64,000 bases of DNA. Origin: an uncultured Lentisphaeria bacterium (GTDB lineage: Bacteria > Verrucomicrobiota > Lentisphaeria > Victivallales > UBA1829). The notes under the pieces were generated by a model. The model was not told where the DNA came from. It searched no databases and worked only from the letters and a program-made list of their open reading frames with translations. Shown piece by piece: positions 1-64,000 of this stretch (positions are counted from its first letter, which is position 1; each line of letters starts with the position of its first letter). Both the position numbers and the translations under genes were made by a program. Location: contig CASDPB010000004.1 in assembly GCA_949282305.1 (NCBI GenBank), forward strand, positions 1 through 64,000. Reading direction: 5' to 3'.

Positions 1-1
1 A

Positions 2-133
2 ATCCTGCTTGAAATGCATGAACCGATCGAAGGCGGCATGTGTTTCATAAAACTGGAAGACATGGATGGGATAGAATGGAAGAACGAAGACAGAACGGCG
101 GACGACGCAGGCAAATCGTCCAGGAATTCGTGA
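2..133 (+). CDS. C-terminal fragment of an unidentified protein (runs in from the left edge)
   Basis: The frame is open from the window edge to a TGA at 131-133 and encodes 43 residues with a hydrophilic, acidic tail. No domain can be recognised from so short a piece. It overlaps the start of the next plus-strand gene (ATG at 76) by 58 bases, which suggests a tightly packed phage-like or island operon. It could also be a chance open frame, since nothing but its openness supports it. Confidence 0.3.
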   Translation: MLLEMHEPIEGGMCFIKLEDMDGIEWKNEDRTADDAGKSSRNS

Positions 134-294
134 AGAACATCACCGACGATACCCGGCGACTGGTCTGTTTCCTCTATATGAACGGCTACAAAGACGGCGC
201 GATCCGGAGAATCCTGAAGATTGACAAGCAACGTCTCCAGCAAATCAAAACACAGCTTGCCTTTGACCTGATCAAGGCGGGCATACGGAATTGA
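76..294 (+). CDS. small helix-turn-helix protein (sigma-region-4-like)
   Basis: This encodes 72 residues from ATG 76; a GTG at 40 would give 84. The N-terminus is very basic. Residues from about 25 to 65 have the hydrophobic spacing of a sigma-70 region 4-type helix-turn-helix (LVCFLYMNGYKDGAIRRILK). Such small HTH proteins are common next to replication or late genes in prophages and islands. Upstream GGGA at 68-71 is a weak ribosome binding site, so the start is uncertain. It ends 4 bases from the stop of the converging antitoxin gene. The DNA-binding role is inferred from pattern only. Confidence 0.5.
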   Translation: MEERRQNGGRRRQIVQEFVKNITDDTRRLVCFLYMNGYKDGAIRRILKIDKQRLQQIKTQLAFDLIKAGIRN

Positions 295-298
295 AGGC

Positions 299-574
299 TT
301 ATTCCTTCAGCTCCCGGAGAATCGCTTCAACATCGGTATAGCCTTTAATGTCCGGATCTTGAGCGATACGTTTCGCTTCTTTCATGGCGGCAAGCGTCTT
401 GGAATTAGGAATCATGTCAATCCATTCTGAAAGAGGTCTGCCTTCATGCCGGATAATCTGAATCAGGAAGATTTCAACAGCTTCCTCAAGAGAGACACCT
501 TCCGTTTTTATGTAACGTACGGCCTTTTGAACTAAAGCCTTACGAAGCTTAAGATCGGTAAATTCAGTGTTCAT
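299..574 (-). CDS. RelB/DinJ-family antitoxin, without an adjacent RelE/YafQ toxin
   Basis: The 91-residue protein has an N-terminal segment compatible with the ribbon-helix-helix of RelB/DinJ. Its C-terminal tail, with the patterns NSKTLAAMKEA and KGYTDVEAILRELKE, is typical of DinJ antitoxins that wrap a RelE/YafQ toxin. No RelE-like frame lies downstream (positions 298-1 on this strand) or upstream. The gene sits 22 bases after a PIN toxin gene on the same strand, so it may be the last gene of that operon. It could be an orphan antitoxin, a remnant, or a protein with a new partner. Confidence 0.75.
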   Translation of the reverse strand: MNTEFTDLKLRKALVQKAVRYIKTEGVSLEEAVEIFLIQIIRHEGRPLSEWIDMIPNSKTLAAMKEAKRIAQDPDIKGYTDVEAILRELKE

Positions 575-596
575 TGGAGTTGCTCATTCAATGAAA

Positions 597-1010
597 TTAC
601 CGGAAGAGCCCCACATATTCTGCAGGGGAAACAACCGGCATGTAATTGTTCGAGAAGTGAGATCTGTCGCGTGTAACAATGCATTCCGCTTTGACCTGCA
701 CGGCGGAAAAAGTCTGGATCGCATCCTCAAAATCCTTATGCGGGAAATCAACGGAAAGGCGCAAAATCGTTTCATCTAAAGGAACAATGGAAAACACATT
801 CAACATCAGCCGGATATAGGTAAGTGCCGTATCCTGCGGAACCAGTTTCCGAACGATGTAGTACACATTGTTCAGACTGATTGCTGAAATGAAACCACGA
901 ACCTTATGAGACTCACAATCAGCCCAGACTTTTGAAGCATCCTCATAGAAACCTTCCCGATAACGGATTACATCCAGAAGAATATTGGTGTCAATGAATA
1001 TATTTTTCAT
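597..1010 (-). CDS. PIN-domain ribonuclease toxin (VapC-like)
   Basis: The 137-residue protein starts with the PIN motif FIDTNILLDV, with metal-binding Asp7. It keeps the later acidic clusters KDFEDAIQ and VTRDRSHF that complete the active site of this nuclease fold. At the position where VapC often has Glu the sequence reads SLNNVYY, as in several PIN-domain subfamilies. PIN toxins cleave RNA (tRNA or rRNA in studied VapCs); the target here is unknown. The start ATG overlaps the antitoxin stop by 4 bases, so the two are translationally coupled. Length is normal for a complete toxin. Confidence 0.85.
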   Translation of the reverse strand: MKNIFIDTNILLDVIRYREGFYEDASKVWADCESHKVRGFISAISLNNVYYIVRKLVPQDTALTYIRLMLNVFSIVPLDETILRLSVDFPHKDFEDAIQTFSAVQVKAECIVTRDRSHFSNNYMPVVSPAEYVGLFR

Positions 1011-1270
1011 TTTATACCATATTTTTCAGAAAGGGAATCGGACAATTCATCTCTGTAGTCCCAGTCGGATTGAACTTGCGGCAATTCAGCCCCCATTTCC
1101 AATATCTGTTTGGTAATGGGCGGCAACTCGTTGTCCTTGGACGGTTCCTCTTCCAGAGATGCAATATAATTGGAAAACATCGCAGAAATGCTTGTCCGCC
1201 GTCGCTTTGAAATCCGGCGTGCTTTCGCGACTACAGAGGAATCCATACTGAGAGTCATTTTGGTTGTCAT
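1007..1270 (-). CDS. DUF6364-like ribbon-helix-helix antitoxin of the PIN toxin
   Basis: The 87-residue protein opens with a ribbon-helix-helix pattern (KMTLSMDSSVVAKARRISKR), as in DUF6364 antitoxins that precede PIN toxins. Its acidic, Trp-containing C-terminus (residues 60-87) would bind and block the toxin. The start is fixed by a strong ribosome binding site, GGAGGTG (complement of 1275-1281), 4 bases before the ATG. A promoter TTGATT-N16-TATATT lies just upstream on this strand, and the palindrome ATACGTAT (1282-1289) next to the start could be the autoregulatory operator; the operator role is inference. Confidence 0.8.
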   Translation of the reverse strand: MTTKMTLSMDSSVVAKARRISKRRRTSISAMFSNYIASLEEEPSKDNELPPITKQILEMGAELPQVQSDWDYRDELSDSLSEKYGIK

Positions 1271-1281
1271 GCTTCACCTCC

Positions 1282-1330
1282 ATACGTATCGATTCTCTGT
1301 TTAATATACGGCAAAACAGCAGAAAATCAA
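1282..1330 (-). promoter_or_regulatory. promoter and candidate operator of the toxin-antitoxin operon
   Basis: On the minus strand a -35 TTGATT (1330-1325) is followed after 16 bases by a -10 TATATT (1308-1303). The 8-bp perfect palindrome ATACGTAT at 1282-1289 lies between the -10 and the ribosome binding site, a usual place for an antitoxin operator. The divergent helicase gene starts at 1360, so its promoter must share this stretch. Confidence 0.5.
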
Positions 1331-1359
1331 GCAAAAAACAAGAAGAGAAGTATTCTTTT

Positions 1360-4053
1360 ATGCAATTACGACCTTATCAACAGGCTGCGGTTGACGCTGT
1401 ATATGAACACCTCCGCAGCAAAGAAACAAACCCGTGCGTGGTAATCCCATGCGGTTGCGGCAAATCGCTGGTTCTCGCTCAGATCGCAAAAGATGCCGTT
1501 GAAAAATGGAATGGTCGGGTGCTGCTCCTCGCCCATGTCAAGGAGCTTCTTGAGCAGAATGCCGACAAGATCCGCAAGCTCTGTCCGGAATTGAAGATCG
1601 GCATCTATTCCGCCGGACTCAGGAGCCGCGACACCACGGAGCAGGTCATTGTCGCCGGAATTCAAAGCATGTACAACAAGGCCTGCGAGCTGGACGCCTT
1701 TGACCTTGTCATCGTGGATGAAGCACACCTGATCAGTAGCGAAGGGGACGGCATGTACCGAACCTTTCTGGCCGATATGAAGGTCATCAATCCACACGTC
1801 CGGGTGATCGGGCTGACGGCAACGCCCTTCCGCCTCAAGGGCGGGCTCATCTGCAAGCCGGAAAACATCCTGAACGAGATCTGCTATGAAGCTGGACTCA
1901 AGGAAATGATTCAGCAGGGGTATCTTTCCCCGCTGATTTCCAGGGCGGGCCGCGCGGAGGCGAATCTGGCAAACCTGCACATCCGTGGCGGCGAGTTCAT
2001 CAGCGACGAGGTCGCCGCAGCAATGGACAACGAGGCGCTGGTGACATCCGCCTGCAGGGAGATTGTGGAACTGACCCGTGACCGCAAGTCCGTGCTGATT
2101 TTCACCGCTTCGGTGGATCATTGCAAGCATGTTGCGGAAAAAATCCAGGCGTTTTCCGGCAAGGAGTGTGCGATCGTGACCGGTGAGACGTCGCCTGCCG
2201 AACGTGCTGAAATCATCGCCCGTTTCAGGGGGGAATTCATCCCGGCGGATCTTTTCGGAACACCGAAGCCCCCGCTCAAGTTTCTGACGAACGTCAACGT
2301 TTTGACTTGCGGCTTTGATGCTCCGAACACGGATTGCGTTGTGATGCTCCGCCCGACGAATTCGCCGGGGTTGCTGATTCAGTGCGCCGGACGCGGGACG
2401 CGGCTGTCACCAGACACCGGCAAGGTCAACTGTATTGCGGAGGGGACAATGATACTCACAGACAGAGGTCTTGTCCCCATCGAGAAGGTCACAACGCAAA
2501 TGAAGCTTTGGGACGGCATCGAATATGTGTCCCACGGCGGAATAGTATTCAAGGGAGAGCGAAATGTCATTGAATACGCAGGACTCACAGCCACCCCGGA
2601 TCACAAGGTCTGGAGTGAACATCACTGGCGAACGCACGGGGAGTGTGCTGCATCGGGAAAGCCAATATCCTGCACCGGAATTGAAGGGAAAGCAGTTCGG
2701 GAAGCTGACGGTTATTTCCGATACGGTTCGTGTCAGGGAGGAGTTACTGACAGCCAAACTGCATCTGCCATCAACGCGCAAACGCAAGTATGTGTTGGCA
2801 CAGTGTCAGTGCGGAACGGTTGCATGGAAATCCCTAGACAATCTCAAAAGAGGCACGGCTGGATGCCGTGTCTGCGACAAACCGCGCCGTGCCCCGAAAT
2901 GGCTGGTTGCCAGGATTGGAAACGCGAAGGACAGATGCGAGAATCCGAACAATCCCCGATATGCGGACTACGGGGGACGCGGAATCCGGTTCTGCTTCGA
3001 CGGCCCGACGGATATGGCACTCTGGCTGATGGAGCGCTTCGACTGCACGGACAGGAGGATGCAAATCGACAGGATAGACAACAACGGAAACTACGAGCCC
3101 GGCAATGTGAGGATGACGACTCCGAGCATCAATGGAATGAACAGGAGGCATCAGCTCAAAGTGAAAATGCTTCGGTTCAGGCAGGAACATCCGGAAGTGC
3201 GATATGCGGACGCAACGCTCTGCAATCTGATTTCACGGGGCTTCAGCAACGAGGAGATTGTCGAACGGTTCAACTCCCCGTCCTGCAAACCAAAAGGCGT
3301 GTATGGGACATTCTCAACGCCGGACCCCGCCATCGTTTCACAGCTAATGGTCTATTAGTTTCCAACTGTCTCGTTTTGGATTACGGGGGCAACATTCTGC
3401 GGCACGGTCCGCTCGATATGATCAAGGTCAAAGAGCCCGGCTCCGGGAAAGGCGGCGATGCTCCGGCGAAGAAGTGTCCGCAATGCCTCGCGCTCATCCA
3501 CGCCGGATATACGGCGTGTCCTGAATGCGGTTATGTGTTTCCGCCGAAGGAAGGCAATGACAAGATTACGCAGACGGCATCGTCCGCCGGTGTGATTTCC
3601 GGACAGGTGGATTATACCGATTACGAGGTGCTGGATGTGTATTACTGCGTTCACGAAAAACGGGGAGCCGATCCCGACGCCCCCAAAACCATGCGGGTGG
3701 ATTATCAGGTCGGCTTCAACGAGTTCAAATCGGAATGGGTCTGCCCGGAACATACCGGCTATGCCCGCGGCAAGTTCGAGAAATGGTGGAACGAACGCGC
3801 CGCGCTCGGCTGCCCGATGCCGAGGAGCGCGCGGGAAGCCGTTTCGCTGGCCAACGAGGGGCTTCTGGCGGCTCCCGAATCAATCACCGTTAAAACGATC
3901 GCGGGAGAACGTTTCGAACGGATTACCGGCTGGCGTTTAAAAGAACGCCCGGTCATGCGCGAACCGGGAGAAGACCTGGAAGCGGGCGAAACGTGGACAT
4001 CCCCCGCACCGCCTGACGATCTTGAAGACGATATCCCTGTGATTTTTCTTTAG
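1360..4053 (+). CDS. DEAD/DEAH-box helicase (superfamily 2, phage/island type) containing an intein
   Basis: The 897-residue precursor starts at ATG 1360, after AGAAGAGAAG at 1341-1350; an upstream in-frame TTG would run through the toxin-antitoxin promoter. Helicase motifs are clear: Walker A PCGCGKS (residues 30-36), DEAH (120-123), TAT (153-155), a second RecA-like domain with IFTASVD and VLTCGFDAP, and arginine-finger motif VI QCAGRGTRL (from 341). After motif VI the protein is interrupted by a 312-residue intein (358-669); the extein resumes with CLVLDYGGN. A zinc ribbon CPQC/CPEC lies at 706-723. Mature length would be about 585 residues. The family unwinds DNA in phage or plasmid replication or repair. 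Base composition drops sharply right after its stop codon. Confidence 0.9.
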   Translation: MQLRPYQQAAVDAVYEHLRSKETNPCVVIPCGCGKSLVLAQIAKDAVEKWNGRVLLLAHVKELLEQNADKIRKLCPELKIGIYSAGLRSRDTTEQVIVAGIQSMYNKACELDAFDLVIVDEAHLISSEGDGMYRTFLADMKVINPHVRVIGLTATPFRLKGGLICKPENILNEICYEAGLKEMIQQGYLSPLISRAGRAEANLANLHIRGGEFISDEVAAAMDNEALVTSACREIVELTRDRKSVLIFTASVDHCKHVAEKIQAFSGKECAIVTGETSPAERAEIIARFRGEFIPADLFGTPKPPLKFLTNVNVLTCGFDAPNTDCVVMLRPTNSPGLLIQCAGRGTRLSPDTGKVNCIAEGTMILTDRGLVPIEKVTTQMKLWDGIEYVSHGGIVFKGERNVIEYAGLTATPDHKVWSEHHWRTHGECAASGKPISCTGIEGKAVREADGYFRYGSCQGGVTDSQTASAINAQTQVCVGTVSVRNGCMEIPRQSQKRHGWMPCLRQTAPCPEMAGCQDWKREGQMRESEQSPICGLRGTRNPVLLRRPDGYGTLADGALRLHGQEDANRQDRQQRKLRARQCEDDDSEHQWNEQEASAQSENASVQAGTSGSAICGRNALQSDFTGLQQRGDCRTVQLPVLQTKRRVWDILNAGPRHRFTANGLLVSNCLVLDYGGNILRHGPLDMIKVKEPGSGKGGDAPAKKCPQCLALIHAGYTACPECGYVFPPKEGNDKITQTASSAGVISGQVDYTDYEVLDVYYCVHEKRGADPDAPKTMRVDYQVGFNEFKSEWVCPEHTGYARGKFEKWWNERAALGCPMPRSAREAVSLANEGLLAAPESITVKTIAGERFERITGWRLKERPVMREPGEDLEAGETWTSPAPPDDLEDDIPVIFL
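2431..3366 (+). mobile_element. intein inserted after helicase motif VI
   Basis: The helicase frame carries a complete set of protein-splicing blocks. Block A starts at Cys (TGT 2431-2433) with CIAEGTMILTDRGLVPIEKV. Block B is LTATPDHKVW. Blocks F and G are VWDILNAGPRHRF and NGLLVSN, ending in Asn (AAC 3364-3366) and followed by the +1 Cys (TGT 3367-3369). The penultimate residue is Ser rather than the usual His. Between blocks B and F the helicase frame reads as about 200 residues of Gln/Arg/Glu/Asp-rich, low-complexity sequence with no LAGLIDADG or HNH domain. An HNH endonuclease is instead encoded in the +1 frame here. Joined exteins would read GKVN-CLVLDYGGN, which fits uninterrupted helicases. 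Confidence 0.92.
2564..3358 (+). CDS. HNH/AP2-type homing endonuclease nested in another frame inside the intein
   Basis: The 264-residue protein is read in the +1 frame relative to the helicase. It has its own ribosome binding site AGGGAG (2552-2557), 6 bases before ATG 2564. The architecture matches free-standing phage HNH homing endonucleases: GKQFGKLTV (42-50), a zinc-finger-like CQCG...CRVC (81-104), YGGRGI (136-141) and the catalytic-region pattern DRIDNNGNYEPGN (169-181), then NRR. Its stop (3356-3358) lies 5 bases before the last intein codon. It is expected to cut an intein-less helicase allele and so promote homing. The family assignment is firm; cutting activity and target are inferred from location. 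Confidence 0.9.
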   Translation: MSLNTQDSQPPRITRSGVNITGERTGSVLHRESQYPAPELKGKQFGKLTVISDTVRVREELLTAKLHLPSTRKRKYVLAQCQCGTVAWKSLDNLKRGTAGCRVCDKPRRAPKWLVARIGNAKDRCENPNNPRYADYGGRGIRFCFDGPTDMALWLMERFDCTDRRMQIDRIDNNGNYEPGNVRMTTPSINGMNRRHQLKVKMLRFRQEHPEVRYADATLCNLISRGFSNEEIVERFNSPSCKPKGVYGTFSTPDPAIVSQLMVY

Positions 4054-4058
4054 AAAAG

Positions 4059-4508
4059 TTGTTGAAACACGGTGATGAGTTTAAGGTGTGTAATTTTGAA
4101 GGGATTCAAATAGGTGTAATGATCTGTTATGATCGGGAATTTCCAGAAAGCGCGCGCGTTCTAATGCTGAAAGGTGCGGAAATTATTTTAGTTCCCAATG
4201 CCTGCGATATGAACTCAATTAGAATCAATCAGCTTAATACAAGGGCTTTTGAAAATATGGTTGGGATAGCAATGGCAAACTACCCCGGGAAAGGCTGGGG
4301 AGGTTCCTGTGCTTTTTCCCCAGTGGTATTTGATGAAAAGGGAAGCTGCAAGGACAATACGCTTGTAAAAGCGAATGATATTTTGGAAGATATTTTGATT
4401 GCAGAGTTCAATATGGAACGCCTCAGAATATATCGGGAACAAGAAACTTGGGGGAATGCCTATCGAAAGCCAATGGCCTATAAGGACTTGGTAAATCTTG
4501 AAGCTTAA
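4059..4508 (+). pseudogene. 5'-truncated carbon-nitrogen hydrolase (nitrilase superfamily)
   Basis: The frame encodes the C-terminal half of a nitrilase-type amidohydrolase. The catalytic Cys motif MICYDREFPES, the VPNA strand and the conserved C-terminal strands (FSPVVFDEKG, LIAEFNMERL) are present. The first half with the catalytic Glu and Lys is missing. Family members are about 260-300 residues, and only 149 codons are open here from a TTG. The homology begins immediately after the helicase stop codon (4053), so the junction cuts straight into the nitrilase. Codon use is AT-rich, unlike the window average. It is very unlikely to be active. Confidence 0.8.
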
Positions 4509-4651
4509 AAATTCACCTAAAATAAACAAGAGGTTCCATTTACACTTTCAACCTACCCTTTCGTCCAAGTCAGTTTGCGTTGGCTGTATTAGCCTGTCAT
4601 ATTTGCAATCTGTAATCACTCTGAAACCAATATGCACAGAATATCATTCTA

Positions 4652-5404
4652 TCATATACTGCACTCGTAAATGAACATTTCACATCTATCATTGACTGCA
4701 ATTTCTTTCCGGTAACTGGAATATGTAGAAATACTCTTAAATCCACACTCCTTTAAATATTTTTCCATTTCTCCATAGCGGTACAAATGAGTTTGAAAAT
4801 CCATGTTTTCGCTTTGCAATAATTCAGTTCCATTGTAAAGTTCGTAAATGGATGGCGAAAACTGCGTCTGGCTGTTTTCATCGTAGTGATTTTTTGTTTT
4901 CAGAATTAACTCATAGCCCTCTTTGGTTTTCACAGAAACTTTTACTTTGTATTCTCCGTCTTCAGTACACCGATCAAAAATAGTGTCAACAGCAAATACG
5001 TATTTTCCTTCAGGAGCCAAGAATTCTTTCATTTTTCGCAAAATATCTTTGCACATATTCATGTCTGTAAACAATGACATAGATCCGGAGGGAATAAAAA
5101 TATAATCAAACTTTTCCTGTACGGCATAGTTGATGATATCTGCCCGTATAACCTTTGCGTCCGGAATTTTCTGTCTTAATTTTTCCAGCATTTCTTCTGA
5201 TAAATCCATCCCACTTATGTCAAAACCTCGCGTAGAAAAAGGGACAAGAAAACGCCCGCTACCACATAGAGGCTCTAAAATTCGCTCCCCTTTTTTGGCA
5301 TAAGAAAGATAAAAGTCCAATTCATCTTGCGGAGCTTGTTTATGTAAAATCTCATACATTTCGGTACATAAACAACCATAATAGTTTTGTTTCATTTTAT
5401 CCAT
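4652..5404 (-). CDS. class I SAM-dependent methyltransferase, probably horizontally acquired
   Basis: The 250-residue protein has methyltransferase motif I ILEPLCGSGRFLVPF with GFDISGMDLSEEML after it. Further motifs follow: the acidic IRADIINY, then FDYIFIPSGS and LRKMKEFLAPEGKYVF. This is the Methyltransf_25-like fold for small molecules or unknown substrates. The DNA is strongly AT-rich compared with the flanking 50-55% GC genes, and the codon use recalls Clostridia. It stands alone, converging with the truncated nitrilase. The ATG three codons further in is an alternative start; neither has a good ribosome binding site. The substrate cannot be told. Confidence 0.8.
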   Translation of the reverse strand: MDKMKQNYYGCLCTEMYEILHKQAPQDELDFYLSYAKKGERILEPLCGSGRFLVPFSTRGFDISGMDLSEEMLEKLRQKIPDAKVIRADIINYAVQEKFDYIFIPSGSMSLFTDMNMCKDILRKMKEFLAPEGKYVFAVDTIFDRCTEDGEYKVKVSVKTKEGYELILKTKNHYDENSQTQFSPSIYELYNGTELLQSENMDFQTHLYRYGEMEKYLKECGFKSISTYSSYRKEIAVNDRCEMFIYECSI

Positions 5405-6083
5405 GTAGGTATTCTTTGAATTTGTTTTAGGTTCTACAAAATAAATAGCAGAATCATCTCAATATTTTTATTGGATGTTTTGCGTACAAAAGCGCATTAC
5501 TATATCACGTTGTTCAGCAATTGCAAATCTTGAGTTTGTCTAGGAACTGATATAACTAAACCGAATGAATCCGCCAGGTGTAGTAAAAGTTAACATGATG
5601 CTGAATGCCGAATTTGAACTGTTGCCAACAGGAACATTCTTTGATTTTGATAATTTTAAAGTCGTTGTAATACTAAGAACAGGATAAAGGTCGTTTGTTC
5701 TGAAAAGCGAATTTCGCAAAAACCGAAAAATTCTCTGAGTCCAAAAGACGTTGTTATGAATTAGGCAAATAAGGTGACCGACCTTTTGATTTTGTGAACA
5801 CATGTCCTTTGCAAGCATATTTTACTTTATTCGTTGATTACCAACATATTACTTTAATAAAAGATTCCCAAATGAATGTATGACAGAAAAAAATTGACGA
5901 TCAAAGGTCGGTTTTCCGACGTGTGTTTCCGTCAAAAAATGCTCTCCAGACCAAAAGACCGGTCTTTTACTCCCCCGGAGAATTTACCGGGAGAAGGTCT
6001 GAAACACACCTTCATAAGAGAAAAGTGGAGATTCTCCGCTTTCGGGCAAAACGCGAGTTGAGCTCAAATTTACCCCCGAAACG
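5405..6083. other. AT-rich to mixed intergenic stretch with palindromes, no convincing gene
   Basis: A 92-codon open frame on the minus strand (5540-5818) has no recognisable motif or ribosome binding site and is not accepted. From about 5900 composition rises and several hairpins appear: GTCGG-TTTT-CCGAC (5907-5920), the perfect 16-bp palindrome AAAAGACCGGTCTTTT (5953-5968) and a CTCCC...GGGAG pair at about 5970-5993. With the tRNA terminator at 6084-6109, which reuses the GACCGGTC core, this may be the scar of an insertion next to tRNA-Ala. Confidence 0.4.
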
Positions 6084-6109
6084 AAAAAACCGACCAGAAG
6101 ACCGGTCGG
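6084..6109 (-). terminator. Rho-independent terminator of tRNA-Ala
   Basis: On the minus strand CCGACC (6109-6104) and GGTCGG (6095-6090) pair around an 8-base loop and are followed by six T residues (complement of 6084-6089). It lies 16 bases after the tRNA CCA end. Confidence 0.7.
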
Positions 6110-6125
6110 CGGAGAATTTTGAAAA

Positions 6126-6202
6126 TGGTGGAGTATAGGAGACTTGAACTCCTGACCCCCACACTGCCAGTGTGGTGCTCTAGCCAACTGAGCTAATACC
6201 CC
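6126..6202 (-). tRNA. tRNA-Ala (anticodon GGC)
   Basis: The 77 bases fold as a full cloverleaf with encoded CCA (6128-6126). The acceptor arms GGGGTAT and ATACTCC pair with a G3-U70 wobble, the alanine identity element. The anticodon stem CCACA/TGTGG encloses CTGGCAG with anticodon GGC. The T-arm carries TTCAAGT. A Rho-independent terminator follows. Confidence 0.95.
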
Positions 6203-6395
6203 ATGAAAACCAGATGCGTAAATATAGACCGGAATTACGGAATGTCAAGCCGCCAAAGTGGAAAGTTCTCTATTTTTCAAGCATATTTTCCGGATGCCAT
6301 TTGAAAAAGTAAATGCACGGTCAGAAAAGAATGTCCGTAAGTTAAGTCTGACAAAGATGGATGGTGCATTGGAGGTGACTGGAAAACGGTCATAA

Positions 6396-6827
6396 GCATA
6401 TCCCTTCCGTAGCATCCTGATAATTTCTCCTGAGAGTCCGGAATGTGCTTTTCCCCGGGGGAGGCTTGCGTTTAGTCTGAGATTGCAGAAAGATACTGTC
6501 ATGGCGCACCTGAGCACCGTCGGATTCTCAAAAGCGAAAGCATATCCCTTCCGTAGCATCCTGATAATTTCTCCTGAGAGTCCGGAATGTGCTTTCCCCC
6601 GGGGGAGGCTTGCGTTTAGTCTGAGATTGCAGAAAGATACTGTCATGGCGCACCTGAGCTCCGTTGTATTCCAAAAAGCGAAAGCATATCCATTCCGCAG
6701 CATCCTGATAATTTCTCCTGAGAGTCCGGAATGTGCTTTCCCCCGGGGGAGGCGTGCGTTTAGTCTGAGATTGCAGAAAGGTACTGTCATGGCGCACCTG
6801 AGCACCGTCGGATTCTCAAAAGCGAAC
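6396..6827. repeat. three tandem 144-bp repeats
   Basis: Units begin at 6396, 6540 and 6684 with GCATATCC and are identical in length (144 bases), with only a handful of substitutions between them. Each contains the CCCCCGGGGG core and CTGATAATTTCTCCTGAGAG. Because 144 is 48 codons, long frames stay open on both strands (6245-6850 minus, 6483-6947 plus), but neither has a plausible start signal or recognisable domain. Unit 3 ends abruptly after GCGAA at 6826. It is probably a tandemly amplified intergenic element; CRISPR is excluded by unit length and by the absence of spacers. Confidence 0.9.
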
Positions 6828-6918
6828 ACGGTCCGAGGAACCGGCAGCATCCGGTTCCATTTTTCAAAATCCCTTTATTTCTCATCGTTTCAGCCGCCAG
6901 CGCTTTTTGCCTACCGCA

Positions 6919-7485
6919 TCATTTTCTGCCGGGATTCAGAGATTTGACCATACGGATGTCGACACGCCGGTATTTGCTCTCCTTCAGCGGTGTTTCCACA
7001 AAACCCTTTTTGCGGTAAAGAGCAATGGCGGCAGTCAGAACCGTGTTGGATTCCAGGAACAGCTGTTCTGCCGATTTTTTCCGCGCCAGATCAATCACCG
7101 CATCAATCAGCCGCTCTCCGAGTCCATGCCCCCGGTAACGGGGATCCACGCAAAGTTTCGCAAGTTCCCAGGACTGATCCGCCGGATGGTGAATCAAAGC
7201 GCAGACGCCGGCAACCGTATCCGTCTGCGTATCCACGGCAACAAAAATCTCTCCGCCTGTTTCAATACAGTTCCGATAGGGATCGGACAACAGTTCTTCA
7301 TCTGCCGGCTCCAGCACGAAATACTGTTTGATCCACAAAGTGGACAAACGTATGAAATCTTTTTTGCAGCGGTCATTCCAGGGGACAATCCGAATCGCCG
7401 CCGCATCCTTGTGCGTCAATGTTTCAGCGGTCTGCCGCAATCTGTCCGCAATGGGAACCGCTTCCTTTTCTTCAGAGAAATCCAT
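6919..7485 (-). CDS. GNAT-family N-acetyltransferase
   Basis: The 188-residue protein has the GNAT core in the order expected. Strands beta2-4 read EIFVAVDTQTDTVAGVCAL and WELAKLCVDP, followed by the acetyl-CoA-binding motif A RYRGHGLGERLID (Q/R-x-x-G-x-G). Motif B is LFLESNTVLTAAIALYRKKGF. The N-terminal 30 residues before RIVPW are extra and may be an extension. Such enzymes transfer acetyl from acetyl-CoA to an amine; the acceptor is unknown. It stands alone, divergent from the glycosyltransferase operon. Confidence 0.85.
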   Translation of the reverse strand: MDFSEEKEAVPIADRLRQTAETLTHKDAAAIRIVPWNDRCKKDFIRLSTLWIKQYFVLEPADEELLSDPYRNCIETGGEIFVAVDTQTDTVAGVCALIHHPADQSWELAKLCVDPRYRGHGLGERLIDAVIDLARKKSAEQLFLESNTVLTAAIALYRKKGFVETPLKESKYRRVDIRMVKSLNPGRK

Positions 7486-7797
7486 CTGCTGCCTCCGGCA
7501 TCAATTCAATATTTAATTTAACAGTATGCACTTAACTGCAGGTTAACATATTGCCAAATCCGCTGAATTCAAGCGCGGAAATCATGGGCGGAGGGTGCAA
7601 GTCCGACTCGTTCTCCGGCAGAAAAGAGAATCCGCATTCCGCGGTCGGTCTGTCATTTTGTGCGTCTCTGTCTGCGCAATGCGCCTGTAAACAGGCAAAC
7701 TTGTCCTTTGATGAACAAAATTTAATTTTCCGGTCATATTCCGTTGAGTCTTCCCCGATAAGATAATGCCCGGAAAAGTGGAAAGGAGACTTGAAAG
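7486..7797 (+). promoter_or_regulatory. 312-base divergent upstream region of the glycosyltransferase operon
   Basis: No gene is seen. TTAAC at 7518-7522 and 7532-7536 form a 14-base-spaced direct repeat. The second one also forms an inverted repeat with GTTAA (7542-7546), TTAAC-TGCAG-GTTAA. OmpR-type regulators often bind direct repeats of this kind, and such a regulator is encoded 4.5 kb downstream, so this is a candidate binding site by inference. The ribosome binding site of the next gene is AAGGAG just before ATG 7798. Confidence 0.35.
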
Positions 7798-9219
7798 ATG
7801 AATGAAAGGCAAGCATTAGGTTCCGTCATTCTTGTCGGGGCACTTATCATTCTGCCGGGGCTGTGCGTTCAACAGCTTGAAAGCGGTGATGAAACACGAG
7901 TTGCGGGAATCGCCGCGGAAATGTTTATCAACGGGGATTATTTGATCCCGCGCCTGAACGGCACGCCCTTTCTGGAATATCCGCCGCTCTTCTATTGGAG
8001 CGTTTCGTTCTGCTACGGACTTTTTGGCATTACCGATTTTTCCGCCAAACTGCCGTCCGTGTTAAGTGCCGTCGGCTGTGGAGTGCTGTTATTTTTTCTG
8101 GCGAGAAAAATGAGGTATTCCATAACGGGAGCACTGCTCTCTTCCGTCATGCTGATGACCAGTGCGCAGTTCTTCGGCAACAGCCGCAAATGCACAGTGG
8201 ACATGATGCTTGCATTTTTCATTCTTTTCTCCGTATACCAGTTTTACTGTCTTGTCATTGCAACAGCCCGCGGGAAATCTTCGCTGCACTTTCTGCTGTT
8301 CATTCTCGGCATTGCCGGAGGAATTTACACGAAAGGGCTTTTGGGACTCTGCATTCCTCTTGCCGCACTGGGCAGCTGGCTGGTTCTTGGAGACCTTGTG
8401 AAGCACAGGATTGCATGGAAGCATTACATTTTACTGTTTCTCGGGGCATTTTTTTCTCTTGTCCTTGGAAGCGCCTGGTATGTCCTGCTTTACCGTGCGG
8501 GCGGTGAACTCATGTTCAACACGGCGTTTTTCGTGAATAACTTCGGACGTTTCACCGGCAGCCAGGGAGATCATGCGGAATCTTTTCTTTATTACTTCAT
8601 CAAGCTGCCGACGTTGTTTTTTCCTTGGCTGCCGCTGCTGCCGTTTGCCATCCGCCGGAATATCCGGAAGGTCAGGGATTCCCGTCAAGCTGAATTCCTG
8701 CTTCCGCTTTGTTTTCTGCTGGTTCCGTTTCTGGCTCTGTGCTGTGCATCGGGCAAAAGAATCGTTTATCTGCTGCCCTTATATGCGCCATGCGCATTGC
8801 TGTGCGGGCAGTTCCTGAGCAATCTTCCGCCCGGCGTGCGACTCTTCCGGCGGAAAATCCGCATAAGGCATCCCCGTCTGTTTCATCCCGGAATATGCCG
8901 TTACGGGCTTCCGGTGGTCTTTTCGTGTTTTATTGCCGCAGATATAGGATATTGCATTTACAGCAACCGGCAGTATTCCCTGCGCCCGCTGTTCAAGACC
9001 TGCATGGAACTTGAAAAAAACGGCAAGCAGCTCGTTCTCGGAAATCCGGCGGAAAGAACCCGTGGAGCCGCATTTTTCTATCTGCGGCACAGCGTGGAAG
9101 AAAGAAAAAAGGAAGCCCGCATACCGCCGGATGAATTCTGGATTTTCCGGAGCCGGAAACAGTCATTGCGGGGAACACGTTTTGCAGACCATCATTATCT
9201 TCTGAAAGGGGAAAGCTGA
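7798..9219 (+). CDS. GT39/ArnT-like membrane glycosyltransferase (first of three)
   Basis: The 473-residue protein has about ten membrane segments. The periplasmic loop after the first one carries the acidic motif SGDETRVAGIAAEM, followed by PRLNGTPFLEYPPLFYW. This is the PMT_2/ArnT signature in which Asp-Glu act on a polyprenyl-phosphate sugar donor. These enzymes move a sugar such as aminoarabinose or mannose from undecaprenyl phosphate to lipid A, lipoprotein or glycan on the outer face of the inner membrane. The start has a good AAGGAG site. The next gene starts 1 base after the stop, so the operon is tight. Donor and acceptor are unknown. Confidence 0.85.
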   Translation: MNERQALGSVILVGALIILPGLCVQQLESGDETRVAGIAAEMFINGDYLIPRLNGTPFLEYPPLFYWSVSFCYGLFGITDFSAKLPSVLSAVGCGVLLFFLARKMRYSITGALLSSVMLMTSAQFFGNSRKCTVDMMLAFFILFSVYQFYCLVIATARGKSSLHFLLFILGIAGGIYTKGLLGLCIPLAALGSWLVLGDLVKHRIAWKHYILLFLGAFFSLVLGSAWYVLLYRAGGELMFNTAFFVNNFGRFTGSQGDHAESFLYYFIKLPTLFFPWLPLLPFAIRRNIRKVRDSRQAEFLLPLCFLLVPFLALCCASGKRIVYLLPLYAPCALLCGQFLSNLPPGVRLFRRKIRIRHPRLFHPGICRYGLPVVFSCFIAADIGYCIYSNRQYSLRPLFKTCMELEKNGKQLVLGNPAERTRGAAFFYLRHSVEERKKEARIPPDEFWIFRSRKQSLRGTRFADHHYLLKGES

Positions 9220-9220
9220 C

Positions 9221-10216
9221 ATGAATCGGAAATGGTATTTCCCGGCTGCCGCCGCGATGATTCTTGCCGGAAGCGGGATCTTGGCTGTTCAATGCCTTGT
9301 TTTCTTCGTGTCGTCAAATCATGCCGCGCCAATGCTGCCCCCTGCCGGGCAGACTCTGCAGCCTGAACGGAGCTCCTTCACCGTTGCGGTTTTCAGTGAT
9401 TTTACCAGCCGCATCAATTCCGTAGAGAAAGTCGGGAATGCAATTTCCGGGAGCAATGCGGAATTTGCGCTCTGTCTTGGAGACATGACAAGGAAAAGCA
9501 TCTCTCCCGATTTTCTCTATGTGGTGAACGCGCTCCGGAAAAGCATCGCCCCGCCGGTCTATGCGGTTCCCGGCAACTGGGATCAGCCTGATTCCGGCGA
9601 CTGGGGAACATACAGGGCGCATTTCGGGCAGGACTACTATTTCTTCAGTTACGGTGATACCCTGTTCATCGGTCTGAATACGGCAGAAGGTTTTCTGCCG
9701 GAGGAACAGCAGACATTCCTGAAACAGACTCTGGAACGGGAGAGGGCGCATTTCTCCCGCTGCGTGATTTTCTGCCACATTCCGCCGAAGGACCCCAGAG
9801 AGGACGGCGATCACGCAATGGACTCCGAATCCGCGAAAATGCTCGGGGAGATCATACGTCCGCACCGGGTGAATCTGATTCTCTGCGGACATATTCACCG
9901 CTTTACGGAATCTGTTTTTGAGGGAATCCCGCTTGTGATTACTCCGAGTTCCGGGCAGGTCATCCGGGATCCCGACAATCAGATGTACGGTTATCTGCTT
10001 CTTGATTTTGCCGAAGACGGCTCCATCAAGGTCCGCCGCGTCGACGTCACAAAGGAAACGGGGTTTGAGGAGTTGAGTTACTTCTTCCATGTAAGTTTGT
10101 GCCGGATCGGCTGGTTCGCCGGCGCGACCGCTTCCGTCGCGGGCGGACTCTGCATTCTGTTATGGCGGATTTGCCTTTTCAGGCGTTTTCGCCGGATTGG
10201 AGGTGAACAAGGATGA
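9221..10216 (+). CDS. membrane-anchored calcineurin-like metallophosphoesterase
   Basis: The 331-residue protein has a membrane segment at 8-32 and another at about 295-318. Between them is a periplasm-facing phosphoesterase domain. Motifs are FSD (58-60), LGDM (86-89), GNWD (118-121), FCHIPP and CGHIHR. The first motif lacks the His of canonical D-x-H, and GNWD replaces GNHD/E, so the metal site may be altered. The gene lies between two GT39 genes, overlapping the second by 4 bases (ATGA). A role in dephosphorylating a lipid carrier or lipid A is possible from context only. Confidence 0.8.
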   Translation: MNRKWYFPAAAAMILAGSGILAVQCLVFFVSSNHAAPMLPPAGQTLQPERSSFTVAVFSDFTSRINSVEKVGNAISGSNAEFALCLGDMTRKSISPDFLYVVNALRKSIAPPVYAVPGNWDQPDSGDWGTYRAHFGQDYYFFSYGDTLFIGLNTAEGFLPEEQQTFLKQTLERERAHFSRCVIFCHIPPKDPREDGDHAMDSESAKMLGEIIRPHRVNLILCGHIHRFTESVFEGIPLVITPSSGQVIRDPDNQMYGYLLLDFAEDGSIKVRRVDVTKETGFEELSYFFHVSLCRIGWFAGATASVAGGLCILLWRICLFRRFRRIGGEQG

Positions 10217-11847
10217 TTGCTGCATGGAAAAACACCGCCTTTCTCTGTTTTGCAGCCGCTTTTGCGCTGTTGTCGCTGGGAGCCATCGGCACGGAGATCA
10301 CGAAAATCGACATCCGTTTTGCTCTCATGGTGCAGGATATGACACAGCATGGACTGGGTGTCTTCCCCACAATCAACGGCGTGGAATACGGGGATTATCC
10401 TTCGGGATGGGTTTTCTGTTCCTGGCTTTCCACGTTCGGCGGCAGACAGGTTTCGCTCTGGCTGCTGAGTCTGCCGGCGATCCTGCTGGGGGCATATACC
10501 ATGATGATGGTTTATCTTACCGGGGAATTGTCGGGCGGAGATACCGGTCTTGTCTCCGTAATGTTCCTTCTGGTCACGCCGGAATTCCTGAAATTATTTG
10601 CCGGTTTCGGAATTGATGTTCCCGTCATGGCTGCCGGTGTTACGATGCTGTATCTGTTCCGGAAAAACGTGTCTCCGCTCATTTCCGGAAGCATTTTCGC
10701 TGTTTTGCTGGTCTGCTGTTTTCTGGTTCGCGGTCCGATGGGAGTTGTGCTGCTCGGCGCGGGAACAGGCGGTTATCTGCTTATGTGCAGAGAATGGAAA
10801 AATGTTCTGATTTTCGGATTTGCCGGAATGGCGACGGCAGTTCTCTGCGGAATATTCTGGTTTCAGGCGATTCATCTGCAGGGGGGACGGGAGTTGTGGG
10901 AATGGTTTCTCCAGTGCCAGCTTTACAGCCGGATGGGGAAAAGCGAATACGGCGCCTATTTCATTGACGGGCTGTTTTCCTTTGCGCCGGTGACGCTGCT
11001 GGCCGCCGGCATATTTTTTCTGCCGCGCAGCCGGATCTTTTCAAAACCGGTTGCAGGATGGCTGGGCTATGTCCTTCTGCCGATGCTGATCCTGAGCATT
11101 CCCGCCTGCAAACATCTCCGCTATCTGGCATTGACCCTGCCGGGGTTCGCCCTGCTGGCATCCGAGGCCTGGAACGGGAACATTCCGGAACGTTTCACCG
11201 GAAGCTGGCTTCCTACTGCGCTGAAGCTGCTCCACCGCTTCACGATTCCGCTTCTGCTGGTGGCAATCTGCGTTCTGGCGGCGGTCGGCTGTTTCCTGGC
11301 GGAGCCGGTTCTGGTGCCATGGGGACATTTTATCTGCGCGGGGCTTCTCATTGTGTGCTGCCGGTATTTCAAGACTCCCCGGGCGGTAAAATTCCGTCCC
11401 GCGATTGCCGGGGGAATCTTTCTGACTGTCGCCCTGACTCCGTTTCTGGCGCTGCTGGAAAACTCCGGGCATTTCATTTCACAAGTGGAACGCGGCCGCA
11501 CCGGCTTAATCTATCTGTATGAAATGGGTCCGGATCACGATGACCTGAAATATGTTTTCGGCATTCCCCCCGGGCAGCGGAGCGGGATTCGCTATCTCTA
11601 TGCGGAAAAACGGTCGGGCAGAGGGTATTATGACCGGATGTATCCGTCGGCGGGAATTGCGGAAAGCATGGGAAATATTGCCGAAGATGACATTCTGATT
11701 CTGAGAAACCGGAAGCGGGAGCTGGATTTGCTTCGGGCGGAAGCGGAAAAACAGAACAGAACAATGCAGATCAGATATTCCGGCACACTAGGGCATCGCG
11801 AGTTTGTCGCCGTAAGCCTGATCCGGAAGGAGAAAAGGGAACCTTGA
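10213..11847 (+). CDS. GT39-like membrane glycosyltransferase (second of three, divergent)
   Basis: The 544-residue multi-pass protein has a PMT_2-like plan: one N-terminal membrane helix, a loop with EITKIDIRFALMVQDM and PTINGVEYGDYP, then many hydrophobic segments and a soluble C-terminal tail (from about 440). Where ArnT has Asp-Glu, this one reads KIDIR, so the catalytic acidic pair is only partly kept. The start overlaps the phosphoesterase stop by 4 bases, indicating coupled translation. It could transfer a different sugar or act as a non-catalytic partner; only the fold-level assignment is supported. Confidence 0.75.
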   Translation: MIAAWKNTAFLCFAAAFALLSLGAIGTEITKIDIRFALMVQDMTQHGLGVFPTINGVEYGDYPSGWVFCSWLSTFGGRQVSLWLLSLPAILLGAYTMMMVYLTGELSGGDTGLVSVMFLLVTPEFLKLFAGFGIDVPVMAAGVTMLYLFRKNVSPLISGSIFAVLLVCCFLVRGPMGVVLLGAGTGGYLLMCREWKNVLIFGFAGMATAVLCGIFWFQAIHLQGGRELWEWFLQCQLYSRMGKSEYGAYFIDGLFSFAPVTLLAAGIFFLPRSRIFSKPVAGWLGYVLLPMLILSIPACKHLRYLALTLPGFALLASEAWNGNIPERFTGSWLPTALKLLHRFTIPLLLVAICVLAAVGCFLAEPVLVPWGHFICAGLLIVCCRYFKTPRAVKFRPAIAGGIFLTVALTPFLALLENSGHFISQVERGRTGLIYLYEMGPDHDDLKYVFGIPPGQRSGIRYLYAEKRSGRGYYDRMYPSAGIAESMGNIAEDDILILRNRKRELDLLRAEAEKQNRTMQIRYSGTLGHREFVAVSLIRKEKREP

Positions 11848-12034
11848 CCTGAGAGGGAAGTCAGTGCATTTTCCCGCCGCAATGCCGGACCGGGGGGATG
11901 TGGAATTCAATGGCGGAAAGAGAGAGTCGCGGGAGGAACTGCTCTGCATTTTGACGGTCTGCCGGAGCCGGGCGGACAAATTTGGAAAATTCAACGGGAC
12001 ATGCGTCCTTCCCGTCATTTCATTGCGGCACGCT

Positions 12035-12063
12035 TTGGAAAAAACGGAAGAAGATGCTATATT
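12035..12063 (+). promoter_or_regulatory. candidate promoter of the two-component operon
   Basis: TTGGAA (12035-12040) and TATATT (12058-12063) are separated by 17 bases. A start point would fall near 12070, close to the AGGAAG site at 12071-12076 that precedes ATG 12090 by 13 bases. The rest of the 242-base gap after the glycosyltransferase holds no gene. Confidence 0.4.
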
Positions 12064-12089
12064 TACAGAAAGGAAGAGACGGTTCGATT

Positions 12090-12758
12090 ATGAAAATCTT
12101 GATTGTTGAAGATGATGACAAAACAGCGGAATATCTGGCTGAGGGGCTGAAACAGGCGGGATTCCGCGTCTGCCGTGCCGCGGACGGGCTTGACGGCTTG
12201 TCGAAAGCGAAATCCGAGCCGTTCGATCTGGCGGTCGTGGACATCATGCTGCCGAAACTGGACGGTCTTTCCATGATTGGCGAGCTTCGTTCGTCCGGTC
12301 TGAAACTGCCGGTGATCGTGCTCAGCGCCAAAGATTCCGTGGAAAGCAAGATTAAAGGTCTGGAAACGGGCAGCGACGATTATCTCGCCAAACCTTTTTC
12401 CTTCGCGGAACTGCTGGCGCGCATTCAGGCGCTTCTACGCCGTGCCGGCGATGCGTCGGAACCGACGTCCCTGGTCTATCAGGATCTTTCCCTGGATCTG
12501 CTTCGGCGCAAGGTCATGCGGGGAGGGGAGGAAATCCTGCTTCAGCCGCTGGAGTTCCAGCTACTGGAATATCTGATGCGCAACCATGGGCGCGTCGTGT
12601 CCAGAACCACCATTCTTGAGCATGTCTGGGAATATCATTATGACACCCAGAGCAACATTGTCGAAGCGGGAATTTTCCGTCTCCGGGAAAAGATCGACAA
12701 GCCGTTTGGAAAGAAACTGATCCATACCGTGCGGGGATTCGGTTATGTTCTGGAATAG
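12090..12758 (+). CDS. OmpR/CusR-type response regulator
   Basis: The 222-residue protein begins MKILIVEDD at ATG 12090; the frame is open further upstream but homology starts here. The receiver domain has the acidic pocket EDD (7-9), phospho-acceptor Asp51 in VVDIMLPKLDG, and Lys in LSAKDS. Residues 130-222 form the winged-helix DNA-binding domain, ending HTVRGFGYVLE. It is closest in pattern to CusR/PmrA/QseB-type regulators. The histidine kinase gene starts inside its last codons (14-base overlap). It likely controls the surrounding GT39 genes, by position. Confidence 0.93.
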   Translation: MKILIVEDDDKTAEYLAEGLKQAGFRVCRAADGLDGLSKAKSEPFDLAVVDIMLPKLDGLSMIGELRSSGLKLPVIVLSAKDSVESKIKGLETGSDDYLAKPFSFAELLARIQALLRRAGDASEPTSLVYQDLSLDLLRRKVMRGGEEILLQPLEFQLLEYLMRNHGRVVSRTTILEHVWEYHYDTQSNIVEAGIFRLREKIDKPFGKKLIHTVRGFGYVLE

Positions 12759-14376
12759 ATATCCGTTCCTGCATACCGTGAAATTCAAAATCGCACTGGG
12801 ATACGCAGTCCTGTTCCTGATCTCTTTCCTGTGTGTCTTCTGCGTTGTGCTGTTTCATCTTGCCGCGGACAACCGTTATGCGGCTGATCTCCGGCTGAAC
12901 GCTCTGTTTCATGAAATTGAATATGAATATCTGACCGGAATGGAGCCGGCGCCCGGTTTCAGCCCGGTCCGCAGGCTGGACAAGGTTCCGGAGCCGATCT
13001 ATCGGGAAATTGCCGGGCGCCAGGCAGGTTTCATTCCTCTGCTGGCATTCCGCGGCACGGAAGACAGGGCAAAATATACCCTGTTCGGGAAAAATGGACG
13101 CAGCCTGTTCCGGATCGATGCCGATACCGACCCGTTGGAGCTCTCCATTCAGAAGATTGATTTCAGGGAACGAAGCGCCGCAATCGCAGCCAGGCTCGCG
13201 GAAGATGCTTTCGGGGATGGAGGAAAGCCGGACTATCATCTGCTTCTGGACTCTTCCGGAAACCTGCTGGGGCGTTCGCCGTTCCAGTCCGGAGAACTGC
13301 CGTATCTCATGAATCACCAGTACAGAAGTGATTCCGGGCGGATCCGGTATGAAACCATACAGGGCATCCGCCATCGTATCCGCATTGCCTATCGCCGGCT
13401 TTTCAACGGCGAACTGCTGGTGCTGGGCGCCGACATGCACGCGGCGGATGAAACACTGGAACGGGTCGTTGTGACGTTCCTCTGGACCGGATTCGCAGTT
13501 TTTCTTATCAGTTTGCCGGTCGGCTGGCTCCTCGCAAGAAAAATGTTCTCCGGGGTGGACCGTGTGGCGCGGACGGCACGGCAGATTGCCTCCGGCAACT
13601 ACTCCATCCGGGTTGCGCACGGGCAGGAAGGACAGGAAGTGGAAAATCTGATTACCGATTTCAATTTCATGGTGGACAACACGGAAAAGCTCATGACCGA
13701 GCTGAAGACGATTTCCGACGACATTGCCCATGATCTGCGGACGCCTCTCACGAGAATGCTGAGCTGTGCGGAAGTGACTTTCGCAGGAAAGCAAACCATC
13801 GGCGCCTACCGGAACGCAATGGCGGACAATGCCGGGGAATGCCGCCGTATGCTGACGCTCATCAACACCATGCTGGAAATTTCACGGACGGAATCGGGAA
13901 CCGTTCCATTGAAGCTCGAACGGTTCGACGTCGCGGAGCTGCTTCGGCATTCCGTCGAATTGTTCCGCATGGCGGCGGAACAGAATGGATTGTCTCTTGC
14001 CGCGGAACTTCCTGCGGAGCCGCAGTTCTTCCGGGGAGATCGGCTGAAGATCCAGCGGCTTTTCGGAAATCTGCTCGACAATGCCGTGAAATTCACTCCC
14101 TCCGGCGGAAAAATCACCGTTGCCTTGAGACGGTCCGGAAATGAACTCCTGGCTTCCGTTGCCGACACCGGATGCGGAATCGCCAAAACAGAGCAGGGCA
14201 ATGTCTTCAAGCGTTTTTACCGTGCGGACACCAGCCGGAATCGTCCCGGAAACGGGCTTGGGCTGAGCCTGGTTCAGGCTGTCGCACATGCTCACGGCGG
14301 CCGTGTGGAGCTCGAAAGCGCTCTCAGGAAAGGCTGCCGTTTCACGGTTTTTCTGCCTGTCGATGAGTCCATATGA
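12745..14376 (+). CDS. sensor histidine kinase (CusS/PmrB-like)
   Basis: The 543-residue protein has a membrane helix at about 13-40, a periplasmic sensor of about 210 residues, and a second helix at about 240-265. A HAMP linker follows, then HisKA with phospho-acceptor His329 in DIAHDLRTPLTR, and an HATPase domain with N box LLDNAVKF, ADTGCGIA and the G2 box NGLGLSLVQA. Overlap with the regulator gene marks one operon. The periplasmic domain has no recognisable metal-binding cluster, so the signal is unknown; cationic peptides or metals are guesses from the neighbouring genes. Confidence 0.92.
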   Translation: MFWNRYPFLHTVKFKIALGYAVLFLISFLCVFCVVLFHLAADNRYAADLRLNALFHEIEYEYLTGMEPAPGFSPVRRLDKVPEPIYREIAGRQAGFIPLLAFRGTEDRAKYTLFGKNGRSLFRIDADTDPLELSIQKIDFRERSAAIAARLAEDAFGDGGKPDYHLLLDSSGNLLGRSPFQSGELPYLMNHQYRSDSGRIRYETIQGIRHRIRIAYRRLFNGELLVLGADMHAADETLERVVVTFLWTGFAVFLISLPVGWLLARKMFSGVDRVARTARQIASGNYSIRVAHGQEGQEVENLITDFNFMVDNTEKLMTELKTISDDIAHDLRTPLTRMLSCAEVTFAGKQTIGAYRNAMADNAGECRRMLTLINTMLEISRTESGTVPLKLERFDVAELLRHSVELFRMAAEQNGLSLAAELPAEPQFFRGDRLKIQRLFGNLLDNAVKFTPSGGKITVALRRSGNELLASVADTGCGIAKTEQGNVFKRFYRADTSRNRPGNGLGLSLVQAVAHAHGGRVELESALRKGCRFTVFLPVDESI

Positions 14377-14437
14377 ACAAACTCTAATTTTCCGGTCACG
14401 CTCCTGTCAAAATCTCCTTGTATTATAACTGTCGAAA

Positions 14438-14458
14438 GGGAAAACAAGGGGTTTTCCC
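14438..14458 (+). promoter_or_regulatory. hairpin in the leader of the lipoprotein gene
   Basis: GGGAAAAC (14438-14445) pairs with GTTTTCCC (14451-14458) around a 5-base loop, between a TATTATAACT -10-like element (14421-14430) and the AAGGAG ribosome binding site before ATG 14479. The poly-T tail of a terminator is absent. It could stabilise the mRNA. Confidence 0.4.
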
Positions 14459-14478
14459 GCAACTACAAGGAGTGCGTC

Positions 14479-14997
14479 ATGTTTAAACAGATGCTTATGG
14501 CAGGCGGCCTGCTTGCGGCCGCGGTTCTTACCGGATGTGCGGAATTCAGAGAAGAAAGGGATCCCGTCGATTCCAATCCGGCCGTCGCAGCCGGTTTCCG
14601 GGGAAACTGGAACATTCAAAGGCAGGTTTTCAGGAATGGAAAGCCCGCCGTAACGGAAAACGGAACCGCAGTTTGCGAAATGCTGGGAAAAACCGCCCGT
14701 ATTTCTTCCGCCGGGCTGAAGCTCGAAATCATTTTCGGCATCCGGCAGGACGGCGAGTATGCGCTGGTCGATGTGAACGCCTCTCGTGACCGAATGCTGA
14801 TCGGGAGAGACACCGACGAGGAGGAAGAAGACGGCGATGCTGTGGAAATGAACGATGATCTCAATCTGAAATTCGGCAGAGGACTTTTCGGGGAAATCAA
14901 GTTCCTTGGAAAAGATTCCATAGAAATCAGCTATTTCTATGAGCACGACGACAGAGAGAGACTTGTCGAAAGACTGCTGCTGACCCGGATGAAATAA
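14479..14997 (+). CDS. small lipoprotein of unknown function
   Basis: The 172-residue protein has a classic lipoprotein signal with lipobox LTGC and lipidated Cys20. The mature part is hydrophilic, predicted beta-rich, and includes an acidic patch (DTDEEEEDGD) near residue 115. No family is recognised. AAGGAG with good spacing sets the start. It lies between the sensor kinase and the third GT39 gene on the same strand, so it may be an envelope component of the same response, by context only. Confidence 0.7.
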   Translation: MFKQMLMAGGLLAAAVLTGCAEFREERDPVDSNPAVAAGFRGNWNIQRQVFRNGKPAVTENGTAVCEMLGKTARISSAGLKLEIIFGIRQDGEYALVDVNASRDRMLIGRDTDEEEEDGDAVEMNDDLNLKFGRGLFGEIKFLGKDSIEISYFYEHDDRERLVERLLLTRMK

Positions 14998-15008
14998 TCT
15001 TGAACATG

Positions 15009-15045
15009 ATCCCGGGGAGGCTGTTTTCCGGTCTGCCCCCGGGAT
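15009..15045 (+). terminator. hairpin between lipoprotein and third GT39 gene
   Basis: ATCCCGGGG (15009-15017) pairs perfectly with CCCCGGGAT (15037-15045). No T-tract follows, and the GAGG ribosome binding site of the next gene begins 3 bases later. It may be a weak terminator or a processing/attenuation hairpin rather than a full stop. Confidence 0.4.
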
Positions 15046-15057
15046 TCGAGGCATACC

Positions 15058-16746
15058 ATGTTTTCCCGAAAAAAAATACTGCTCGGAATGGCAGGACTCG
15101 CGGCCCTGTTTTTTCTGTTGACTTACCTCCTTCCGCTGGGAACGCGCCCGCTGATCCGTCCGGATGAATTCCGCTATGCCGAAATTCCGCGTGAAATGCT
15201 TGCCTCCGGCGACTGGATAACGCCGCGACTCAACGGAATCCGCTACTTTGAGAAACCCGGACTCGGATACCAGCTGACGGCATTGAGTTTTACGGTGTTT
15301 GGAGAAAACGCATTCGCTCTCCGGCTGCCTTCCGCCATTGCAGTTCTGCTGACCGCCGCGTTTCTTCATGAACTGGCACGCCGCAAAAGCCGGGATCCGG
15401 TTCTTCCGGGGCTTGCCGCGACAATCTATCTGACCTTCGGGATCGTATTCGGAGTCGGCACATTCGCCGTGCTGGACAGCCAGCTCACTGCCGCCCTGAC
15501 ATGGAGCATCGGCTGTTTTTACCTTGCCTGTGAAAGCAGACGGCGCGCCGCCGTTTTCGGTTGGCTCTTCTTCGCCGGTTTCTGGGCGGGCTGCGCATTT
15601 CTCATCAAGGGATTTCTCGCATTCGCCGTGCCCGCCGTGGTGCTGGTCCCTTACCTGATCTGGCAGAAGGAGTGGCGAAAACTGTTTCTTTATATGTGGA
15701 TTCCGCTCCTTGCCGCTGTCGCGGTTGCGCTGCCGTGGTCATGGCTGATTCATCAGGCGGAACCGGATTTCTGGCGTTATTTCTTCGTGGAGGAACACTG
15801 GCACCGTTTCACCGGTCACACCTATGATCGCAAACCGCAGCCGTTCTGGTATTTTATTCCGGTTCTGCTGGGAGGTGTTCTCCCCGCCGGTCTGCTCGCC
15901 ATTCCCGGGATTGCCGGATTCGGGCGCGACCGGTGGAAACAGCCCTGGTTCCGCTTTCTGCTATGCTGGGCGGCGATGCCGTTTCTGCTGTTCTCAATAT
16001 CCAGCTGCAAACTGGGGACGTATATTCTGCCATGTTTTCCGCCGCTTGCACTTCTGCTGGCTTTCTGTCTGCGCCGGGCAATGCTGACTCGTGGCTGTCA
16101 AAGCCGGAAGAGGCTGAATCTCGTGAACCGGGTTCTGGGATGCCTGCTGTCCGCCGCCGGAATCATCGGGGCAGTCGGACTTCCCGTCTGGCGGACGATT
16201 CCCCGTCTTCCGCAACCGTATCCGCACTTCACCGTCTGGCCGTATCTTGCCCTGTTCTGCTGTGCGGGATTCGGCATAACGCTGCTGCTGACTGAAAAAT
16301 GCCGCCGGGCACGGTATCCGGTCGCTGTCTTCCTTTTCGGTTTCGCTCCGGTTGTTTTCTGCGGTCTTCAGGCGTTCCCGTCCGCATTGTTCGGCGACAA
16401 GACAACTGAAAACGGCATCCGGGAATGCCTGAAACGGATTCCGGTTCAGCCGGATGACATCGTTCTTGTCGATCGCGGCAGCCTTGCCGCTGTCGCCTGG
16501 GTTCTGAAACGTTCCGATTTGATCCTCATCGGTAAACCCGGAGAACTGGAGTATGGACTTAAAAACTATCCTGAATATGCCTCGCGCCATTATCAGGAGT
16601 CGGAAGTGCCCGCTCTGATTGCACAGCACCGGCATCGAAAAGTGGTCTGTCTTGCTTTGCGAAATCTGAAACGTCATCCGATTCCTCCTGAATGGCCGGT
16701 GTCGGACATCATCACCAGCTGCGGAGTTACAGCCATACGGTTCTGA
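15058..16746 (+). CDS. ArnT-like GT39 glycosyltransferase (third of three)
   Basis: The 562-residue multi-pass protein is the closest of the three to ArnT. After the first membrane helix it reads LIRPDEFRYAEIPREMLASG, then PRLNGIRYFEKPGLGYQ and FGENAFALRLPSA, all hallmarks of 4-amino-4-deoxy-L-arabinose transferase and related enzymes. A soluble C-terminal part follows residue 430. ArnT adds aminoarabinose from undecaprenyl phosphate to lipid A, giving resistance to cationic peptides. No aminoarabinose synthesis genes (arnABCD) are in the window, so the sugar could differ. A terminator-like hairpin lies just after the stop. Confidence 0.85.
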   Translation: MFSRKKILLGMAGLAALFFLLTYLLPLGTRPLIRPDEFRYAEIPREMLASGDWITPRLNGIRYFEKPGLGYQLTALSFTVFGENAFALRLPSAIAVLLTAAFLHELARRKSRDPVLPGLAATIYLTFGIVFGVGTFAVLDSQLTAALTWSIGCFYLACESRRRAAVFGWLFFAGFWAGCAFLIKGFLAFAVPAVVLVPYLIWQKEWRKLFLYMWIPLLAAVAVALPWSWLIHQAEPDFWRYFFVEEHWHRFTGHTYDRKPQPFWYFIPVLLGGVLPAGLLAIPGIAGFGRDRWKQPWFRFLLCWAAMPFLLFSISSCKLGTYILPCFPPLALLLAFCLRRAMLTRGCQSRKRLNLVNRVLGCLLSAAGIIGAVGLPVWRTIPRLPQPYPHFTVWPYLALFCCAGFGITLLLTEKCRRARYPVAVFLFGFAPVVFCGLQAFPSALFGDKTTENGIRECLKRIPVQPDDIVLVDRGSLAAVAWVLKRSDLILIGKPGELEYGLKNYPEYASRHYQESEVPALIAQHRHRKVVCLALRNLKRHPIPPEWPVSDIITSCGVTAIRF

Positions 16747-16756
16747 GGTTGTGTAT

Positions 16757-16780
16757 AAGGGACAGGCTCATCCGTCCCTT
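16757..16780 (+). terminator. terminator-like hairpin after the third GT39 gene
   Basis: AAGGGAC (16757-16763) pairs with GTCCCTT (16774-16780) around a 10-base loop, followed by a short T run (TTT to 16781). It begins 10 bases after the stop codon. The remaining bases to 16960 hold no gene. Confidence 0.55.
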
Positions 16781-16960
16781 TGCACCGAATGGAATACCTG
16801 CCGCGGGAAAAAGACTCCTGCACTGCCGCATCACGGTGATCGGCATTGCTGAAATCCATGCAGGACATGGAATCAGGAGATTCTGCACAGCAATATTGCA
16901 TTTATCGCAGATGTGGACTGGCAGAAGAAGCAACGTTACTGCAAAATCGGCAGTTTGAGC

Positions 16961-17344
16961 TCAATAATGATAGTTTTCATAGTAAGAAACTGTATCTCCG
17001 GCAACAACAAAATCTCCTTCCTTCTGCAAAGTGTCAGGATCTTCTACAGATTCATCATCCAAAGTTAATAAATACCCCGTATTTTTAGTTTTTATAATGC
17101 GCAATCCAGTAGAGATGATCTGCTGATTCCCATGATTTTCAAGAAAACGAACGACATTGACGCCATTGATTAATATCGTTAAGAGCAGCCATTGCTCCTG
17201 ACTGTCTCGGCATTCAAACGTCAAAGCCACGAAGTTGTCTGCCATACTGTAATGAATGTTTTTGACCAGCCCGTCATAGAAGAGGTAACGTTTGTGAAAC
17301 GCTTCCAAGTCTTTGGCAGTTTCAATCTTTACAAAAGTCTTCAT
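16961..17344 (-). CDS. hypothetical protein, AT-rich
   Basis: The 127-residue protein begins MKTFVKIETAKDLEAFHKRY and has alternating short strands (NFVALTFEC, LLLTILINGV) ending in a Tyr-rich tail. No family is recognised. The gene and its upstream neighbour (17439-18146, same strand) have lower GC than the flanking genes, which suggests transfer as a pair. Small alpha/beta proteins of this size near another unknown gene sometimes are immunity proteins, but nothing in the sequence proves it. Confidence 0.6.
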   Translation of the reverse strand: MKTFVKIETAKDLEAFHKRYLFYDGLVKNIHYSMADNFVALTFECRDSQEQWLLLTILINGVNVVRFLENHGNQQIISTGLRIIKTKNTGYLLTLDDESVEDPDTLQKEGDFVVAGDTVSYYENYHY

Positions 17345-17438
17345 GTCATATCCTTAACGGTTTTCAAATATCAGAAGGATCTGCCTGTTAAATGAGGAAA
17401 ACTCTTTATCTGGCATAATCCGGCGAGGCGAAAAATTT

Positions 17439-18146
17439 TCAGGAAACAAATAACCCTGACCTGCTAATTTGATCAGTTAGATGCGACTTTGCGATTCCAA
17501 GAAGAGATAATTCCGGCCAGTCCGTTATGCAATAATTGCTTGAAAATATCATGGCATCCTGTTCCAGCAATGCTGTTCTGAAGTCATGCGGTCCCCATTG
17601 AATTGTCTCCCAACTGTAATCATCAGAAAAGATAAGCTCTGATGTCAGGAATGAGATTTTTTTCTTTAGCAGAGGCAGTTTTTTACGTGGACATGCAAAT
17701 ATCTTTATTACAGCATTCAAAGGATAAAGTTTATCCAACCATTCGTTTTCTAAAGGTAATAATGAGCCATAGCCATAATTATAAGTCTGGGGATCGCCAA
17801 CCAAAACCTCATCAGCGGTGACAGAGTGATCCGGCTGTATTCCGTGTTCTATCAGAAAGTGAAATATTTTATCTTTCCTCATATGATAATCATCTATTTT
17901 CTTGCTGGGAGAATGAGAATAAAATTTACGGTAAATGAAAAATTGGAAAATATAATCCTGAGATTCCAGGGCTTGAAAACTGCGCTGTGCAATCTCAAAA
18001 AATAGTTGAAAGTAAAAAGAACGGTCTTTTGAAGTATCATTCCGCGTATTCCATTCGCAAATAGAACAATCCGTTTTTAACATATCATCGGAAAATCTCC
18101 TTTGAATCTGAAAATCTATATTGCGATGCAACTTGTCAATCATCAT
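17439..18146 (-). CDS. hypothetical protein, AT-rich
   Basis: The 235-residue protein is rich in aromatic residues (FYFQLFFEIAQRSF, YIFQFFIYRKFY) and carries a Cys pair near the N-terminus (DCSICEW). No signal peptide, membrane helix or known catalytic motif is seen. The GC content is clearly below that of neighbours. It lies 94 bases upstream of the 127-residue unknown gene on the same strand and may form a transcription unit with it. The protein family could not be identified. Confidence 0.6.
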   Translation of the reverse strand: MMIDKLHRNIDFQIQRRFSDDMLKTDCSICEWNTRNDTSKDRSFYFQLFFEIAQRSFQALESQDYIFQFFIYRKFYSHSPSKKIDDYHMRKDKIFHFLIEHGIQPDHSVTADEVLVGDPQTYNYGYGSLLPLENEWLDKLYPLNAVIKIFACPRKKLPLLKKKISFLTSELIFSDDYSWETIQWGPHDFRTALLEQDAMIFSSNYCITDWPELSLLGIAKSHLTDQISRSGLFVS

Positions 18147-18239
18147 AATGTTTATCTCCTATATTAGCCTGGACTGTCTGCCTTGCCTGGGCGACCGCAA
18201 TTTTCTGCGCCGGGCATCATGAGCCGCGGCTTTCCGTAA

Positions 18240-18884
18240 TTACTTCGGGGAATCGGAAGCAGGAAATGTTCTGACATGTCGGGCCGCCGGGAGCTGGATT
18301 CTGAAATGGATTGCCAGCAGACGGATGCCCGTCACTGCGCCGGCTGTGAGCAGGAACATCGGGAAGAAGGACAGTTTCAGCGGCAGAAGCAGGCAGAACA
18401 GAATGCCGCCGATCAGGGAGGCGGTCGCGTAAAAGTCGCTCTTCAGAACTGCCGGAACCGTGCCGGCGAGAACATCACGGATCATTCCGCCGCCGATTGC
18501 AGTAAATACGCCGCACAGGATGATGCCGGTAAAACTGAGGTCGCAGGCAAGTCCCTTCTGCGCTCCCAGCGCCGTGAATATCCCCAGCCCGACGGCGTCT
18601 CCGAACTGGATGATGTTGCGGAAGCGCATCCAGTATTTTGCCGTATAAAAGACCGCAATCCCCGTTATGATGCAGATCAGAATATACAGTTCGTTCCGGA
18701 GTGCCGCAACGGGAACGGCGCCGCTGATGCAGTCCCGCACCACGCCACCGCCGACTCCGACGCAGCAGGCGAGAACCGTGACGCCGAAGATGTCGAGTTT
18801 ATGGCGGACTCCCTTGACTGCTCCGGTGACGGCGAATACCGCGGTCCCGAAAAGATCAAAAATGAAAATGAGCAGCGATTCCAT
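18240..18884 (-). CDS. TRIC/UPF0126 family cation channel-like membrane protein
   Basis: The 214-residue protein has seven hydrophobic segments in two UPF0126 repeats. Each repeat carries the glycine-rich motif followed by Arg-Asp: GGGVVRDCISGAVP and GGGMIRDVLAGTVP. Bacterial members (YicG-like) form trimeric K+-permeable channels. The length matches the family. It starts directly after the serine hydrolase stop codon on the same strand, so the two genes form an operon with no spacer. Confidence 0.9.
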   Translation of the reverse strand: MESLLIFIFDLFGTAVFAVTGAVKGVRHKLDIFGVTVLACCVGVGGGVVRDCISGAVPVAALRNELYILICIITGIAVFYTAKYWMRFRNIIQFGDAVGLGIFTALGAQKGLACDLSFTGIILCGVFTAIGGGMIRDVLAGTVPAVLKSDFYATASLIGGILFCLLLPLKLSFFPMFLLTAGAVTGIRLLAIHFRIQLPAARHVRTFPASDSPK

Positions 18885-19919
18885 TTATGCCTGCTCGAAC
18901 AGCTGTCTGATGATTTCAAAACGATCCGCTTTTGCCCTGCCGTAATCTCCGCAGCGGGTGGTCAGGACGATTGCGAACATCTCTTTTGCGAAGTTCATGA
19001 ACACGGTCTGCCCGCTCCAGCCGGAGTGGAGCAGGGAGGTTCCGAATTCGGAATCGCTCATGAGACTGTCGTAAATGATCCATCCGAACCGCCGGTAGCC
19101 GTCGGTTTTCTTCGCCCGGTCCGGCTTGATCTCCAGAAATGTGTTTTCCGTGAAAAGCCGTCCGTCTTCATAAACGCCGTGCCGGAGATAACAGCGCATC
19201 AGTTTTGCGAGGTCTTTTGCCGTGGAGAAGAGCCCCGCATTGCCGGTGCATCCTCCGTCGCGGTAAATGCGGAACGCCACAAAATCGGAGATCTGCCCCG
19301 GCTTCTCCGTCCCCGGTGTCTGTGCAATGCGTTCCGGCGGAAGAGCAGGAGGTTTTCCGAGAGCCGTATCGTGCATTCCGAGAGGCCGGAAAATCTCATC
19401 CCGGCAGAAGTCGGAAAATGTTTTTCCGGTGATCCGTTCGACGATCATGGCGAGCAGGATGTAGTTCCAGCAGGCGTATTTTGCATCCAGGGTCGGAGGA
19501 AACGGCGGCGGCATTGTCAGCATGTTCCTGAGCATTTGGGAGCCTGATTCATTGAAGTAGCGCCGCTGAGGTTCCCCCGGAACGTCCCCGAATCCGGATG
19601 TGTGGTTGGCAAGATCGCGGACCCGGACCGGAACAGCGAGTTTCGGCAGGTAATCGGTCAGATAATCGGTGAAAGGCGCATCGAAATCAATCAGTCCGCG
19701 CGAATGGCAGATCAGCAGTGCGGTAATCGTTGCCGTTGCTTTGGTTACACTTGCAATGTCGATGACCGTATCGGCATTCATGGGATAAGTCAACGTATTT
19801 TCCGCAAATCCGAACCCCTTGTCGCAAAAATCATGATCCAGGTATCCGGCAAGCACGGCGGCGCCGTGAATCACTCCGTCCCGGATACCGTCCTGTATGA
19901 TTGTTTCGTATGGTTTCAT
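18885..19919 (-). CDS. serine hydrolase of the beta-lactamase class C / PBP4* family
   Basis: The 344-residue protein has the S-x-x-K active-site motif SVTK (Ser57, Lys60). The second motif region is KYACWNYILL, corresponding to Y-S-D/N in relatives, and the third is HSGWSGQ (H-x-G). No signal peptide is visible, so it should be cytoplasmic. Members include esterases, D-aminopeptidases and peptidoglycan-peptide hydrolases; the substrate cannot be assigned. It is the first gene of a two-gene unit with the TRIC channel gene. Confidence 0.88.
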   Translation of the reverse strand: MKPYETIIQDGIRDGVIHGAAVLAGYLDHDFCDKGFGFAENTLTYPMNADTVIDIASVTKATATITALLICHSRGLIDFDAPFTDYLTDYLPKLAVPVRVRDLANHTSGFGDVPGEPQRRYFNESGSQMLRNMLTMPPPFPPTLDAKYACWNYILLAMIVERITGKTFSDFCRDEIFRPLGMHDTALGKPPALPPERIAQTPGTEKPGQISDFVAFRIYRDGGCTGNAGLFSTAKDLAKLMRCYLRHGVYEDGRLFTENTFLEIKPDRAKKTDGYRRFGWIIYDSLMSDSEFGTSLLHSGWSGQTVFMNFAKEMFAIVLTTRCGDYGRAKADRFEIIRQLFEQA

Positions 19920-20080
19920 CTGAAAATCTCCTGCTCCAGTTTATCAACAGTGTATTACAATACCCGTATCCTTCTGTTTTTCAATCCCGGAGACGGAAAA
20001 ATGGAGTGGTCTGTGAGGAGTGTGAGAGGGGATTATATTTTCGGGACGAAAAATTTTCCGGTTTTTCTTTGCTTCAGGTA

Positions 20081-20108
20081 TTGACAAATCAGGGAAAATG
20101 TTTATAAT
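20081..20108 (+). promoter_or_regulatory. consensus sigma-70 promoter of the first LacI gene
   Basis: TTGACA (20081-20086) and TATAAT (20103-20108) are both perfect and separated by 16 bases. The predicted start is near 20115, inside or next to the operator-like palindrome. Confidence 0.85.
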
Positions 20109-20116
20109 TAATATCA

Positions 20117-20134
20117 TGAACCGTTTCACGTGAA
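20117..20134 (+). promoter_or_regulatory. LacI-type operator at the start of the first locus
   Basis: TGAACCGTTTCA (20117-20128) is a central-CG palindrome with one mismatched pair, typical of LacI-family operators. The perfect palindrome TTCACGTGAA (20125-20134) overlaps it. The position just downstream of a consensus -10 implies repression of the regulator gene itself and perhaps the genes after it; this is inference. Confidence 0.6.
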
Positions 20135-20152
20135 CAAAACAGGCGAAAAAAT

Positions 20153-21163
20153 ATGAAAACGACAATTGAAGACATTGCGCGGGCAAGCGGAGTATCCAAG
20201 GCTACCGTTTCCTATGTGCTGAACAACAAACGTTCCTCGCTCGGACTTTCCGCGCAGACCGTTGCAAGAGTTCTGAGTGTCAGCAAAGAATTGAAGTATC
20301 GTCCCGACCTTGTCGCCATTGCACTTTCCGAACAGAAAAATATTCCGCTTTCTCTCTTGATTCTGAGTCCGTGGCTGCATACCCAGTTTTCCGATTTCAT
20401 GGCGCAGGTAAGCCACGTTCTGGAAGAGACGACGCTTGAAATGCGCCTGAAACCGACATACGAACTTTATCATGCCAGCAGTCTGCGGAAGGCTCTGCGT
20501 CCGGCGCGCTGTGTGAAATTCGACGCCGTGATCGTGATCGGCACCTCGGATGAGGATGACGCATTTCTCAGAAAAAACAGAGAAAAATTCAGGAATATTG
20601 TCCTGCTGAACCGTGAAGTGGAGGGATATCCGTGCTCAAACGGCAACGATTATGAGGCGTCCGCGGAGCTGGCACGACGGATTGCCGCCGCAAAATATTA
20701 TGAACGGTATGTGATTCTCCACGCGGAAAACATCAGTGCCTGCGAACAGAAGCGGATTGACGGTTTCCGTGATGCACTGAAAAAAGCCGGAGAGACGGAC
20801 ATCCGGATTCATGAAAGCGTTGCGGCGGATTCTGTCGATAAGCTGTGCGGGAGTCTTCTGGAACAGCATTTCCGTGAAAAGACTCTTTATTTCATCCCGC
20901 AGTATTATCCGGCGGCGCGGTTTCTCAAATATCTTCAGCAGAAGGGCATTTCCGTGCCGCGGGATGCCGGAGTCGCCGCTTATGACAGCCATTCGCTGCT
21001 GACCGATTTCCTGTCGCCGGCTCTGACGACTGCTGATCCGCGGATTGCCGAGATGACGCGGCGGGCGCTTCTGCTTGCGCGCGGCATCAAGGACGGGGAA
21101 AAGGTTTCCGGGAAAGTGACGGAATCGGTTTTCGTTCCGGGGGAATCAGCGCTCCATGCGTAA
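20153..21163 (+). CDS. LacI-family transcriptional regulator (first locus)
   Basis: The 336-residue protein has the LacI helix-turn-helix and hinge at 3-60 (TIEDIARASGVSKATVSYVL, then KELKYRPDLVAIAL). A periplasmic-binding-protein-like sensor domain follows, ending with DHSLLTDFLSPALTT-type sequence (here DSHSLLTDFLSPALTT). Its gene opens a plus-strand series with a TIM-barrel isomerase, pseudopilin, exported hydrolase and Gfo/Idh oxidoreductase. The operator-like site at its own promoter suggests autoregulation. The ligand is probably a sugar released by the neighbouring hydrolase. Confidence 0.92.
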   Translation: MKTTIEDIARASGVSKATVSYVLNNKRSSLGLSAQTVARVLSVSKELKYRPDLVAIALSEQKNIPLSLLILSPWLHTQFSDFMAQVSHVLEETTLEMRLKPTYELYHASSLRKALRPARCVKFDAVIVIGTSDEDDAFLRKNREKFRNIVLLNREVEGYPCSNGNDYEASAELARRIAAAKYYERYVILHAENISACEQKRIDGFRDALKKAGETDIRIHESVAADSVDKLCGSLLEQHFREKTLYFIPQYYPAARFLKYLQQKGISVPRDAGVAAYDSHSLLTDFLSPALTTADPRIAEMTRRALLLARGIKDGEKVSGKVTESVFVPGESALHA

Positions 21164-21224
21164 AAATTCATCCATGCGCGGATGAAGGAATACAGACTAT
21201 AAATAAACAAGGAGTCCGTTCCAA

Positions 21225-22076
21225 ATGAACGACAGAATCAAGTTTTCCGGTCACTCCATGGGAGCGCCGAAATGTGACATCTTTGAAGTGATTGAACTTT
21301 TCAAGAGCATCGGCTACGACGGCATCGAAGTCCGTGTTGCGGCGGACGGTCAGATCGACAGCGAAAAGCTCACGGATGAGGAGGCGCGCAGGATTGACGC
21401 CGCGGCCCGGGCAAAGGGAATGGAGTTTTCCTGCCTGACCTCGTATTATCAGAATTTTGTGAAGATGGAGGAACGGGAGGACGTAATCAGGAACCTGAAG
21501 CGCGTAATTGAGATTGCCGCTCTCCTGCATTGTCCTCTGGTGCGTGTCTACGGCGGTGTGGAACCGTTCAGCCAGCCGGGGGTCTGGTTCAATGACGCAT
21601 GGAGCCGGACCGTCGACGGGATCCGCAGAACGGCGGAATACGCGGCGAAATTCGGCGTCCGCATCTGCATTGAAACCCATATCGGTTCTCTGACGATGAG
21701 CGTCCGCGATACCGTCCGCCTGATTGAAGACGTCAATATGGCGAATGTCGGGATGCTGCTCGACTATGCATGGGTTGAACTTGCCGGCGTGGAGACCGGC
21801 GCGGAGGCAATCCGGAAAGCCGCCCGCCATATCTTCCATGTCCATATCAAGGACTGGACGCTGGAATCCCGGATTCCGCTGAAGAAGAAGTCCTGCCTGA
21901 TGGGAGAGGGGACGGTCCGCTGGCAGGAGGCGCTGGAGGAGCTGAAGAAAGTCGGCTATACCGGATATGTCAGCGACGAATATGAAAAATACTGGTATCC
22001 TGCGGAGCTTCCCGAACCGGAGATCGGAATGAAGCACAATCTGGAGTATGCAAAGAAATTCCTGATGGAAAAGTGA
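21225..22076 (+). CDS. sugar phosphate isomerase/epimerase (xylose-isomerase-like TIM barrel)
   Basis: The 283-residue protein fits the AP_endonuc_2 TIM-barrel family. It has GYDGIEVRV in strand 2 and LVRVYGG in the middle. Metal-ligand regions are CIETHIG, MLLDYAWVELAG, HVHIKDW and a late Glu in VSDEYEKYW. Such enzymes isomerise or epimerise sugars and inositols, often working beside a Gfo/Idh/MocA dehydrogenase, as found 4.3 kb downstream here. It follows the LacI gene by 61 bases with AAGGAG before ATG 21225. Confidence 0.9.
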   Translation: MNDRIKFSGHSMGAPKCDIFEVIELFKSIGYDGIEVRVAADGQIDSEKLTDEEARRIDAAARAKGMEFSCLTSYYQNFVKMEEREDVIRNLKRVIEIAALLHCPLVRVYGGVEPFSQPGVWFNDAWSRTVDGIRRTAEYAAKFGVRICIETHIGSLTMSVRDTVRLIEDVNMANVGMLLDYAWVELAGVETGAEAIRKAARHIFHVHIKDWTLESRIPLKKKSCLMGEGTVRWQEALEELKKVGYTGYVSDEYEKYWYPAELPEPEIGMKHNLEYAKKFLMEK

Positions 22077-22139
22077 TAAATCGCGCTTTGGCGGAAGGGA
22101 AAAGCCGCCTGGGCGCCTCAAGCGAGAAGGGTGAATCTT

Positions 22140-23120
22140 ATGTGTGACAGCCGCGGAGAAAATATGGAACCGGACGGGAACAGGACAAGGCGTGACGGTC
22201 TCCGTTCTTCCTTGTCTCTTATGAAGAGATATTGCAGGAGAGGCGTTCTGTTCCCGCAACAAGGCCGGGCAGAACGTTGCCAGTTCCCTGATCCTGCTTC
22301 TTCTTTCTTCATTCGATTGTTGAATTGTTCCAATTGTTTTCCCGTTCCTTCTTACTTCAGAGTTCCTTGTTCTTCTGCTCTTACTTTCAGGGTGAAAACA
22401 AGAGTTTTCACCCTGATCGAGCTCCTCGTCGTAATAGCGATCATCGCGATCCTCGCGGCGATGCTGATGCCCGCATTGGGAAAAGCGCGGGAGAGCGCGA
22501 GAAGGACACAGTGCGCCAGCCAGTATAAACAGATCGGGACGGCATTGGGCATGTATATGGCAGATTATGCGGATTATCTGCCGGGACCGAATTACAGCCG
22601 TCCCTATCCGCCATTGGGAAAAGCGGATTCCAACAATTTCGTCTATGCGCTGGATACGCTTTATATCAAAAATTACAAGGCAAATACAAACCCGACGAGT
22701 TATGCTGGAATTGTTGCCGCTGCACCGCTCTGGCATTGCCCGGGCAACGGGATGAAGGTGTTGGAAAATACTGCCAGCCCGCCTGGAAGCACCAGCAACG
22801 TCAGGATTGGAGTGCTGCATATTCTGCAGTCTTCTGTTGACAACGGCGCCTACAATCATCTTTTCGGTGTGGTGGGATGCACTGAAAAGGGATGCTGCGG
22901 CGGGGTGGGAGGGAAGAGATTCGGAGTAATGAAATTCCCCGTATCACATTCAAGAATACCGCTTTATGCCGAATTGAACGGAAAGACTGTTGGAGGCAGC
23001 ACGCTTGCCGCACCGCATAACGGCGCATTCAACGTGATCTATGGAGACCTGCACGTCGCTTCACGGACAGACCGGGAGCTGGCACGGGCAGATCTGAAGG
23101 GCTGGTGCCTGGAAAGATAG
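22140..23120 (+). CDS. exported pseudopilin-like protein with a long leader (first locus)
   Basis: The protein is 326 residues from ATG 22140, which has AGAAGGG 8-10 bases upstream; a GTG at 22131 is the alternative. After about 85 residues of odd leader sequence it reads the prepilin class III signal [19 protein letters not shown], then a DUF1559-like body ending in [10 protein letters not shown]. Hundreds of such proteins are known from Lentisphaerota and Planctomycetes. A real start at GTG 22391 (VKTRVFTL) would give a normal short prepilin leader, and a 13-bp hairpin covers exactly that spot. Function is unknown; these may be surface pseudopili for polysaccharide handling. Confidence 0.8.
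22387..22416 (+). repeat. perfect 13-bp inverted repeat over the prepilin cleavage region
   Basis: TCAGGGTGAAAAC (22387-22399) and GTTTTCACCCTGA (22404-22416) are exact complements around the loop AAGA. In the mRNA this hairpin would cover a possible GTG start (22391) and the first codons of FTLIEL. Confidence 0.85.
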
Positions 23121-23162
23121 AAAATTTTCACCCGAAACAATAACAGATAAGGAGTATTGAAA

Positions 23163-26100
23163 ATGAAACAGATGTTGGTGTGGAGTCTGCTTCTGCTTGG
23201 TTCCGTCTCTTTTGCGGACGCCTGGCGTGCGGAAGCGGAAGACTTCAAGGCTTCCGGAGGCTGGCAGCAGGGAGTCGGCAGGGAACTTTCCGGAGGCAAG
23301 GCGATGGTTGCCCTGAAGAAAGACGGGGGGCTTGCCGGGGAGTATCAACTTGCCAAATCCGGCAGGTATTATATCTGGGTCCGGACCATGACACACGGTG
23401 AGAAATGGAGAACCGGCGAGTTGAGCGTCAATGGGAAGACCGTTGGAGTTTTCGGAGACGAAGCGCTCAAGGACGGGATGAAAAAGGGGTCATGGCACTG
23501 GGTGCGCCTTGCGAATGCCGCCGAACTTCCGGCAGGCAAGATTGCATTCAGCGTGAAAACCCCGAAAGGATTTGCCCGGCTGGATGCCGTCATCCTGACT
23601 GATGACGCCGCCTTTGTCCCGTCCGACGAACGTTCCGCAATTGAAAAGGTGCAGAGTCTGCCCCCTTTTCCTGAACCCCTTTCCGCTGTAACGCTTCCTG
23701 CTCCGCGCGGGAAGGGGGAAAATATACTGCTGTTTCATGGATCGCGTCCCTGGGTTGCGGGAAATACCGCGGCATTCCTGAGCGAGAGCGGATGCCGCGT
23801 CACGACGCTGGACTCAAAGTATCTGGACGGTCTGGGCGGAGCGTCGATCAAAGCGTTTCTCTCCGATCTTGTCGAGCCGGAACCGATGGACGGCATCACT
23901 CCGGCAATGGAGCGCCTGAGTGACTATAAGCTGGTGATCGTCACCGCGATTCCGCCGGAACTGCAGAAAAAGTTTTTCACTCCGGAACGGATTGAAAAAC
24001 TGAAGGAGTATGTGAAGAACGGCGGTTCGCTGATGGTGAACTGCCATGTGCCGGCAACGCTCGGAGATTTGCTTCCGATCAGACTGGGAACGATGCAGGA
24101 GAATCAGGAGAATTTCAAGGTAAAGCGTCCGACGGGTGAAATTTTTTCCGTTCTGCCGGAAGAATGGCCGTGTCTCGCTCCGTTCAGAAAGGCGGAACTT
24201 CTTTCCGGCGCCGAACTGCTTGCCCCGGTGGTGGACGGGCAGGGAAAGCAGGTCGGCATTTTCGCCGCCGTCAGGAATTACGGCAGAGGCAGAGTGCTTT
24301 TTTTCAATGAGGACTGGAACCGTAAACAGGGAATGCGGCAGATTTTCTCATGGGCATACGGCAACGCTCTGATTACGGCTCTTGCGGGCAGGGCGTCCGG
24401 CATTCCGCTTGATCCCGCGAAGACGCTGTATCCGCTGACTCCGCCTCCGGAAAGAAAAGTTCATGACAAATTGACGCTTGCCGTTGCCCTGCCTCGGATG
24501 GAACTCAGGGAAAGCACGGAAGACGCGGCTGTCGTGAAACAGGACGGCAAGTCTGAAATCCGGTTTGCGAACGGAATTCGGATTCAGGTTTCCGCAGACG
24601 GCGCCGTTGACGCTTTCTGGAAGGACGCGAAAGTTCCTTATCTGCGGGGGTTGCGGGCGCCGGAGCTGGTCTTTTCCGGGAAACTGGTCGAAGTGGACGC
24701 CGATACGGCGGAAGCTCTTGAAAATGCGAAAACGGGGAAAACAGTTTCCGGGAAGTGGGCGTTTCAGGGAATCCGCCGGGAGGACGGAAGGAGTGCGACT
24801 CTTGCATTCCGGAATGAAAACGGCACGGTGCTTGAATGGCGGTTCAAAGCCGGAACGCTGCATTTGGACGGACGGGATTTTACCGCCTTCGCGGAACGTG
24901 TATCCATTCTGAAATCCCCCGATATGATCGAGTCGCTCAAGTTCAGTTCGCAGTTTGCGGCAGGGGAGGATTCCAGCGGACATTATGCCAGGAGAATGTC
25001 CTGTTATTCCCCGCCGCGCGGATATGCGGAATTCGATCTTTCCGGCGCAAAGAAAGCCGATACCTGGTCATGGCAGTTCTTCGGGAGCGGACAGCCCTTC
25101 ACATGGATAGTCTCACCCGCCGGGATCTATTCGGAGTTTGTGGATTCTCCTGTTCCCGCGTCCCCCAGACTGCAGGTCGCGCAGGGAGACAAGACTGTCT
25201 CACAGGAGTTGAAGCTGATTGCCGGATACCGCCGCGCGCCGCTGGAGATGCCGTATGTCTGGCACGCTTTTTCGCCGGGCGCCGAGCGCGGAAACAACGA
25301 CTGGATGGCGATGTATCAGTTCCAGAGAAAGAATCTGCGGGAGAAGACCAGCTTGAAATCCTTTGCCCCGCCGCCGACAGCCACATGGCAGAATGTCTGC
25401 ACGCAGGAGGAAATTGACGCGGCGCTGAAGACGGCGGCGGAGCTGGGATTCAAACGCATTGCCCTGCCGTGGTGTCCGAGTCCGATCGAGGGCATTGATT
25501 CCGCAAAGTCTCTTGAGGCTTACCGCAAGGTCCGCTCCTTCGGACTGATTCCCTTTCCCTGGACCGCCGGTGACTACTCGCACGGCGACAGCGAGGAAAT
25601 TTACCGGAATCATAAGGAATGGTATCTGCGCGGTCTGGACGGAAAGATTTTCTCTTACATGAAAATTCATCCGGTGCTTGACTTGAACAACCGGGAGTTT
25701 CAGAAATGGTATTTCGGCAAGATGTCCAATGCCGTCAAAGCCGGAGCCGGAGCGTTCTATTTCGATATGTACGGCGCGGCGATCGGCAACATCAATTACG
25801 GGCTGCCGGACTCGAAGCCGGGGCTTGCCGGAGCGTGTGACATTTTCAGGTTCTTTTCAGACCGCAATATTCCGATCGGCGTGGAGGGGCAGAACCCGCT
25901 GGCGATCGACAACTGGTGGTTCCGGCAGAAACTCTACAATTCGTTTCAGGGCAGGGAGTTTTCGCTTCTCTGCGCCTCGCCGTCGACCGGAACCGCCGGG
26001 GATGACCTGGCGCTGGACTACTTCCGCACGTCGATGTACGGCGCATTCACCTATATCAATGTGGACGGTTATGCCAAAGGTTTCGAGCGCACGCCCGGCG

Positions 26101-26360
26101 AGTTGAAGATGATCGAGCGGATGGGGAAACTGAACCCGCATATCAACCGGGCGCAGGAGATTGTCGGATACCCCTTTATCCGCGAAACGCCGTTCGGGAC
26201 GGTCTGGGTCAGTGAGAGGGGAGGGGCGCTGTTCTTTTATGACGCGGTCAGGGAGCTCAGGGTTGAACTGCCGGATGGCTGGATCATTGAAGGCGTAAAG
26301 GGAAATGTTTTGAAAGATGTGAAGCCCGACAGCATTTACTGTCTGAAAAAAATGAAATAA
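23163..26360 (+). CDS. 1065-residue exported multi-domain hydrolase with TIM-barrel C-terminus
   Basis: The start is ATG 23163, 8 bases after AAGGAG (23149-23154). A signal peptide covers residues 1-20 (LLLLGSVSFADA). Residues 22-150 resemble a carbohydrate-binding beta-sandwich (WRAEAEDF...YYIWVRTM). Residues 185-400 look like a glutamine-amidotransferase/ThuA-like fold (ENILLFHGSRPWVAG, VKNGGSLMVNCH, GRGRVLFFNEDW). After a beta-rich region, residues 750-1020 look like a GH36/GH31-type TIM barrel with GFKRIALPWCPSP, HPVLDLNNREF and GAGAFYFDMYGAA, a plausible nucleophile strand. No CAZy family is certain. It is probably the substrate-degrading enzyme of the first LacI locus. Confidence 0.7.
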   Translation: MKQMLVWSLLLLGSVSFADAWRAEAEDFKASGGWQQGVGRELSGGKAMVALKKDGGLAGEYQLAKSGRYYIWVRTMTHGEKWRTGELSVNGKTVGVFGDEALKDGMKKGSWHWVRLANAAELPAGKIAFSVKTPKGFARLDAVILTDDAAFVPSDERSAIEKVQSLPPFPEPLSAVTLPAPRGKGENILLFHGSRPWVAGNTAAFLSESGCRVTTLDSKYLDGLGGASIKAFLSDLVEPEPMDGITPAMERLSDYKLVIVTAIPPELQKKFFTPERIEKLKEYVKNGGSLMVNCHVPATLGDLLPIRLGTMQENQENFKVKRPTGEIFSVLPEEWPCLAPFRKAELLSGAELLAPVVDGQGKQVGIFAAVRNYGRGRVLFFNEDWNRKQGMRQIFSWAYGNALITALAGRASGIPLDPAKTLYPLTPPPERKVHDKLTLAVALPRMELRESTEDAAVVKQDGKSEIRFANGIRIQVSADGAVDAFWKDAKVPYLRGLRAPELVFSGKLVEVDADTAEALENAKTGKTVSGKWAFQGIRREDGRSATLAFRNENGTVLEWRFKAGTLHLDGRDFTAFAERVSILKSPDMIESLKFSSQFAAGEDSSGHYARRMSCYSPPRGYAEFDLSGAKKADTWSWQFFGSGQPFTWIVSPAGIYSEFVDSPVPASPRLQVAQGDKTVSQELKLIAGYRRAPLEMPYVWHAFSPGAERGNNDWMAMYQFQRKNLREKTSLKSFAPPPTATWQNVCTQEEIDAALKTAAELGFKRIALPWCPSPIEGIDSAKSLEAYRKVRSFGLIPFPWTAGDYSHGDSEEIYRNHKEWYLRGLDGKIFSYMKIHPVLDLNNREFQKWYFGKMSNAVKAGAGAFYFDMYGAAIGNINYGLPDSKPGLAGACDIFRFFSDRNIPIGVEGQNPLAIDNWWFRQKLYNSFQGREFSLLCASPSTGTAGDDLALDYFRTSMYGAFTYINVDGYAKGFERTPGELKMIERMGKLNPHINRAQEIVGYPFIRETPFGTVWVSERGGALFFYDAVRELRVELPDGWIIEGVKGNVLKDVKPDSIYCLKKMK

Positions 26361-26382
26361 GAACAGAAATCAGGAGAAAATC

Positions 26383-27315
26383 ATGTTCAAAGTCGGAATC
26401 GTCGGATGCGGTGGAATCGGAATGGCTCATGCACGTTCCTGGAGCGCCGTCGATGGAGTGAAAGTCGTGGCGGCTGTGGATCTGGATCAGGCAAAGGCAA
26501 AAGCCCTGGCGGAGGTCTGCGGCGCGGAACCGCTCACGGATATCGCGCAGCTGCCGCCTGATCTGGACGCGGTCAGCGTCGTGACGCCGCCGCAGGCGCA
26601 TTATCCGGTCATCAAGGTTCTGCTGAACCGCGGATACAACGTGTTTTCCGAAAAGCCTCTGACAACGGATGTGGCGCAGGGGGAGGAGCTTGTGAAACTT
26701 GCGGAAACGAAGAAATGTCTGCTCGGCGTCGGTTTCAAAATGCGCTATGAACCGATTTTTGCGGAAGCGAAAAAACTTCTGCCGGAAATCGGAAATCTCG
26801 TTTCCATCGTCACGACGAAAGAGCAGATGTTCAATCCGCGCCCCGGCGGGGAATGGGTCACGAGAACCGGGGCGATGTATGAACTTTCCATCCATGATTT
26901 CGATCTTCTCTCGTTTATTACAGGCAGATTTCCGCAGAAGGTTCTTGCCGCGAAACTTCAGCACAAGCGCGGCTGGGAGATGGAGGATTCCTTTTCGGCG
27001 ATGGTGGACTACGGCGACGGAGTGACGGCGATGCTTCAGGGAATGTACTGCGATCATACCACGTTCTGTTTCCGCGATCTCACGATCACTTTCCTCGGCG
27101 AGAACGGCTATATGCGCGTGGAACGCCCCGACCGGATCGTCATGCACACGGACGAATACCGTGTCATTGAAATCGGCGATGCGGAGAAAAGCGCGTTCGT
27201 ACTGGAACTGGAACATTTCCGGGACGCGGTTCTCGGCAGAACAGAGAATACGCTGCGCGCATCCGATGCAGTCCGGATGACCCGGCTGATTGAGGAGATC
27301 CGCCGTTTTGAATGA
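26383..27315 (+). CDS. Gfo/Idh/MocA-family NAD(P)-dependent oxidoreductase
   Basis: The 310-residue protein has the Rossmann dinucleotide motif GIVGCGGIGMAHA (GxGxxG at 8-13), VVTPPQAHYPV and the conserved EKP (VFSEKPLTTD). The second domain has the GAMYELSIHDFDLL motif, with the His expected near the sugar. These enzymes oxidise or reduce sugars, inositols or sugar acids at one carbon. It is the last gene of the first LacI locus, 22 bases after the hydrolase, and ends just before a strong terminator. Confidence 0.92.
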   Translation: MFKVGIVGCGGIGMAHARSWSAVDGVKVVAAVDLDQAKAKALAEVCGAEPLTDIAQLPPDLDAVSVVTPPQAHYPVIKVLLNRGYNVFSEKPLTTDVAQGEELVKLAETKKCLLGVGFKMRYEPIFAEAKKLLPEIGNLVSIVTTKEQMFNPRPGGEWVTRTGAMYELSIHDFDLLSFITGRFPQKVLAAKLQHKRGWEMEDSFSAMVDYGDGVTAMLQGMYCDHTTFCFRDLTITFLGENGYMRVERPDRIVMHTDEYRVIEIGDAEKSAFVLELEHFRDAVLGRTENTLRASDAVRMTRLIEEIRRFE

Positions 27316-27318
27316 AGC

Positions 27319-27369
27319 ATCTGCGCCGATACGGGACCGGCTTCCGTCCCGCCCCGTATCGGCGCAGAT
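27319..27369. terminator. shared bidirectional terminator between the two LacI loci
   Basis: ATCTGCGCCGATACGGG (27319-27335) and CCCGTATCGGCGCAGAT (27353-27369) are a perfect 17-bp inverted repeat with a 17-base loop. It lies 3 bases after the plus-strand oxidoreductase and 25 bases before the end of the minus-strand hydrolase, so it can stop both transcripts. A long T-tract is missing. Confidence 0.85.
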
Positions 27370-27394
27370 TTCCGTTTGAAAAATACGTCCCGGT

Positions 27395-29962
27395 TCAGTC
27401 CATCGGCTTCTGGTCTGCGTCCATCAGATAGACCATGCTTGTGAGACCGTCGAACTCTCCTGCATGTTCCCAGGTGATTTTCAGCTCATTTGCACCTTTC
27501 CGGCAGAGCTCGGACACATCGCTGGCGATATTCCAGGGATCGTAAATCCGTCTGCGGCGGAATGGGGGAACCTCTCTGCCGTTCACTTCTATTGTCGCAT
27601 CGCCTGCGAAGGTCTCGCTTTCCGCCACCAGAATGCAGTGCGTGTTTTCCAGTTCGAAGCGGGCGGTGAAAGACGCTTTCGCCGGATAGATCGACGGGGT
27701 TTCAGGCGCGCAGTCGAAAATGGGACGCGGATGCATCATTCTGGGATGATGCAGGTCGCTTCCCGTCAACTCCCGGAAGAGAGTATAGCGGCGGCTGCCG
27801 AGCTCTTTTCCGTTGAATGTGACATGCCAGTCCCGAAATGCGGCGGTTATTCCGGGCAGATCGGGAATATAATCCCATTGCGGGTTCTTCATATAATCGA
27901 AATCCTGCTGTTTCCGTGTCTGCGGCAGGATATATTCCGGACATTCCAGCGGTTTGTCGCGCAGTTCCAGAATCACTGCGTCGAACGGTTCCAAAGCGAA
28001 AATCCCGTCTCCGGAACGGGAATACGAATCGGTTTCCGCGTCATAAAGATAGATTCCGCCCTCCGGCGGAGTTTCCGGATTGAGGCGGAAAGTTCCATAC
28101 CGGTTCTGATTGTTGAAGATGTAGAGGAGCCGTCCGTTTTCATTCCGGCGGTACTGTGTCATCAGCTGTGCCGCATCCGCATTGCCGTCCATGCTTTCCA
28201 GGGAATAACCGTCACGCCCTTTCAGCGAATCCATATCCTGCGGGAAAAGAAGAACGGGGATCCGGCTGGATTTCAGAAGACGGATGGTCTCACTGTCGAA
28301 TTCAAAAGGCAGAACCAGAGTGTCATAGGTGCGTCTGCCGCAGGTGAACTTTCCGTCCCGTATTTCCGCGTTTGCAAGCGTGGCTTCGTCTGTAAATTCA
28401 AATTGGATATGACGGTCGATCAGAAACTGCGTGCATTCGTATAATTTTTCCCTGAATTCGACGGCAAGCTCATATTCTGCCTGGAAAAGACTGCGGAATA
28501 CGGATTCGGGATACAGCACGCAGAGAGAGGTCAGACTCCGTGATTCCCCGAGTTTGAATCCGAGACGAGCGGCATAGGCGGCGAATTCGTGGAACTGTGC
28601 GTAGTCCGGAGACTGGAAGAAAAATGACTTTCCCGCATCGTCCTTGCGCAAACCGTCGTAGGAATAATGAAACCCGTGAGGCACCAGCCAGTTGACGCCA
28701 AGCGCATACAGCCAGTGCATGTTTTTCTTCATTCCGTCGAATCCGAAATTATATGGATTGCATCCGAAACATTCGCTTTGCACCCGGTGCTCGCCGTTCT
28801 GTTCCGCCGCTGAAGAAACCAGCTTGCCGCCGAGATTCAGCGACTTGAACGCATGTCCGTCGGGGATGTTCGGCGTAATATGATCGAATCCGGGGATTCC
28901 GACATACTTCTGAAGGGCGAAAATATTCATGCCGTTCGTCGCCGAGAGCGGGTCTTCCTCGCCGATGCCGTGACCGCAGAGTTTCAGTCCGTTTTTCCTG
29001 CACCATTCGTTGACCGGCTGGAAGAAACTTTCGATGAAGAGCTCCTGAACGGTTCGCCAGTATGCCTCCCGGATTTTTCTCGCATGGGCGGAGTTACCTC
29101 GGAAGATGCAGTGGTAAGAGTTGTCGATGGCATACTGCCGCCGCTTTTGGAATTCATCGGAGAAACGTTCCGTCCATGCGAACCATGCGCCGGTTGCAGT
29201 TTCGTCCGTGAAGATTCCGGGAATGACACCTCCGAACTTCCCGGCGAAATGCCGTTTGTATTTTTCGTGCGTCAGCTCAATGAAATACCTGACGCATTCC
29301 GGATTCAGATTATCGGGAATGTAACGGTATTTCGAGTCTTCGGTCACTTCCGCCGTGACGGCGTAGATCTTCCAGTCCGCCGGCAGATCCAGTTCTATCT
29401 GGAGGTGCGGGTAAAATGTTTCCGAACGGTAGTGAGGATAGGTTGTCTTTCCGAAGAGATGCACATAATACGGACTCTGCCAGAGTGTCTGGAAAAAATC
29501 GCTGCGGATCATGCCGACGTCGTCGAAAACGTCATGCGATTCCAGTACATTTCCGTGGGCGTCGGTTCGGACTGCCAGAGCTTCGAGCAGGCGTCCTTCT
29601 CCGAGATCCGCGGAGACGTGCCCGTTCCGGTCCGGCTCGGCTTCATGAAAGACGAGTCCCCGCGCGATGAATTCCGGATGATCCAGAAAAACACGCCCTC
29701 CCGCGGGACCGGAGGGGAACGGGTCTTCATCGTAAAGCCATGCCTGCATTCCGAGCCGTTCCGCCTCCTCGATGATGCAGCCGATCATTTCAAACCATTC
29801 GTTTGAGCCGTAGGGGGTTTTGAGACCTGCGCGCGGGTGCATGAAAAAGGCGTGGATGCCCTGTTCGTGCATGAGCTTCACCTGTCGTTTCAATTCCTCT
29901 TTTTCCAGCTTGTGATTGAGGAACCAGAAAGGCGCGGGCCGATAATCATATTCCTGCAGCAT
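27395..29962 (-). CDS. GH106-like glycoside hydrolase (cytoplasmic)
   Basis: The protein is 855 residues from ATG 29962; GGAG lies 11 bases upstream, and the upstream in-frame extension lacks homology-like sequence. The N-terminal catalytic region has the pattern of GH106 alpha-L-rhamnosidases and relatives: RPAPFWFLNHKLEKEEL, HAFFMHPRAGLKTPYG, AWLYDEDPFPSGPAGG, IPGIFTDE. A beta-sandwich ends the protein (ANELKITWEHAG). No signal peptide is seen, so it probably acts on imported oligosaccharides. It is the last gene of the minus-strand LacI locus. The exact sugar specificity is inference. Confidence 0.75.
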   Translation of the reverse strand: MLQEYDYRPAPFWFLNHKLEKEELKRQVKLMHEQGIHAFFMHPRAGLKTPYGSNEWFEMIGCIIEEAERLGMQAWLYDEDPFPSGPAGGRVFLDHPEFIARGLVFHEAEPDRNGHVSADLGEGRLLEALAVRTDAHGNVLESHDVFDDVGMIRSDFFQTLWQSPYYVHLFGKTTYPHYRSETFYPHLQIELDLPADWKIYAVTAEVTEDSKYRYIPDNLNPECVRYFIELTHEKYKRHFAGKFGGVIPGIFTDETATGAWFAWTERFSDEFQKRRQYAIDNSYHCIFRGNSAHARKIREAYWRTVQELFIESFFQPVNEWCRKNGLKLCGHGIGEEDPLSATNGMNIFALQKYVGIPGFDHITPNIPDGHAFKSLNLGGKLVSSAAEQNGEHRVQSECFGCNPYNFGFDGMKKNMHWLYALGVNWLVPHGFHYSYDGLRKDDAGKSFFFQSPDYAQFHEFAAYAARLGFKLGESRSLTSLCVLYPESVFRSLFQAEYELAVEFREKLYECTQFLIDRHIQFEFTDEATLANAEIRDGKFTCGRRTYDTLVLPFEFDSETIRLLKSSRIPVLLFPQDMDSLKGRDGYSLESMDGNADAAQLMTQYRRNENGRLLYIFNNQNRYGTFRLNPETPPEGGIYLYDAETDSYSRSGDGIFALEPFDAVILELRDKPLECPEYILPQTRKQQDFDYMKNPQWDYIPDLPGITAAFRDWHVTFNGKELGSRRYTLFRELTGSDLHHPRMMHPRPIFDCAPETPSIYPAKASFTARFELENTHCILVAESETFAGDATIEVNGREVPPFRRRRIYDPWNIASDVSELCRKGANELKITWEHAGEFDGLTSMVYLMDADQKPMD

Positions 29963-30049
29963 GTAAAATTTCACTCCATTTCCCCGCCCCGGGCTTCTCC
30001 TTGCCTGTGACCGGATTGCATTGTATCCCATGCGGGGGATTCTATTGCT

Positions 30050-31093
30050 TCAATGCAGATATTTCCTGAAAAAGGCAGCGGACTTGTTGCCGCCCCAGCT
30101 GTGTTCTCCGGGGAACAGATCCAGTTCCAAGTGTTCAGCGGCTCCGGCGGCTTCGTAAATCTGCTTTACCTTGTTGAAACATGCCAGTGCGCCGTCGACC
30201 TGAAAACAGGTGTCGTAGATGCCGATGTCGACCAGAAGCGGAGCGGGCGCGATCAGTCCCTGGAGATCCGGCAGATCGACCAGCGTGAACAACCCCGGCG
30301 CAACCTGCATTCCGCAGTAATTCAGGTCATTGATTCCGAACTCCTCCCACAGCGCACTGTAACATATCACTTCACTTGCTTTGATTCGTTCATCGCACAA
30401 TGTCATCCAGAGCGACATGGTTCCACCGCCGGAAAGTCCCATGACGCCGATTCGGTTTTCGTCGACGTTCGGCAGTGTCGATACGAAAGAGATTGCGGCT
30501 TTTCCGTGGGCGACATTGATGGAAAGCGAAGTCATGCCGAGCATTGTCGCATGGAGGTAATACAGATTGCACCAGTCGCGTCCTCCGTTATGGGAGAAGA
30601 AATGGGGCTTGCCGGAGTCATTGCGGCTGCCGAATCCGATCCAGTCGATCGCGAAAGTGATGAAGCCCGATTTCGCCATCTGATGCCCGTAGTCATAATT
30701 GAACTGCCTGATGTTTTGTTCCAGATCCGGCGTGGAACGGTTGCCCATAACCGGCTCTTTGCCGTAGGGACCGTGTCCGTGACAGCAGAGGACAGCCGGA
30801 AGTTTTGCATCTTTTTCCATCGTTTCCGGATATGCCACAATCAGTTCCGCCGAGATGTATTCTGACGTATTGATGAGATATTTCTGTTTTCTGACGGAGT
30901 CCTCCGTCCATTCGGCGATCAGTTCCGCTTCGGGAGCGACTGGTTCGGGGAACTTTCCCAGCGTCGCCAGGACTTCCGGTTTGGCTTCGGCTTTCCAGTT
31001 CGTGAAATGTTTCCCGCCGTCGAATGCGTAACGCGGATGGTTGTTCTTTGCCATTTCCAGGAACATTCTTTGAGGACTCAGATTTCTGCGCAT
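30050..31093 (-). CDS. alpha/beta hydrolase, acetylxylan-esterase/dienelactone-hydrolase-like
   Basis: The 347-residue protein has the oxyanion region LPAVLCCHGHGPYG and FAIDWIGFG. The nucleophile elbow is GLSGGG (Ser221), APLLVDIGIYD precedes the acid, and His is in PGEHSWGG near the end. No signal peptide is visible. Such esterases remove acetyl or other acyl groups from sugars. It lies 87 bases upstream of the GH106-like gene on the same strand and after a terminator hairpin (31126-31171) that separates it from the exported hydrolase gene. Confidence 0.82.
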   Translation of the reverse strand: MRRNLSPQRMFLEMAKNNHPRYAFDGGKHFTNWKAEAKPEVLATLGKFPEPVAPEAELIAEWTEDSVRKQKYLINTSEYISAELIVAYPETMEKDAKLPAVLCCHGHGPYGKEPVMGNRSTPDLEQNIRQFNYDYGHQMAKSGFITFAIDWIGFGSRNDSGKPHFFSHNGGRDWCNLYYLHATMLGMTSLSINVAHGKAAISFVSTLPNVDENRIGVMGLSGGGTMSLWMTLCDERIKASEVICYSALWEEFGINDLNYCGMQVAPGLFTLVDLPDLQGLIAPAPLLVDIGIYDTCFQVDGALACFNKVKQIYEAAGAAEHLELDLFPGEHSWGGNKSAAFFRKYLH

Positions 31094-31125
31094 GATGACT
31101 CTCCGACTATATTTTTATGAGTTTG

Positions 31126-31171
31126 AAAAAAAGGGTAACTGCCGGGAGGGAGTATAGACCGGCAGTTACCC
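31126..31171 (-). terminator. Rho-independent terminator inside the minus-strand locus
   Basis: On the minus strand GGGTAACTGCCGG (31171-31159) pairs perfectly with CCGGCAGTTACCC (31145-31133) and is followed by seven T residues (complement of 31126-31132). It stands between the exported hydrolase (ends 31269) and the esterase (starts 31093), so it either ends the upstream unit or meters read-through. Confidence 0.85.
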
Positions 31172-31268
31172 GGTGGTGTGGGGCGTTTTCCTGCGGATGA
31201 ACTGAAATGCGTGTTTCATGCTGTTTTCCGTGTTCTGTCATGCAGTTCATCCTTCATTCTCCAACAGT

Positions 31269-33212
31269 TTACTGCCAGCGGTAAATACGGCATCCCAGCG
31301 GTTCAACGGTTTCCGAGACTTTGCCGGAAGGCAGCTCAAAGTCCAGTTTCGTGCTGAGTTTGCCGGAAAGATTGACCAGCAACATTCCGTTCTCCTTGTA
31401 AATGAAACGGATATTGGACGGGAAACGGAAATCCGGCTGCCTTGCGGCAGGTGCGGTGAGAATGTCGCGCAAGGCGAGAAATTCAGAAACAAGTGCCTTG
31501 TAATAGCTCTGCATGTCCGGACTGCTGAGCATGCTCTGCAGGGGATAGGGATCGATCCAGGCATAAACCATCATCGCCTGGGAGTTGTGAACGTAATTGA
31601 TGAAAGCCATGGCACGCAGCTCTTCATAGGTCGGCAGACGGACTCCTTCCGGATTGTAGCTCTGCAGATAGGAGATCAGCGGTTTTCCGGGAAAAGCCGC
31701 GGCAATGTCCCGGTTCCATTCATCAAGCAGCGACACCGGTTCGCTTGGTATGGGATAATGGTCATAAGAGGCAAAGTCACTGCAGCCGGAATACTTCCTG
31801 AACTGATCCCGATAACAAAGGTTCACCCATACCACATGATTGGGATCGGCTTCCTTGACCGCCTGGTAGGCTTTGCGCATGGTGTCTCCTGTGATTTGAT
31901 AGCATTCCGGCTCGTCCACCAGATCCCAGCCGAGCAGAGCCGGATGGTCTTTGAGTCCCTGCACGATTTTCCGGATCGCCGGAATGTTCAGGAAGCCCTC
32001 ATGATTGATCAGACCGCGGCGGAACAGTGTGGGCATGACATAAAGACGGTTCGCCTGTGCAGTATCCAGCTGCCGCCGGTAATCGGCAATGTATTTCCCC
32101 ACCATCTCGTCCTCACTCATTTTTTCAAAGTCGGGCACGTCGGACCAGATGTGGATTGTGTTCATGCCGAACTGTTCCCGAGCGATTTTGACAATCTCCG
32201 GTGAGCCGCTGAAGTGACCGTAAAAAACCGGAGTGAACGGTTTGCCGTTCACCAGCCAGTTGCCCTGCTCGTTGACGGCCGACGTCCGAATCGGTTCCGG
32301 CGGCGGAGGGGACGGGAGGCGCTTCAGGCGGAAAATTGTTTTTTCCCGGCTGGCAAGCTGATGGCTGCCGGAAGTCAAGGTGATGTGCAGACGGTAGACG
32401 CCTTCCGGAAGTTTGTCCAGTCCCAGATTGAATTTCATCGTTCCCGGAGAAACCGGCTTTGTGATGTCGCAAAATTTGATTGCGGGATTCTTCCGGCTGA
32501 CTATGGACAAGTTGACCATACGGGGCTGTTCTGCTTCCGGAAACTCAATTTTCAGATATTCTTCCGCCGGATTGATCTTTCTCCAGCTTCCGGCATACGG
32601 ATTTTCACGGGGCGCCTCGTAGATTTGAGTTTCTCCGTCGATGAAGGTCGTGAGGGCAGGGAAGTCAGGGACGGTCATGGGGGCGGGGGTTTTCCTGAAT
32701 TCTTCGATGGAGAAGTTGTCCCAGTAAACTTCTCCCGTCGGAACATTTTCACCCACTCTGGCATAGATGGACAGCGCCCTGGTCTTGGCCGAGGTTTTGA
32801 ATTCCATGGTGTATTTGCTCCAAGTGGGAATATTGGGCTTTACTTTGCTCCAGTTGAAATAAATGGATTCGGCATCGTCACCGGTCTTGTCGCATTGGCG
32901 GATCCCGTAGAAAATGTCTCCGGACGGAGCCGTGTTCTTATTCCATACGGTGAAGCGGTACCAGGTATCCGGCTTGCATTCAATGAACGGAGCCGCCAGC
33001 TGGAATACCTCCCAGTTGGTTCCGTAATAAAGATGACGTACCGCCATGTCGCCGTCCTGGGCATCGCCTTTGACGGCGACGCATTTTCCGAAATAACGGT
33101 CCGGAGCCTGCCCCGGAACAGCCTTTTCAAAAGACGCATTGGGAATCTCAAGGCAGAATGATGCAGGGCAGAGCAGAGCCGAAAGACAGAATGATAGGAA
33201 CTTTGTTTTCAT
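31269..33212 (-). CDS. exported glycoside hydrolase with carbohydrate-binding module and clan-A-like TIM barrel
   Basis: The 647-residue protein has a signal peptide (LSALLCPASFC) with mature sequence from about residue 21. A CBM4/9-like jelly-roll follows (LEIPNASFEKAVPGQAPD to VYWDNFSIEEF, 21-170), then a beta domain. The TIM barrel from about 330 includes NTIHIWSDVP, LLGWDLVDEPE with the likely acid/base Glu434, and MMVYAWIDPYP. The pattern resembles GH2/GH5-type beta-glycosidases but no family is certain. It follows the pseudopilin in the minus-strand LacI locus and should act outside the cytoplasm. Confidence 0.78.
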   Translation of the reverse strand: MKTKFLSFCLSALLCPASFCLEIPNASFEKAVPGQAPDRYFGKCVAVKGDAQDGDMAVRHLYYGTNWEVFQLAAPFIECKPDTWYRFTVWNKNTAPSGDIFYGIRQCDKTGDDAESIYFNWSKVKPNIPTWSKYTMEFKTSAKTRALSIYARVGENVPTGEVYWDNFSIEEFRKTPAPMTVPDFPALTTFIDGETQIYEAPRENPYAGSWRKINPAEEYLKIEFPEAEQPRMVNLSIVSRKNPAIKFCDITKPVSPGTMKFNLGLDKLPEGVYRLHITLTSGSHQLASREKTIFRLKRLPSPPPPEPIRTSAVNEQGNWLVNGKPFTPVFYGHFSGSPEIVKIAREQFGMNTIHIWSDVPDFEKMSEDEMVGKYIADYRRQLDTAQANRLYVMPTLFRRGLINHEGFLNIPAIRKIVQGLKDHPALLGWDLVDEPECYQITGDTMRKAYQAVKEADPNHVVWVNLCYRDQFRKYSGCSDFASYDHYPIPSEPVSLLDEWNRDIAAAFPGKPLISYLQSYNPEGVRLPTYEELRAMAFINYVHNSQAMMVYAWIDPYPLQSMLSSPDMQSYYKALVSEFLALRDILTAPAARQPDFRFPSNIRFIYKENGMLLVNLSGKLSTKLDFELPSGKVSETVEPLGCRIYRWQ

Positions 33213-33271
33213 GTTTCTTCCTTAACAGGGTTTGGCTGATGATCCGGATGGAGAAAAAACCGCGCAGACGG

Positions 33272-34054
33272 TTATCTTACACTGGGATCCCAGTTTTTTT
33301 CCAGTTCACTGCCGCTTGACCAGATGCCGGAAGGCGTGATATAGGTATTCATGAGCGTGGATGCGTGCCCGTCTCCCCAGAGCATGTTGATGCCGCCGCC
33401 GCGGAATCCTCTGCCCAGCGCCGGCGGGATTACTTCCGTGCCGTTCAGAGGTGCGGGATGACGGTATGTGATGTATTCGTGCATGTCGTAATTGACCGCC
33501 GAGGTATTGCCGGTGCCGTCCATAAGAAGGAACGTCGTGGATGGTTTTCTGACGGCGGATATTTTGATGCCGGAAAATTTCCCGTTGTCATTGGTGAGAT
33601 AGTTGTTGGTTACATACGAGAGACCGCCGTGCCCTGCGATTGTCTGAAGTCCGCTTTCCGAAAACATCGGTTTTTTGTCCTGCGGGCATTTGAACACGGG
33701 AATGTTCAGGTTTTCATCGAAGGTCAGACGCGAGGTCAGGGGGATTCCTAGATAGGAGGCGATTGCATGTGTGTACCATGGGACGCTGCTGGAGGCCGCA
33801 TCCCAGTTGCCGCCCCGGTAGGGATAGCGCCCGTCGTTGTCATCCAGATACATGGTCATGCCCACACCCAGTTGCTTTTGATTGCTGATGCAGGAAATGG
33901 AGTGTGCTTTGTTTCTTGCCTTGCTGAGAGCAGGCAGAAGCATGGCTGCAAGAATGGCGATGATTGCAATTACGACGAGAAGCTCTATCAGGGTGAAAGC
34001 ATTTCCATGAATGCCGGACCTTTTGTCTTCATTAAGAGCACGTTTCAGTTTCAT
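33272..34054 (-). CDS. exported pseudopilin-like protein (second locus)
   Basis: The protein is 260 residues from ATG 34054, preceded by AAAGG. A 20-residue basic leader leads to the prepilin signal [21 protein letters not shown] (cleaved before Phe), then [20 protein letters not shown] and a DUF1559-like C-terminus with [10 protein letters not shown]. Exported by a type II secretion/type IV pilus-like machine in its family. The promoter carries the same operator as the LacI gene upstream, so both should respond to the same ligand. The function in polysaccharide use is only implied by the context. Confidence 0.9.
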
Positions 34055-34089
34055 GATCTGCAACCTTTCTTTTTTTAGTTTCCATATTA

Positions 34090-34133
34090 TGAAACTTGTT
34101 ACATTATTATAATCGGAGATTTCCTTTTGTCAA
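34090..34133 (-). promoter_or_regulatory. promoter and LacI-type operator of the second locus
   Basis: On the minus strand TTGACA (34133-34128) and TATAAT (34111-34106) are both perfect with a 16-base spacer. The operator-like TGTAACAAGTTTCA (34103-34090) starts 2 bases after the -10. The same 14-mer occurs at 35174-35161 before the LacI gene. Confidence 0.85.
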
Positions 34134-34161
34134 GTGGACAATCAAAGAAAAATCATATTTT

Positions 34162-35142
34162 TTATACGGTGACGATCGCCGGTGTTCCTGAATTGTCCAT
34201 CAATCCGATCAACTGCTTCATCGCCGCCTGGCACTGTTTTTTCTGTTCCTGCCGGGCGTAGAAAATTGTGACTGGCAGATTGAGGGCACTGTTCTGCTGG
34301 AGGGTTCCGAGCTTGACCGGATATTCCTTCTGAAAACCGAATCTGGCGCAGATCAGATGACTGACCTCCTGGGCAAGGCGGAAGTCTGTCGCAATGATTC
34401 CGTCGAACGGAATGGAATCCTGCATGAAGACAGGCTGGAGCGTTGAAATGATGCCGCTGAATTTGTGAGGACCCCAGAAAATCAGGTCGGGGTCGAGTTC
34501 CAGAGAATAGTCCTTCAGAATCTTTTCCCAGATTATGAAATTCTGTCTGATATAGAAATTCTGAGGGAGTTCGTTGACAAATGCGAATTTCCGGCAGCCG
34601 GCGGCGATCATGTCGCCGATCAGTTTCCGGAACCATTTCTCCTGATCGGAAAAGACGCAGGAAACGCCGTTCAGCATTTCCGGATCGTAATTGCCGATCA
34701 CGACAATCGGAATCTGCATCTCGCGAAGAAGATTCAGAATCTCAGCTGTGACAATGCCGGACACCAGCAGACCGTCCGCGCGGATGTCGCGCAGAAGCGG
34801 CGGCAGGTCGTAAATTGTCTTTTCCTGTCCGGTGAGTTTTACCAGCGACAGCTGGTAGTGGAGACGGCCGACTTCTTCCGCAAGGGTGTCCGTCAGCGGG
34901 GAATAGGCAGGGTCGGAAAAGGAGATATCGACCATGACGAACGCAAGGTTGCGCGTGAAGCCGTTCCTGCTTTTCAGGATCAGATCCTGGATATTGGCAT
35001 TCATGCGGTAGTTCAAGGATTTGCAGGCGGTCAGCACCTTTTTCCTTGCTTTCGGCGAGACAGGATTCTTCCCGTTCAGCACACGGGATACGGTTGCCTT
35101 GGACACTCCTGCCTTCACCGCAACATCGTCCATTGAAATCAT
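34162..35142 (-). CDS. LacI-family transcriptional regulator (second locus)
   Basis: The 326-residue protein has the LacI helix-turn-helix at 3-24 (SMDDVAVKAGVSKATVSRVL, NGKNPVSPKARKKV) and hinge. The sensor domain follows with DGLLVSGIV, IPIVVIGNYD and FDGIIATDF. It lies at the head of a minus-strand locus with a pseudopilin, exported hydrolase, esterase and GH106-like hydrolase. Its own promoter and the pseudopilin promoter carry an identical 14-base operator-like site, so it probably represses both itself and the locus until a sugar ligand binds. Confidence 0.93.
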   Translation of the reverse strand: MISMDDVAVKAGVSKATVSRVLNGKNPVSPKARKKVLTACKSLNYRMNANIQDLILKSRNGFTRNLAFVMVDISFSDPAYSPLTDTLAEEVGRLHYQLSLVKLTGQEKTIYDLPPLLRDIRADGLLVSGIVTAEILNLLREMQIPIVVIGNYDPEMLNGVSCVFSDQEKWFRKLIGDMIAAGCRKFAFVNELPQNFYIRQNFIIWEKILKDYSLELDPDLIFWGPHKFSGIISTLQPVFMQDSIPFDGIIATDFRLAQEVSHLICARFGFQKEYPVKLGTLQQNSALNLPVTIFYARQEQKKQCQAAMKQLIGLMDNSGTPAIVTV

Positions 35143-35160
35143 GAGCCGGTTCCTTCCTGA

Positions 35161-35206
35161 TGAAACTTGTTACATTTTATTATAGCCGTTCTTTGAAGAA
35201 TGTCAA
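35161..35206 (-). promoter_or_regulatory. autoregulated promoter of the second LacI gene
   Basis: On the minus strand TTGACA (35206-35201) and TATAAT (35184-35179) are perfect with a 16-base spacer. TGTAACAAGTTTCA (35174-35161) follows 4 bases after the -10, identical to the site in front of the pseudopilin gene. Confidence 0.85.
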
Positions 35207-35393
35207 CCGGAAAACGGAAAATCGCAAAGTTTTTTCCGTGAATTTGTGACGTTCCCGTGAAGAATGAAAATCTTCGCCTTGCGGGTTTCTTTTCAGGCAT
35301 GGAGAAACTGTTTTCCTGAAAACGCGCGGGAGATTTTCTGGTTTTTACCTGTTTCATTCATCAGGCTTTGAACAATCCGCCGGATGTGAAAAT

Positions 35394-35429
35394 AAAAAAA
35401 ACGGTCCGCATGGGACTCACGCGGACCGT
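35394..35429 (-). terminator. Rho-independent terminator of aroC
   Basis: ACGGTCCGC (35429-35421) pairs with GCGGACCGT (35409-35401) on the minus strand around an 11-base loop, followed by at least seven T residues (complement of 35394-35400). It lies 27 bases after the aroC stop. Confidence 0.9.
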
Positions 35430-35455
35430 CTTTCTGTCTTCTCCGGAAGAGCGGC

Positions 35456-36637
35456 TTAAATTTTCAGCCATTTTTCATTGATGCCGGAAACTTTCCAGTA
35501 GGCCTCCGCCATATAGATCGCATCCAGAAGAACACAGCGTGTCATGGCTTCGATGACGGGATAGATTCTCGGAAGCAGCGTCGGGTCGCGGCGCGTGATC
35601 GGAGAAAGAACGACGTCCTTCATTTCCTTGACATTGACCGTATGCTGGGGGACGGAAACGGTCGGGGTCGGCTTGACGGCACAGCGGAAACGGATGTCCT
35701 CCCATGTCGTGATGCCGCCGAGGATGCCGCCCGCGTGGTTGGTTCTGAAACGGACTTTGCCGGTTTCGGGATCGACATAAGCCGCATCGTTGCTCTGGCT
35801 GCCGAGCATGTTGGCGACTTCAAAGCCTGCGCCGAATTCGATGCCCTTGATCGCGCCGATGGAGCAGACCGCATGTGCGATAAGTGCGCTCATCTTGTCG
35901 AATACCGGCTCTCCGAGACCTGCCGGAACTCCATGCGCGATACATTCAATGATGCCGCCCGCCGTATCGCCTGCGCCTTTGATCTTCATGACGTCCTCTT
36001 TCATCTTTTCCGCAAGAGCAAGGTCGGGACAGTTGATTTCATTTTTTCTGTAATTGGCTTTTACTTCCTCATAAGAGAGATCGTGATCGACCTTCAGTCC
36101 GTGGGAGGCGATGGTGTAGGCGACAACATCGATTCCCATCTTTTCGAGGATTGCCTTGGCGACGGCTCCGGCTGCGACGCGGCTGGCGGTTTCACGTCCG
36201 CTTGCACGGCCCGCGCCGACCCAGTCGGCATGTTCTCCGTATTTTTTGAAGAATCCGTACTCCGCATGTCCGGGACGGATTTCATCTTTGTAACTGCGGT
36301 ACTGGTCGATATGCTCATCCTGGATGTCGTTGTTTGGAATGATCATGCCGACGGGGGCGCCGGTGGTAAGGTCGTTTTCCATGACGCCGGAGAAGATATA
36401 CACGCGGTCTTTCTCTTTTCTGGGGGAATCAAGCGGCGTCTGACCGGGTTTGCGCTTGTCCAGTTCCGCCTGAATGAGTTCCGATGTGATCTTGATTCCC
36501 GCGGGAACACCGTCAACAATGGTGATGAGCCCCCCGTAAAGTTCCTGAGGGATATTGGGGTTTTTCCGGAATCCGCCGGAGTAGGATTCTCCGCTGCAGG
36601 TGATCCTGAAGAGTCTGCCGAAAGTGTTGCCGAACAT
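35456..36637 (-). CDS. aroC: chorismate synthase
   Basis: The 393-residue enzyme converts 5-enolpyruvylshikimate 3-phosphate to chorismate, the last common step to aromatic amino acids. It starts MFGNTFGRLFRIT at ATG 36637; the upstream TTG would overlap the AAAGGA ribosome binding site. Family signatures are GESYSGG (here GESYSGGF, Gly rather than the usual His), RPGHAEYGFFKKYG, GAGRASGRETASRVAAGAVAK and FRTNHAGGILGGIT with the conserved flavin/substrate residues. It is a single-gene unit with its own terminator. Confidence 0.95.
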   Translation of the reverse strand: MFGNTFGRLFRITCSGESYSGGFRKNPNIPQELYGGLITIVDGVPAGIKITSELIQAELDKRKPGQTPLDSPRKEKDRVYIFSGVMENDLTTGAPVGMIIPNNDIQDEHIDQYRSYKDEIRPGHAEYGFFKKYGEHADWVGAGRASGRETASRVAAGAVAKAILEKMGIDVVAYTIASHGLKVDHDLSYEEVKANYRKNEINCPDLALAEKMKEDVMKIKGAGDTAGGIIECIAHGVPAGLGEPVFDKMSALIAHAVCSIGAIKGIEFGAGFEVANMLGSQSNDAAYVDPETGKVRFRTNHAGGILGGITTWEDIRFRCAVKPTPTVSVPQHTVNVKEMKDVVLSPITRRDPTLLPRIYPVIEAMTRCVLLDAIYMAEAYWKVSGINEKWLKI

Positions 36638-36655
36638 AAGAGGTTCCTTTCTCAA

Positions 36656-36983
36656 AATTTAGAAAATGTTTGGCATATAATATAGCATGGTCCGTATACA
36701 TGGCAAGATGGGAAACCCGACAAAAACGGTAAGTTTTTTTTGAAAAGGGCGCGGCGATAATTTCAGAAGGGGACTTCTCTGAATCATCAGTCCAGTCTTA
36801 TCTTGTCTTCCGGGATTCCGTGGCGCATGGCATCCTGTTTTTCATGTTCTTTTCTCTGCTTTTTATGAAAGCCGGAGTTGCAAATACGGAAAACATTAGT
36901 ATATTATGTAGTTTCGCACGCTGTGCCGAACGATTGCAATGGTCTGAAAAAACGTTGAAAAGGAAGGCAGAACGAGCGTTTTT
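36656..36983 (+). promoter_or_regulatory. 328-base divergent region with a candidate promoter
   Basis: No gene is seen. A promoter-like pair TTGCAA (36878-36883) and TATATT (36900-36905), 16 bases apart, could drive the coiled-coil gene and the ribosomal run behind it. AAGGAAGG at 36962-36969 is the nearest purine-rich stretch before ATG 36984. No clear riboswitch or ribosomal-protein leader structure was recognised. Confidence 0.4.
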
Positions 36984-37829
36984 ATGTATTGTTTACAAAA
37001 AAAAAGCACTTTTTTTACGGTTCATCACTGGATTTTTCGGTATGCCCGTATTATATTATGTGCTCTGTTTGCACAGTTGTATCTGACAGCAGCCGAGGCT
37101 GACCCTAAGAAATTATCGGATACTGCGGTGCAGAAGGCTGACCGGAAAACGGCGGAGGAGCTGGAAAAAGAGCTCGCGGCCGTTAAAAGTGAAGCTGAAA
37201 AAAAACTTGCGGAACTTCAACTGGAATTGAAGCTGTTGAAACAGGAAAATTCCGTGGTCCGTAAGGAGCTGCTTGAAACTCTTGATAAATTTTCGATGCA
37301 GGCTGAAAAGCTGAAACGCTATGAAATGAGCGCGGCAGCTGTTGTCGAATCCATGAATCCGGCATATGTCGGAAGCAGGGAGGAGGAATCAGCCGAGTCA
37401 CTGAGAACTGTTATGCAAAGCTCAGCTGCATTAGCGTCGGCAACCGCGTCACTGTGTGATGAAGTTCTGGAATTGCTCCGGAGTTCATCGCTTGACCCTG
37501 TCTTGTCCGCTAAGCTGAGATTACGAATCGACAGTCTCAAGAAAGAAGTCCGGAATATCGCCATCCTCAATGTCTCACCTACGCCTCCTGACGGATTTGC
37601 TTCCTGCAGGGTTTTGAATTTGGACGAGAAACTGAACGCGGTTGTTCTATCAGCGGGTTACAGGAACGGAGTCAGGGCGGGAATGCTGCTGCGGTCCCCG
37701 GACGGAAAAGTCGTCATGCAGGTGGTGGCTCTGAAGAATTTCACGAGCGCGGCTCTTGTGACGAAAGGCAGTATAAAATCTGTCGGCATCGGAATGGAGG
37801 CATTTGCGACAAGCAATGTTGGCAAGTAA
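36984..37829 (+). CDS. exported coiled-coil protein with a small C-terminal beta domain
   Basis: The 281-residue protein has a signal peptide ending LTAAEA-D at about residue 38. A Lys/Glu-rich coiled coil covers about 48-110 (EELEKELAAVKSEAEKK...). After a linker comes a beta domain with RVLNLDEKLNAVVLSAG and GVRAGMLLRSPDG. That end is reminiscent of MreC- or FlgT-like domains, but no family is certain. It sits directly before rplV (49 bases apart), where rpsS and rplB normally lie, so it may share a transcript with the ribosomal genes. Its role in the envelope is inferred. Confidence 0.7.
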   Translation: MYCLQKKSTFFTVHHWIFRYARIILCALFAQLYLTAAEADPKKLSDTAVQKADRKTAEELEKELAAVKSEAEKKLAELQLELKLLKQENSVVRKELLETLDKFSMQAEKLKRYEMSAAAVVESMNPAYVGSREEESAESLRTVMQSSAALASATASLCDEVLELLRSSSLDPVLSAKLRLRIDSLKKEVRNIAILNVSPTPPDGFASCRVLNLDEKLNAVVLSAGYRNGVRAGMLLRSPDGKVVMQVVALKNFTSAALVTKGSIKSVGIGMEAFATSNVGK

Positions 37830-37878
37830 ACAAAATCGACATGAAACATAAAACAACATAACAAGCGAGAAAAGCATT

Positions 37879-38217
37879 ATGGAAGTTCGGGCGATTACAA
37901 GATATGTCCGGATATCGCCGTCCAAGGCGGCCGAGATTTCCCGTCTGATCCAGGGGAAAACGGTCACGGAGGCGCTGGCGATTGTGGAGATTAGTCCGAG
38001 GAAAGCCGCAAGGCTGTTCGCCAAGACACTGAAAAGTGCCATTGCGAATGCGGAAAACAGTGACAAGAATCCGATGAAAAAGGAGACGCTGAAAGTCAAG
38101 AAGGCTGCGGCGGATCCGGGGCCGATGTTGAGGAGATATCGTCCGAAAGCTCGCGGTATGGCGGGAAGAATCAGAAAACGCATGAGCCACTTTACAGTAG
38201 TGCTCACAGACGAATAA
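37879..38217 (+). CDS. rplV: 50S ribosomal protein L22
   Basis: The 112-residue protein matches L22: [20 protein letters not shown], then the beta-hairpin region [30 protein letters not shown] that lines the exit tunnel. It is the first ribosomal gene here. The usual upstream genes (rpsJ, rplC, rplD, rplW, rplB, rpsS) are absent and replaced by an exported coiled-coil protein gene. The ribosome binding site is weak. Confidence 0.96.
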
Positions 38218-38233
38218 TAGAAAGGGGCAAGTT

Positions 38234-38923
38234 GTGGGTCAGAAGGTAAATCCTGTCGGGCTAAGGTTAGCCCTGAACAAGAACTGGAGTTCTCGCTGGT
38301 TCGCCACGAAGGCGAATTACGGTGATTGGCTCCATGAAGATTTGAAGATTCGTAAATTCATCAAGAAGAACTTCAATCATGCCGGCATCTCCAAGATCAT
38401 GATCGAGCGCTACAGCAACAATGTGCGCGTAACGATTCTTGCAGCACGTCCGGGGCTCTTGATCGGACGCAAAGGGGCGGAACTCGAAACCTTGAGAGAA
38501 TCCGTAGCAAAACTGTTGAAGGGTCGCGAAGTGATCCTCGACGTTGTGGAAGTGAAACAGCCGGAAACAAATGCGCAGCTGGTTGCCGAGAACATTGCAT
38601 CGCAGCTTGAGAGACGAATCGGTTTCCGCCGCGCAATGAAGAAAGCCATTCAGACTGCGATGGAGCTCGGCGCGGAAGGCATCAAGATTCAGTGCTCCGG
38701 ACGTCTCGGCGCCGCCGAACTCGCACGCACGGAACAGTATAAAGAGGGCAGAACCCCTCTGCACACGCTGAAAGCCAATATCGACTACGGATTCACGGAA
38801 GCGAATACGACCGCCGGAAAAATTGGTGTAAAAGTTTGGATTTGTCATAAAGAAGCCATGGAGGATATGCAAAATGCCGTTAATGCCAAAAAGAGTAAAG
38901 CACAGAAAGGTGCAGCGCGGTAA
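38234..38923 (+). CDS. rpsC: 30S ribosomal protein S3
   Basis: The 229-residue protein begins at GTG 38234 with AAAGGGG upstream and reads [11 protein letters not shown] as all S3 proteins do. The KH domain motif [12 protein letters not shown] and the C-terminal [12 protein letters not shown] / GKIGVKVWI complete the family pattern. A charged tail of about 25 residues follows. Its last 50 bases overlap the start of rplP, which is unusually long for an operon overlap. Confidence 0.96.
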
Positions 38924-39296
38924 CAACGCCGGGCTGTCACAGAGGTGCAATCAGTTAGATTTCGGCGATTTCGGACTGCAGACCATGGAACGGTCTCAGC
39001 TGACCGCCAACCAGATTGAAGCAGCGCGTGTTGCGATTACCCGTCACATGAAGCGCCGCGGCAAAGTCTGGATCAGAGTATTCCCTTACAAACCCTACAC
39101 CAAGAAGCCTTTGGAAGTCCGTATGGGTAAAGGAAAGGGCGCCGTTGAATATTGGGTGGCTCCGATCAAGCCGGGCAGAATGCTCTTCGAGATCAGCGGC
39201 TGTTCCGAAGCGGTAGCCAAGGAAGCGATGAGCCTTGCGGCGGCGAAACTGCCGATCAAGTGCAAATTCATTATTCGTCACGGTGTCGTGGCGTAA
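38874..39296 (+). CDS. rplP: 50S ribosomal protein L16
   Basis: The 140-residue protein starts [16 protein letters not shown], the universal L16 N-terminus, and includes [27 protein letters not shown]. The first ATG lies inside rpsC, 50 bases before its stop; the second (38883) would still overlap. L16 binds near the A site and helps place aminoacyl-tRNA. Confidence 0.96.
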
Positions 39297-39315
39297 TGAA
39301 GTAAGGGTGATGCTC

Positions 39316-39519
39316 ATGAAAATGAAATTGTTCAAAGATATGACGGATGCGGAACTCGACAGCAAGATTGCTGAGCTGAGAAAAGAGAAATTCAACACTC
39401 GCGCTCAGGCAAAATCCGGACAGAACGAGAATCCCGCAAAGATGAAAGGGCTCCGCAGGGATCTTGCAAGAGCTCTTACGGAAAAGAAAATCAGAAGCGC
39501 CGCTCCGGCGAACGCCTGA
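39316..39519 (+). CDS. rpmC: 50S ribosomal protein L29
   Basis: This is 67 residues from ATG 39316 (TAAGG 9 bases upstream); frames open further 5' belong to the end of rplP. The helical hairpin pattern MTDAELDSKIAELRKEKFNTRAQ and MKGLRRDLARALTEKK is that of L29, at the tunnel exit. It ends with a short Ala/Pro tail. Confidence 0.93.
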   Translation: MKMKLFKDMTDAELDSKIAELRKEKFNTRAQAKSGQNENPAKMKGLRRDLARALTEKKIRSAAPANA

Positions 39520-39564
39520 TTCAACCTCAACTAATAGAAATATTAAGAAAACGGATACTGAGCC

Positions 39565-39846
39565 ATGAACGAGATCAGCAGCACTACAAAAAGCGTGCGC
39601 GGAAATCGCAAGAGCAGAGTTGGACAGGTGGTAAGCGATGTTCAAAGCAAGACCATTGTCGTTGAAGTAGAGAGTCGCTCTCCGCACAAAAGATATAAAA
39701 AAGTTGTAAAATCACGCAAGCGTTATGCCGCGCATGACGAAACAAATCAGGCTAAGGTCGGCGACATGGTCAGAATCGGAGAAACCAGGCCCCTCAGCAA
39801 GAACAAACGCTGGCGTTTGATTGAAATCATCAGCCACGCCGAATAA
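39565..39846 (+). CDS. rpsQ: 30S ribosomal protein S17
   Basis: The 93-residue protein has the S17 OB-fold pattern [40 protein letters not shown] and ends [15 protein letters not shown]. The N-terminal 15 residues are a slight extension. It binds 16S rRNA as an early assembly protein. Confidence 0.95.
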
Positions 39847-39872
39847 GGCCGCTTTCCGAAGGAGATTGAAAC

Positions 39873-40238
39873 ATGATACAAATGCAGACCAATTTGGAAG
39901 TAGCCGACAACTCCGGTGCAAAACGGATCACTGCCATCACCATTCTCGGACAGAAGAGACGTTATGCCAGAATCGGCGATATTATTACCGCTGCAGTGAA
40001 GGAAGCGATTCCCGGCGGAACGGTGAAAAAGGGTGAAGTCGTGAAGGCTGTGATCGTCAGAACCGCTGCGAAGATCAGCCGCCCTGACGGTTCCTACCTC
40101 AGATTCGACAAGAATTCCGCAGTGATTATTGACAATGAAAAGAACCCGAGAGGAACTCGTATCTTCGGCCCGGTGGCACGCGAGCTCCGTGAAAAGAACT
40201 TCATGAAAATTATATCACTCGCTCCGGAGGTGCTCTGA
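39873..40238 (+). CDS. rplN: 50S ribosomal protein L14
   Basis: The 121-residue protein begins [17 protein letters not shown], the L14 signature, and contains [15 protein letters not shown] and [15 protein letters not shown]. The stop TGA shares its final A with the ATG of rplX (ATGA-type junction TGATG), so translation is coupled. Confidence 0.97.
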
Positions 40239-40510
40239 TGTTTTCTGAAAAATGCGCCAAAAAGTATCACGTGAAAAAGGGTGATGCCGTTGAAGTGATC
40301 AGCGGCGAATGGAAGAAGGAAACCGGCAAAATCGTTGCCGTTCTTAAGAAGAAGGACCGTGTAGTCCTCGAGATGCAGAACATTCCTCAGGAGAAGCTTG
40401 CCGCCAGACTTGGCAAAAAGACGATCAAGAAGAGTGCTGCAAACCCGAAGGGCGGACTCGTAGACCGCGCGGTCTCCGTCCATGTGTCAAACGTCAGAAA
40501 AAAAGACTGA
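40238..40510 (+). CDS. rplX: 50S ribosomal protein L24
   Basis: The 90-residue protein has the KOW motif YHVKKGDAVEVISGEWKKETGKIVAVL and the later NPKGGLVDRAVSVHVSNV. It is slightly shorter than the usual 100-105 residues. L24 starts assembly of the 50S subunit. It overlaps rplN by one base. Confidence 0.95.
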   Translation: MFSEKCAKKYHVKKGDAVEVISGEWKKETGKIVAVLKKKDRVVLEMQNIPQEKLAARLGKKTIKKSAANPKGGLVDRAVSVHVSNVRKKD

Positions 40511-40542
40511 CACGAACATACTGAGATCGGAGTAATCGAAAA

Positions 40543-41079
40543 ATGTCTGACATGAAAAAGAAGTACAACGAAGAAGTTGTACCGGCCCTCACAAAATCGC
40601 AGGGCTACAAAAACGTAATGCAAGTGCCGAAACTGAAGAAGATAGTCATCAGCATGGGCATTGGCACCAAGATGGAAAAAGATGCTTTCACGGAAGCCAA
40701 AAACATTCTTACGGCGATTGCCGGACAGCTTCCCGTTGTTACGAAAGCCAGAAAAAACGTAGCGAACTTCAAACTCAGAGCCGGTATGCCCGTCGGCCTC
40801 ATGGTCACGCTCAGAGGCAATATCATGTATGAGTTCCTTGACCGCCTGGTCCACAACGCGCTCCCCCGCGTCAGAGACTTCCGCGGCATTCCGAAAAAAG
40901 GATTCGACCACGTCGGCAACTACAATCTGGGCATGCCCGACGTGTCCGTCTTTACTGAAGTGGATCTTGACAAACTCAAATATCCGCTTGGACTCAACAT
41001 CACAATGGTAACCAGCGCGAAGACTGATGCAGAGGCAAAAGAACTTCTTTCTCTGCTGGATGTCCCGTTCGCTCGTTAA
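40543..41079 (+). CDS. rplE: 50S ribosomal protein L5
   Basis: The 178-residue protein matches L5 along its whole length, with KIVISMGIG, VTKARKNVANFKLRAGMPVGLMVTLRG, FRGIPKKGFDHVGNYNLG and the end GLNITMVTSAKTDAEAKELLSLL. L5 binds 5S rRNA and contacts P-site tRNA. A GGAG site precedes ATG 40543. Confidence 0.97.
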   Translation: MSDMKKKYNEEVVPALTKSQGYKNVMQVPKLKKIVISMGIGTKMEKDAFTEAKNILTAIAGQLPVVTKARKNVANFKLRAGMPVGLMVTLRGNIMYEFLDRLVHNALPRVRDFRGIPKKGFDHVGNYNLGMPDVSVFTEVDLDKLKYPLGLNITMVTSAKTDAEAKELLSLLDVPFAR

Positions 41080-41094
41080 TAGGAGATTCATAAC

Positions 41095-41280
41095 ATGGCT
41101 AAGAAAAGTCTTATTGCCAAGCAGAAACGCCCTGCGAAGTTCTCTTCCAGAGCTTATAATCGCTGCCAGGCATGCGGTAGGCCGAGAGCTTATATACGTA
41201 AATTCAAACTTTGCAGAATCTGCTTCAGAGAGATGGCGCTCAGCGGCCAGATCCCCGGAGTGGTGAAGGCAAGCTGGTAA
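41095..41280 (+). CDS. rpsN: 30S ribosomal protein S14, zinc-binding type
   Basis: The 61-residue protein is the short, zinc form of S14: C24-x2-C27 and C40-x2-C43 ([20 protein letters not shown]), followed by the family end [11 protein letters not shown]. The longer zinc-free form is not seen in this window. Confidence 0.97.
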
Positions 41281-41299
41281 CAGAAGGAAGGTTGCACAA

Positions 41300-41692
41300 A
41301 TGAGCATGCAGGACCCCATATCTGATATGTTGACGCGCCTTCGCAACGGCTCCATGGCTATGCAGAAGGAAGTTGCCATCCCCTCTTCAAAACTCAAGGT
41401 TGCCATTGCAAAGGTCCTTGAAGAAGAAGGATATATCAAAGGATTCCGTGTCGACGGAGACGTCAAGAAGACTCTGTTCGTCGAAATGAAATATTTCCAG
41501 CGCCGCTCCGTCGTCGAGGGCCTTGAAAGAGTTTCCAAACCTTCTTGCAGACTTTACTGCGGAAGCAAGGACATTCCGAAAGTGAAAGACGGACTTGGCA
41601 TCGCCATTCTCTCTACTCCGAAGGGGATTCTCAGCGGCAGAAATGCTGAAAAACAAAACGTCGGCGGAGAAATTCTCTGCTACGTTTGGTAA
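41300..41692 (+). CDS. rpsH: 30S ribosomal protein S8
   Basis: The 130-residue protein starts MSMQDPISDMLTRLRN (a second ATG at 41306 would be the more usual start) and ends with STPKGILSGRNAEKQNVGGEILCYVW, the S8 C-terminal signature. S8 binds 16S rRNA and in many bacteria represses this operon. Confidence 0.97.
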   Translation: MSMQDPISDMLTRLRNGSMAMQKEVAIPSSKLKVAIAKVLEEEGYIKGFRVDGDVKKTLFVEMKYFQRRSVVEGLERVSKPSCRLYCGSKDIPKVKDGLGIAILSTPKGILSGRNAEKQNVGGEILCYVW

Positions 41693-41710
41693 TAACGCGA
41701 GGTCATAGAA

Positions 41711-42247
41711 ATGTCACGTATCGGCGTAAAACCCATTACAATCCCGGCGGGTGTGAAAGTTACGGTCAATGGTCAGGATGTTGCCGTCGAAGGCAAACTT
41801 GGCAAACTTGCCTATACTCTCCCCGCAAATATCGCAGCAGTCGTGGACGGTTCTGAAGTCAAGGTGTCCCGTAAGGATGACGCGGAGGAACTCAAAGCCA
41901 TGCACGGCCTGGCACGCAGCCTTGTCAAGAACATGGTGGTCGGTGTCAGCGAAGGCTACAAGAAAGAGCTCCAGATCGTCGGCGTCGGTTACAAGGCCAC
42001 ACTGGCGGGAACGAAGCTTACTCTGAACCTCGGTTATTCCCACGCTATCGTTTATGATGTTCCCGCCGGACTCAAGCTCACCGTCACGGACGGAGTGAAA
42101 ATCCTGATTGAGGGGGCTGACAAGCAGCTTGTCGGTGAGGCCGCTGCCCGCATCAGAAAATTCAAGAAGCCGGAGCCCTACAAAGGCAAGGGCGTCAGAT
42201 ATTCTGATGAACATGTTGTCATCAAACCCGGCAAAACCAATGCGTAA
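41711..42247 (+). CDS. rplF: 50S ribosomal protein L6
   Basis: The 178-residue protein has MSRIGVKPITIPAGVKV at the N-terminus and the L6 end KKPEPYKGKGVRYSDEHV. Two related alpha/beta repeats are evident. It binds near the sarcin-ricin loop and GTPase centre. Confidence 0.97.
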   Translation: MSRIGVKPITIPAGVKVTVNGQDVAVEGKLGKLAYTLPANIAAVVDGSEVKVSRKDDAEELKAMHGLARSLVKNMVVGVSEGYKKELQIVGVGYKATLAGTKLTLNLGYSHAIVYDVPAGLKLTVTDGVKILIEGADKQLVGEAAARIRKFKKPEPYKGKGVRYSDEHVVIKPGKTNA

Positions 42248-42269
42248 TAGCTGAAAGAGATTGTGTATT

Positions 42270-42629
42270 ATGTATAAGACAGCAAAAGAAAAAAGAGTCA
42301 GGCGCCACCTGAGACTTCGCAATAAAGTGCAGGGCACGGCGGCAAGACCGCGTCTCTCGGTTAGTATTACTGCGAATAATATGTATGTTCAGTTCATTGA
42401 CGACGATGCGGGAGTTACCCTCGCATCCATGTCAACGCTTTCCGAAGCTTTCAAGGTTCTCAATCTGAAGAGAAACGTCGAAGCCGCGAAGGCGCTGGGC
42501 AAACTCGCTGCTGAAAAAGCCAGGGAAGCCGGAATCACAACTGTTGTTTTCGACCGCGGCGGATTTCAGTATCACGGCAAAGTCAAAGCGCTGGCAGAGG
42601 CTGCGCGCGAAGTCGGATTAATCTTCTGA
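42270..42629 (+). CDS. rplR: 50S ribosomal protein L18
   Basis: This is 119 residues from ATG 42270, with GAAAGAGA 9 bases upstream; the frame is open three codons further. It reads RVRRHLRLRNKVQGTAARPRLSV and ends KVKALAEAAREVGLIF, both L18 marks. It carries 5S rRNA together with L5. Confidence 0.96.
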   Translation: MYKTAKEKRVRRHLRLRNKVQGTAARPRLSVSITANNMYVQFIDDDAGVTLASMSTLSEAFKVLNLKRNVEAAKALGKLAAEKAREAGITTVVFDRGGFQYHGKVKALAEAAREVGLIF

Positions 42630-42639
42630 GGAGCAACAA

Positions 42640-43182
42640 ATGGCTATTGAAAAAGAAATCAAAGGAAAAGAGGCTGCTCCCGCCGAGGAACAGGCTCTCG
42701 TTACCTACCAGACCGCTGAAAACAGTGAGTATGGTGAAATTGTTCTGAGCATCAACCGTTGCTCCAAAGTCGTCAAGGGCGGCCGCAACTTCAGTTTCGG
42801 CGCGCTGGTCGTCGTCGGCGATAAGAACGGCAAAGTCGGTTACGGCTACGGCAAGGCGAACGAAGTTTCCGATGCAATCAGAAAAGGCGGCGAGGCCGCG
42901 AAAAAGAATATGATCTCCGTTCCCCGCAGAGGGCTGACGGTTCCCCACTCTGTGACCGCGAAATACAGCGGATCCAGCGTTCTGATCCGTCCGGCTTCCG
43001 AAGGAACAGGCATGATTGCCGGCGGCACCATGCGTGCTGTTCTCAGTCTTGCGGGCGTTGTTGACGTTCTCACAAAATCCCTGGGCTCCAGCAATCCGTC
43101 CAACGTGGTGAAAGCGACGTTCAAGGCGATCAAGATGATGCAGTCCAAGGAACAGGTTCTTGAGAAACTTGGTAAAATCTAA
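42640..43182 (+). CDS. rpsE: 30S ribosomal protein S5
   Basis: The 180-residue protein has about 35 acidic extra residues, then the dsRBD-like S5 core (NRCSKVVKGGRNFSFGALVVVGD, GYGYGKANEV) and SVTAKYSGSSVLIRPASEGTGMIAGG. It works in decoding fidelity. Only 22 bases separate it from rplO; rpmD (L30), which usually lies between them, is absent. Confidence 0.96.
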   Translation: MAIEKEIKGKEAAPAEEQALVTYQTAENSEYGEIVLSINRCSKVVKGGRNFSFGALVVVGDKNGKVGYGYGKANEVSDAIRKGGEAAKKNMISVPRRGLTVPHSVTAKYSGSSVLIRPASEGTGMIAGGTMRAVLSLAGVVDVLTKSLGSSNPSNVVKATFKAIKMMQSKEQVLEKLGKI

Positions 43183-43204
43183 TATCTAAATCGGGAATAT
43201 TACA

Positions 43205-43654
43205 ATGAGACTTCATGAATTAGCACCGACACCCGGTTCCAAGAAGCGCAGAATGCGCGTCGGAAGAGGCGACGGTTCAGGTTGGGGCGGAACAGCCGGA
43301 CGCGGTCACAAAGGACAGCGTTCCCGTTCCGGAGCTTCCATCAGACATCACTTTGAAGGCGGTCAGACTCCGACGTTCAGACGTCTGCCGAAAGTCGGAT
43401 TCAAGAGCGGCGTCAAGACGATTTTCAACGTTGTCAATCTTGCCGCGATTGAAAAGGCTTTTGAAGCAGGTGCCGAAGTGGACGAGACTTCCCTCCGTAT
43501 GAAAGGCGTTCTTGGCAAATCCAAGGCTCCGCTGAAGATTCTGGCGGAAGGTGAGATCACGAAAGCAGTCAAAGTCAAAGCGAACTACTTCTCTGCCGCT
43601 GCCAAAGAGAAAATCGAAAAGGCCGGCGGTTCCTGCGAAGTCGTAGCTCTTTAA
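43205..43654 (+). CDS. rplO: 50S ribosomal protein L15
   Basis: The 149-residue protein has the glycine/arginine-rich L15 N-terminus (LHELAPTPGSKKRRMRVGRGDGSG, GRGHKGQRSRSG) and FEGGQTPTFRRLPKVGF. The C-terminal alpha/beta part ends KIEKAGGSCEVV as in the family. secY follows after 37 bases. Confidence 0.96.
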   Translation: MRLHELAPTPGSKKRRMRVGRGDGSGWGGTAGRGHKGQRSRSGASIRHHFEGGQTPTFRRLPKVGFKSGVKTIFNVVNLAAIEKAFEAGAEVDETSLRMKGVLGKSKAPLKILAEGEITKAVKVKANYFSAAAKEKIEKAGGSCEVVAL

Positions 43655-43691
43655 ACTTGTCAATGGCGCGAAGCGCCGGGAAAGAGGATAA

Positions 43692-45056
43692 ATGTTTTCA
43701 GCATTTATAAATTCGTTCAAGATAAAAGAACTTAGAACTCGTATTTTATTCACGGCCGGAATCCTGATACTTTGCCGTGTCGCTGCCAACATTCCCTGTC
43801 CCGGCGTTGATACGGCCAATCTCGACGTATATTTTACAAAACTGCGTGAAGAATCCGCCACCGGGCAGTTCCTCGGAATGTTCGATCTGTTCAGCGGCGG
43901 CGCTCTCCAGCATTTTGCCATCGGAGCGCTTGGCATCATGCCCTATATTTCGGCATCGATCATCATGCAGTTATTGACTCCGGTGGTGCCTTCCCTGGAA
44001 AAACTCCAGCGCGAAGGAGAGATCGGACGCGGCAAAATCAACCAGTACACCCGTTACCTGACGATTGTGATCTGTCTGGTTCAGGGGGCGATGGCGGCGG
44101 TTGCCATGACCAATCCCACAAGGCTTGGTCTTCCCGCTCCCATGCTTCCGCTGGTCTCCAATGCCGGAGCCGGATTCATCATTATGTCCATGATTATTCT
44201 CACTGCCGGCACCATGATTCTGGTGTGGCTTGGCGAAAGAATCACGGAAAACGGTATCGGCAACGGTGTGTCGATCATCATCACAGCGAACATCATTGAG
44301 CGTCTTCCCCAGTCGCTGATGGCTCTCTTCGAGATGATGAACAGCGGTTTCTCCGCTTCCGGGACGAGATTCCGTCTTGTCCATCTCCTGCTTCTGTTTG
44401 TCATCTTTGCCGCAGTCACGGCACTGACGGTTCTGCTGACACAGGGACAGAGACGTGTGCCGATTCAGATGGCAAAGCGTATCATCGGCAACAAGATGAG
44501 CGGCGGGACAACTTACATGCCGCTGAAGGTCAACTTCCCCGGCGTTATGCCGATCATCTTTGCAGGTGCGATTCTTATTTTCCCGCCTATGCTTTTCCAG
44601 ATGATCCCGAATGAGACGGTTCGTTCTTTTGCGGTTTATTTCCAGCATGACAGTTATTCCTATATGACAATCTACGGACTGCTGATTCTGGCATTTTCCT
44701 ACTTCTGGGTTGCCAATATGTTCAACCCGGTTCAGATTTCCGACAATCTGAAGAAAGAAGGGGCTTACATCCCCGGCATCCGTCCGGGAAAGCCGACCGC
44801 GGACTTCCTGGATTCCACGATGACGAAAGTGACCTTTGCCGGTGCTGTTTTCCTGACGGCGCTGGCTGTCTTCCCGATGCTTCTGACGAAGTGGCTGAAG
44901 ATTCCCTATCAGGTTTCCTCTTTCTTCGGCGGAACCAGTCTCCTGATTATCGTAGGTGTGGCAATTGACACCCTGAGTCAGATGGAATCCCATCTGGTGA
45001 TGAGAAATTACGACGGCTTCCTGCAAAGAGGCAGAATCAAGAGCAGACGGGGTTGA
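43692..45056 (+). CDS. secY: preprotein translocase subunit SecY
   Basis: The 454-residue protein has ten membrane segments of the SecY channel. It begins with the cytoplasmic SFKIKELRTRILFTAGIL. Other marks are FDLFSGGALQHFAIGALGIMPYISASIIMQLL (plug region and TM2), GNGVSIII, the loop QGQRRVPIQMAKR that contacts SecA and the ribosome, and the end LQRGRIKSRRG. It closes the ribosomal run; map, infA, rpmJ, rpsM, rpsK and rpoA do not follow. A terminator comes 21 bases after the stop. Confidence 0.97.
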   Translation: MFSAFINSFKIKELRTRILFTAGILILCRVAANIPCPGVDTANLDVYFTKLREESATGQFLGMFDLFSGGALQHFAIGALGIMPYISASIIMQLLTPVVPSLEKLQREGEIGRGKINQYTRYLTIVICLVQGAMAAVAMTNPTRLGLPAPMLPLVSNAGAGFIIMSMIILTAGTMILVWLGERITENGIGNGVSIIITANIIERLPQSLMALFEMMNSGFSASGTRFRLVHLLLLFVIFAAVTALTVLLTQGQRRVPIQMAKRIIGNKMSGGTTYMPLKVNFPGVMPIIFAGAILIFPPMLFQMIPNETVRSFAVYFQHDSYSYMTIYGLLILAFSYFWVANMFNPVQISDNLKKEGAYIPGIRPGKPTADFLDSTMTKVTFAGAVFLTALAVFPMLLTKWLKIPYQVSSFFGGTSLLIIVGVAIDTLSQMESHLVMRNYDGFLQRGRIKSRRG

Positions 45057-45077
45057 ATATTTGTTAAACGTGTAATG

Positions 45078-45110
45078 AAAAAGACCGGAATCGACATCCG
45101 GTCTTTTTTT
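45078..45110 (+). terminator. Rho-independent terminator of the ribosomal run and secY
   Basis: AAAAAGACCGGA (45078-45089) pairs with TCCGGTCTTTTT (45097-45108) around a 7-base loop and ends in a T-tract to 45110. It lies between the secY stop and the amidotransferase start. Confidence 0.92.
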
Positions 45111-45125
45111 ATCCGGAGCTGCCAG

Positions 45126-45884
45126 ATGACAGACCAGAGAACAAAGTGCGGGCTTCCGCATATTGCAGTGGTTGTTCCCCCGGGACCGATCACCTATTCC
45201 GACTGGCGCGTCAGGATGTATTTCAACGCACTGATCCATGGCGGAGCCTTTCCCTTTGCTCTTCCGCTTACGCTGGATGAGGAGGTGCTGGCGTTTCAGC
45301 TTGCCGGAGCGGATGGGCTGCTGATTACGGGCGGTCTTGACATCGACCCCGAATTTTACGGAGGAAGGCGCGATCCGCAGGGGAAGTACGATCCGGATTT
45401 TGACCGTTATGGGAGTTTCGTCTACCGGACTGCGTTGAAAAACGGGATGCCGGTTCTTGGAATCTGCCGGGGCTTGCAGGTGATGAATGTTTTCTCCGGC
45501 GGAACGCTGATTCCCGACGTCGCGGGGCATCAGGGAGAGACCTTGCAGCATCCGGTGAATCTCTCCGGAACCCTGGCGGCGCTGTACGGGGGAAGCGAGG
45601 TGATGGTCAATTCCTTCCATCATCAGGTTGTGGAGCGTCCCGGCAGCGGCTTTCGAGTGACTGCGATGAGCTCTGACGGTTATATTGAGGCGATCGAATA
45701 TGAGGGGCTGCCATTTGTCGTTGGTGTCCAATGGCATCCGGAACGAATGACGGATCAAGGCACATCAGCGCTTTTCAGGGAGTTCGGCAGACAATGTATT
45801 TTGTACAGGAGATCAGTAAATTCAAATCTTTTGAGCGGAGGGACATATGAGCGAGTATACGGAACTGTTGTGTCGTCTGATTGA
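45126..45884 (+). CDS. class I glutamine amidotransferase-like hydrolase (PuuD family)
   Basis: The protein is 252 residues from ATG 45126; the longer frame begins inside the secY terminator. It has the peptidase C26 pattern ADGLLITGGLDIDPEFYG, nucleophile elbow LGICRG (Cys114), VNSFHHQVV and VGVQWHPE with the catalytic His and Glu. Relatives hydrolyse gamma-glutamyl-GABA or similar gamma-glutamyl amides. The last 38 bases overlap the M20 peptidase gene, so the two are coupled and may act in one degradation path. Confidence 0.88.
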   Translation: MTDQRTKCGLPHIAVVVPPGPITYSDWRVRMYFNALIHGGAFPFALPLTLDEEVLAFQLAGADGLLITGGLDIDPEFYGGRRDPQGKYDPDFDRYGSFVYRTALKNGMPVLGICRGLQVMNVFSGGTLIPDVAGHQGETLQHPVNLSGTLAALYGGSEVMVNSFHHQVVERPGSGFRVTAMSSDGYIEAIEYEGLPFVVGVQWHPERMTDQGTSALFREFGRQCILYRRSVNSNLLSGGTYERVYGTVVSSD

Positions 45885-46926
45885 ATGCCGTCCGGTGACG
45901 GCGGATATTCCGGCTGTCAATCGGGCGGAAAGTGTGATGCGTGATTTTCTTGAACGGCATGGGCTTTACTGTACGACGGAGATGATTGGCGGAAGACAGA
46001 CCCTCTATGCGTCCACACGTCCGGGAAAGGTGCAGGATGTGCTTTTGAATGCGCATCTGGATGTGGTTCCTGCCAGCGATGAGAGTCAGTTCACTCCTTG
46101 CGTGAAGGACGGCTGGCTTTATGCGCGCGGTGCGGGAGACTGTCTGGGCGACGCTGTCTGCATCGCCAGTTTCCTTTGCGAGAACAAGGATGAGTTCCGT
46201 GTCGGAGCGTTTTTCTCCAGCGATGAAGAAACCGGCGGGGAAACAACACGCGGAATGGTGGAGCGCGGCTACGGAGCAGCAAAAGCTGTACTGGTCCTTG
46301 ATCATGGCGGAGATTACAATATCACGTATGCGCAAAAGGGGATCCTGGTTCTGAAAGTGACCGCTCGGAGTCGCGGCGGACATTCCTCCGCGCCGTGGGC
46401 ATTCAGAAATCCGATAGACATGTTGGCGGACGCCTATCAGAGACTGCGCGGGGAGTGGGTCAATCCGGTATCGGAGGAGGACTGGAGAAATTCGATGGCA
46501 CCCTGTGTAATCGCAGGCGGAGACGTCGAAAACCGAATCCCGGATACCGCTGAAATGGTCCTGAACTTCCGTTATGTCGCGGATGAGGATTGTCAGAAGA
46601 TCATTGATCTTGTTGTGAAAACCACAGGGCTTGAGGTTTCAGTCCTGGAATCCTGCCCGCCGGTCTCCAGTGATGTCAATGCACCTGCCATGCAGCTGCT
46701 CCGGCAGGCGTTTCAACGTGTTCTGGCGCATCCGGTCGGATTCATACGGATGTGCGGCGCCACGGATGCCCGGCATTTGAGGGCGCTCAATATTCCTGTT
46801 GCGATTATCGGCACCGAGGGAACCGGGGCACATTCCCCGGAGGACAGGCTCAAACTGGAATCCATCGACACCTGCCGGAAAATATTAAAGGAATATATGA
46901 CACTGTTACAGTCGGACTGTCACTGA
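45847..46926 (+). CDS. M20-family metallopeptidase (ArgE/DapE/CPG2 type)
   Basis: The 359-residue protein has the di-zinc M20 ligands and catalytic residues: LLNAHLDVVP (His70, Asp72), ARGAGDCLGD (Asp98), SSDEETGG (Glu127, Glu128) and the dimerisation domain GGHSSAPW. The last His is in TGAHSPEDRL. It probably removes an acyl or amino-acid group from a peptide or amide. The upstream amidotransferase overlaps it and may supply the substrate. Confidence 0.93.
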   Translation: MSEYTELLCRLIECRPVTADIPAVNRAESVMRDFLERHGLYCTTEMIGGRQTLYASTRPGKVQDVLLNAHLDVVPASDESQFTPCVKDGWLYARGAGDCLGDAVCIASFLCENKDEFRVGAFFSSDEETGGETTRGMVERGYGAAKAVLVLDHGGDYNITYAQKGILVLKVTARSRGGHSSAPWAFRNPIDMLADAYQRLRGEWVNPVSEEDWRNSMAPCVIAGGDVENRIPDTAEMVLNFRYVADEDCQKIIDLVVKTTGLEVSVLESCPPVSSDVNAPAMQLLRQAFQRVLAHPVGFIRMCGATDARHLRALNIPVAIIGTEGTGAHSPEDRLKLESIDTCRKILKEYMTLLQSDCH

Positions 46927-46966
46927 ATATCCTCTGCCGGGTCTTCCGGGAAAGCGCTGAAGACGG

Positions 46967-47764
46967 TCAAAAGCCGTTTTTGAGTTCCTCTCTTGTGAAC
47001 TCTCCGACTTCATCCGGCCCGTGCGCGTAACAGAACAGCGCCGCGATGTAGACCTTTTCTGCGACAAGGAGCACAAGAGCAAATCCCGCGATCAGGACTG
47101 CTTCCGGAAGTATGAGGGCGAGAACGGCGGGACGGGCTGCCGCGGACGGTGGGATTCCGCCGATTGCCGCTGCCGTCAGGAACGGAACGCAGAAAATCAG
47201 GAGAAGCACAAGGAGTTTCAGAAAGAGGAGTCCCCTGAAGCCGCCTTTCGTATGCCAGATATGTTCAATCGTAGTTCCGACACGATTCCGGATTACGTCC
47301 GGTTCTTCCGCTTCCTCGTCGCAGATTATGGTCGGAACGGCAAACACATTGCCTCTTCCCCGCCTGAAGAAATTCAATCCCCATCGCAGCAGCGCCTTCC
47401 GCTTGATGAAGGCAAAAAGGAGTCCGCGTTTGATCAGAATCCCGTCATTACTGAATCCGCGGATCATTTCGCTGTAGAATATGCCGAGCAGGAACGCGGA
47501 AAGAATGCGGCAGACCAGGAGCCCGGCTGTTGCCGCAAGCAGGAGGATGAGCATGGGGAAGATGATTTCCGCCGCATTGAATGCCGGCTTTTCCGGCGCC
47601 GGAAACAGCAGGAAAATCAGATTCGCGATCTGTTTTGCCGCGATGCCGTAAAGCAGCAGATACAGAAGCGCTTCCGGAATCAGAAGATTCAGCAATCTGC
47701 GGTTCTTTTTCAGAACACGCAGGGATTTTACGACGATGTTCCATTCGAGACGCAGACGGTTCAT
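46967..47764 (-). CDS. membrane protein of unknown function (DUF6159-like)
   Basis: The 265-residue protein has about five hydrophobic segments (LLNLLIPEALLYLLLYGI, IIFPMLILLLAATAGLLVC, LLFLKLLVLLLIFCVPFL, VLIAGFALVLLVAEKVYIAALF). Between them is a soluble loop with FAVPTIICDEEAEEPDVIRNR. The order (basic N-terminus with SLRVLKKNRRLLNLLIPE, then PTII-D/E) resembles DUF6159 proteins. No function is known. It is a single gene converging with the M20 peptidase gene. Confidence 0.7.
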   Translation of the reverse strand: MNRLRLEWNIVVKSLRVLKKNRRLLNLLIPEALLYLLLYGIAAKQIANLIFLLFPAPEKPAFNAAEIIFPMLILLLAATAGLLVCRILSAFLLGIFYSEMIRGFSNDGILIKRGLLFAFIKRKALLRWGLNFFRRGRGNVFAVPTIICDEEAEEPDVIRNRVGTTIEHIWHTKGGFRGLLFLKLLVLLLIFCVPFLTAAAIGGIPPSAAARPAVLALILPEAVLIAGFALVLLVAEKVYIAALFCYAHGPDEVGEFTREELKNGF

Positions 47765-47938
47765 GTTTACCTCATGTGAGTATTTTCTTTCAGAAAGTCG
47801 CGGTATCCGGCGGCTTCAGTCCGCCTTTCCTGCGCAGGAAATCATGCCTGCATAATCGGAGCAGAATCTTTTCTGAAATGTGATTCCGCCGGTTCTCCGG
47901 AAAAGCTGAATCATAAATGCCCGCTTTTTCCATGAAAA

Positions 47939-47969
47939 CAAAAAAGACGCCGCTGAAGTAAACGGCGTC
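47939..47969 (-). terminator. Rho-independent terminator of the PTS IIA gene
   Basis: On the minus strand GACGCCG (47969-47963) pairs with CGGCGTC (47952-47946) and is followed by six T residues (complement of 47940-47945). It starts 24 bases after the gene's stop. Confidence 0.85.
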
Positions 47970-47992
47970 CTGAAGAATTCCGAGAAAAGCGG

Positions 47993-48448
47993 TCAGTCTC
48001 TGTTGAGAATCGCATAGATTTTCTTCTTGTCGGTTCCCGCTTCGAGAATTTCGCTCATGATGTCTTTGTCTTTCAGCTTGATGGAGATGCTTCCGAGGAG
48101 CTTGAGATATGCTTCCTGATCCTTTTCGTCGGCGGCAAGGAAAACGATCAGCCTGACGGGTTCATTGTCAAGAGTCTTGTAATCGGAGATCGGAGTCTGG
48201 CAGATGCCGACGATCACGAGGGGGGAGGGGAATTCCGCAACGCGGATATGAGGAAGCGCAAGACCGTTTCCAATACCGGTCGTCATCATTTTCTCTCTTT
48301 TCCAGATTGCTTCGCGGAGCTGTGCCTCGTCCATTGTGCAGCGTGTTGTCGCGTATGTAATGATCTCTTCGAGAACTGCCTTTTTCGTTTCGCCTTCGAG
48401 AACGAGGATGGAATCTGCATGAAGATATTTTACAAATTCAGGTTTCAT
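47993..48448 (-). CDS. PTS IIA-type phosphoryl-carrier protein (PtsN-like)
   Basis: The protein is 151 residues from ATG 48448 (AAAGGAG 12 bases upstream). It has the EIIA-fructose/Ntr fold pattern with phospho-acceptor His67 in GIGNGLALPHIR, then VRLIVFLAADEKDQEAYLKLLGSIS. No EIIB/EIIC genes are near, so it likely has a regulatory role as PtsN does. A second EIIA-like module occurs in the window fused to a permease (61181-63049). Confidence 0.9.
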   Translation of the reverse strand: MKPEFVKYLHADSILVLEGETKKAVLEEIITYATTRCTMDEAQLREAIWKREKMMTTGIGNGLALPHIRVAEFPSPLVIVGICQTPISDYKTLDNEPVRLIVFLAADEKDQEAYLKLLGSISIKLKDKDIMSEILEAGTDKKKIYAILNRD

Positions 48449-48618
48449 GTTCGTTGTATCTCCTTTCACAAATGTTGTAAGACTCAATTATATTCTAAAG
48501 TTACTACCGAATATGGAAAAGTCAAGCGTAAAAGCGCAATATCTCCGGAATAAGCATTTTTTTCGATTCCGGGCTTGCCTTTTTCAGAAAAGGGATTACA
48601 TTACGTGTCCATTGGCAA

Positions 48619-48694
48619 GCCAATCTAGCTCAGTCGGTAGAGCAGCTCATTCGTAATGAGCAGGTCATCGGTTCGAATCCGATGATTGGCTCCA
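48619..48694 (+). tRNA. tRNA-Thr (anticodon CGT)
   Basis: The 76 bases form a full cloverleaf with acceptor GCCAATC/GATTGGC, D-arm CTCAGTCGGTAGAG, anticodon stem GCTCA/TGAGC around TTCGTAA (anticodon CGT), T-loop TTCGAAT and encoded CCA at 48692-48694. A decayed IS200-type gene lies 79 bases downstream. Confidence 0.96.
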
Positions 48695-48772
48695 TTTTCA
48701 TTTCATCGGGTTTCATTCACTGATCCTCTGCATCGGCTTAAAAAATGAATTCAGGCATGCTGGACTGCAAGC

Positions 48773-49087
48773 ATGAATGAGCATATCTGCAAAAATAATG
48801 ATAAGACATTGCTGATGTATCGCCTCATATTTCCTGCGGAATATCGTTGTGAGGTGTTCAGCGGCAGAGTATCTGCGGTCCTGAAAGATATTTCCCCTGG
48901 TATATCTGAGCAATACGGGATTCCCTCTGCGGAAATAGGCATGGAAGGAAATTATACCTGTTTTCTTGTCCGAAGTGTTTCCGCATTGTCTGTAACGCAA
49001 ATGGTAAAAACGATCAAAAGCATTACGGCGAAGCAAATATTTCAGTTGCATCCGGATGTTAAGCGCTTTTTACAGGGTGAAAATTAG
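48773..49087 (+). pseudogene. decayed IS200/IS605-type Y1 transposase (TnpA)
   Basis: The 104 residues follow the TnpA order: YRLIFPAEYRCEVFSG (usually YHVVFxPKYRRxVL), VSAVLKDISPGISEQYGI, LSVTQMVKTIKSITAKQIFQLHPDVK. The catalytic His-x-His of the HUH motif (MPDHVHLL in relatives) is replaced by MEGNYTCFL. The C-terminal 35-40 residues with the catalytic Tyr are missing. It therefore cannot be an active transposase. It sits just after tRNA-Thr, and its end overlaps the region before the PL11 lyase start. Confidence 0.8.
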
Positions 49088-49169
49088 CGGACAGGCGGAT
49101 TCTGTGCCGATATCGGAACGGGTATGCGAATGCAGAAGGCATTCAGCAGTACATCTGAAGGAGATTTTT

Positions 49170-52100
49170 ATGGGAAATTTGACTGAATGGAGGGGACGCT
49201 CTGCCTTGTGTCTGCTGGGTGTCCTTGTTTTGAGCTGTTTTCGGGCGGAAGCCCGCTTTGAGGCGGAGTCAGTGCTTGAGAATCCGGAGATTCTTCAAAA
49301 GGAGAAGTTCGTAAAAGATCAGTGGACCCTCTGGTCGACCGATGTGGATGCGGCGAAAAAATGGTCCGGCGGCGTGGTGATCCGCGGCAACGGAGTAACA
49401 CAGGACCGTGTTCCCGGCGAAGGTTCACCGATTCTGACCTTCCACATTTCTCTTCCAGAAAAGGGGCGTTTTGACATTTATGCCAAAGTGCAGCGTTCCG
49501 TGGCGGTATCCACGGACGGCGGTAAAACGTGGCGCCGTTTCAGCGGTGGGTTTGTCGCCCGCGACGTGCCCGGCTCCCGGACGCCTTACCGTCTTCAAAT
49601 CGCGGATGCCTATGTCAATCCCGGCAATGCCGGTCCCTGCTATATCGACTTCTTTGAAGTGCGCCCCGGAGAACATGCCCAGGCGATGGCAAACCGGAAG
49701 ATTGAGATTGAAAACGGAAATTTTGAACAGTCCGCCGGCGGCAGATTTCCCGGCTGGTCCAAATTATGGACACGCAATCCCAAAGCGGCAAGCAGAATTG
49801 AGGCGTCAGCGGAAAAACCGCATTCCGGGAAATACGCCGCACGTTTTCAGATGACCGATGCTGCCGACTGGTCCTGGAACAATGTGCGCTTTGCCGTGGA
49901 GCCGGGCGAAGAGTTTGTCTATGGCGGCTTTGCGCGTAAGCTCAGCGGCAAAGCTGGCGAAGTCGCGCTGCAGTTTGTCGGATACAGAGACGGCAGGCTG
50001 GTTTCTTACGAGACCAGTTCGCTGGAGCTTGCCTCGATGAATTCGGAGTGGAAAAAGTATGAAAAGACATTTGTCGTTCCTTATAATGTCAATCAGCTGC
50101 AGTTCCGGGTGGTGGGGGAAGGCACAGGCGTTTTTGAGCTGGACGATCTTTACGTCAGACTGATCGGCAGGAAAGAGGTGAAGATTCCTGTGCTGCCGAA
50201 ACCGCGGCTGAAGTATGAACCCGTTACCGGTTTTTCCAACAGACGGATTGAAGAAAAGCTGGACCGGGGACTGGTTGCCATGCGGACCAGGGACGGAGTT
50301 TATCTTTCGTGGCGTCTGCTGAAAGACGACAGCTCCTCGGGATTCGATCTTTTCCGCGTGGCAGACGGCAGGGAGACGAAAGTGAATGCCGTGCCGATTC
50401 GTCAGACTTGCGACTATCTTGATACCGAGCCCGGCAATGCGGCGGAATATGTGGTGCGCCCGTCAGACGGCGGTCATGGAGTGATTGGAAGAGCGGAAAC
50501 AAGGGAAAAGACGCAGGGCAATCCGCATTTGACTTTTACGCTCGGCGATCCCAGAGGACGTGTTGACAAGGTAGGAATCGGCGATCTGGACGGTGATGGA
50601 AAGTACGACCTAGTTGCGCGTATTGCCTCCGGCAGTGTCGACCCGTGGCATGTCGTCTGGAAGCCATCGCCGGATACCTTGAAGCTGGAGGCGTTTTCCC
50701 AGGACGGAAAGCGGCTTTGGAGTTTCGATCAGGGCTGGAGCATTGAACGGGGAATCTGGTACAGCCCTTTTCTCGTATATGATTTGAATGGCGATGGAAA
50801 AGCCGAAGTCGCGCTCAAGCAGGGAGAAGGAGATCCGCGCGATGCGGATGGCCGTGTGACCGGCGGAAAGGAATACCTTATGATCCTTGACGGTATGACC
50901 GGGAAGAAGATTGCCGAAGTTCCGTGGCCTGACCGGGAGGGTTTTACAGGACGTTCCGCCTATAATCATGCGTCGCGTAATCAGCTTGCCGTCGCTTACC
51001 TGGACGGAAAGACTCCCGCGATTATCGCTCTGCGGGGAACCTATGCCACGATGAAGGCGGAAGCCTGGCAGCTCAACGGCAGGAAGCTGGAACTGCTTTG
51101 GAAATATGACAGCCGGGCTTACGGCAGGGAATATCAGGGACAGGGAGCGCATACGACCCGAATTGCCGATCTGGACGGTGACGGACGGGATGAAATCATA
51201 TTGGGCAGCGCTGTCCTTGATGATGACGGGCGTCCCCTGTGGACGACCGGGCTGGGGCATCCCGATTATCTTTATGTCACCAATGTCACAAATAAAAATC
51301 CCGGGATGGAAATCATAACGGTTCTTGAAACCGCTACACCGAAAGGCGGCGGGATTCATGTCGCCGATGCCAAAACCGGAAAGACTGTCTGGAAACTGGG
51401 AGAACCTGCCAATCATGTCCATCATGGATATGGTGCGGATCTTGACCCGCGTTACCGCGGATTGGAGGTCGGGGGTGTGGACACGGACTCAAGTTTTGAA
51501 CGCAGGCGCCTGAAACGCTGGTTTTTCAACGGAGACGGGGAGCTGCTGTTCCGCGATGCGGCAGTGCCTGAACAGAAGGCGATACGGACTGTTTTCTGGG
51601 ATGCCGATCTGCAGCGGGAGATTGTTTCCGCGATTCCCCGCGATTTTCTGGGTGGACCGTCCGGCGGCGTGACGGAAGGCAGTTTTCTCATGGCGGCGGA
51701 TATTTTCGGAGACTGGCGGGAAGAGATATTCACTGCCGTCAAGGGAGAAGTCCGAATATATTCGACGGACATTCCCGCAATGGATCGCCGGGTGACGCTG
51801 ATGCAGGATCCGCAGTACCGGCTGGCGGTGGCGACAAGTTCCATGGGGTATTTGTTCGACAGCTGCCTTTCTTATCTGCCGACGGATGTTTCGCCGAACC
51901 TCAATCTGACGCTTTCCCCCAAAGGGATGACGCGTTCTCTCCGGGTCGTAATCAGCGCGCCGCTTGATCGACCGCTCAGAGGTACTCTTACATTGTCATT
52001 GCCGTCTTGCTTTGATTGCAGACCGGAGAAAAGAAATATCGACTTGGCGAAGGGCGGATTGGAAACGCTGAATATCAGCATGAAGATTGTCGGAGAGCTT

Positions 52101-52622
52101 CAGGGAAAAATCCGTGCGGAACTGGTTCTGGACGACGGCACCGTGCTGCGCGGTCAGGTGGCGGTCAGGGAGACTCCGGTCAAAGTGAATGTCCGGCCGC
52201 CGGAGGGGTTTGTCGTCGAAGCGGAGGATTTTATTGCGGAAAAAGGGGGAAAAGTCCTGGTGCGTTCCGACAAGGCAGGAGTCAGCAAAGGAAAAAGTTT
52301 CTCGCATTGGGATAAGACCGGTCATGAATTGACGTGGAAGATTCATGTTCCGGAAGATGGAAAATATAAACTGCAGCTGCGTTACTGCGGAGAGCCAACG
52401 ACCCGGACGATCCGGGTCAATGATGAAATGCTCGGCGTTTTCCATATTCCCACTTCAGGCGGCTTTGGAACCGGTGCCGGAGATTGGGAGACTTATACCG
52501 TTGAACGGCAGGGAAAGGCGCTGCCTCTGACATTGAAGGCAGGACTGCAGACCATCCGCATTGTCAACACCAGAGGCGAGATGATGAATCTCGATTACCT
52601 GGCTTTGGTCCCGGTAAAATAG
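49170..52622 (+). CDS. exported rhamnogalacturonan lyase (PL11) with binding modules
   Basis: The protein is 1150 residues from ATG 49170 (AAGGAG at 49158-49163; 5' frame extension rejected). It has a signal peptide to about residue 29, a beta-sandwich at about 30-170, a CBM4/9-like module at about 180-325 (NGNFEQSAGGRFPGWSK), then the PL11 core at about 355-915. The core opens RGLVAMRTRDGVYLSWRLL and has repeated calcium-loop motifs (DLDGDGKYD, DLNGDGKAE, DLDGDGRDE) and HVHHGYGADLDP. A CBM35-like module closes it (about 1015-1150). PL11 enzymes cleave the rhamnogalacturonan-I backbone of pectin by beta-elimination. It is a single gene with its own terminator. Confidence 0.9.
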   Translation: MGNLTEWRGRSALCLLGVLVLSCFRAEARFEAESVLENPEILQKEKFVKDQWTLWSTDVDAAKKWSGGVVIRGNGVTQDRVPGEGSPILTFHISLPEKGRFDIYAKVQRSVAVSTDGGKTWRRFSGGFVARDVPGSRTPYRLQIADAYVNPGNAGPCYIDFFEVRPGEHAQAMANRKIEIENGNFEQSAGGRFPGWSKLWTRNPKAASRIEASAEKPHSGKYAARFQMTDAADWSWNNVRFAVEPGEEFVYGGFARKLSGKAGEVALQFVGYRDGRLVSYETSSLELASMNSEWKKYEKTFVVPYNVNQLQFRVVGEGTGVFELDDLYVRLIGRKEVKIPVLPKPRLKYEPVTGFSNRRIEEKLDRGLVAMRTRDGVYLSWRLLKDDSSSGFDLFRVADGRETKVNAVPIRQTCDYLDTEPGNAAEYVVRPSDGGHGVIGRAETREKTQGNPHLTFTLGDPRGRVDKVGIGDLDGDGKYDLVARIASGSVDPWHVVWKPSPDTLKLEAFSQDGKRLWSFDQGWSIERGIWYSPFLVYDLNGDGKAEVALKQGEGDPRDADGRVTGGKEYLMILDGMTGKKIAEVPWPDREGFTGRSAYNHASRNQLAVAYLDGKTPAIIALRGTYATMKAEAWQLNGRKLELLWKYDSRAYGREYQGQGAHTTRIADLDGDGRDEIILGSAVLDDDGRPLWTTGLGHPDYLYVTNVTNKNPGMEIITVLETATPKGGGIHVADAKTGKTVWKLGEPANHVHHGYGADLDPRYRGLEVGGVDTDSSFERRRLKRWFFNGDGELLFRDAAVPEQKAIRTVFWDADLQREIVSAIPRDFLGGPSGGVTEGSFLMAADIFGDWREEIFTAVKGEVRIYSTDIPAMDRRVTLMQDPQYRLAVATSSMGYLFDSCLSYLPTDVSPNLNLTLSPKGMTRSLRVVISAPLDRPLRGTLTLSLPSCFDCRPEKRNIDLAKGGLETLNISMKIVGELQGKIRAELVLDDGTVLRGQVAVRETPVKVNVRPPEGFVVEAEDFIAEKGGKVLVRSDKAGVSKGKSFSHWDKTGHELTWKIHVPEDGKYKLQLRYCGEPTTRTIRVNDEMLGVFHIPTSGGFGTGAGDWETYTVERQGKALPLTLKAGLQTIRIVNTRGEMMNLDYLALVPVK

Positions 52623-52641
52623 AAAGAACTTTGTTTTTGTT

Positions 52642-52670
52642 CAGAACGGCATCGTGATGATGCCGTTCTG
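52642..52670 (+). terminator. hairpin terminator after the PL11 lyase
   Basis: CAGAACGGCATC (52642-52653) and GATGCCGTTCTG (52659-52670) form a perfect 12-bp stem with a 5-base loop, 19 bases after the stop. A poly-T tail is lacking, but TTTGTTTTTGT precedes it. Confidence 0.7.
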
Positions 52671-52781
52671 GTGTCCGTTTCACAGCGATGTTTCCCCGCG
52701 TGTCGAACCGTTGGAACGGAGCTCCTGTCGCGGGGAGAACATCCCGTCAATGAGGAAAAATCGGCGGAAATTTTCCCGCCC

Positions 52782-53660
52782 TTAACTCTTTGCGAGTTCC
52801 TCCGCATAATAGGAGCTGCGGACAAGGGGACCGGAATTGACATGTTCAAAGCCGATCTCTTTTGCATAGGCGCCCCATGAGTCGAAAACATCCGGTTCCA
52901 CATAACGTTCCAGCTTCCAGTGTTCCTTCGACGGCGGCAGATACTGCCCGATCGTCAGAAACGTGGCGCCTGTCGCGCGGATGTCGCGGATTGTCTGAAG
53001 CACCTCGTCATCCGTTTCCCCCATTCCGACCATGATGCCGGATTTGACGGGGATGCGTCCGCCGGTGATAGAGTATGCTTTTTCCAGAACCGCCAGAGAC
53101 CGGCGGTATTGGGCTTTGGAACGGATCAGGGGCGTCAGGCGCTCCACCGTCTCCACATTATGATTGTAGACATCGGGACCCGCGTCCAGTACGGTGCGCA
53201 TGTCTTTTTCCACAAAGTTGAAATCGGGAACCAGCACTTCAACCTTTACGCCCGGGATTCTGTTTTTCAACGCCCGAATCGTCTTTGCAAAATGCCCGGC
53301 GCCGCCGTCCGGCAGGTCGTCGCGCGTGACGCTGGTCACAACGACGAACGCAAGTTTCATTTTTGCGGCGGCTTCGGCGAGATGCTCCGGTTCCATCGGG
53401 TCCGGAGGGAGAGGCTGTTCAACGTGTCCGACGGCACAGAATTTGCAGTTGCGCGTGCAGCGTTCCCCGAGGATCATGAATGCGGCGGTTCCGCGATGCC
53501 AGCATTCGCAGAGATTCGGGCACTGTGCGCCGCGGCAGACCGTATTCAGGCTGTTCGTTTTCAAAAGCGCGTCCACATGATCGCGCTGCTCCCCGCAGGG
53601 AACCTTGACCCGAATCCACGGCGGCAGTTTCGGGCGGAAATCAATCTTTCCGGAACTCAT
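52782..53660 (-). CDS. lipA: lipoyl synthase
   Basis: The 292-residue radical SAM enzyme inserts two sulfurs into octanoyl groups on lipoyl domains. It has both iron-sulfur cluster motifs: the auxiliary C42-x4-C47-x5-C53 and the radical SAM C68-x3-C72-x2-C75. VYNHNVETV, SGIMVGMGE and the C-terminal RSSY with the cluster-binding Ser are also present. It starts 7 bases after the ketosynthase stop, so lipoate synthesis is coupled to fatty acid synthesis here. lipB is not in the window. Confidence 0.96.
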   Translation of the reverse strand: MSSGKIDFRPKLPPWIRVKVPCGEQRDHVDALLKTNSLNTVCRGAQCPNLCECWHRGTAAFMILGERCTRNCKFCAVGHVEQPLPPDPMEPEHLAEAAAKMKLAFVVVTSVTRDDLPDGGAGHFAKTIRALKNRIPGVKVEVLVPDFNFVEKDMRTVLDAGPDVYNHNVETVERLTPLIRSKAQYRRSLAVLEKAYSITGGRIPVKSGIMVGMGETDDEVLQTIRDIRATGATFLTIGQYLPPSKEHWKLERYVEPDVFDSWGAYAKEIGFEHVNSGPLVRSSYYAEELAKS

Positions 53661-53667
53661 CTCACGC

Positions 53668-54894
53668 TCAGCATTTGGAGATTACGAGACTTGCATTGGA
53701 GCCGCCGAATCCGAAACTGTTGCTCAGGGCATGTCTGATTTCGACGTTCTTCCGGGTTTCCCGGACAAGATCCGCCCATGCGAAAGAGTCGTCGGGATCC
53801 TCCAGATTCGCGGATTTGCTGATGAAAGAGTGTTCCAGCATCAAAGTCGTGAAAATCGCCTCGACGGCACCTGCCGCGCCGATCATGTGTCCGGTCATGG
53901 ATTTTGTGCTGTTGATCGCGACTTCGTGATCGTTTCCGAAAACTTTTTTGATGCCCTCAAGCTCAATGGGATCTCCCACCGGCGTGGAGGTTCCGTGCGT
54001 GTTGACATAGGTGACATCGGAGCTTTTGAGCCCTGCGGATTCCAGCGCCCGTGACATGACTTCCGCCGTCGATTCCGCGTTCGGGACAACCATGTCCACT
54101 GCGTTGCTGTTGGAGTAATAGCCGGAAATGACCGCTTTCGGTTCCGCTCCGCGTTTCACCGCGTGTTCCTCGCTTTCAAGCACGAGCATGCCCGCGCCTT
54201 CGGCAAGCACAAAACCGTCGCGCTTTCTATCGAACGGACGGCTTGCCTTTTCCGGCGTGTCGTTGAAACTGTGGGAGAGGGCGCGCATTGTGTTGAACCC
54301 GAGCGCCTGTCCCCAGCTCAGCTCTTCGGAGCCGCCCACGATTACCATTTCATATTCGCCGGATCTGATGAGGCGCGCGCCGGCGATGATTGCCAGGGCG
54401 CTTCCGGTGCAGGCGGCGCTGATGTTGTAGCTCTCGCCGGTGATTCCGTAGAGAAGCGATATATTGGCAACTGCCGAGGACGGCATGATCTTCGGCACGG
54501 AGAAAGGAGATACGCTGCGGAGACGGTGCGTCGTGTCAAATGACTTCATGTTTTTGTAGACCGTCATGTAGGAACTTCCGGCGCATCCGTTGATGAGTGC
54601 TATTCTGCGGTTGGGAAGGTCTTCGGGAGTGAACCCGGCTTCCACCAGTGCTTCATAAACCGCGGCGGCGGCCATACGGGAGTTCGGAGACATGAAACGC
54701 AGGTTTTTCACGTTGAACATCGGACACTGCACCTCATTGTCGGACACTCCGGCAACCTGGCTTTCCAGCCCCATGTCGCGCCATTCCGGCATGAATACGA
54801 TTCCGGTTTTCCCGTCCATCAGACTCTGCACGTTCTGCGCCAGTCCATTCCCGAGCGGAGTTACGAGTCCGCGTCCCGTTATGACAACTCTCAT
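53668..54894 (-). CDS. fabB: beta-ketoacyl-ACP synthase, FabB/FabF family (FabB-like)
   Basis: The 408-residue thiolase-fold enzyme has nucleophile Cys162 in SAACTGSALAI and the two catalytic His in VNTHGTSTPVGD and KSMTGHMIGAAG. The glycine-rich end reads SFGFGGSNASLV. The N-terminal EWRDMGLESQVAG recalls FabB of Escherichia coli more than FabF. It condenses malonyl-ACP with acyl-ACP in fatty acid elongation. FabF function is not excluded. It is cotranscribed with lipA. Confidence 0.9.
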   Translation of the reverse strand: MRVVITGRGLVTPLGNGLAQNVQSLMDGKTGIVFMPEWRDMGLESQVAGVSDNEVQCPMFNVKNLRFMSPNSRMAAAAVYEALVEAGFTPEDLPNRRIALINGCAGSSYMTVYKNMKSFDTTHRLRSVSPFSVPKIMPSSAVANISLLYGITGESYNISAACTGSALAIIAGARLIRSGEYEMVIVGGSEELSWGQALGFNTMRALSHSFNDTPEKASRPFDRKRDGFVLAEGAGMLVLESEEHAVKRGAEPKAVISGYYSNSNAVDMVVPNAESTAEVMSRALESAGLKSSDVTYVNTHGTSTPVGDPIELEGIKKVFGNDHEVAINSTKSMTGHMIGAAGAVEAIFTTLMLEHSFISKSANLEDPDDSFAWADLVRETRKNVEIRHALSNSFGFGGSNASLVISKC

Positions 54895-55113
54895 AGTATG
54901 TAAATCCTTTCCGGCAGTTTTTACTCTACTTCATCACGGCAATATAACCTTTTACTCTGCTGATTTCAACGCGCCAACTCCTTTCCGGATACTTTTTTTG
55001 ACGTTTTTTCCCGTTTCGGATACGGCGGAAATGACGGATTCTGCAAAACTTGTTTCCCGACCTTGAAAAAATCTCTTTTCCGGATTATACTCCGAGCACA
55101 GGGAGGCTTCGGG

Positions 55114-55422
55114 ATGACGACGGAGGAGTTTCAAAATCTGGTTTATTCTTTTGTGAGGGCGATTCCTCGCGGGCGTGTCGCCACATACGGACAGCTTGCG
55201 CTTCTCGCCGGCTGTCCGGAACGTTCACGGATGGTCGGCAGGGCTTTGCGCGATGTCCCGCGGAATTTGAGGCTGCCCTGTCACAGGGTGGTCAATGCGG
55301 CGGGACGCTGTGTGCCGGGATGGCCGGAACAGGCGGTTCTGCTCCGCAGGGAAAATGTCGTTTTCCGCCCGAACGGAAATGTGGACCTCGGACAATGCCT
55401 CTGGGATTGCTTTGAAGAATGA
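55114..55422 (+). CDS. MGMT-family DNA alkyl-transferase-like protein, single domain
   Basis: The protein is 102 residues from ATG 55114 with GGAGG upstream; an upstream in-frame start would overlap that site. It has PRGRVATYGQLALLAG (HTH) and the acceptor motif LPCHRVVN with Cys56 intact, then GWPEQAVLLRREN. The N-terminal ribonuclease-like domain of Ada/Ogt proteins is missing. Because the Cys is kept, it differs from ATL proteins with Trp at this place. It may repair O6-alkylguanine or flag it for excision. Confidence 0.88.
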   Translation: MTTEEFQNLVYSFVRAIPRGRVATYGQLALLAGCPERSRMVGRALRDVPRNLRLPCHRVVNAAGRCVPGWPEQAVLLRRENVVFRPNGNVDLGQCLWDCFEE

Positions 55423-55514
55423 CTTTTCCATTTTCTTTCGATTTGCAAACAGGAAATGTCTGTGCTAAATTATCAGGTCATGTTTTATTTTGAAATCGCA
55501 GAGAGGAAAGTAAA

Positions 55515-56741
55515 ATGGATTACAGAAGTTACTTCAAGCAGTATCCGGACAAGAACGGGCGCTACGGCGAATATGGCGGAGCGATTCTCCCGCCGGAGCT
55601 GGTTCCCGTGTTCAAAGAGATTACGGAGGCTTATAACGCAATCTGCCATTCCGCGCAGTTCATCAATGAGCTCCGCCGCATCCGGAAGGAATTTCAGGGG
55701 CGTCCGACTCCCGTTTATCATTGCGACCGGCTTTCACGCAAGTTGAAAACAGGCTGCCAGATTTATCTCAAGCGCGAGGATTTGAATCATACCGGCGCAC
55801 ACAAACTCAATCACTGCATGGGGGAGGGACTTCTTGCAAAATTCATGGGCAAGAAGAAACTGATCGCCGAGACCGGCGCCGGGCAGCATGGCGTGGCGCT
55901 CGCGACTGCCGCCGCATATTTCGGACTGAAGTGCGACATCTATATGGGTGAGGTCGATATTGCAAAACAGGCGCCGAATGTGACGCGCATGAAAATCCTC
56001 GGCGCAAATGTCGTGCCTGTGACTCATGGACTCAAAACCCTGAAAGAGGCGGTCGATGCCGCGTTCGATGCTTATCTTAAGGAATACAAAGAGGCAATTT
56101 ACTGCATCGGTTCCGCACTCGGCCCGCACCCGTTTCCGCAGATGGTGCGTGATTTCCAGATGTGCGTCGGGCTTGAGGCGCGCGAACAGTTCCTTGAAAT
56201 GACGGGCATCTTCCCCGATGTCGTCTGCGCCTGCGTCGGCGGCGGCAGCAATTCCGTGGGGATGTTCTCCGCGTTTCTCAATGATCCCGTTGAAATCTGC
56301 GGTGTCGAGCCGCTTGGCAGAGGCCCGAAAACAGGCGATCATGCCGCTTCCATGGCATTCGGCAAACGCGGCATTCTCCATGGTTTTGAAAGCATTCTGC
56401 TTCAGGAAGAGGACGGTTCGCCGTCTCCTGTCTATTCGATTGCCAGCGGTCTGGACTATCCCGGCGTCGGTCCCGAACATGCTTTCTGGCGTGATCTCGG
56501 CAGAGTCAACTACGTTACGGCGACCGACGAGGAGGCGATTGACGCATTCTTCAAATTGTCCCGATATGAGGGAATCATTCCCGCGCTCGAAAGTGCTCAT
56601 GCGGTTGCGTATGCGATGAGGCGCGCACGGGAGATGAGCAGCGGCGCTATTCTGGTCAACTGCAGCGGCCGCGGCGACAAAGATGTCGATTATGTTGTCG
56701 AGCATTACGGCTACGGCGAACAGTTCATGTTCAAAGACTGA
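55515..56741 (+). CDS. trpB: tryptophan synthase beta chain
   Basis: The 408-residue PLP enzyme joins indole (or serine-derived aminoacrylate) to make tryptophan. The N-terminus [18 protein letters not shown]-Lys97 in HTGAHKLNH, the loop [19 protein letters not shown] and the C-terminal SGRGDKD are those of TrpB. A TrpA gene is not adjacent, although TrpA and TrpB normally form a complex. GAGAGGAAAG precedes the start and a terminator follows. Confidence 0.95.
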
Positions 56742-56763
56742 TCGCTGTCAGTCGGAATTTCAG

Positions 56764-56805
56764 AACCGGCAGAGTATCCCCCGCGATATTCCGCCGGTTT
56801 TTTTT
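56764..56805 (+). terminator. Rho-independent terminator of trpB
   Basis: AACCGGC (56764-56770) pairs with GCCGGTT (56793-56799) and runs into eight T residues ending at 56805. It begins 23 bases after the trpB stop. Confidence 0.75.
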
Positions 56806-56898
56806 ATGGACTGCCTTGCATCATGAAAAATCCGCTTTATAGTGTTCCCAGGTTCCGGTAAACAATACGGACAGGGTATAATCAGGAGATAAGGACGG

Positions 56899-57432
56899 AT
56901 GAAAAAGTGTTTTTTCTTTCTTGCTTTTTCTTTTCTCTGCTTGTGGAGTCTCTTTGCTGAGGAGGGAACTTTTTTCCGGGTGGAGCTTCATGAAAATTTC
57001 TTTTCTGCGGAGTATTCACCGGAAATTTTTGAATGGTATGCCGCTTTGCTGGGAAAAGACTTCAGTCTTGTGGAAAAGCCGCCTCGCAATCTGTATCTGA
57101 AAAGCTGTTTTTATCTTTGCAGCCGCAAAGGAATGGCAAGTCCCGGCTGGGAGGGCGGGAGTGTTACCGGAGCTGATTTCACGGTGGAGGGGAAGGGGGT
57201 GAGGACGCCGTGTTCCGCTGTTGCGGAGGTGAGGACTTTTCCTTTTTCCGATGGGATTGCATGGTGTCTGTTTGAGATCAGAATCACGGGACCGGTCAGT
57301 GTGGTGCGTCAATATGGAGTGGCTGTCAGGCGGGTGATGCGGAATGGGTGTTCTGTTCCGGGAATCACGGGGGATGTCCGCGGATTTCCCGCGTCCCGTC
57401 TGCTGATTTCTTCCGGCATGAGAAATGAATGA
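56899..57432 (+). CDS. exported protein of unknown function
   Basis: The 177-residue protein has a clear signal peptide (MKKCFFFLAFSFLCLWSLFA-EE) with mature residues from about 21. The mature part has three Cys, alternating strands and no recognised motif. It is a single gene between trpB and cysS on the same strand, after the trpB terminator. AAGGA lies upstream of ATG 56899. Envelope or periplasmic location is supported; function is not. Confidence 0.65.
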   Translation: MKKCFFFLAFSFLCLWSLFAEEGTFFRVELHENFFSAEYSPEIFEWYAALLGKDFSLVEKPPRNLYLKSCFYLCSRKGMASPGWEGGSVTGADFTVEGKGVRTPCSAVAEVRTFPFSDGIAWCLFEIRITGPVSVVRQYGVAVRRVMRNGCSVPGITGDVRGFPASRLLISSGMRNE

Positions 57433-57622
57433 AAGTCTTCCGGAAATCCTGCCGGGGAAAAATTCCATTGTCAGCCGTAACGCCGTTGAAATCCGGTAAA
57501 AAAGACCGATGGGAAAAATGAGTTTTCAGTCTTCTTTTCCTACTTTTTCGGCTTTCCATTGGAAAAAATGGGATTCCGCGTGTAAATTAGCCGCGATGAA
57601 ACATAACAGAAAGGATTTTTGA

Positions 57623-59035
57623 ATGCGTTTCTATAATACTTTGGGACGTAGTATGCAGGAGTTTCAGCCGATCGAGGAAAAGTCCGCGAAGATGTACACC
57701 TGCGGCCCGACGGTCTATAATTATGCCCATATCGGAAATTTCCGCGCTTATTTGTTTGAGGATCTGCTCCGCCGTTCTCTGGAATACCATGGATACAAGG
57801 TAACGCAGGTCATGAATCTGACTGATGTTGACGACAAGACGATCCGTGATTCCCGGGCTGCCGGACTGAAACTTCAGGATTTCACCCGCAAGTACAAGGA
57901 TGCGTTTTTTGAAGATCTCAAGACTCTTCGCATTGAGCCCGCCGAGCATTATCCCGAGGCGACGACGCATATTCCTGAAATGATTGAAATGATCCGGATT
58001 CTCTTTGAGAAAGGATTTGCCTACAAGTCCGAGGACGGTTCCGTCTATTTCTCCATCGCCAAGTTCAGGGATTACGGAAAACTGGCGAAAATTGATATGG
58101 AGCAGCAGCGCTCCGGCGTCCGTATCAACAACGACGAATATGACAAGGATTCCGTTGCCGATTTCGCACTCTGGAAGGCATGGAGCGAGAGCGACGGCGA
58201 TGTCAAGTGGGACAGCCCGTGGGGACCGGGGCGTCCGGGCTGGCACCTTGAATGCAGCGCCATGAGCATGAAATATCTCGGCAGGACATTCGACATCCAC
58301 ACGGGAGGCATTGACAACATGTTCCCGCACCACGAGGACGAAATTGCGCAGAGCGAGGCCGCAAACTCCTGCAAGTTCGTGAACTACTGGCTTCATTGCG
58401 AACATCTGACGATCGATAAGAAGAAAATGTCGAAATCTCTCGGCAATTTCTATACGCTGCGCGACCTGCTGAACAAAGGGTATTCCGGAAAAGAGGTCCG
58501 CTGGGCGCTTATCGGAACGCATTACCGTTCCAAACTGAACTTCAATCTCGGACTCTGCGATCAAGCGCGTTCGACTCTGGAGAAGTTTACCGCGTTCTTC
58601 GGTCGCCTGAAGGCGCTGCCGCAGGGAACAGCCGGAAAAGAGGAAGCGTGCAGGCTTGCAGCGGAAGCCGATAAGAAATTTGCGGATGCCATTGGAGACG
58701 ACCTGAATATTGCCGAAGCGCTGTCCGCCGTTTTTACGCTGGAACGTGCTGTGAATACGGCGCTTGCTGCCAATTCCTTCCAATCCGAAGCCGGCGGGGT
58801 GATCCTTGAACAGTTCCGCCGTTTTGACAGAGTGCTCGCCGTTTTCGATGTGGACGCCGCCGCTTCCGAAGAAGCGGAAGAGGTTCCCGCCGAGATTATG
58901 GCTCTTGTGCAGAAGCGCATTGAAGCAAGAAAGGCAAAGGATTTCAAGACGGCTGATGAGATTCGTGATTCTCTGAAAGCACAGGGGTGGGCTGTCGTGG
59001 ACACTCCCCAGGGCATGAAAGTCAAAAAGGCATGA
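57623..59035 (+). CDS. cysS: cysteinyl-tRNA synthetase
   Basis: The 470-residue class I synthetase charges tRNA-Cys. It has zinc-binding Cys27 in YTCGPTVY, the HIGH variant AHIGNFRAY (36-39 HIGN), the second zinc region WHLECSAMS and [25 protein letters not shown] is at 268-272. The C-terminal helices contain the typical [26 protein letters not shown] precedes ATG 57623. No T-box leader is evident. Confidence 0.97.
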
Positions 59036-59044
59036 GACAGGGAG

Positions 59045-59074
59045 CGGTGAAAAATAGTGCAATATTTTTCACCG
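59045..59074 (+). terminator. hairpin terminator after cysS
   Basis: CGGTGAAAAATA (59045-59056) and TATTTTTCACCG (59063-59074) are a perfect 12-bp inverted repeat with a 6-base loop, 9 bases after the stop. The stem itself provides the T-rich strand. Confidence 0.75.
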
Positions 59075-59163
59075 TGAATGTTTCCTGCGGGTTGAATAAT
59101 GCGCCGCGCGATATACATTATAAGGTTTTGCGGTAGTTTGACAATAAAAAATAAGGGTTGGTC

Positions 59164-60804
59164 ATGGTTATAAGAAAAATGAATACGGTGCTGGTGAAGC
59201 ACAACAAGATTCTCTTTGGTGCATTTTCCGTTATTATCATTATTTCCTTTGTCTGGTTTTTCACGCCCGGCATTGACGGATCGCTGCTTTTCGGCAACAG
59301 AATGTCTCCGAATTCAGTGGTTGGAAAAGTCTTTGGAAAGAAGGTGAAGCTGAAAGATTATCAGAAAGCCGTGGACAACAAGAGTCTCATGCTTTCCCTT
59401 TACAATCCTGCCGCTCCTGCCGAACTCAGGGATTATGTGATTGCCAATATCTTTACCGATATTGCTCTTGACGCCGCCGCGGAAAATGCCGGGATTACGG
59501 TTCCCGACGAAGAGGTGATTGCCGAAATCAAACGGATGCCCGTATTCAACTCGGAAAAGGGATTTGACCATAAGCGCTATGAGGCTTTTATCAAGAGCTA
59601 TGTCGAACCTGCCGGACTGACCACGGCCGATTTTGAAGAATCCATCCGCAAGTTCATCGCGACAAGAAAACTGCTTCAGAGCGCTTCCCTCAATGTAATC
59701 GTGGTGCCGGATGAGCTGGATCAGTTCATGAATCTGCGTCTGGAGAAGATCAAGGCTTCCGCGATCCGTTTCCCGTTTGCAGCCTATAAACCCGGTAAAA
59801 TATCGGAGCAGGAACTGGAGGATTTTTACAAAAAGAATACTCAGATGTTCATGACTGCGCCTCAGCTGATGACGGAGGTCGTGCGGTTTGATTATAGAAA
59901 TTACATGAAGGATGTGAAGGTCACGGACAAGCAGGTGGAGGATTATTACAAGGCTTCCGAAGAGAAGTTCAAGAAGAACGGAAAGGTGCAGCCGCTGGCT
60001 GCTGTCAAGGCGCAGATTGTCGGCGAGCTCAGGCTGGAGGAGGCGAAGAACAAGGCGATGGATGCCGCCCGCGAATTCCGGAATGAACTTTACAATGCCG
60101 CGTCCGAAGTTTCCACCGGCGCCGGGCAGATTGAAGTCTTCAACACGATTGCCGGAAAACACGGTTTCCGGCTGATTAAGCCGGTGTCCTGGCTGACGGC
60201 ATCTTCGGAACAGATTGACAAGATCGGAAAAGAACCTGCTCTTGTCGCCGCGCTGTTCCGTACAACGGAACGTTACCCGATTACGAAGAGCGTTGCGGGA
60301 AAAAATGCCGCCTATGTTGCGGTTGCCGTAAAAAGACAGCCTTCCGTTCCCGCCCCGTTTGCTGAGGTAAAGGCAAAAGTGAAAGAGGTTCTCGCCCTTC
60401 AGAAGGCGAGAGTCGCGGCAAGAGAGGCTGCTTCCGACTTTGCGGCAAAACTTGCAGCCAGCAAAAATCCGCAGGTGGAACTTGCCGCGGTTGCGAAGAA
60501 TCCGGGGATTCAGGTCAAGCCGATCAAGGAATTTTCCAGGCAGACTGTCAACCCTGCCGATTATGAGGCACGCTATGCTCTGATGGCGACGGACAATATT
60601 ACCCCTGTGATTCCGATGGCGGACGGGATGATGATGGTTCTGATAGAGAAGCGGATTCCGCCGACCGCTGCGGAAAAACAGGCTCTCAAGGACACCCTTA
60701 CCGCGGAATTCCAGGCGGAGAAGAGAGCTTTGGCGGAAACAGCTTTCCTTGACTGGGTGCGCGCCAATACGGAAAGTTATCTTTCCAACGAACAGCAGCA
60801 GTGA
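59164..60804 (+). CDS. PpiD/SurA-like periplasmic folding chaperone
   Basis: The protein is 546 residues from ATG 59164 (AAGGG 6 bases upstream). It has one N-terminal membrane anchor (FGAFSVIIIISFVWFF, about 18-35) and then a large periplasmic SurA_N-like helical domain (VVGKVFGKKVKLKDYQKAV..., LRDYVIANIFTDIALDAAAENAGI). This is the plan of PpiD, but the parvulin domain around 290-420 is not well conserved, so isomerase activity is uncertain. It likely helps outer-membrane and exported proteins fold after leaving SecYEG. Confidence 0.82.
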   Translation: MVIRKMNTVLVKHNKILFGAFSVIIIISFVWFFTPGIDGSLLFGNRMSPNSVVGKVFGKKVKLKDYQKAVDNKSLMLSLYNPAAPAELRDYVIANIFTDIALDAAAENAGITVPDEEVIAEIKRMPVFNSEKGFDHKRYEAFIKSYVEPAGLTTADFEESIRKFIATRKLLQSASLNVIVVPDELDQFMNLRLEKIKASAIRFPFAAYKPGKISEQELEDFYKKNTQMFMTAPQLMTEVVRFDYRNYMKDVKVTDKQVEDYYKASEEKFKKNGKVQPLAAVKAQIVGELRLEEAKNKAMDAAREFRNELYNAASEVSTGAGQIEVFNTIAGKHGFRLIKPVSWLTASSEQIDKIGKEPALVAALFRTTERYPITKSVAGKNAAYVAVAVKRQPSVPAPFAEVKAKVKEVLALQKARVAAREAASDFAAKLAASKNPQVELAAVAKNPGIQVKPIKEFSRQTVNPADYEARYALMATDNITPVIPMADGMMMVLIEKRIPPTAAEKQALKDTLTAEFQAEKRALAETAFLDWVRANTESYLSNEQQQ

Positions 60805-60828
60805 CGGTGATTCTTTTTCCGTTTTCAA

Positions 60829-60860
60829 AACCTTCCGGAAGAAATTCCGGAAGGTTTTTT
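60829..60860 (+). terminator. Rho-independent terminator of the PpiD-like gene
   Basis: AACCTTCCGGAA (60829-60840) and TTCCGGAAGGTT (60845-60856) form a perfect 12-bp stem around GAAA, followed by a T-tract to 60861. Confidence 0.93.
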
Positions 60861-61180
60861 TACGGCGCGGCGGTCTGACTGGCAGCCCATGCCGTCTGTT
60901 GATGCGGATGTTCCGGTCACGGATTTGTCGGCAGTGTCGATATTCTGCGCATAATAGCATATTCAGCACAGGATTATGGCGAATAATGTTTCCGTGGCTC
61001 TCCGGAAAAATTTCCGGCGCCGTCGAATGTGCGGAATGCGCTGCATCGCAGCTGCAAATATAAAGCCTGTGAATCTGTCATATAGATATTCTCCCCTCCT
61101 ATGGAAAAATCCAGTCCGGAACAGAGAATACCTTAATTTTCATCGATCTGAGAAAAGCCTCAACAGGTCTGCGGGGGAAT
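60861..61180. other. 320-base stretch between converging genes, nothing recognised
   Basis: The region lies between the PpiD-like terminator and the stop of the minus-strand permease. Short open frames have no ribosome binding site or motif, and no strong terminator for the permease gene was found. Confidence 0.4.
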
Positions 61181-63049
61181 TCATTTCCCCGGCTGTCTGG
61201 CTGAGGAATGACGGTTTCTCTTGGCAAGCAGCAGCAGATCTCTGATTTTTTCAGGAGTGTCCGCTTTTACCCAGCGTTTTTCAAAGGTGGGGCTCTGAAT
61301 AATCTGCGCGATTGCGGCAAGGGACTGCAGATGAAGATTGCGCAGGTCGGCTGTGCCGAACAGGAAGAAGATCGCTTTCACCTGCGGAGCGGCATTTCCC
61401 GGAAATTGCACGCCGTGAGCGGCTTTGACGATAATCAGTTCAAATGTGTTTTTCCCGTCGATCATCAGATGCGGGATGGCGACATAGGGAGTGAGCACCG
61501 TGCTGGAGGTTTCCTCCCTGCGGATCAGAAGGTCTGCCAGGACGCCGGACTGGGAAGCCAGATGGTCGCTTGTACGGCAGATTTCCCTGGCGAGCGCATC
61601 AAAATTTCCAGCCTTGTCGTAAATGACAATGGGGGCGTTCTCGACGCAGTGGTCAAAGTCGTCCGAAACGATTTCATCTCGGGCTCTTATGATTTCGCGG
61701 AGTTCCCGTTCCAACCCATGACGCGGCATCCGGTTGCGGGTAATTCTCCGGATCAGATGTTCCAGCGCATATTCCAGATTGACTTTTCTGCCGAAGATGA
61801 AATACAATATGAGTCCGAGGATGATGATGCCGAGGGAGATCTGAACCGCCCCCAGTCCGAGTTCCATAATCAGCACGCCGAACAGCCCCATGCTGAGGAT
61901 TGGGGTCCAGGGATAAAACGGCACCCGAAAGCTGGGGCGGTAGTTCTGAATGTTGCTTTCGCGCAGGATGATGACGGAGGCGTTGGTCAGGATGAAGGAA
62001 AGCATGATGACGGTCGATGCGACGGAGACAAGCTGTTCCAGCGGCAGCAGCTGCGCGGCGACCATGACCGCGCCGGTGATGAGAAGCGCCGGCAAGGGCA
62101 TTTTCCGCTTTCCGTAGGTATTGCTGAAGAAACTGGGAATTAGGGCGTCGCGCCCCATTGCGTAGGGGAAGCGCGCCGCCGCCATGACTCCCGCATTGGC
62201 TGTAGTGACGAATGCCATCATCGCGCCAAAGGTGATGACGGCGAAGCCGGGAGTCCCGTAATACTGCCTTGCGGCATCCGCGAGCGGCGTCAGCGACCCC
62301 GCGAGTTTTCCAGGCTCCAGCACGCCGACGGTGACAATCAGAGTCAGAACATAGATGAATGCGACGGCAGCAATTGCACCGATCATCCCGAGAGGAAGGT
62401 TGCGCTTGGGATTGCGGACTTCTTCCGAAACGCTGGCGACATCAAGGAGCCCCCCGAAAGAGACGAATACAAACGCCGCCTCCGCAAACAGATAAGAGTA
62501 GTCCTTTCCCGGAATGAACAGAGGGGAAAAACGGGACGGTTTCAATTCCGGGAATCCGAGCACGACATAGGCTCCCATGGCGGCAAACAGCAGCAGAACC
62601 ATGATGATCTGGGCAATGGCCGCCTCCCGGGTGCCGATCAGGTTCACCAGCAGAAACAGAAGCGTCAGGATGATGCCGCACAGAACAGGCTCGAAATTGA
62701 AAAACTGATGCAGGACTTCCGACATTCCGAAGATGGCGAAAGAACTTTTCAAGGCGATGGCGCTCCAGTTCAGCAGACCGGAAACCGTTCCCGCGAGAGG
62801 TCCCATGCTCCGTCCTGTATAGAAATAGATTCCGCCCGCAAGCGGCATTGCCGTTGCGAGTTCAATTGTGGCGAGTGCCCCGACCAGAGCGCATATTCCC
62901 GCAAGCAGATAGGAGAGAAAGACGGCGGGGCCTATCTGCGCGAACGCAATGCCCGGCAGTATGAAGATGCCGGAGCTGATCATAGCCCCGGAAGAGATGC
63001 AGAAAACATCAATCAGCCCAAGAGATTTTATCAAACCGTTTTTTGCCAT
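61181..63049 (-). CDS. amino-acid permease (APC superfamily) fused to a PTS IIA-like domain
   Basis: The 622-residue protein has twelve membrane segments of the APC family in residues 1-430, with the TM1 substrate loop SSGAMISSGIFILPG and FVSFGGLLDVASVSEEVRNPKRNLP in TM6. A linker leads to a C-terminal EIIA-Ntr-like domain (about 480-610). There the phospho-His motif reads VAIPHLMI and is followed by VKAIFFLFGTADLRNLHLQSLAAIAQII. The fusion suggests that transport is tuned by phosphorylation from the PTS. The transported amino acid is unknown. The divergently transcribed side holds no gene; the sigma-54 activator gene precedes it on the same strand. Confidence 0.88.
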   Translation of the reverse strand: MAKNGLIKSLGLIDVFCISSGAMISSGIFILPGIAFAQIGPAVFLSYLLAGICALVGALATIELATAMPLAGGIYFYTGRSMGPLAGTVSGLLNWSAIALKSSFAIFGMSEVLHQFFNFEPVLCGIILTLLFLLVNLIGTREAAIAQIIMVLLLFAAMGAYVVLGFPELKPSRFSPLFIPGKDYSYLFAEAAFVFVSFGGLLDVASVSEEVRNPKRNLPLGMIGAIAAVAFIYVLTLIVTVGVLEPGKLAGSLTPLADAARQYYGTPGFAVITFGAMMAFVTTANAGVMAAARFPYAMGRDALIPSFFSNTYGKRKMPLPALLITGAVMVAAQLLPLEQLVSVASTVIMLSFILTNASVIILRESNIQNYRPSFRVPFYPWTPILSMGLFGVLIMELGLGAVQISLGIIILGLILYFIFGRKVNLEYALEHLIRRITRNRMPRHGLERELREIIRARDEIVSDDFDHCVENAPIVIYDKAGNFDALAREICRTSDHLASQSGVLADLLIRREETSSTVLTPYVAIPHLMIDGKNTFELIIVKAAHGVQFPGNAAPQVKAIFFLFGTADLRNLHLQSLAAIAQIIQSPTFEKRWVKADTPEKIRDLLLLAKRNRHSSARQPGK

Positions 63050-63085
63050 GCCGTATTCTCCTTATCCTGATATTGCTGTCCGGAG

Positions 63086-64000
63086 TCATTCCTCCGGCTT
63101 TCTGCGGTACCACTCGGGCGTGATACCGTAACTGTTGATCTTATAATGAATGACGCGGGGCGAGAGATCCAGGTCGCGTGCGGCGGCGGACATGTTTCCG
63201 CTGTTCTTCTTCAGCGCCTCGACGATCAGTTCCCGCTCGAAGGATTCCACCATCATGTTGAAAGACGCCTTGCCTTCCGGTAGCATTTCATATCCCGCGT
63301 CCTTGCCGGTCTGGAGCGACGGCGGCAGATTGTAACCGTGAATGCAGTCGTCGGAAGCGGTCAGCACCGCGCGTTCTATACAGTTTTCCAGTTCGCGGAC
63401 ATTGCCCGGCCAGTGATACGCCATCAGCATGTTGACCGCGGGGGTGGAAAGGCGTTTGACATGTTTCCCGTAACGGAGATTGTGCTTGCTGATGAAGTGT
63501 TCCGCCAGCAGGATGATGTCGCTTCTGCGCTTGGAAAGATCCGGCAGAAGAATCGGAAAGATGTTCAGGCGGTAATAGAGGTCTTCGCGGAATTTTCCCT
63601 CTTCCATCAGCTGTTCCAGGTTCCTGCTGGTCGCGGCAAGCAGCCGGACGTCGGTCTTGATTTCCTCATTGCTTCCGATTCGTGAAAATGTTCGTTCCTG
63701 AATGAAGCGCAGGAGCTTGACCTGCACCGGCAGGCTGAGATCGCCTATCTCGTCCAGAAACAGAGTGCCCCCGTCCGCCGCCTCCGCGCGCCCGATCCTG
63801 CGGCTGACCGCTCCTGTGAAGGCACCTTTTTCATGCCCGAACAGCTCGCTTTCGACCAGATTTTCAGGGAGGGCGGCGCAGTTCAGAGTGACGAACGGTT
63901 TGTCCGAGCGCGGGCTGAGCTGCCGGATCGCCTTTGCGACCAGCTCTTTGCCGGTTCCCGAGCTGCCGCGGATCAGCACCGTGGCATTGCTGGGGGCGAC
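63086..64000 (-). CDS. sigma-54-dependent transcriptional activator, 5' end beyond the window
   Basis: The visible 304 codons encode the AAA+ domain and DNA-binding end of a bacterial enhancer-binding protein. It has Walker A GSSGTGKE, the sigma-54 contact loop GAFTGA in [14 protein letters not shown], Walker [13 protein letters not shown], the arginine finger FREDLYYRL and [11 protein letters not shown] Fis-type helix-turn-helix follows ([20 protein letters not shown]). The frame is open to the window edge, so the sensor domain is outside. It lies 36 bases upstream of the permease gene and may control it; the closest pattern is NifA/NtrC-like. Confidence 0.93.

Follow-up and report, generated by a model that had tools for sequence, protein, structure and literature searches.

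A phage-type helicase intein with a putative homing endonuclease gene nested in its +1 reading frame

The DNA analyzed here (hereafter, the window) is a stretch of 64,000 nucleotides from an uncultured Lentisphaeria bacterium, and it contains a helicase gene with an intein whose linker is also open in the +1 frame, where it encodes an HNH-family protein. Our preferred reading, to which we give a probability of about 0.85, is that the element is a mobile intein in which the gene of a homing endonuclease is overprinted and that the helicase mRNA is read twice. The computed data show the anatomy, the conservation of both readings, the empty alleles, and a footprint at the insertion point, and they predict a Hint fold; splicing, internal initiation, the cleavage site, and homing are inferred. 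The helicase frame would give an 897-residue precursor, in which the first ∼100 and last ∼30 residues of the intein would fold as a Hint domain, excise the 312-residue intein, and join a 585-residue helicase, while the ∼180 residues between the Hint halves would be a structureless linker with the absence of stop codons as its sole requirement. An internal ribosome start at ATG 2564 would yield, in the +1 frame, a free 264-residue HNH-family endonuclease. This enzyme would cleave helicase alleles that lack the intein, directly behind motif VI, and the intein and the nuclease gene would be copied jointly during repair. The initial annotation of this DNA had proposed such an arrangement; its structural claims all hold, and its interpretation is supported.

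Anatomy of the intein and of the nested frame

The helicase frame is open throughout positions 1360-4053 (+ strand) and encodes 897 amino acids of an SF2, phage-type, RadD-like helicase (phrog_16, E = 2e-88). The intein spans helicase residues 358-669 and is inserted directly after motif VI, the junctions reading QCAGRGTRLSPDTGKVN / C...N / CLVLDYGGN. Cys1, block B, blocks F and G, the terminal Asn312 (3364-3366), and the +1 Cys, all named in the initial annotation, were confirmed (Table 1), and subtracting 312 from the 897 residues of the frame gives by arithmetic the spliced product of 585 residues that it had predicted. In a 45-sequence alignment of inteins, C1 of block A, T55 and H58 of block B, and D293, F303, and N312 of blocks F and G are invariant; the penultimate residue is Ser in the window versus His in most relatives. 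Pfam gave only weak Hint_2 matches, in 2 of 11 members.

Table 1. Positions in the window of the helicase, its intein, and the nested reading frame
Feature	Positions	Strand	Remark
N-extein of SF2 (RadD-like, phage) helicase	1360-2430	+	ends just past motif VI (QCAGRGTR)
5' flank, raised divergence versus near-identical empty alleles (co-conversion-like footprint)	2403-2430	+	3' counterpart 3367-3381
Intein, Cys1 ... Asn312, helicase frame	2431-3366	+	312 residues
Intein block A (CIAEGTMILTDRGLVPIEKV)	2431-2490	+	Cys1 = 2431-2433
Shine-Dalgarno-like AAGGGAG for nested ORF, within intein codons KGER	2551-2557	+	6 nt upstream of ATG
Nested HNH-family endonuclease ORF, +1 frame	2564-3358	+	264 aa; ATG 2564
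Intein block B (LTATPDHKVW)	2584-2613	+	TxxH = residues 55-58
CxC/CxxC zinc-finger-like pair of nested endonuclease, residues 81-104	2804-2875	+	
HNH-type core of nested endonuclease (MQIDRIDNNGNYEPGNVRMTT...N)	3056-3154	+	
Intein blocks F and G (RVWDILNAGPRHRFTANGLLVSN)	3298-3366	+	overlap conserved HNH C terminus KPKGVYGTFSTPDP
C-extein (CLVLDYGGN...)	3367-4053	+	+1 Cys = 3367-3369

An AlphaFold model of the intein, built with 45 sequences, has a pLDDT of 94-98 in its two outer parts (residues 1-80 and 291-312), whereas the values for residues 101-280 are mostly 36-58. Foldseek retrieved 17 PDB matches at E ≤ 0.001, all of them solved inteins, with the Mtu RecA mini-intein as the best; PDB sequence searches with the intein and HNH profiles returned nothing useful. 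The model thus predicts with confidence a Hint fold around a disordered linker. That the insert goes unspliced and is a tolerated out-of-frame HNH insertion seems very unlikely to us: such an element without splicing domains, the ShiLan element, has been described (PMC11855218), but in the window all intein blocks are conserved under constraint, the confidently predicted Hint fold matches solved inteins, and the insertion adjoins helicase motif VI. A group I or group II intron was rejected, as an Rfam search of the window at gathering score gave no intron match and both frames are open through the insert.

The nested reading frame proposed initially, running from ATG 2564 to 3358 with its own Shine-Dalgarno site, was confirmed. 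Its stop codon (TAG, 3356-3358) overlaps the coding sequence of block G and precedes the end of the intein by 8 nt, a spacing seen in 59 of the 116 +1 inteins described below. The HNH assignment made at the same time rests on PHROG profiles: the product matches two such families (phrog_374, E = 1.4e-30; phrog_3377, E = 1.7e-21), and the Pfam HNH models matched neither it nor its family. AlphaFold gives the HNH-frame protein a mean pLDDT of 85; since a fold search of this model against the PDB found no match, the identification as a nuclease rests on the sequence profiles. The cysteines C81, C83, C101, and C104 are invariant or nearly so in the family. HNH enzymes usually have a histidine as the first catalytic residue. 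In the core pattern found here (Asp169-Arg170 ... Asn181), Arg170 occupies that position and is invariant in the family, which calls for caution about nuclease activity.

Several features of the surrounding DNA are recorded here in their own right. Beside the helicase, at 597-1270 and 299-574 (- strand), lie a PIN-domain toxin gene, accompanied by one that resembles a DUF6364 antitoxin, and a second gene of the RelB/DUF6364-like kind. Directly after the helicase, positions 4059-4508 hold a fragment of a carbon-nitrogen hydrolase gene that lacks the N-terminal half and at which G+C drops from 0.58 to 0.35, likely the edge of a prophage remnant or a recombination junction. Farther on (6394-6826), a 144-nt unit occurs in three tandem copies, 96-97% identical, with open frames on both strands.

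Recurrence of the arrangement and selection in each frame

The initial annotation did not consider the arrangement a common one, a view that we correct, since in this intein family an out-of-frame HNH is the rule. Searches seeded with the intein and with the nuclease, in which all loci were classified, yielded 139 inteins distinct at 90% nucleotide clustering, with HNH in +1 in 116 (the window's included), in +2 in 6, in frame in 0, and with 17 mini-inteins; the numbers derive from a handful of pattern scans that started from the window's family and are not a frequency estimate for all inteins. In the genome collection alone, with every confirmed match kept, we counted 34 in +1, 15 mini-inteins, and 0 in frame. 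The window's own intein was present, among 100 related bacterial genomes, in its own genome only. Host genes of the family include DNA polymerase I (site ...KIAELA/CGYGG), several helicases, and others, in phages of many hosts. Named phages with +1 nesting are Streptococcus Javan113 and Javan255, Gardnerella AB1, Caulobacter GB2A, Shewanella SFCi1, and APSE-1, and +2 nesting occurs in Vibrio 97.13, EBPR siphovirus 2, and Pseudomonas MR14. One phage DNA polymerase (L017) carries two inteins (4001-4978 and 5531-6412), each with its own out-of-frame HNH ORF. The six +2 cases (L010, L012, L013, L217, L227, and L232), in three of which (L010, L012, and L013) the ORF begins earlier, inside the N block, probably have a separate origin. 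Among the annotated records examined, the nested ORF is annotated in APSE-1 only, and there only in its 3' part.

Could the doubly open frame be a sequencing or assembly frameshift, or an open frame by chance? Nothing beyond the unusual layout speaks for this, and we regard the probability as negligible. Holding the HNH protein fixed and resampling synonymous codons from the helicase codon usage, we expected the intein frame to contain a mean of 12.0 stops, and not one of 2,000 draws left it open, i.e., a chance of less than 1 in 2,000. Free-standing HNH homologues (n = 19) have 10.9 stops per 100 codons in the corresponding frame, and none of the 19 is open. In all, 116 distinct inteins show the same frame relation. 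They come from independent assemblies, isolate genomes among them, and keep HNH out of the helicase frame, contrary to a frameshift error, and no relative has the same HNH fused in frame. For L188, the sole locus that seems to carry it in frame, the best explanation is a single-nucleotide frameshift, which throws block F/G out of frame as well. Sequencing error and a chance ORF were rejected on the recurrence in relatives, the resampling, and the free-standing homologues, and the relatives in many phages confirm the nested arrangement as real, conserved, and not accidental.

The comparison of synonymous and nonsynonymous change in each frame of homologous inteins, a check proposed at the outset, was made with an overlap-aware omega, in which substitutions are classed by their effect in both frames. 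It covers 21 independent pairs of relatives, mostly DNA-polymerase inteins; the window, which lacks a close relative, is not among them. In the middle region, omega was 0.12 (0.09-0.14) in the HNH frame versus 0.99 (0.87-1.13) in the intein frame, and in the N overlap it was 0.28 for HNH and 0.19 for the intein. The N block ahead of the HNH start served as a control and gave 0.15 for the intein and 0.66 for the HNH frame, the latter revealing a bias of the method, as no HNH is read there. In the C block, omega was 0.32 for the intein and 0.52 (0.29-1.01) for HNH, the last value not being clearly below the 0.66 of the control. By these estimates, the middle is constrained as HNH and neutral as intein, and the splicing blocks stay constrained as intein. 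The initial description of the linker as shaped only to avoid stops is thereby borne out, the low pLDDT of that region agreeing with its neutral intein-frame omega.

For the window itself, identity by frame to three relatives (L091, L095, and L015) was used in place of omega. Against the nearest, L091, the middle is 61% identical as HNH and 33% as intein, and the splicing blocks read as intein are 65% (block N) and 89% (block C) identical. Over 105 elements, the distances of the intein blocks and of HNH are correlated (Mantel r = 0.40; 0 of 2,000 permutations), which shows that the two move together, though not strictly.

One could still argue that the HNH ORF is a decayed relic and that the element is now a mini-intein with a long neutral spacer. 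The neutral evolution of the intein-frame middle fits this, the mini-intein relatives show that HNH can be lost, and the window lacks a close relative with which the point could be tested directly. We nonetheless consider a relic improbable, given the HNH-frame omega of 0.12 in relatives, the unbroken ORF of the window in which every invariant residue of the family is kept, and an insertion that looks recent, as discussed below.

Nesting is not restricted to HNH. A paralogous helicase on contig C105 of the same genome (L301) contains two further inteins, one located at motif I and one at the DEAH box. The first (404-1441, at the Walker A motif) is an ordinary in-frame LAGLIDADG intein, and the second (1709-2722, 338 residues) carries in its +1 frame an ORF (1866-2732) with CxxC fingers and a weak match to the restriction-enzyme-like DUF559/MTES_1575. 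With the protein of this ORF fixed, the intein frame was expected to contain 7.8 stops, and none of the 2,000 draws left it open. The same +1 nesting occurs in another genome (G045, L304), in a viral contig (L307), and at the DEAH site of the annotated helicases of Vibrio phage CP-T1, Corynebacterium phage phi673, and Pseudomonas phage MR14. Taken with the +1 and +2 HNH cases, out-of-frame nesting has therefore arisen with at least two families of nuclease and in two relations between the frames. As a side observation, one helicase gene family offers three intein sites with three nuclease types.

Production of the nuclease and mobility of the element

Among the 116 +1 inteins, 73 have an ATG at intein nucleotide +145, versus 41 expected under synonymous resampling for the same peptide, and this ATG mostly follows a strong Shine-Dalgarno sequence, one embedded in the stretch that encodes KGxREV. 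In the window, position +145 reads ACG, and the ATG lies 12 nt farther upstream, preceded by an AAGGGAG of its own. Because mini-inteins without HNH also keep the ATG (16 of 17) and the Shine-Dalgarno sequence, the start signal is partly ancestral or driven by the peptide; we therefore regard it as supporting, not decisive, and the strength of the Shine-Dalgarno sequence by itself as no more than suggestive. Free translation of the nuclease would follow from the conserved start. Alternatively, a programmed ribosomal frameshift near block B, stimulated by the Shine-Dalgarno-like sequence, might fuse the N-terminal part of the helicase and intein to HNH. The motif does lie upstream of the frame change, and in several relatives the open +1 frame begins shortly before it (at 2546 in the window). 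Such a fusion would, however, be devoid of block F/G, start codons cluster at a single position more than the peptide demands, and the window, having lost the +145 codon, has an ATG with its own Shine-Dalgarno sequence close by. Frameshifting is thus unlikely in our view, and internal initiation remains the reading that we prefer.

The search for intein-free helicase alleles, another check proposed initially, succeeded: helicases without the window's intein, with 93-96% nucleotide identity to its flanks, exist on C105 of the same genome, G000 (L301), as well as in a different genome of the order (L302 and L303), and a more distant helicase (L305) is also empty at the site. All four are contiguous across the insertion site. 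Between the window and L303, 19 of the 51 mismatches over about 1,200 nt lie ≤60 nt from the insertion point, and the raised divergence falls mostly within about 30 nt on its 5' side and 15 nt on its 3' side (Table 1). A footprint of this kind would be the expected trace of co-conversion during homing, and, with the co-inheritance of blocks and HNH, it points to homing as one unit. That near-identical empty alleles and the flank footprint still survive makes the insertion look recent.

Significance and relation to known systems

In standard models of inteins, the endonuclease is a domain fused in frame. Searches for homologous inteins and HNH proteins, as the initial annotation had suggested, found relatives that have both and keep the out-of-frame layout. 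We lean toward the view, with appreciable doubt, that overprinted inteins make up an overlooked class, general and long-lived, in which a ribosome start inside the splicing domain would give a free nuclease from the +1 (or +2) frame and the host-frame middle would be neutral. The class would have arisen more than once with different nucleases (HNH, and DUF559/MTES_1575-like, Vsr-type in the DEAH-site helicase inteins), largely replacing in-frame fusion in these phage inteins. In the window, a single stretch of DNA would specify both a protein that splices and a nuclease distinct from it, and constraint shifts between frames along the element, which offers a clean natural system for measuring selection on overlapping genes. 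A long neutral peptide could ride inside a working protein because splicing removes it. By implication, many phage polymerase and helicase inteins read as having no endonuclease, or an unknown one, may carry one missed by annotation.

The closest precedent that we found among the open-access articles searched is the ShiLan element, an out-of-frame HNH in a phage DNA methylase that has no splicing blocks or Hint fold and was judged not to be an intein (PMC11855218, Genes 2025). As in the window, HNH lies out of frame in an insertion that leaves the host frame open, and its spread is disjunct and homing-like, but the host frame of the window is a well-formed intein. In a sentence on overlapping reading frames, the same article refers to a preprint of 2025 about actinophage inteins of "non-canonical architecture," which, judging by its title and this citation, may report out-of-frame endonucleases in inteins. 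There is a real chance that the architecture has already been named elsewhere; even so, the breadth of the family, the frame-by-frame selection, and the second nuclease family would still add to it. Single cases are already in the records: the intein of the APSE-1 DNA polymerase P45 (NC_000935) has an HNH-type ORF (APSE-1_46) nested in +1, like the window, although its insertion site differs, its HNH is distant, and the annotated ORF is the 3' part only. Among the open-access articles searched, we found no description of this nested ORF as an intein architecture.

Classical inteins, e.g., those with LAGLIDADG, share with the window the Hint splicing blocks and an endonuclease between blocks B and F, but their nuclease is fused in frame, as at motif I of the paralogous helicase. 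Split-intein loci reported by Dassa et al. (2009), in which a free-standing gene for a Vsr-like endonuclease is said to separate the two halves, resemble our reading of the window in that the endonuclease is a separate protein. In those loci the host gene is broken in two, whereas in the window the host frame and the nuclease overlap on an uninterrupted stretch.
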